Source: Deltaproteobacteria bacterium
Lineage (GTDB): Bacteria > Desulfobacterota_B > Binatia > UBA9968
Assembly: GCA_027297485.1 (NCBI GenBank)
Contig: JAPUHZ010000364.1
Location: 1 to 18,638, forward strand
DNA length: 18,638 bases
Direction of reading: 5' to 3'
Shown piece by piece: positions 1-18,638 of this stretch. The translations under genes were made by a program, and so were the position numbers. Within the stretch, counting starts at the first letter, position 1, and each line of letters begins with the position of its first letter. The notes beneath the pieces are model-generated. The model saw only the letters and a list, made by a program, of their open reading frames with translations. It ran no database searches and had not been told where the DNA came from.

Positions 1-783
1 GGCATCAACCTTCATCGCCGTCAAGTCGGCAATCGTGACCAAGGGGGGAGACTGAAGGCTTGCCGCTACCGTTTGGCCGGCCTCCACATTCTTTGCGATG
101 ATAGTGCCGGCGACCGGGGCCCGGATTACGCTACGATTCAGTTGGACCTGGGCGATCTTCAGCTCGGCCCGCGCCCTTTTCACCTGGGCCTTTGCGGCCA
201 TAATATTGGCCTCTTTAATTTTTATTTCGTCAACCCGAGCAGAAGTTTCTTTATGCCGAGCACTCGCCACCTCCCATTCGGCCTTTGCCGTATCATACTC
301 ATCTTTGGAAATAAGCCGCCGCCGATAAAGCTCAGCCGACCTTTTGTATTTTGCTTCGAGGTTTTTGTAATAGGTCTGAGTTCCAGCGATGTCCGCGGCG
401 ATCTGGTCCTTTTGCATCTTTACGCCAGCCTCTTCTTTAGCCAGCCTGGCCAGGGCATCCTCGAGATTTGCCTGGGCCTGAAGGACCTCTGCACGAAAGA
501 GGTCTTGATCGAGTCTGGCAACGATCTGCCCCTTTTTGACTCGCGAATTTACATCGACAGGGAGCTCCTTGATGGTGCCCGATACTTGTGTGCTCACGGT
601 AACCGATAACACGGGATTTACCATCCCGGTGGTCGTAACCCGGGAGAAAATCTCCCCCTTTTTGACCTCGGTCAATTGAAACGGAATGGGTGCATTCTCT
701 TTTACGGCAAAGATCTGCGTGCCCACCAAAAAAAACCCGATCAAGAGGATTAAGATAGCAGCCCCAAACAGGTATCTCTTCAT
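1..783 (-). CDS. HlyD/MacA-family periplasmic adaptor subunit of an efflux pump (3' end outside window)
   Basis: This is the membrane-fusion adaptor that links an inner-membrane transporter (MacB-type ABC or RND) to an outer-membrane channel. The first 261 residues are visible. A short basic start (MKRY) is followed by one hydrophobic segment at residues 5-21. The first half of the lipoyl-like/barrel-sandwich domain is at about 64-92 (VSTQVSGTIKELPV, then VKKGQIVARLD). A charged, alanine-rich coiled-coil hairpin covers about 95-215, and the second lipoyl half begins at 219 (VIRAPVAGTIIAKNVEAGQ). The ATG at 783-781 has a strong upstream GGAGGT seven bases away. Full-length family members are about 350-420 residues, so the beta-barrel and C-terminal domain lie beyond base 1, and the partner transporter is probably there too. 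Substrate cannot be told. The MacA subtype is favoured by the spacing but is not certain. Confidence 0.9.
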   Translation of the reverse strand, partial: MKRYLFGAAILILLIGFFLVGTQIFAVKENAPIPFQLTEVKKGEIFSRVTTTGMVNPVLSVTVSTQVSGTIKELPVDVNSRVKKGQIVARLDQDLFRAEVLQAQANLEDALARLAKEEAGVKMQKDQIAADIAGTQTYYKNLEAKYKRSAELYRRRLISKDEYDTAKAEWEVASARHKETSARVDEIKIKEANIMAAKAQVKRARAELKIAQVQLNRSVIRAPVAGTIIAKNVEAGQTVAASLQSPPLVTIADLTAMKVDA

Positions 784-1021
784 TAGAATGACCTCCGGTC
801 TACCTGAGACGGGCTATATTCTCTCACGCAAACTACTTAATTTGCAATGCCACCAAGCGTGACAAGAGCAAGGGATGCTCGTCCGGTCGCTTGCAGTGAA
901 GGCCTGAAACCCAAAGGCTCTTCATAAGGAAATTTTATAGTTTTCGATTGAGATGCCCACGTGCAGGAAAATACCGAGATCTCTGCCGCTCTGGAGGGAA
1001 GAGAGGAGCTTACTAAATCCG

Positions 1022-1894
1022 CTACGGAGCAAATGCCTCCACGGCCGCCATGCTAGGTCGGCGGCCTTCGCTGGAGAGAGGCATAATACACACGTGATTC
1101 GCACCCGCGTCGTAATGCGCCTGGATGCGGGCTTTGATGGTATCCAGATCGCCCCAGGCCACGATATCGTCAACGAGGTGATCGCTACAGCCATCGGCAA
1201 AGTCTGCTTCGGTATAACCTAGCTCCAACAGGTTATTCTTGTAGTTCGGTAGGCGCGGGACATAGGTCTTCATATAATTGCGAGCGGCCGCGCGTGCCTT
1301 GGCAGGATTGGTTTCTAAGATCACCGCCTGCGCTGGTGCCAGCAATTTATCCGCTCCGAGAATCTTGCGCGCCTTGCGTGTGTGAGCCGGCGGCACGAAG
1401 TAAGTGTGCGCACCGTCGGTTTTCTCCCGTGCCAGCGCGAGCATCTTGTGCCGTAAAGCGGCCAACACAACCGGTGGCTTCTCGGCTGGAGGAGGTGCCT
1501 GGTAGGATGCCTCGGCCATTTTCTCTAAGAATTGCCGCATGTGTGTTAGGGGCTTATGATAGCGATGGCCGCGCAGGCCCTCCACGAGTGGCGCATGGCT
1601 TATCCCCATTCCCAGCAAGAAGCGATTCCCCGAAATCTCCACCAGGGTTTTCTGAGCAGCCGCCATGGTCATGGCATCGCGGGCCCAGATGTTGGCGATG
1701 CCAGTGGCTAGCACCAGCGAGGACGTTTTACTAGCAAGGTAAGCTAGATGGGTAAACGGATCCCGCCCAACCGCCTCCGGAATCCACAGGGCCCCGTAAC
1801 CGCAGGCTTCGACCTTTTGCACAAAGGCCACGGACTCATCAATAGACATAGCATCATGCCAACACCAGATGCCAATTTTACCGATCTTCATCAT
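1022..1894 (-). CDS. LLM-class (luciferase-like) F420/FMN-dependent oxidoreductase, TIGR03620-like
   Basis: This 290-residue single-domain bacterial-luciferase-like TIM barrel carries out two-electron redox chemistry with F420 or FMN; its substrate is unknown. Visible features are a beta-1 strand with the IGIWCWHDAMS start, GALWIPEAVGRDPFTHLAYLAS (about 34-55), LATGIANIWARDA (about 62-74) and NRFLLGMGISHAPLVEG (about 90-106), and a C-terminal DTIKARIQAHYDAGANHVCI stretch. These match the F420-dependent LLM family described as TIGR03620, which averages about 280-300 residues. The start is one of two consecutive ATGs (1894 or 1891), preceded by AAGGAA about ten bases upstream. The gene stands alone on the minus strand, downstream of nothing obvious, and a perfect palindrome at 1907-1920 overlaps its ribosome binding site. 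F420 use is inferred from the family; no F420 biosynthesis gene is in the window. Confidence 0.85.
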   Translation of the reverse strand: MMKIGKIGIWCWHDAMSIDESVAFVQKVEACGYGALWIPEAVGRDPFTHLAYLASKTSSLVLATGIANIWARDAMTMAAAQKTLVEISGNRFLLGMGISHAPLVEGLRGHRYHKPLTHMRQFLEKMAEASYQAPPPAEKPPVVLAALRHKMLALAREKTDGAHTYFVPPAHTRKARKILGADKLLAPAQAVILETNPAKARAAARNYMKTYVPRLPNYKNNLLELGYTEADFADGCSDHLVDDIVAWGDLDTIKARIQAHYDAGANHVCIMPLSSEGRRPSMAAVEAFAP

Positions 1895-1906
1895 CAGCTC
1901 ACGTTT

Positions 1907-1920
1907 CCTTACCGGTAAGG
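1907..1920. promoter_or_regulatory. 14-bp perfect palindrome over the ribosome binding site of the LLM oxidoreductase
   Basis: CCTTACCGGTAAGG is its own reverse complement. On the minus strand its right half supplies the AAGGA ribosome binding site for the gene starting at 1894. It could be an operator for a dimeric repressor or an RNA hairpin hiding the binding site. No regulator gene lies next to it, so the role is inference. Confidence 0.4.
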
Positions 1921-2103
1921 GGTTGATATCGGCCCCCTTCTGAGAGCCGAAAATAGATGCCGTTAGGACTGGCCCTAATCAACTGCCTCGGCGAGAAAAC
2001 TATCTGATCATGAGGATTAATGTCAACCTGGAGTCAACTTATCTAGTCGCTATTGACTCCGCGCCTGTTGAGCAAATTGAAAACACTTACTATCATGGGA
2101 ACA

Positions 2104-2243
2104 GTCTAATTATATCGACCACGGAGTTTGAGACCGTGCGGTCGGCCCAAGTGAAGATCTATGGGGAGAGAACTACCGCTTCGCCCCTTTGAAAACCCCA
2201 TTGGTTATGTCCCCGCGGCAAGCCGCGGAGTATGCTGATAATC
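2104..2243 (+). repeat. Dispersed structured repeat, copy A (REP/MITE-like)
   Basis: About 140 bases that align almost end to end with 15034-15174, with most positions identical and only one- or two-base gaps. Shared blocks include TATATCGAC, AAGATCTATG, a GGGGAGA ... CCCC hairpin, ACCCCAT and the GC palindrome CCCCGCGGCAAGCCGCGG near the 3' end (2211-2228). It lies 24 bases before the glutathione reductase start, in the same orientation relative to the downstream gene as copy B. A short open frame at 2010-2192 runs into the repeat and is not a gene. The rest of the 1895-2267 gap shows nothing else recognisable. Confidence 0.8.
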
Positions 2244-2267
2244 GAATAGACAAGGAAGGCAGGGAAA

Positions 2268-3617
2268 ATGGCCATCTACGACTATGATCTGTTTACAATC
2301 GGCGCCGGTTCCGGAGGCGTACGAGCCAGTCGGGTCTCGGCCTCCTATGGAGCTAAGGTTGTTATTGCGGAGGAGCGCTACCTAGGAGGCACGTGTGTCA
2401 ATGTGGGCTGTATCCCCAAAAAGCTCCTCGTATATGCGGCTCATTTCAGCGAGGATTTCCAGGATGCGGCGGGCTTTGGTTGGTCCGTTGGAGAACGCCG
2501 TCCCGACTGGACCAAGCTCATTAAAAATAAAAATGCAGAAATAGAGCGCCTGAATGCTGTTTATAGAAGAATACTCGAAGGGGTTGGAGTCAAAATCTTT
2601 GATGGGCACGCTGAAATTCTAGATCCCCATACCGTCGTCGTCGACCAAAAACGGTATACGGCAAGGACCATTTTGGTCGCCACCGGTGGCTGGCCCACCG
2701 TACCGAAGATCCAAGGATCCGAGCATGCCATCACCTCCAATGAAGCGTTTTTTCTTCAGACGCTTCCGCGTAGTGTCATTATCGTAGGCGGCGGATATAT
2801 CGGCGTTGAGTTTGCCGGCATTTTTCATGGCCTGGGTGTGCGGGTAACGCAGCTATACCGTGGTCCATTGTTTCTTCGTGGTTTCGACGATGACGTGCGT
2901 AAGACACTGGCGAAAGAGATGAAAAAAAAAGAGATCGATCTTAGATTCAATACCCAAGTTGAGAAGATTGAAAAAATAACGGACGGTATACGTACCACTC
3001 TTAAGGGAGGAAATTTACTGGAGGCGGACCTCATCATGTTTGCCACAGGTCGAATGCCTAACACCAATCGGCTAGGTCTGCAGAAAGCAGGAGTAGAGTT
3101 AAATAGTAAGGGCGCTGTGTTAGTTGACGATTATTCCCGCTCGACAGTACCCAGCATATACGCAATAGGCGACTGTACCGATCGCCTTCAGCTCACGCCC
3201 GTTGCGATCGCTGAGGGGCAAGCCGTGGCTGAAACTCTCTTTAATAACAATCCCATGAAGCCGAACTATGCAAACGTGCCCTCTGCAGTCTTTAGTCTGC
3301 CCAACATCGGGACAGTGGGTCTTACCGAAGAGCAAGCACGGGAACGATACCCTAAGATCGATATTTATAAGACGACTTTCAGACCGTTAAAACACACATT
3401 AACCGGTCGAGACGAGCTGACCATGATAAAGCTTATCGTGGACCGAGCCACGGACCGCGTAATCGGTTGTCATATGGTAGGTGCAGAGGCTGGTGAAATC
3501 ATACAGGGTCTGGCTGTGGCGATTACATGCGGAGCCACCAAGGCCCAGTTCGATACGACCATCGGCATTCATCCGACCGCAGCCGAAGAGTTCGTTACCA
3601 TGCGAACTAAAGTCTAG
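2268..3617 (+). CDS. gor: Glutathione-disulfide reductase (class I pyridine nucleotide-disulfide oxidoreductase)
   Basis: This cytoplasmic FAD enzyme reduces GSSG to GSH with NADPH. At 449 residues it has the normal glutathione reductase length. The FAD-binding [11 protein letters not shown] is at 12-22. The redox-active disulfide [14 protein letters not shown] has Cys43 and Cys48. The NADPH fold [11 protein letters not shown] is at 174-184. The second FAD motif YAIGDCT is at 298-304, and the dimer-interface catalytic pair is His435/Glu440 in HPTAAEE. Arg198 and Arg204 in [10 protein letters not shown] sit where glutathione reductases bind the NADPH 2'-phosphate. This favours glutathione reductase over dihydrolipoamide dehydrogenase, mercuric reductase or mycothione reductase. 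The ATG is preceded by AAGGAAGGCAGGGAAA. It lies just downstream of repeat copy A. The next gene on the same strand begins 121 bases after the stop, so cotranscription is possible but not shown. Confidence 0.92.
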
Positions 3618-3738
3618 GGGCAAGATATCCAGAGAGTAACCCCCTAAGCAGGCAAGCTGCCAATCCGGACTACCCTCAAATCCGACCTTTATCGAGTGCT
3701 ATTTGCAGTCGAAACAAATATCCAGTAAAGGGAAAAGC

Positions 3739-4437
3739 ATGGACCATAAGATCGTTTCTATGCATGCCGCTTATAAGAGCGGAGATGAAGTCATCGATGG
3801 TTTCCTAGCACGTCCACTTACAAACAAGCCGACACCGGCGTTAGTACTGCTGCACGGATACCGCGGGCTTAATGATGCGCAGAGAGCTATTACCCGTAAA
3901 TTTGCCAAAGAAGGATTTGTCTGCCTCTCACCTGACCTATTCGATGGGAAGATCTCTAAAGATGCCGTACTGAGCGCCTACCTCAAGACATCTCTCGACA
4001 TCGAGCGTACCATTGAAAAAATCGTAGACAGCGTGGCTTATCTTCGAATGCTTCCGTTCGTGCGCCGTAAGAAAGTCGCTTTGTCCGGTTTCTGTATGGG
4101 TGGGGGACTAGCGCTGTACGCACTCGCACGGTCACGGAAGTTTGCGACAGGTGTTATTTTTTATCAGAGCCTGTTTCCTGATCCCACCGAACTCAAAGGT
4201 ATCAAGGTCCCCATTCAATGCCATTACGGCACCCGGGATGCCAATACGACTCATGCAGAGATCCAAATGTTCAAGGAGGCCCTTGTCCAGTATCACAAGA
4301 AATTCGAGATCCACATGTATGAGGGAGCCGGACATGCCTTTCTTAACAATCCGTTGCGGAAAAATGAAGCAAATCGGAAGGCAGCCGAACAATCTTTTCT
4401 GAAAAGCTGTAAATGGTTAAGGAAGACACTCGCCTGA
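3739..4437 (+). CDS. Dienelactone hydrolase family protein
   Basis: An alpha/beta-hydrolase of the dienelactone hydrolase (carboxymethylenebutenolidase) family, 232 residues, the usual single-domain length. The nucleophile elbow GFCMGGG carries Cys119, the acid is Asp168 in HYGTRDANT, and the base is His199 in EGAGHAF. This is the Cys-Asp-His triad expected of the family. The oxyanion-side motif LLHGYRGLN is at 37-45. I start at the ATG at 3739, which has AAAGGG six bases upstream. The reading frame stays open upstream to a TTG at 3703, but that has no better binding site and adds only a polar tail. Family members act on dienelactone in aromatic degradation, and many others on unrelated esters or thioesters, so the substrate is open. 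It follows gor on the same strand. Confidence 0.9.
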   Translation: MDHKIVSMHAAYKSGDEVIDGFLARPLTNKPTPALVLLHGYRGLNDAQRAITRKFAKEGFVCLSPDLFDGKISKDAVLSAYLKTSLDIERTIEKIVDSVAYLRMLPFVRRKKVALSGFCMGGGLALYALARSRKFATGVIFYQSLFPDPTELKGIKVPIQCHYGTRDANTTHAEIQMFKEALVQYHKKFEIHMYEGAGHAFLNNPLRKNEANRKAAEQSFLKSCKWLRKTLA

Positions 4438-4565
4438 ATGGATAACGTCCTTATAAAAATACTTTTAGCACATGTTGCAAGTTCCGGTCTTGATAATCTT
4501 TCTCTTCTCATGCTCGTTCAACTCGGATGCTGTCGCCTTCTTTGATGGAGTCTAGAATCGCCGGA

Positions 4566-5297
4566 TCAGGTCGCCATTGCCTCGGCAAGTTCCTCGAGGT
4601 CAGCGACGACCACATCCCAATCTTCTTCAGGCTGGAGGTCCGAGGTCTGACTAGGGCCGTACTCCGATGGCCGCGGCAGAAAGGCAGTGCGCATACCGTG
4701 GGAGCGGGCCACCCTCAAGTCGTAATTATGAGCGGCAACCATCATCACCTCCCCAGGTTTCCACCCCAGAAGCTTGATCCCGCCCAGGTAAACTTCCGCG
4801 TCGGGCTTATAATGGCGAAAAATCTCCGCACAGAGCACGCAGTCCCAAGGCAGCCCCCCGTGCTTGGCCATGTTGACCAGGCAAGCCACATCGCCGTTCG
4901 ATAGCGTCGACAGCACGTATTTTTCTTTAAGTCGCATCAGCCCGGGCACGGCGTCCGGCCATGGGTTACATCGATCCCAAGCGCGGTTCAGGAAGATCTT
5001 TTCTTCTTCGCTCAACCCGTGAATACCGTATTCGACGAGCAATGCCTCAAGCTTTCTCCGGTAAAGACCATCCACGTTGGTCCAGGGCAGCTCCCCCACG
5101 CGTACTGCGTCCATGCCGGGGCGGTAGCAGCTCTTCCAGTTATCGACAAATGCCTCCCAATCCACGGAAATCTTTTTCTCCCGTCCGAAGGCTCGGAACT
5201 GTTCGATGATACTGCTACGCCAGTCGACAACTGTGCCGAACACATCGAAGGTCATGGCTTTCACACCGGTCACAAGTGGTCCATCCTTTTCGTTCAC
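4566..5297 (-). CDS. HAD-superfamily haloacid dehalogenase type II-like hydrolase
   Basis: A 243-residue protein with the (S)-2-haloacid dehalogenase fold. The nucleophile Asp18 is in MTFDVFGTVVDW, motif II Ser133 is in STLSNGD, the motif III lysine is Lys164 in RHYKPDAEVY, and the closing acidic motif is Asp193 in VAAHNYDL. Classical L-2-haloacid dehalogenases have a serine and asparagine before that last aspartate (S-x-N-x-x-D). Here the positions are Ala188 and His190, so dehalogenase activity is not certain and another HAD hydrolase activity is possible. The first GTG (5297-5295) shares its G with the TAG stop of the upstream ppiC gene, suggesting translational coupling. A GTG eight codons further in (5273) has an AAGGA ten bases upstream and could be the true start. 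Confidence 0.85.
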   Translation of the reverse strand: MNEKDGPLVTGVKAMTFDVFGTVVDWRSSIIEQFRAFGREKKISVDWEAFVDNWKSCYRPGMDAVRVGELPWTNVDGLYRRKLEALLVEYGIHGLSEEEKIFLNRAWDRCNPWPDAVPGLMRLKEKYVLSTLSNGDVACLVNMAKHGGLPWDCVLCAEIFRHYKPDAEVYLGGIKLLGWKPGEVMMVAAHNYDLRVARSHGMRTAFLPRPSEYGPSQTSDLQPEEDWDVVVADLEELAEAMAT

Positions 5298-5578
5298 TAT
5301 TCACTTCTGCTGGTGATCTCGATTAGATGAAACCCAAATTGAGTCTTAATGGGACCATGAACTTTTCCAACTTCATCGTTAAAAACCACTTGATCAAATT
5401 CTTTGACCATTTGACCAGCACTGAACTCTCCTAAATCTCCTCCGCTCTTCCCTGAAGGGCATTTGGAGTGTTTTTTTGCCACCTCGGCAAAGTCCGCCCC
5501 CTTTTCGATCTGTTCTTTTAAATTGTTACATTCTTCTTGATCGGCTACCAAGATATGACGCGCTCTGGCTCTAGCCAT
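5297..5578 (-). CDS. ppiC: Parvulin-type peptidyl-prolyl cis-trans isomerase
   Basis: A stand-alone parvulin of 93 residues, the same length as E. coli PpiC, that catalyses proline isomerisation during protein folding in the cytoplasm. The family pattern is clear: ARHILVADQEE at the start, GADFAEVAKKHSKCPSGKSGGDLGEFSAGQMVKEF through the centre, and the closing HGPIKTQFGFHLIEI with the catalytic-site histidines. There is no signal peptide, unlike PrsA or SurA. The ATG has an excellent AAGGAGGGG binding site five bases away. Its TAG overlaps the GTG of the downstream HAD gene by one base, so the two are probably translated from one message. Confidence 0.95.
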   Translation of the reverse strand: MARARARHILVADQEECNNLKEQIEKGADFAEVAKKHSKCPSGKSGGDLGEFSAGQMVKEFDQVVFNDEVGKVHGPIKTQFGFHLIEITSRSE

Positions 5579-5805
5579 TTTCCCCTCCTTTTTATAATGG
5601 TTAATCTTGAAACTCCAAACAATTCAAAGCGGTGATGGGCAACGGACTCTCTCTTCTGCGCCGTAGTGTGTATTGTACGGCTTCTTTTGAACGTTGCTGA
5701 AAACTTCCTCCTCTCTGCCATGATGAGATCCTTTCTCCCTCCCATCAAGCATTCTAACTTGCTGCTTCAAACTCTCCAGCCTCAGGGGGTCAGTCCAAAA
5801 CCTTA

Positions 5806-5830
5806 TAAAAGCATAAGGCTAGCTTTTATT
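5806..5830 (-). terminator. Possible transcription terminator hairpin after rpiB
   Basis: The inverted repeat ATAAAAGC (5806-5813) / GCTTTTAT (5823-5830) straddles the end of rpiB. Read on the minus strand it gives an A/T-rich hairpin whose 3' arm contains TTTT. It is weak in GC, so it may only be a partial terminator. The 250 bases between this gene and ppiC (5579-5828) hold no other recognisable feature. Confidence 0.35.
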
Positions 5831-6254
5831 ATTCAATCTTTTCAATCCTTGAAATATGTCTGCCACCTTCAAATTCCGTATTTAGCCAAGTATCTACAAT
5901 TTCAATAGCTTGCTCTAAACTTACCATTCTTTGACCTATCGAAATCATATTCGCATCGTTGTGTAATTTGGTAAGCCTTGCTGACTCCGCATTCCAACAA
6001 AGGCCACACCTTATGCCTTTAACTTTATTGGCAACTATGGCTTCGCCGTTTCCACTGCCGCCCAAAATTATGCCTAAGTCTGCCCGGCCATAAGCCACCG
6101 CTTGTGCCGCTGGTCTGATGTAATCAGGATAATCCACCGGCTTTTCAGAATCTGTGCCCAAATCCAAAACTTCATGTCCCTTAGACTGAAGATGCTCTAC
6201 AATTGAGCATTTATATTTGTAACCCGCGTGATCACTGGCAATAGCTATTTTCAT
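5829..6254 (-). CDS. rpiB: Ribose-5-phosphate isomerase B
   Basis: Interconverts ribose 5-phosphate and ribulose 5-phosphate in the non-oxidative pentose phosphate pathway. The 141 residues match RpiB/LacAB length. Asp8-His9 in ASDHAGY bind the sugar, GGSGNGE is at 65-71, the HNDAN motif is at 98-102 and the EGGRH phosphate-binding end is at 129-133. The residue used as catalytic base is Glu71 (GGSGNGE), as in mycobacterial RpiB. E. coli-type enzymes instead have a cysteine at the start of this loop. The ATG follows TGAGGT seven bases away. The DUF2007 gene is 108 bases upstream on the same strand and may share its transcript. Confidence 0.93.
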   Translation of the reverse strand: MKIAIASDHAGYKYKCSIVEHLQSKGHEVLDLGTDSEKPVDYPDYIRPAAQAVAYGRADLGIILGGSGNGEAIVANKVKGIRCGLCWNAESARLTKLHNDANMISIGQRMVSLEQAIEIVDTWLNTEFEGGRHISRIEKIE

Positions 6255-6362
6255 TTTGTACCTCAGACTACTTATTAAGCAACGCTCATAGGGAACAGAC
6301 CATAAAAGACTCGACCCCCATATTGGAATGTCGGATATACGCTTAACATAAATGATCCAGGA

Positions 6363-6620
6363 TTAGCCGATCGTCTTAAGTTCCAAAACATCCTTAAGAA
6401 TTAACAATGCCTCTTCTGCTCGCGTTTTCTCCACCATAAGGCGCATCTCACCTACACCCATTGAGCCCATGGCAGGAAAAATCCGATTGAAGTTCTCATT
6501 ATTGATGTAGTAGTAGATGCCTGCAGGATCCAGGACTGACTTGATGAAGAGAATTTCCACCTGTCCTCCCGGACGGTATATCTCAACAAAAGAGTCCACA
6601 GATTTATTATCTTTGCTCAT
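6363..6620 (-). CDS. DUF2007 family protein
   Basis: A small 85-residue protein of the DUF2007 (putative signal-transducing protein) family. The core pattern is visible: a first strand VEIYRPGGQVEILFIKSVLDPAGIYYYINNENF, in which a short loop and helix (about 17-32) separate two strands, then MRLMVEKTRAEEALLILKDVLE at the C-terminal helix. It resembles a ferredoxin-like alpha/beta fold, and the function is unknown family-wide. The ATG at 6620 lacks a clear Shine-Dalgarno sequence (CAATTACTATAAA precedes it). It sits between the OsmC-like gene and rpiB on the same strand. Confidence 0.8.
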   Translation of the reverse strand: MSKDNKSVDSFVEIYRPGGQVEILFIKSVLDPAGIYYYINNENFNRIFPAMGSMGVGEMRLMVEKTRAEEALLILKDVLELKTIG

Positions 6621-6681
6621 TTTATAGTAATTGCTAGGTTAGATTCTACTATATAATTAGGAAGTTACGTGGGATAATTTA

Positions 6682-6711
6682 ATTATAAAGATTCAGATAG
6701 AAAAATAACAA
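6682..6711 (-). promoter_or_regulatory. Candidate sigma-70 promoter for DUF2007-rpiB
   Basis: On the minus strand, TTGTTA (6711-6706), an 18-base spacer and a perfect TATAAT (6687-6682) lie in the A/T-rich gap between the OsmC-like gene and DUF2007. Transcription would start about 55 bases before the DUF2007 ATG. The -35 box matches at four of six positions. Confidence 0.35.
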
Positions 6712-6719
6712 AACAAGGC

Positions 6720-7286
6720 CTAGACGTTTAAGTTCAGGGAGATCTCTCCCCCGTTCAGAAAGAGGCGAGGGACAACCTCTACGGGATAGCGCAGGGTATT
6801 GGTTGCATAGCAGGAATGCTCCATTGCGCTTAAAAGCTCCACGATCCGTTCCTTCTTCTCCAAACTTTCCAGCTTCAACTCGTAAGTAAACCGTTTGCAC
6901 ACAGTAGGGACGTCAGCAAGTCCAAATTTGCCTCTCTGGTCGAACTCTCCTTTGACTAAAAGCTCCGCCTTCTCAATTTGAACACCCAGATATGACGCAC
7001 ACTGCGTCAGTTGGCTGAGGAGTCAAAAACCCACCGAAGCGACAAGGTATTGCAGCGGCGCGGGGCCTTTCCTGGTGCCTCCCCTCTCCACCGGCTCGTC
7101 GCACGAGATTGTGTATCCGCCGGGGACCTGGGCCTGCTTGAACTGGTCTTGGATGAGGCGGATCTTTGCCTGGTGAACTGTAACGGCTTTTTCAGGGTTG
7201 TTCACGTAAGCCTTGCGGCGCTTTTCAAAGATCTCTTTATGATGCTCGTAATTGATACTACAGCAACTTTCCTCTTTTTCCTCCAT
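6720..7286 (-). CDS. OsmC-family protein with in-frame TGA, probable selenoprotein (Sec88)
   Basis: Read through one in-frame TGA (7025-7023), this is a complete 188-residue OsmC/Ohr-family protein. OsmC proteins are cysteine-based hydroperoxide reductases with a peroxidatic cysteine in the central helix and a resolving cysteine later. Residues 1-55 form a charged N-terminal extension seen in a long OsmC subgroup. CDEPVERGGTRKGPAPLQYLVASVGF (62-87) leads into the TGA at position 88, which aligns with the peroxidatic cysteine. LLSQLTQC follows, and the resolving-type Cys159 is in MEHSCYATNTLRYP near the end. The frame is identical on both sides and ends at TAG. The ATG at 7286 has AAGGAG nine bases upstream. 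A SECIS-like hairpin begins 13 nt after the TGA. It lies 34 bases downstream of the molybdenum hydroxylase gene, probably in the same transcript. The alternative is a pseudogene or sequence error. Confidence 0.8.
6993..7025 (-). promoter_or_regulatory. Bacterial SECIS-like element following the TGA codon
   Basis: On the minus strand the UGA (7025-7023) is followed by 13 nt and then the perfect hairpin UGACGC-AGUGU-GCGUCA (7009-6993). The apical loop is five bases with G in its second position followed by U, and it starts 19 nt after the UGA. Bacterial SECIS elements recognised by SelB lie inside the coding region with the loop about 16-37 nt after UGA and a G/GU in the loop, so position, stem and loop all fit. 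CAG (7017-7015) and CUG could extend the stem across an internal loop. Confidence 0.75.
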
Positions 7287-7320
7287 ATCAATACTCCTTG
7301 TCCTTCTCCGATTAAAACGT

Positions 7321-9561
7321 CTATTTCTCTGCACCCGTTAATTTCCAGAACAACTTCTCGGCAGTGATCGGAAGCTCGAAAGCGCGAACTCCTACGGCAT
7401 CGGCAACAGCGTTGGCAATGGCGGCAGCTGTCGGGACATTGGGAAGTTCTCCTACGGCCTTGCCATGATAGGGAACCGGCCCCGTGGGGCTTTCCAGCAG
7501 GACGGTGGTTAACTTGGGGATCTCTTTAATACAAGGAATTTTAAAATCACCCAGGTTGAGGGTCGTGATGTGGCCGTCCTCCATGGGGGTCTCTTCCATC
7601 AGCGCAAAGCCCAAGCCCATGATAACTCCGCCATCGACCTGGCCTTGATAGGTAAGGGAGTTCAGGACGGTTCCCGTATCGTGCGCCGTGGTGATTTTCT
7701 TCACCTTGATTTGACCCGTATCGGGGTCCACCTCTACCTCTACCACCTGTGCAGCAAATGCAGTTACCGGGGGGTGATCTGCCGGCTCGTGCATTGTCAT
7801 GTGAAAAATCGGCCCGCCGTTTTCCGCCACCGCTATCCCGGCAAGCTTCTGAAAAGAGATTCGTTTATGTCCCTGACCAACGAATTGGTTGCCATTCTGC
7901 CGGACCTTCTCTGACGGACAACCGAGTTGGTGCCCTGCCAGCGCGATAAGCTTTTCACGCACCTCTCGTGCCGCCTTATATACGGCGTGACCTGAAGTAT
8001 TTGTTGACTTGCTACCACCGGTCCCTGGGTCGTAGGGCAAGCTGTCGGTATCCTCGAAGCGGACCTGAATCCGGTTCGGGCTCACACCGAACGTTTCGCT
8101 CACAATTTGCTGAATCACGGTGTAGAATCCAGGCCCAACATCCGGCACTCCGGTCAAAATCGTAATCCGTCCGTCCCCGTCGAGAGTAATAGCAGCGCTG
8201 GCCTTGCCGCTGGGAGTTCCACGCTCATACAAGGCCACGCCTCGCCCACAATACTTCGGTGGTCGTGACTTCCCCCATCCGGAGGCCTTGACTGCTTTCT
8301 TAAGCGTCTGGCGAAAAAGGATGTGTTGCCACTTTTCCCCTAGAGGAGAAGCATCCCCGTCTTTGAGCAGGTTTTGCATCCGGAACTTCACTGGGTCCAG
8401 GCCAAGCTCGCTGGCGATGATGTCAATTTGGGATTCCATGGCAAACACGATCTGCGGGCTTCCCGGTGTCCGGCTCTGCGTGCAGGGGACCTGGTTGGTG
8501 TAGGCGCAATAGGTTATCACATGAATCGCAGGGACCCGATAATAGCTCGCCAGTCGGCGGCCGCCCAATACCGTCACGTAGGGATTTGCCTTAAAGGCCG
8601 CGTAAGCCCCACCGCTGAAGGTAATCTTCGCCTCTATTGCGCAGAGTGTTCCGTCCTGCTGTACTCCGGTGCGCAGCGTAATCACCGCTGGGTGTCTGTG
8701 AGCTGCTGCCAGCAATTCCTCCCCATAGTCCAGAACCATCTTTACCGGCTTCCTCGAGCGTTCCGCCAGGAAATAGCCGATTGGCACATCGACCAGCGAG
8801 ACCTTCCCGCCGAAGTCGCCTCCCACCGACATGATGTGGACTTTGATCCGTTCCCGAGCGATCCCCAGGTCCTGAGCCAACTGGTCACGAAGGCCATAGG
8901 GCGCCTTGTTTGAAGCCCAAACTTCGACTTTCCCCGAGGGATCGATTCGAACCGTGCAGGCATGAGGCTCCAGGTAGCCGTGGTGGGTAAGCTGGGTATG
9001 AAACGTGTGCTCGAAGATCCGCGCGGCTCTCTTAAATCCCGCTTCTAGTTCTCCGTTTTTCCATTCCATGATCGACTGAAGGTTGGGAATTCCTTCAGGC
9101 ACGGATGGCGCATTTTTGTACTGTGACCGATCTTCATGGATAAGGGGTGCAGTCGGACAGAGCGCCTTTACAGGATCATAGACGGCTGGTAATTCTTCAT
9201 ATTCCACGTCAATCAGATTGAGGGCCTCATCGGCTACGTCTCGCCCTTCAGCGGCTACAGCTGCTACCGGATCACCGACAAATCGGACACGTTCGCGCGC
9301 CAGGACCGGCATATCCTTCATTCTCGTGCCGACAAAAACCGGCGGAAGATCCATCCCTGAAAGAACTGTGTGGACACCCGGGAGGTTTTTGGCCTTGGAT
9401 GTGTCGATCCTAATTATACGCGCGTGGGGTACAGGGCTGCGTAAGATCTTGCCCCAAAGGGTGCCCTGAATCGAAAGGTCGCCCGCATACTGCGTCCTCC
9501 CCTTTACTTTGTCTAATCCCTCTACTCGCGGTAGCGGTTTGCCTACAGTCCGGTAAGTCAA
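7321..9561 (-). CDS. Xanthine dehydrogenase/aldehyde oxidase-family molybdopterin-binding (large) subunit
   Basis: A 746-residue molybdenum hydroxylase catalytic subunit that inserts oxygen from water into a C-H bond of an aldehyde, purine or N-heterocycle. The N-terminal a/b hammerhead domain is at about 15-120 (RVEGLDKVKGRTQYAGD, then VRFVGDPVAAVAAEG). The molybdopterin-binding region has GGDFGGK near 250, an SRTPGSPQ loop in place of the common FRAPGxPQ, and the catalytic glutamate Glu705 in GKAVGELPNVPTAAAIANA. The length is normal for this subunit. The start is a TTG immediately after an in-frame stop, with GGGGGTAAAGC before it. No FAD-binding (CoxM-like) or 2Fe-2S (CoxS-like) subunit gene is adjacent, and neither domain is fused, so the electron acceptor is unknown. 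The OsmC-like selenoprotein gene follows 34 bases downstream. Substrate cannot be assigned. Confidence 0.92.
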   Translation of the reverse strand: MTYRTVGKPLPRVEGLDKVKGRTQYAGDLSIQGTLWGKILRSPVPHARIIRIDTSKAKNLPGVHTVLSGMDLPPVFVGTRMKDMPVLARERVRFVGDPVAAVAAEGRDVADEALNLIDVEYEELPAVYDPVKALCPTAPLIHEDRSQYKNAPSVPEGIPNLQSIMEWKNGELEAGFKRAARIFEHTFHTQLTHHGYLEPHACTVRIDPSGKVEVWASNKAPYGLRDQLAQDLGIARERIKVHIMSVGGDFGGKVSLVDVPIGYFLAERSRKPVKMVLDYGEELLAAAHRHPAVITLRTGVQQDGTLCAIEAKITFSGGAYAAFKANPYVTVLGGRRLASYYRVPAIHVITYCAYTNQVPCTQSRTPGSPQIVFAMESQIDIIASELGLDPVKFRMQNLLKDGDASPLGEKWQHILFRQTLKKAVKASGWGKSRPPKYCGRGVALYERGTPSGKASAAITLDGDGRITILTGVPDVGPGFYTVIQQIVSETFGVSPNRIQVRFEDTDSLPYDPGTGGSKSTNTSGHAVYKAAREVREKLIALAGHQLGCPSEKVRQNGNQFVGQGHKRISFQKLAGIAVAENGGPIFHMTMHEPADHPPVTAFAAQVVEVEVDPDTGQIKVKKITTAHDTGTVLNSLTYQGQVDGGVIMGLGFALMEETPMEDGHITTLNLGDFKIPCIKEIPKLTTVLLESPTGPVPYHGKAVGELPNVPTAAAIANAVADAVGVRAFELPITAEKLFWKLTGAEK

Positions 9562-9671
9562 GCTTTACCCCCAGCGTGACAATCTTTGAAAGCTAGGAAT
9601 CTTCCCAGCAAGCCACCATCCTAATGCCCTTGGCCGAAAGAGTTCACCCCTGAGATCATGAATAAGGCACG

Positions 9672-10331
9672 CTAGATTTTGATTTTCCGTCTGGCCCTTG
9701 CCCGTTCCCATTTGTCCTCTGCCTCTTTGTCGAAGACCAGCCCTTCCTCTGCTGCGATGGAGAACCATCCCCCTGCTTTTATCTCGGCTTCAAGCTGGCG
9801 TGGGGCCCAGCCGGCATAACCCATAATGACGAGGCTATGCTTCGGACCTTTGCCGTGCGCGATGGCCTGGAGGATCTTTATATCCGCTGTAACTGCGAAG
9901 CGGTCGTCCACAACTTGTGTCGCACCTTTAACGTAGTCGTTGGTGTGCAGCACAAAACCCTTCCCCCGCTCTACCGGGCCACCGTAATGGAGAACAATCT
10001 TCCCCTTAGCACCCTCGCTCTCGACTCCGAGTCCCTTGAGTAGCTCCGAGATCGGCCCTATACCGACCGGGCGGTTAATCACTAGGCCCATGGCTCCATC
10101 CTCGCTATGTCTAACCATATAGATGACAGCCTGGAAAAAACGGGGGTCTTTCATCTCCGGCGTCGCCACTAGGAGCTGGCCGGTAAGGTATTGGTTCTCC
10201 TCTGCGGTGGCAGGTTGCCGCAAGCTGATCGCTAGAACAAAAACTAACAGTACAGTCACGCCCCCCGCTAACCTTGGAAGTCGTCGTTGGACGGTGATAG
10301 CCTGCCAAGTTGAGATCAAGATTTCTTTCAT
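9672..10331 (-). CDS. YqgE/AlgH (UPF0301) family protein with N-terminal membrane/export segment
   Basis: The C-terminal ~175 residues are a clear YqgE/AlgH domain: YLTGQLLVATPEMKDPRFFQAVIYMVRHSEDGAMGLVINRPVG (about 48-90), LHYGGPVERGKGFVLHT, and GYAGWAPRQLEAEIKAGGWF. The family's function is not firmly known; AlgH was named as an alginate regulator. Ordinary members are cytoplasmic, about 185 residues, and begin right at the TGQLL strand. Here an N-terminal extension has basic residues RRLPRLAGG, then a hydrophobic run VTVLLVFVLAISL (about 25-37) and a possible cleavage site ATA-EE (41-45). It looks like a signal peptide or anchor. I start at the ATG at 10331 (weak GAGAGAG upstream). ATGs at 10355 and 10391 are in frame, and the latter would overlap the cyclodeaminase gene upstream by 28 bases. 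Likely cotranscribed with that gene. Confidence 0.88.
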   Translation of the reverse strand: MKEILISTWQAITVQRRLPRLAGGVTVLLVFVLAISLRQPATAEENQYLTGQLLVATPEMKDPRFFQAVIYMVRHSEDGAMGLVINRPVGIGPISELLKGLGVESEGAKGKIVLHYGGPVERGKGFVLHTNDYVKGATQVVDDRFAVTADIKILQAIAHGKGPKHSLVIMGYAGWAPRQLEAEIKAGGWFSIAAEEGLVFDKEAEDKWERARARRKIKI

Positions 10332-10363
10332 CTGGTAGGCGCTCTCTCTCGACATTTTAGGTA

Positions 10364-11467
10364 CTAATCGCGGATATCTTGCAATAGCCACTCTGTAGGG
10401 AGATCTCTTCCCAGTCCCTTCTCTCTTGCCGATTCATACACTTTACCGGCGACGGCGAAGAATTGAGCGCCCTGAATGTTTCCCCTTTCGGAGTACGTGA
10501 TCTGCTTGCGAGTGGTCCGCCCATTCTTCTTCCCGCTTATCAGGTCAGGGAGTAAGACGGATTTATCCTTAACGATGACCCCATGGGCCCTATTCCCCTT
10601 CCGTTTCATCTTGAAGCCCGAGTTCTGATCAGGCATAGCAGCATAAGTAATGTACTCATCAGGTAAATCCAATTGAGGCAGTCCCCACGGCTCCGGGGCG
10701 TTACCGAGTCTTAAGGAAAGATCAATTCGCTTTAACGTTTCCCCGTCGGGTTTTCCTCCGACACAGGTGATATGGGTTCCCTCTTCCAACCAATCTCCAA
10801 TAATGATGGGAATAGCCGAATCCGTGCAGCCGGCCACGATATCCGCCCCTTTATAGACATCCTGTGGATTATCCAAAGGCACGCCTTCAATGCCTAAGTT
10901 ACCCGCGATCTCTTCAGCAAACTCTTCTCTGTGGGCTTTGGTCGGACTATAAACTTGTATCTTTTTGATCCTCCTTGCCAAAAGGAAAGACTCGGCGTGA
11001 GACCTGGCCATTCCACCCGATCCGATCATGCCAACAACCTCGGCGTCCTCACGGGCCATATACTTCACACCAATTCCCGAATCCGCCCCCACCCTCATGT
11101 GCTGGAGATAACCGTCGTTGATCAGGGCCAGTGGCTCTCCGTTTTCGATATTGATAAGCAAAATCAAGCCACAGAACTTTCCCGGACGGACACAGTATTT
11201 CTCTTGAGTTCGCGTTCCTTCATGTTCCTGTTCGTAAATGATATCGGACTTCATCCTTATGGCGAAGTAACCTGATATGGAACCCCCTTCCATAGTGCCC
11301 CACTGAAAGATTTTTTGCGGATCTCTTGTTGGAATCTGGATATCGATGCGCGGCCGGCAAACAGCCTCACGGCTGGCGATCTGCCGGTAAGCCTCTTCCA
11401 GGGCTTTCATCGTGATCTCCATCGTGAGAACACTCTTGACATCATCGTTGTTAAGGATAAGAGTCAT
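10364..11467 (-). CDS. Ornithine cyclodeaminase/mu-crystallin family NAD(P)-dependent enzyme
   Basis: A 367-residue OCD/mu-crystallin family protein. Members include ornithine cyclodeaminase, alanine dehydrogenase, ketimine reductase and opine or siderophore-precursor dehydrogenases, all acting on imine/amino-acid pairs with NAD(P). The substrate-domain lysine region AIRMKSD is at 69-75, GLILLINIENGEPLALIND at 100-118, and the conserved arginine in HMRVGADSGIG at 123-133. The Rossmann motif is GMIGSGGMARSHAESF (146-161), followed by IKKIQVYSPTKAHREEFAEEI. The ATG at 11467 has AGGAGA eight bases upstream. It is divergent from a LysR-type regulator 169 bases away, which probably controls it. 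At 367 residues it is longer than many family members (about 315-350). The exact substrate is not readable. Confidence 0.88.
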   Translation of the reverse strand: MTLILNNDDVKSVLTMEITMKALEEAYRQIASREAVCRPRIDIQIPTRDPQKIFQWGTMEGGSISGYFAIRMKSDIIYEQEHEGTRTQEKYCVRPGKFCGLILLINIENGEPLALINDGYLQHMRVGADSGIGVKYMAREDAEVVGMIGSGGMARSHAESFLLARRIKKIQVYSPTKAHREEFAEEIAGNLGIEGVPLDNPQDVYKGADIVAGCTDSAIPIIIGDWLEEGTHITCVGGKPDGETLKRIDLSLRLGNAPEPWGLPQLDLPDEYITYAAMPDQNSGFKMKRKGNRAHGVIVKDKSVLLPDLISGKKNGRTTRKQITYSERGNIQGAQFFAVAGKVYESAREKGLGRDLPTEWLLQDIRD

Positions 11468-11506
11468 CTTTTTGTCTCCTAACGAACCTAAATGACTGCT
11501 TGCAAG

Positions 11507-11534
11507 CCTATAGCACGCCGACAGGCAAGTTCAA
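11507..11534 (-). promoter_or_regulatory. Candidate sigma-70 promoter of the cyclodeaminase gene (extended -10)
   Basis: On the minus strand: TTGAAC (11534-11529), a 16-base spacer ending in GTGC, then TATAGG (11512-11507). The TGC before TATAG is an extended -10. The predicted start is about 35 bases before the ATG at 11467. Its -10 region is the mirror image of the LysR promoter's. Confidence 0.5.
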
Positions 11535-11554
11535 GGGTGGGCGATTCTGCTCGG

Positions 11555-11583
11555 TTGAATTCTATTCTCCCCAGTGCTATAGA
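11555..11583 (+). promoter_or_regulatory. Candidate sigma-70 promoter of the LysR-type gene (extended -10)
   Basis: TTGAAT (11555-11560), a 17-base spacer ending in GTGC, then TATAGA (11578-11583), with TGC giving an extended -10. The start would fall about 45 bases before the ATG at 11637. A dyad at 11579-11597 overlaps the -10, as expected for LysR autorepression. Confidence 0.5.
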
Positions 11584-11597
11584 AGAGTGTATTCTAT
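11560..11597. promoter_or_regulatory. Probable LysR-type regulator binding region
   Basis: The dyad ATAGAA-N7-TTCTAT (11579-11584 / 11592-11597) has an additional TTCTAT half-site at 11560-11565, 32 bases (about three helical turns) from the matching arm. LysR-type proteins bind interrupted dyads in the shared region between their own gene and a divergent target. That the adjacent regulator binds here is inference. Confidence 0.4.
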
Positions 11598-11636
11598 CAA
11601 CAGATCAAAAATAGACACATTCTTCCGGTTTCGCTT

Positions 11637-12536
11637 ATGACGCTATATCAATTAGAGGTATTTACTATAGTCGCCAAGCTCAGGAGCTTCACTCAGGCGG
11701 CCGCAAAGCTCCGCGTTCGCCAGCCGTCAGTCTCTCTCCTCGTTCAGGCTCTACAGCGGGAGCTGAAGGTTAAACTATTCGAGAGGCTGGGCAATAAGAT
11801 TCTTCTGACGAGAGCGGGGGAAGAGTTGTTCCGTCAGGCAAAAGACATCTTGGCCAAGGTGGAAAGGGTCAAGGAGAGATTGGATGAGATTGCCGGACTA
11901 AAAAAGGGGAAAATCGCCATTGGTGGCTCAGGTCTTGCTACGGCTTCCTTTCTTGCCGTAGCCATCCAAAGGTTCGAAAAGGAGCACGCTGAAATTGAGG
12001 TCCTCTTAACGATCCAGAGGAGCGATATCTTGGAAAAAAAGCTCTTACAGGGGGAACTCGATCTAGCCGTCCTCGGCAGGGCTCCCCAATCCTCTCTTTT
12101 AGTCATCAAGCCTTATCGTGATGAGGAAATTGTGGTTATTGCGCCGCCAGACCATCCACTTACTAAAAAACGTTTCGTTCCTCTTAAGGTTATCGCTAAC
12201 GGAGCATTGATTACCCATGAAGAGGGTACCCTCATCCGCGACATGGTTGAGCAGAGCTTTGTCGAGAGGCGAATCCCGTTTAAACCTCTGGTAGAAATAA
12301 AATTTCAATGGGGTAGTAGAGATGCTATTAGGAGTATGGTGGCAAGTGGGCTTGGTATTAGCCTCCTAGCTAAGTGCCATGCTGTCTCCGATATCGAGGC
12401 GGGACGACTGAAGGTTCTAAAGGTCCCAGATCTCCAGTTAGAGCGAACCATGTATATCGCTGTTCATAAAAAGCGAGAGCGCTCTTTTCTTGTCAAACCG
12501 TTTATCGCCTTCTTGAGAGAATATAAAGACCAATAG
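11637..12536 (+). CDS. LysR-type transcriptional regulator
   Basis: A full-length 299-residue LysR-type DNA-binding regulator. The winged helix-turn-helix is at 1-60 (YQLEVFTIVAKLRSFTQAAAKLRVRQPSVSLLVQALQRELKVKLFER; recognition helix around 28-45). A linker helix rich in Lys/Glu spans about 60-88, and a periplasmic-binding-protein-like effector domain runs from about 92 to 295 (KIAIGGSGLATASFLAVAIQRFEKEH; ELDLAVLGRAP; DAIRSMVASGLGISLLAK). The overall pattern is closest to the CysB/CbbR-type branch that senses small metabolites. It is divergent from the ornithine cyclodeaminase-family gene, the classic LysR arrangement, so that gene is the probable target. The ATG at 11637 lacks a strong Shine-Dalgarno (TTCCGGTTTCGCTT precedes it). 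Confidence 0.93.
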   Translation: MTLYQLEVFTIVAKLRSFTQAAAKLRVRQPSVSLLVQALQRELKVKLFERLGNKILLTRAGEELFRQAKDILAKVERVKERLDEIAGLKKGKIAIGGSGLATASFLAVAIQRFEKEHAEIEVLLTIQRSDILEKKLLQGELDLAVLGRAPQSSLLVIKPYRDEEIVVIAPPDHPLTKKRFVPLKVIANGALITHEEGTLIRDMVEQSFVERRIPFKPLVEIKFQWGSRDAIRSMVASGLGISLLAKCHAVSDIEAGRLKVLKVPDLQLERTMYIAVHKKRERSFLVKPFIAFLREYKDQ

Positions 12537-12541
12537 TTCTG

Positions 12542-12588
12542 AGGCCCAAGCCGTGCACGGGGAGTTTGCAATCGGGTTTGGCCTTTTC
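12542..12588 (+). terminator. Possible rho-independent terminator after the LysR-type gene
   Basis: AGGCCCAAGCCG (12542-12553) pairs imperfectly with CGGGTTTGGCCT (12573-12584), with two mismatches in the core, and the 3' arm runs into TTTT. It begins five bases after the LysR stop codon. The 19-base loop is long, so confidence is modest. Confidence 0.35.
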
Positions 12589-12610
12589 TCTCACAGCCGC
12601 AACTACTGTG

Positions 12611-12748
12611 TTATGAGGTGGGTAAAGGCAACCGCCACAGGGCTCCGGCTACCCAGAAGACAATGCAAAAAAGAATAATTGAGGAAATCCTGCCTGTTCC
12701 ATAAGAAGCCTTTATTATATCCCTCTCGCATCCCTTTAGGCGTTCCTC
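12611..12748 (-). pseudogene. Remnant of a transporter C-terminus (MFS-like)
   Basis: An open minus-strand stretch of about 45 codons with no start codon, ending in TAA. It reads from an upstream stop through CERDIIKASYGTGRI into a hydrophobic segment (SSIILFCIVFWVAGALW) and a short tail. This looks like the last transmembrane helix of a major-facilitator-type permease whose remainder is gone. The identification rests on pattern alone. Between it and the next remnant (12750-12960) I see nothing coding. Confidence 0.3.
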
Positions 12749-12961
12749 ATATCAAAAGCCATTTGTTTCAAAGCAAGCATAATTCTTTAGCCAGCGGTCG
12801 CAGGCTCTATATTGAGACCGACTTTATTGCAATGGTCACATGATAGTGTCGATTCACGTCCGACCATTATAGCTTAAAACAACGGGAAATTATGGCTATG
12901 GAGCGGCACGGTCTGACCGCGAACTTGAAGAATTGTCTGTGAACAGGTAGAGAAGAATACC

Positions 12962-13099
12962 ATGAGCAAAGTGCGGAGCCTTCAAGAGGCGATTTCCTTA
13001 GAAGTTCAGGAGGGTATGGCGATAGCTATGGGCTGTGGGCTGGAATCTCTCATTCCTTTTGCCGCCGGATACGAAATGATCCGAGGCAAGCTGGACTAA
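12962..13099 (+). pseudogene. N-terminal remnant of a CoA-transferase alpha subunit
   Basis: A 45-codon frame from ATG to TAA. It starts MSKVRSLQEAISLEV, continues QEGMAIAMGCGLESLIPFAAG, and ends YEMIRGKLD. This matches the first 45 or so residues of glutaconate-type CoA-transferase subunit A proteins (SLxEAI, dG, LIPxAAxxEIIR), which are normally about 260-320 residues. The following 120 bases contain no continuation in any frame that I can recognise. The rest of the gene has therefore been deleted. Only weak AGAGAAG lies before the ATG. Confidence 0.5.
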
Positions 13100-13225
13100 C
13101 AGAAGGTGGGCCCCGAAGGATTGTAGAAAAGATAAAGTGAGTCCCGGCGCGGGTGTGGCATAAATTTCTTCAATGCGACATTCGTGGATCCAATAGCGTT
13201 GTACGGAATAAAGAAAGGAGATCCC

Positions 13226-14155
13226 ATGGAAACTAGGTCAAAACTTGAGGGCATCTTGATCCCCATGCCCACTACTTTCAAAGAGGATGGTACTCTGGAC
13301 GACAGGGGGATCGATGCCTTAGTCGATTTCTATCTGGCGGCCGGGGTGCAGGGGATCTTTGCTTTGGGGACCCATGGCCAAGGAATGGTGATGGAGATCG
13401 ACGAGAGAAAAAAAGTGGCCGAAAGAATTGTCAGGCGCTCCCGGGGAAAGATACCCATCGTCCTGCATGTCGGTACAGCCAACATCTATTCTTCCATCGA
13501 CTTGGCCAGGCATGGAGCTGCCCTTGGGGTGGAGGCTCTGGCTATGGTCCCCCCTTTTTATTACCCGCACAATGACTACGAGGTCTTCGCCCATTATAAG
13601 TCCGTTGCACAAGCTGTCCCCGGTATCCCTCTGTTTATCTATGATAATACTCAGACTACCCGTGTCCACATAACGCCCGCAAAGGTGCTCAAAATACAAG
13701 AGGCGATCTCCCCTATCTCTACGCTCGCCGGCATCAAAGTTTCGTTTGTCCCCTATGACGAGCTTTTGCAGTATGTCTTTAAGATCCCCTCTTCCATCGG
13801 TGTCTTTCCTGGTTCTCTCTTTTCACTTTATTCGGGTTACTCTCTCGGGGTGCGCGGGGCTATCCATCCCCCTTCCAGTCCATTTCCTGATCTATGTGTC
13901 CGGATGTGGCATTCCCTGAGAGAAGGCAAACTCGCAGACGCTCAGAAAGTACATGACCAGCTAGCCGCCGTATTGCAAGTAGTGGGGCGGTATATGGCAG
14001 AGCACGGGAGAGCGGTGTTCCAAGAGATTATGCGCCTTCGAGGGCTTCCCATTCGCCGCTTCCCGCGATGGGAATGTTATCCCTTCAACTCGGAAGAAAG
14101 GGAGCAATTGAAAAACGGTCTTACCGAAAATGGAGTTTCCCTGACCCTTCCCTAG
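13226..14155 (+). CDS. Dihydrodipicolinate synthase/N-acetylneuraminate lyase family protein
   Basis: A 309-residue class I (Schiff-base) aldolase/lyase of the DapA/NanA superfamily. The TIM-barrel start GILIPMPTTFKEDGTLDDRGIDALVDFYLAAGVQGIFALGTHGQG is at 9-53. The Schiff-base lysine is Lys171 in LAGIKVSF, and the catalytic tyrosine is Tyr139 in FIYDNTQTT. True DHDPS has GTTGE in the first loop and YNxP after the tyrosine. Here they are GTHGQ and YDNT, so lysine biosynthesis is unlikely and a different 2-oxoacid aldol or dehydratase reaction is more plausible. The ATG at 13226 has AAAGGAGAT five bases upstream; upstream in-frame codons from 13184 are not needed. The next gene starts 59 bases after the stop on the same strand, probably as one operon. 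Confidence 0.88.
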   Translation: METRSKLEGILIPMPTTFKEDGTLDDRGIDALVDFYLAAGVQGIFALGTHGQGMVMEIDERKKVAERIVRRSRGKIPIVLHVGTANIYSSIDLARHGAALGVEALAMVPPFYYPHNDYEVFAHYKSVAQAVPGIPLFIYDNTQTTRVHITPAKVLKIQEAISPISTLAGIKVSFVPYDELLQYVFKIPSSIGVFPGSLFSLYSGYSLGVRGAIHPPSSPFPDLCVRMWHSLREGKLADAQKVHDQLAAVLQVVGRYMAEHGRAVFQEIMRLRGLPIRRFPRWECYPFNSEEREQLKNGLTENGVSLTLP

Positions 14156-14214
14156 CCTTCTTAAGGCTAAAAAAGGGTGGACAAAAAGCGCCTATTCATA
14201 AGGAAGGGACAACC

Positions 14215-15003
14215 ATGAGCACCAAAAATCAAGCCTCACCTCTTCAATGGGGCAAGAAACTTGACCCCGAAGAGGCCAAAGCTTACACCGATGACATCTG
14301 CAGGAAGATGCATGCACGGTGGCAGGAGAAAATCTTACAGGGCCCCTTCATGCACGACTTAACAGACGGCAAGCTGCCCTTACAGACTATTCGCCTTTTT
14401 TGGAAGCACTGGTATAGCTACCCCGTAGAAATCAACAATTTTCATCTCATAATCTACCAGAGACATATGGGCTTTTTCTCCCGTCATCCGGAGCTCCTGG
14501 TCCCCTACGTCGGTAAGATCAGCGACGAACTCGTTAACCCAACCGTGCCGGGACACATCCAGGTATTAGTTGAACAGGGTGAGGCATTCGGTGTCACCCG
14601 TGAGGAGATGGTCAATTGCGAGGTCTATCCCGAGTGCCGCGCCCTTACGGAGTATGCCCGAGGATTGGTATACGAAGGGGCGATGATTGAGTGGTGGGCC
14701 CGCTCACTCAATGAAGAGATGTTCGGTCACTGGTCACGACAATGGCGACAGGCCTTGCTTGGGAAGTACGGCTTCAAAGATAGCCAACTCTCTTATTTCC
14801 TGGTTCACGAAGAGGCAGACCTTGAGGAGCATGAAGGAGGGCTAATGGCTCACGGGCAGGTAGCCCGGCTCGTATTTCAGAAATTGTTGGAAGACGGCCT
14901 GGTGTGGACACGCCCCGGATGGAGCCCTGAATATTGTTGCCTGACGAATGCTGATTACGTTGCCATGTTCCACGACGGGATTTATAAACACGCCAAGGGA
15001 TAA
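14215..15003 (+). CDS. Heme-oxygenase-like diiron (PqqC/TenA/CADD-like) iron-containing redox enzyme
   Basis: A 262-residue all-helical protein of the heme-oxygenase-like fold, annotated in genomes as an iron-containing redox enzyme family protein and related to PqqC, TenA and CADD. Likely metal-ligand regions are VEINNFHL (Glu72, His77), GAMIEWWARSLNEEMF (Glu159 or Glu167) and HEEADLEEHEGG (His198, Asp202, His206), the His/Asp/His triad expected on the late helix. Known diiron members carry out O2-dependent N-oxygenation, C-C cleavage or decarboxylation. The particular reaction here is unknown. The ATG at 14215 follows AAGGAAGGG seven bases upstream; the frame is open farther upstream (to 14068) but overlaps the lyase gene and has no such site. 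It is likely cotranscribed with the DHDPS-family gene and lies upstream of repeat copy B. Confidence 0.78.
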   Translation: MSTKNQASPLQWGKKLDPEEAKAYTDDICRKMHARWQEKILQGPFMHDLTDGKLPLQTIRLFWKHWYSYPVEINNFHLIIYQRHMGFFSRHPELLVPYVGKISDELVNPTVPGHIQVLVEQGEAFGVTREEMVNCEVYPECRALTEYARGLVYEGAMIEWWARSLNEEMFGHWSRQWRQALLGKYGFKDSQLSYFLVHEEADLEEHEGGLMAHGQVARLVFQKLLEDGLVWTRPGWSPEYCCLTNADYVAMFHDGIYKHAKG

Positions 15004-15033
15004 GACCACTCCTCTTCTATCTCTTTCTTTCTA

Positions 15034-15174
15034 GTCAATCTTATATCGACGACGGGATTTGAAACCCCGCGGTCGACCCAAGGAAAGATCTATGAGGGGA
15101 GAGCTGCCGCTTCTCCCCTTTGGAAACCCCATCGGCCTTGTCCCCGCGGCAAGCCGCGGGGTTTACAAATAATC
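15034..15174 (+). repeat. Dispersed structured repeat, copy B (REP/MITE-like)
   Basis: 141 bases homologous to 2104-2243. This copy has better-formed structure. AAACCCCGCGG (15062-15072) is a perfect inverted repeat of CCGCGGGGTTT (15154-15164). GGGGAGA (15096-15102) pairs with TCTCCCC (15112-15118). The palindrome CCCCGCGGCAAGCCGCGGGG is at 15142-15161, so the last arm can pair with either of two partners. It begins 30 bases after the diiron-protein stop and ends before a good promoter at 15227, so it probably sits at the 3' end of the upstream transcript. Apart from this repeat and that promoter, the 15004-15309 gap holds nothing else recognisable. Confidence 0.8.
15142..15161. terminator. 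GC-rich palindrome, possible bidirectional terminator or REP core
   Basis: CCCCGCGGCAAGCCGCGGGG forms an eight- to nine-base-pair stem with a tiny loop. It is followed by GTTTACAAAT, which is only weakly T-rich, so intrinsic termination is plausible but not strong. The same core appears with one mismatch at 2211-2230. Confidence 0.4.
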
Positions 15175-15226
15175 AATCTCCTCTCATATTTTTCTATCCG
15201 GCTGTCCGCTTATACTACTTTAGGTA

Positions 15227-15256
15227 TTGACTTTTTATACCCAAATCATTTATATA
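15227..15256 (+). promoter_or_regulatory. Candidate sigma-70 promoter of the UbiD-like/acyltransferase pair
   Basis: TTGACT (15227-15232), an 18-base spacer and TATATA (15251-15256). Transcription would begin about 47 bases before the ATG at 15310. It lies downstream of repeat copy B, so that repeat would not be part of this message. Confidence 0.55.
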
Positions 15257-15309
15257 CCAAGTACTTTGGGGAGCCCGATAACCCAGTCAAGTCATCTTGG
15301 GGGGAAATC

Positions 15310-16401
15310 ATGCCGTTCAACGATCTTAGAGAATACATTGCCTGTTTGGAGAAAGAGGGGGAAGTGCAAAGGATTGACAATGAAGTCCAACCGGTTTTTG
15401 AGGTCGGAGCAGTTATCTGCCGCTCCTATGACTTACGTGCGCCGGCCCCATTTTTCCTTAACCTCAGGGGATACCCTGAGAATCGTATCTTCGGCGCGCC
15501 CATTAGCCTTAGTCGCCGAAAGGATTGGTCCTTTTCTCGATTCGCCACTTCCATGGATATGCCGCCTCAATCCACCGCGCTGGAGATTATCGAGCAATAC
15601 CTACGGCGGCTCAAGAAGCCGATCAAGCCGACTCTGATCAGAGATGGGCCATGTAAAGAAAACATCTTGAAAGGTGAGGCCGTGGATCTACAGATCTTCC
15701 CCGCCCCACTGCTGTGCAGGGGAGATGCAGGACCAAGCTTGGGAACATGGCATGCCACCATCACTAAGGACCCGGAAACAGGAGTTTCTAATCCTAACTG
15801 GAGGCTCCATCGCCTAGTGATCCGCGACAAGACGAGCCTGCGAGAGCTTCCTCACCCTTCGAAGACCATGAGGGCTCACAATGAAACGAACGACAGGCCA
15901 CAGCGTAAGTCCACGGAGTTTGCTATCGCCATAGGCACCGAACCGGTCACCCCATGGGTGGCTGCTACGCGCCTGCCTTCTAGTGTCTCCACTCCAGATT
16001 CGGATATCATAGGGGGAATTCGCGGTGCTCCTTTGGAGTTGGTCCAGTGTGAAACGGTAGATCTCGCGGTCCCAGCGACTTCGGAGATCGTCCTTGAAGG
16101 CCTCATCCCGCCGAGAAAGCGAGGGGAAGAACCGATCTATCATGTCACGGCGATCACTTACCGCAATAACCCGATTCTCCCAGTGACCTATATCCGGACA
16201 CCGGTCGATGACGTGGCGGTTGCCCTTTCTCTAACCGAGGCGGCCAACCTCCTCGAAGAAGCAACCAACACCGGAATTCCCGTGACGCTAGATGACTCCC
16301 TTGCTCATCTGGCTGTTGATAATTTTTGGCCCCAAGCGGTCCGGGATAAAATTCTCCAAAATTGGCGGGCTTACGGCTACAGAGAAGAAGGTCCAGGATG
16401 A
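15310..16401 (+). CDS. UbiD-family (de)carboxylase-like protein, shortened
   Basis: UbiD enzymes are prenylated-FMN-dependent reversible decarboxylases of aromatic or unsaturated acids. This protein has the family N-terminus (MPFNDLREYIACLEKEGEVQRI), the cofactor-region NWRLHRLVIRDK (164-175), AIAIGTEPVTPWVAAT (205-220), GGIRGAPLELVQCETVDLAVPATSEIVLEG (235-264) and HVTAITYRNNPI (278-289). Two things are missing. The EGPFGExxGYY-type segment expected just after residue 266 is absent (only PRKRGEE links the flanks). The usual ~90-100 residues between LLEEATNTGIPV and the C-terminal KILQNWRAYGY are also absent. The protein is 363 residues rather than about 450-500, with no stop or frameshift. 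It may be a decayed or non-catalytic paralogue or a subunit. The ATG follows TTGGGGGGAAATC. Its TGA is directly followed by the ATG of the acyltransferase gene. Confidence 0.85.
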   Translation: MPFNDLREYIACLEKEGEVQRIDNEVQPVFEVGAVICRSYDLRAPAPFFLNLRGYPENRIFGAPISLSRRKDWSFSRFATSMDMPPQSTALEIIEQYLRRLKKPIKPTLIRDGPCKENILKGEAVDLQIFPAPLLCRGDAGPSLGTWHATITKDPETGVSNPNWRLHRLVIRDKTSLRELPHPSKTMRAHNETNDRPQRKSTEFAIAIGTEPVTPWVAATRLPSSVSTPDSDIIGGIRGAPLELVQCETVDLAVPATSEIVLEGLIPPRKRGEEPIYHVTAITYRNNPILPVTYIRTPVDDVAVALSLTEAANLLEEATNTGIPVTLDDSLAHLAVDNFWPQAVRDKILQNWRAYGYREEGPG

Positions 16402-17319
16402 ATGGAAATTAAGAAAGTTTACCGATGGTTTCTCTATCGGTTTTTAGAGGGAAGTTTCCTGATTTTCTCGGGACTTCGCAGATCTCTTTCCCCTTATCTC
16501 TTCAGCCACCTGATGACACCGGTGCTCAAGCTTTTTATTTATTTTGCTGTCCCAAGGAGACGCATCGTTAAAAACTTGGGCGCAGCCTTTGGTAAAGCCT
16601 ACTCCGTGGCGACGAAAAAGGGCTTGGCCAAGGGGGTGCAGGAGCATTTTGTCAAAAACCTGATGGACTGTTTCCTGCAACTATACAATTCGGATTACGC
16701 TCGGGAAATCGTGACAATCCAAGGGATAGAAAACCTTGAGGCGGCCCTAGCAAAAGGGAAGGGGATTATAGCACTCGGGGCACATATTGGTAACTTTGTC
16801 CTGGTCGGGACACGGCTGGGGATGAATGGGCACCCCTTTTCAGTTCTCTTTCGCCTTCCACCGGACCAGAGAATAAAAGCCATCCTTACGCGCATCCTCC
16901 CTTATTTCCACCAACAGATTATCCCATCTCGCCCTAGACGATTGGCTGTAAGACAAGTCCTCAATGCCCTAAAGAAAAACGAGATAGTTTTTATCATGGC
17001 CGATAATCTGAAAAAGGGAAAGGTCCAGACTCTACTGTTTGGCCAGCAAGTCCCTTCCCCCCGGGGACCTGTGAGTCTGGCGCTGCGGTCCAAAGCGGCA
17101 GTGGTGCCCCTGTACCTTATCAGAAACTACCGGGGAGGTATGCATCTCATCATTGAGCCTGAAATTCCTATGGCAAGGAATGGAAGGTTGTCGTCCGACA
17201 TCGCAGAAAATACCCGGCACATAGTGCGCACCTTAGAAAATCTCATCCGACGGTATCCCGACCAATGGAACTGGCTTACCGTCCGCATGAGAAAACATCC
17301 GGTCGAGAATACTTTCTGA
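16402..17319 (+). CDS. LpxL/HtrB-like lysophospholipid acyltransferase family protein
   Basis: A 305-residue membrane-associated acyltransferase of the lipid A biosynthesis (LpxL/LpxM/HtrB) family, which normally transfers an acyl chain from acyl-ACP to a lipid A precursor at the inner membrane. Visible regions are an amphipathic/hydrophobic N-terminus (about 8-50), GKGIIALGAHIGNFVLVGTRLG with His128 of the HX4(D/E) motif (119-140), VLFRLPPDQRIK (148-159), IVFIMADNLKKGKVQTLLFGQQVPSPRGPVSLALRSKAAVVPLYLIR (195-241), and WNWLTVRMRK near the end, resembling the family's WxxxR closing motif. The acidic residue expected five positions after His128 is Val133. The ATG (16402) directly abuts the TGA of the UbiD-like gene, with AGGA inside the preceding codons, so translation is coupled. 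The acceptor may be a lipid other than lipid A. Confidence 0.85.
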   Translation: MEIKKVYRWFLYRFLEGSFLIFSGLRRSLSPYLFSHLMTPVLKLFIYFAVPRRRIVKNLGAAFGKAYSVATKKGLAKGVQEHFVKNLMDCFLQLYNSDYAREIVTIQGIENLEAALAKGKGIIALGAHIGNFVLVGTRLGMNGHPFSVLFRLPPDQRIKAILTRILPYFHQQIIPSRPRRLAVRQVLNALKKNEIVFIMADNLKKGKVQTLLFGQQVPSPRGPVSLALRSKAAVVPLYLIRNYRGGMHLIIEPEIPMARNGRLSSDIAENTRHIVRTLENLIRRYPDQWNWLTVRMRKHPVENTF

Positions 17320-17516
17320 TTATCTATGCTTTACCCTCTCGGGCATGACGGTAGACTCCGTGTTCCGGTGCAGTTATTCCGTCCATCTCCCTTCCTCATA
17401 TTGGAGGCTCATCGAATCTTTGCCTAGAACCTTCTTAGTGAGGCGGTGCAAAATCAAGGAAACTGAAGGCCCTCTTTCCTTAGGACACGTAAATTTAATT
17501 CTTCCGCCGGCTGAAA

Positions 17517-18635
17517 TCACCCGCGAGCAATAGCGGGCATGTCAAAGGGGATCCCTCTTTCTTTCAGCGCCGCCTCATACATCCGGCGGATCTGTGGGTC
17601 CTCATCCTCATACTCGACCAACGTCCCTCCTTCTTTCACACTGATGAAGACTCCTCCATCACGCTTTTGAGCCGCCACGTGAAAGCCCAGCTTGTGTCTT
17701 CTGCTACCATTTCGCAGAGCAAGTTGGCGGGCCTTTTCAGATCCGAGATTGAAATGCTGGTGAAACCAACCATTCGGTGGGCCGAACGCAGTCCCCGGTT
17801 TCCAGTCAACTTTGACGACCTTATCGCCATGGCCGTCTCGATAAGGATGAATCCCTAAATCGTTGGGCCACATGATTGTGTAACCCTCAGACCTAAGGAT
17901 CAGCAATACCGCCCCGGCGGCATGATAGTGGGCTTTGTGATATCTCCCCACCGGCCATTCCACAAGATGGCCCACCATCGAGTTGCCCGCCATCTCGAAG
18001 CCGGTAAAGCCTCCTCCTGACGCCTTCCATTCATGCGCGTCGATCGGGGCAGTGGCCACATCAGCGATAAAGTTGGTATCCCAATAATTCCCTCGCCCCA
18101 CCTTATATCGCTTTTGCCCAACAGCGAAGTAGTCTTCCTGCCCCTCATATCGATCCTTGAACTGGTAGTTACAGTTAAAGATAAAATCGGTGTTATGAAA
18201 AATATCCATGATCATCGGCGCATTCGTCAGCGCCGCCAGGAGCGCCCGCTCTCCCCTGCCATTCACCAACCGGTACCAGCAATTGAGCGGCGGGGCGAAA
18301 AGGCTCCCCGGTCCCCACTCGAAAAATCGCTTGCCTTGCCCTTCCTGCCAGACCTCGGTGGAACCTAGTCCCTCCACCACATAGATCACCTTCTCATAGA
18401 GGTGTTTCTCGGGCTCTAGGGCTTTGCCCGGCGGTATCTCCACCAACTCCATTGCAGTAACTCCCTCCATACCTCGAAGCTGGATGAAGGCCCCACGACC
18501 ACCTCGTCGGCGCCAAGTCCCGAGGGGGACCTCCTTCACATCCACTCCATAAGCTTCCACCACAGGGACACCTTCCTGTTCCATCCACTGCTCATAGGCT
18601 GTCTTGCTTCCCGTCATTTCCGTCATGTTGTCCAT
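17517..18635 (-). CDS. Bicupin domain protein
   Basis: A 372-residue protein with two cupin beta-barrels. The first is around 60-135: MELVEIPPGKALEPEKHLYEKVIYVVEGLGSTEVW, with His78 and Glu81 as likely metal ligands, and GPGSLFAPPLNCWYRLVN. The second is around 215-300: WPVGRYHKAHYHAAGAVLLILRSEGYTIMW with His233, His236 and His238, then GPPNGWFHQHFNLG with His292 and His294. Bicupins of this style are often metal-dependent dioxygenases or binding proteins, but no substrate can be read here. The ATG is at 18635, three bases from the window edge, so its ribosome binding site and any longer start cannot be checked. It converges on the acyltransferase gene. The 197 bases between them (17320-17516) show only a weak AAGGAAA/TTTCCTT hairpin at 17456-17481. 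Confidence 0.8.
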   Translation of the reverse strand: MDNMTEMTGSKTAYEQWMEQEGVPVVEAYGVDVKEVPLGTWRRRGGRGAFIQLRGMEGVTAMELVEIPPGKALEPEKHLYEKVIYVVEGLGSTEVWQEGQGKRFFEWGPGSLFAPPLNCWYRLVNGRGERALLAALTNAPMIMDIFHNTDFIFNCNYQFKDRYEGQEDYFAVGQKRYKVGRGNYWDTNFIADVATAPIDAHEWKASGGGFTGFEMAGNSMVGHLVEWPVGRYHKAHYHAAGAVLLILRSEGYTIMWPNDLGIHPYRDGHGDKVVKVDWKPGTAFGPPNGWFHQHFNLGSEKARQLALRNGSRRHKLGFHVAAQKRDGGVFISVKEGGTLVEYEDEDPQIRRMYEAALKERGIPFDMPAIARG

Positions 18636-18638
18636 TCT

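Follow-up and report, generated by a model that had tools for sequence, protein, structure and literature searches.

Reading frame and domain content

The minus strand of the window, which is the whole stretch of 18,638 nucleotides analysed here, holds two short reading frames separated by a TGA codon, and raises the question of whether this codon breaks an OsmC-family gene or is read as selenocysteine (Sec). The comparisons below indicate, with a probability of about 0.96, that the gene encodes an OsmC-like selenoprotein with Sec at codon 88; this figure leaves the substrate aside. The reading is supported by the conserved TGA, the exchange of Sec with Cys among relatives, a covarying SECIS-type stem, constraint on the codons that follow the TGA, and the Sec machinery encoded by a relative's genome. 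The features of the gene are as follows.

6720..7286, minus strand: predicted gene of an OsmC-like selenoprotein of 188 residues, UGA88 being read as Sec (frame, PF02566, NF041052 and relatives)
7023..7025, minus strand: in-frame TGA, codon 88, aligned with the first (peroxidatic-type) Cys of the family (TGA or Cys in relatives)
6810..6812, minus strand: codon of Cys159, which may act as the resolving partner of Sec88 (no variation across aligned sets of 8 and 15 sequences; putative role)
7294..7299, minus strand: Shine-Dalgarno-like AAGGAG, 7 nt upstream of the ATG at 7286 (read from the sequence)

The frames 7334..7023 (with its ATG at 7286) and 6902..6720 lie in one phase and merge when the TGA is read, as an earlier, sequence-only reading of this DNA had proposed. 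From the ATG at 7286, translation with the TGA as U gives 188 residues, with U at position 88 and a TAG terminus at 6722-6720; the TGA at 7025-7023 is the sole internal stop of the frame 7286-6720. The Pfam domain PF02566 (OsmC) spans the TGA (residues 70-171, E 2.9e-12), and the NCBIfam model NF041052, "OsmC-related (seleno)protein", scores 129.3 bits (cut-off 95) over residues 43-179, thus covering the domain of the protein and leaving its first 42 residues outside. Two alignments, one of 8 and one of 15 chosen sequences, have only U or C at position 88 and an invariant Cys159.

Several details of the sequence-only reading were borne out by these results: the placement of residue 88 after LQYLVASVGF, the intact frame and TAG end with an OsmC domain continuous over the TGA, the retention of Cys159, and the ribosome binding site, found as AAGGAG at 7299-7294. 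The long N-terminal extension, which had been regarded as special to this protein, lost that status, since the whole part is common to the relatives L001 and L153, and three Cys forms from Rhodospirillales align from residue 11. A search of the window against Rfam gave no family at cut-off, and promoter and terminator scans of the window were at about the level of shuffled sequence.

Conservation of the TGA and exchange with cysteine

A scan of genome contigs yielded 80 loci. The best relative, L001 (Deltaproteobacteria bacterium isolate DP_1), is 76% identical. Both it and the next nearest relative found (75% identical) contain a single TGA, which coincides with codon 88 of the window gene. 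Three loci from Rhodospirillales (L002-L004), 33-35% identical, have Cys at the codon-88 column, as does L011, whose frame is broken just downstream. In a phylum sample of 395 genomes, seven places scored over the NF041052 cut-off; one TGA was found in five of them (two in G001, two in G043 and one in G206), and those in G315 and G275 are stop-free. This cut-off was also passed by all seven relatives tested, namely L001, L153, L218, L214 and L087, which have TGA, and L226 and L002, which have Cys.

Searched with the window protein (E <= 1e-12), the class sample had 61 matches, spread over 33 of 148 genomes. At least one TGA occurs in 54 of these matches, including one with two TGA codons and one with a TGA and a TAG, and seven are without; among the best 18 of the 61 matches, all 18 carry TGA. 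A joint HMM search of the fetched loci resolved 70 distinct stretches, 59 with TGA. In 58 of these 59 the TGA comes after a common helix motif (GF, AF, SF or GL, then U, then LL, ML or MF); only the distant L140 departs from it. At the TGA position, GFCM is found in six orthologues (L170, L171, L175, L176, L177 and L185). The alignment called for in the sequence-only reading, which expected Cys in relatives where the window has TGA, finds it in these six; random disruption of the relatives had been named there as a ground for refutation, and codon 88 shows TGA or Cys instead.

The Sec/Cys label required two changes on a quick tree of 68 rows, in which many forks stayed open and some branches were long. 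It comprises 64 of the 70 stretches plus four Cys loci from the contig scan; six distant or broken frames (L138 twice, L139, L140, L142 and one frame of L180) were left out. All six Cys-clade rows group in a single starred clade, placed next to the Sec row L163 (support 87). Five of the six Cys-clade genomes (G512, G514, G515, G516 and G527, not G517) also hold a different OsmC paralogue that carries TGA, so the exchange of Sec for Cys was not forced by the loss of Sec decoding. The group thus offers a natural contrast, in which one clade has Cys for Sec and a Sec-type paralogue is kept in most of its genomes. Multiple TGA-bearing OsmC-like matches per genome were also seen, four in G497 and three each in G519, G521 and G522.

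Selenocysteine machinery

The genome of L001 (G001) contains, over cut-off, selA (611.8 bits), selB (400.2 bits) and tRNA-Sec (78.3 bits). A lack of Sec machinery had been named in the sequence-only reading as a ground for refutation; in the relatives examined, this machinery is present. Across the class, selA was found over cut-off in 123 of 148 genomes and tRNA-Sec in 107 of 148, the latter search having used stricter filters at which some weak matches were lost. By hand counts, the 31 genomes with a TGA copy include 28 with selA and 23 with tRNA-Sec; among the 117 genomes without such a copy, 95 have selA (Fisher p 0.29) and 84 have tRNA-Sec (p 1.0). No association between the TGA copy and either gene was thus seen across the 148 genomes, because most genomes of the class have selA and tRNA-Sec and the machinery is not discriminating. 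In G206 and G515 the TGA copy is present and neither selA nor tRNA-Sec was found over cut-off; our guess is that these absences come from incomplete assemblies.

SECIS-type stem-loop

Behind the TGA lies an inverted repeat with the form of a bacterial SECIS element.

6993..7009, minus strand: SECIS-type stem-loop UGACGCA-GUG-UGCGUCA, stem of 7 bp, loop 20 nt past the UGA (fold, covariation, and pairing in Sec against Cys forms)

Published criteria for bacterial SECIS elements include a loop of 3-9 nt, a stem of 4-16 bp, a G in the first two loop positions, a spacing of 16-37 nt and an energy of -7.5 kcal/mol or lower (PMC13188914), and the window element lies within all of these limits. The hairpin has a fold energy of -15.1 kcal/mol in stretches of 46 and 56 nt. 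Compared with shuffled sequences it is only mildly better (z -1.6 for 46 nt, -1.1 for 56 nt and -1.3 for 81 nt), and the fold of the single window sequence is therefore weak evidence.

The alignment of relatives includes 51 of the 59 TGA stretches, the distant L140 and seven with identical DNA being left out. The seven stem pairs are formed in 341 of 357 cells (95.5%); four of the seven pairs have changed on both sides and two never vary. Stem covariation reaches 0.493, against a shuffled mean of 0.167, with none of 500 shuffles as high and a best slid control of 0.210. These controls lean towards the window structure, since the pairing scheme came from the window and the sequences share ancestry. 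Two of the five measures were not above shuffles (322 of 500 as high for both-side changes, 286 of 500 for pair types). RNAalifold, unaided, predicted six of the seven pairs.

Pairing in the stem also differs in degree between Sec and Cys forms. All seven pairs are formed in 42 of the 59 Sec stretches, six in 14, five in 2 and four in 1, so that six or seven pairs occur in 56 of 59 Sec stretches versus one of ten Cys rows. These ten are the six of the Cys clade, which form 1, 1, 5, 2, 6 and 5 of the seven pairs (three of the six at 5 or 6), and L002, L003, L004 and L006, which form 2, 5, 2 and 4. The stem is thus weaker in the Cys forms, yet it is not gone in all of them. Hairpin energy did not separate the forms (mean of -10.2 kcal/mol for Sec, -1.7 to -13.6 kcal/mol for Cys).

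Selection on both sides of the TGA

Comparison with L001 gave a pN of 0.122 and a pS of 0.811 upstream of the TGA, and 0.152 and 0.765 downstream; with L153 the values were 0.135 and 0.802 upstream, and 0.150 and 0.700 downstream. Synonymous sites are near saturation, and for this reason no ratio of pN to pS is quoted. These values indicate that the codons downstream of the TGA are under purifying selection. Among 128 codons with the same residue in the window gene, L001 and L153, 33 are identical, seven of them in one run at residues 91-97 that overlaps the stem; a run of such length was reached in 14 of 20000 shuffles.

Alternative explanations for the TGA

If the gene were broken, the TGA would be a nonsense mutation in a decaying gene. 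The catalogue of proteins seems at first to agree with this, since a protein database search returned 10 matches, each covering at most 52% of the query, and the six of these viewed are separate front or back halves; close relatives are present in that database only as such halves. Decay is nevertheless very improbable, given the single TGA kept in relatives 59-76% identical, the purifying selection past it and a frame with no further stop. A pseudogene was ruled out on the conserved TGA and the continuing selection.

An error of sequencing or assembly that turned TGC or TGT into TGA would fit the Cys that some orthologues have at the codon-88 site. The same TGA is found in other genomes, with a conserved stem behind it, which makes such an error very unlikely, and it has an even smaller share of our confidence than a broken gene. 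We give as little credence to the reading of UGA without Sec, either as an ordinary amino acid throughout the organism or by unspecific read-through. The frame is indeed open when TGA is taken as sense, but TGA terminates five of 16 ORFs checked in the window, so there is no general change of the code; besides, the residue exchanged with TGA is Cys and the SECIS-type stem covaries.

Relation to known OsmC-like selenoproteins

A 2005 paper on the Sargasso Sea described OsmC-like selenoproteins under COG1765, three of them in its Table 1 (PMC1088965), in agreement with the statement of the sequence-only reading that such proteins are known from metagenome surveys. The Sargasso Sea protein resembles that of the window in having a predicted Sec and a bacterial stem-loop behind the UGA (PMC1088965). 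Two later reviews tabulate its motif as UxxT (PMC13188914, PMC9312934) and, compared by this motif, the window protein differs in having UxxS (U-L-L-S). The hint of novelty in the sequence-only reading is weakened, because the family is described and has its own NCBIfam model. The present locus would add a strongly supported lineage to a family first known from three metagenome sequences.

Predicted structure and putative function

An AlphaFold2 model built with 15 sequences had moderate confidence (mean pLDDT 72.8, pTM 0.66). Residue 88 falls within a long helix (77-100) and residue 159 between the helices 145-158 and 160-165. A Foldseek search against the PDB (E <= 0.001) matched OsmC and Ohr structures, the best being 1lql_A (E 2.9e-6, TM-scores 0.48 and 0.63), and sequence matches to solved structures were weak (2opl, E 9.6e-6; 3cje, E 0.0047). 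According to the model, the protein would share with the OsmC/Ohr thiol peroxidases the fold and two conserved redox positions, the first in the central helix, where the reactive Cys of Ohr/OsmC is located (PMC5962072), and would differ from them by having Sec where they have Cys. Arg68, in the Gly-rich loop ERGG, is nearly invariant among the 15 chosen sequences and may, by analogy, correspond to the catalytic Arg that OsmC has in a Gly-rich loop (PMC5962072).

For the expression of the protein, we propose that SelB bound to the stem-loop 6993-7009 of the mRNA would deliver Sec-tRNA to UGA codon 88, which would allow the full 188-residue protein to be made. Within the OsmC/Ohr fold, Sec88 would then lie in the central helix, at the site of the peroxidatic Cys of the Cys forms, and in the simplest reading would most likely attack a peroxide or a disulfide. 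Cys159 could resolve it as a selenenyl sulfide, to be reduced by a cellular dithiol; the conservation of both positions is consistent with a U88-C159 pair. We infer Sec insertion in the window organism, the catalytic cycle and the substrate, and the putative function is that of a thiol peroxidase or reductase based on Sec, in which Cys159 would be the partner residue.

A selenoprotein that acts as a thiol-disulfide or sulfur-transfer enzyme, and not as a peroxidase, would be compatible with the selenoprotein reading. It is a real possibility, with a chance well short of even. In its favour, the activity of YhfA-type OsmC proteins is given as unknown (PMC5962072), and COG1765, YhfA, is the group to which the OsmC-like selenoprotein in the literature is assigned (PMC9312934). 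A peroxidase is favoured by Ohr and OsmC proper, which are thiol peroxidases (PMC5962072), and by the locus L218, where an AhpC/TSA frame with its own TGA stands directly after OsmC.

Genomic context

The gene is flanked on its own strand by the following.

7321..9561, minus strand: molybdenum hydroxylase large subunit, with its stop 34 nt upstream of the OsmC start (ORF and domain match)
6363..6620, minus strand: DUF2007 protein, downstream of OsmC (ORF and domain match)

Among the window proteins searched, no FAD or 2Fe-2S subunit was recognised beside the molybdenum (Mo) hydroxylase. This neighbour had been called unusual, a description that does not hold, since the same-strand pair also occurs elsewhere: the Mo hydroxylase lies directly upstream of OsmC in eight places (the window, L218, L226, L227, L175, L176, L177 and L185), and in three more (L214-L216) the Mo gene is about 5 kb off. 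The underlying set has 105 loci with an OsmC match, 16 of them also with a Mo match, some places having been fetched twice and many flanks being short. The pair is present in two of 19 Sec-form places of the subfamily (the window and L218), the 19 being the window plus the best 18 class matches, and in all six Cys-clade places.

Among the matches listed, the window Mo gene is 76% identical to one on contig C317 of G508, whose OsmC match is on another contig, and 43-45% identical to the OsmC-paired copies in G522, G514, G512 and G527. Genes of this kind are numerous, with up to 77 first-look candidates per genome. Because the window copy is not closest to the paired ones and such genes abound, the pairing is a lead only. 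As functional evidence the adjacency is weakened, the window copy being closest to other copies among the matches listed. It is doubtful that the OsmC protein acts as dedicated partner to a Mo hydroxylase of the xanthine-dehydrogenase type, either by clearing the peroxide which that enzyme makes or by maintaining its active site, in some cases together with a second Sec peroxiredoxin. Among the titles and abstract openings listed for OsmC and selenium, none mentions a link between an OsmC selenoprotein and a Mo hydroxylase.

The peroxiredoxin-type frame of L218 (4265-4810, minus strand) starts 9 nt after the OsmC stop and reads FYRGRWUPWC around its in-frame TGA; its NCBIfam matches, all below cut-off, are to thioredoxin-dependent peroxidase and SelL-related models. 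A similar AhpC/TSA frame with an in-frame TGA is found in L226 (4342-4890, minus strand), beyond an IS200-like transposase ORF. Both frames are probably further selenoproteins.

Among 18 loci compared by their ORFs of at least 80 aa, the window shares with the others, besides OsmC and the Mo gene, only a UbiD gene (15310-16401) and frames antisense to the OsmC or Mo gene. A search for rpiB in the 148 class genomes at a limit of 1e-45, intended to place the window within the class, gave no match and is uninformative on that placement. The UbiD-family decarboxylase of the window contains an N-terminal and a middle domain. Its 363 aa make it shorter than the matched UbiD-type models (433-502 positions), and it is followed by an acyltransferase gene that begins on the adjacent base. 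A 449-aa frame from the UbiD sequence cluster is found close to OsmC in L213-L216, on the opposite strand.
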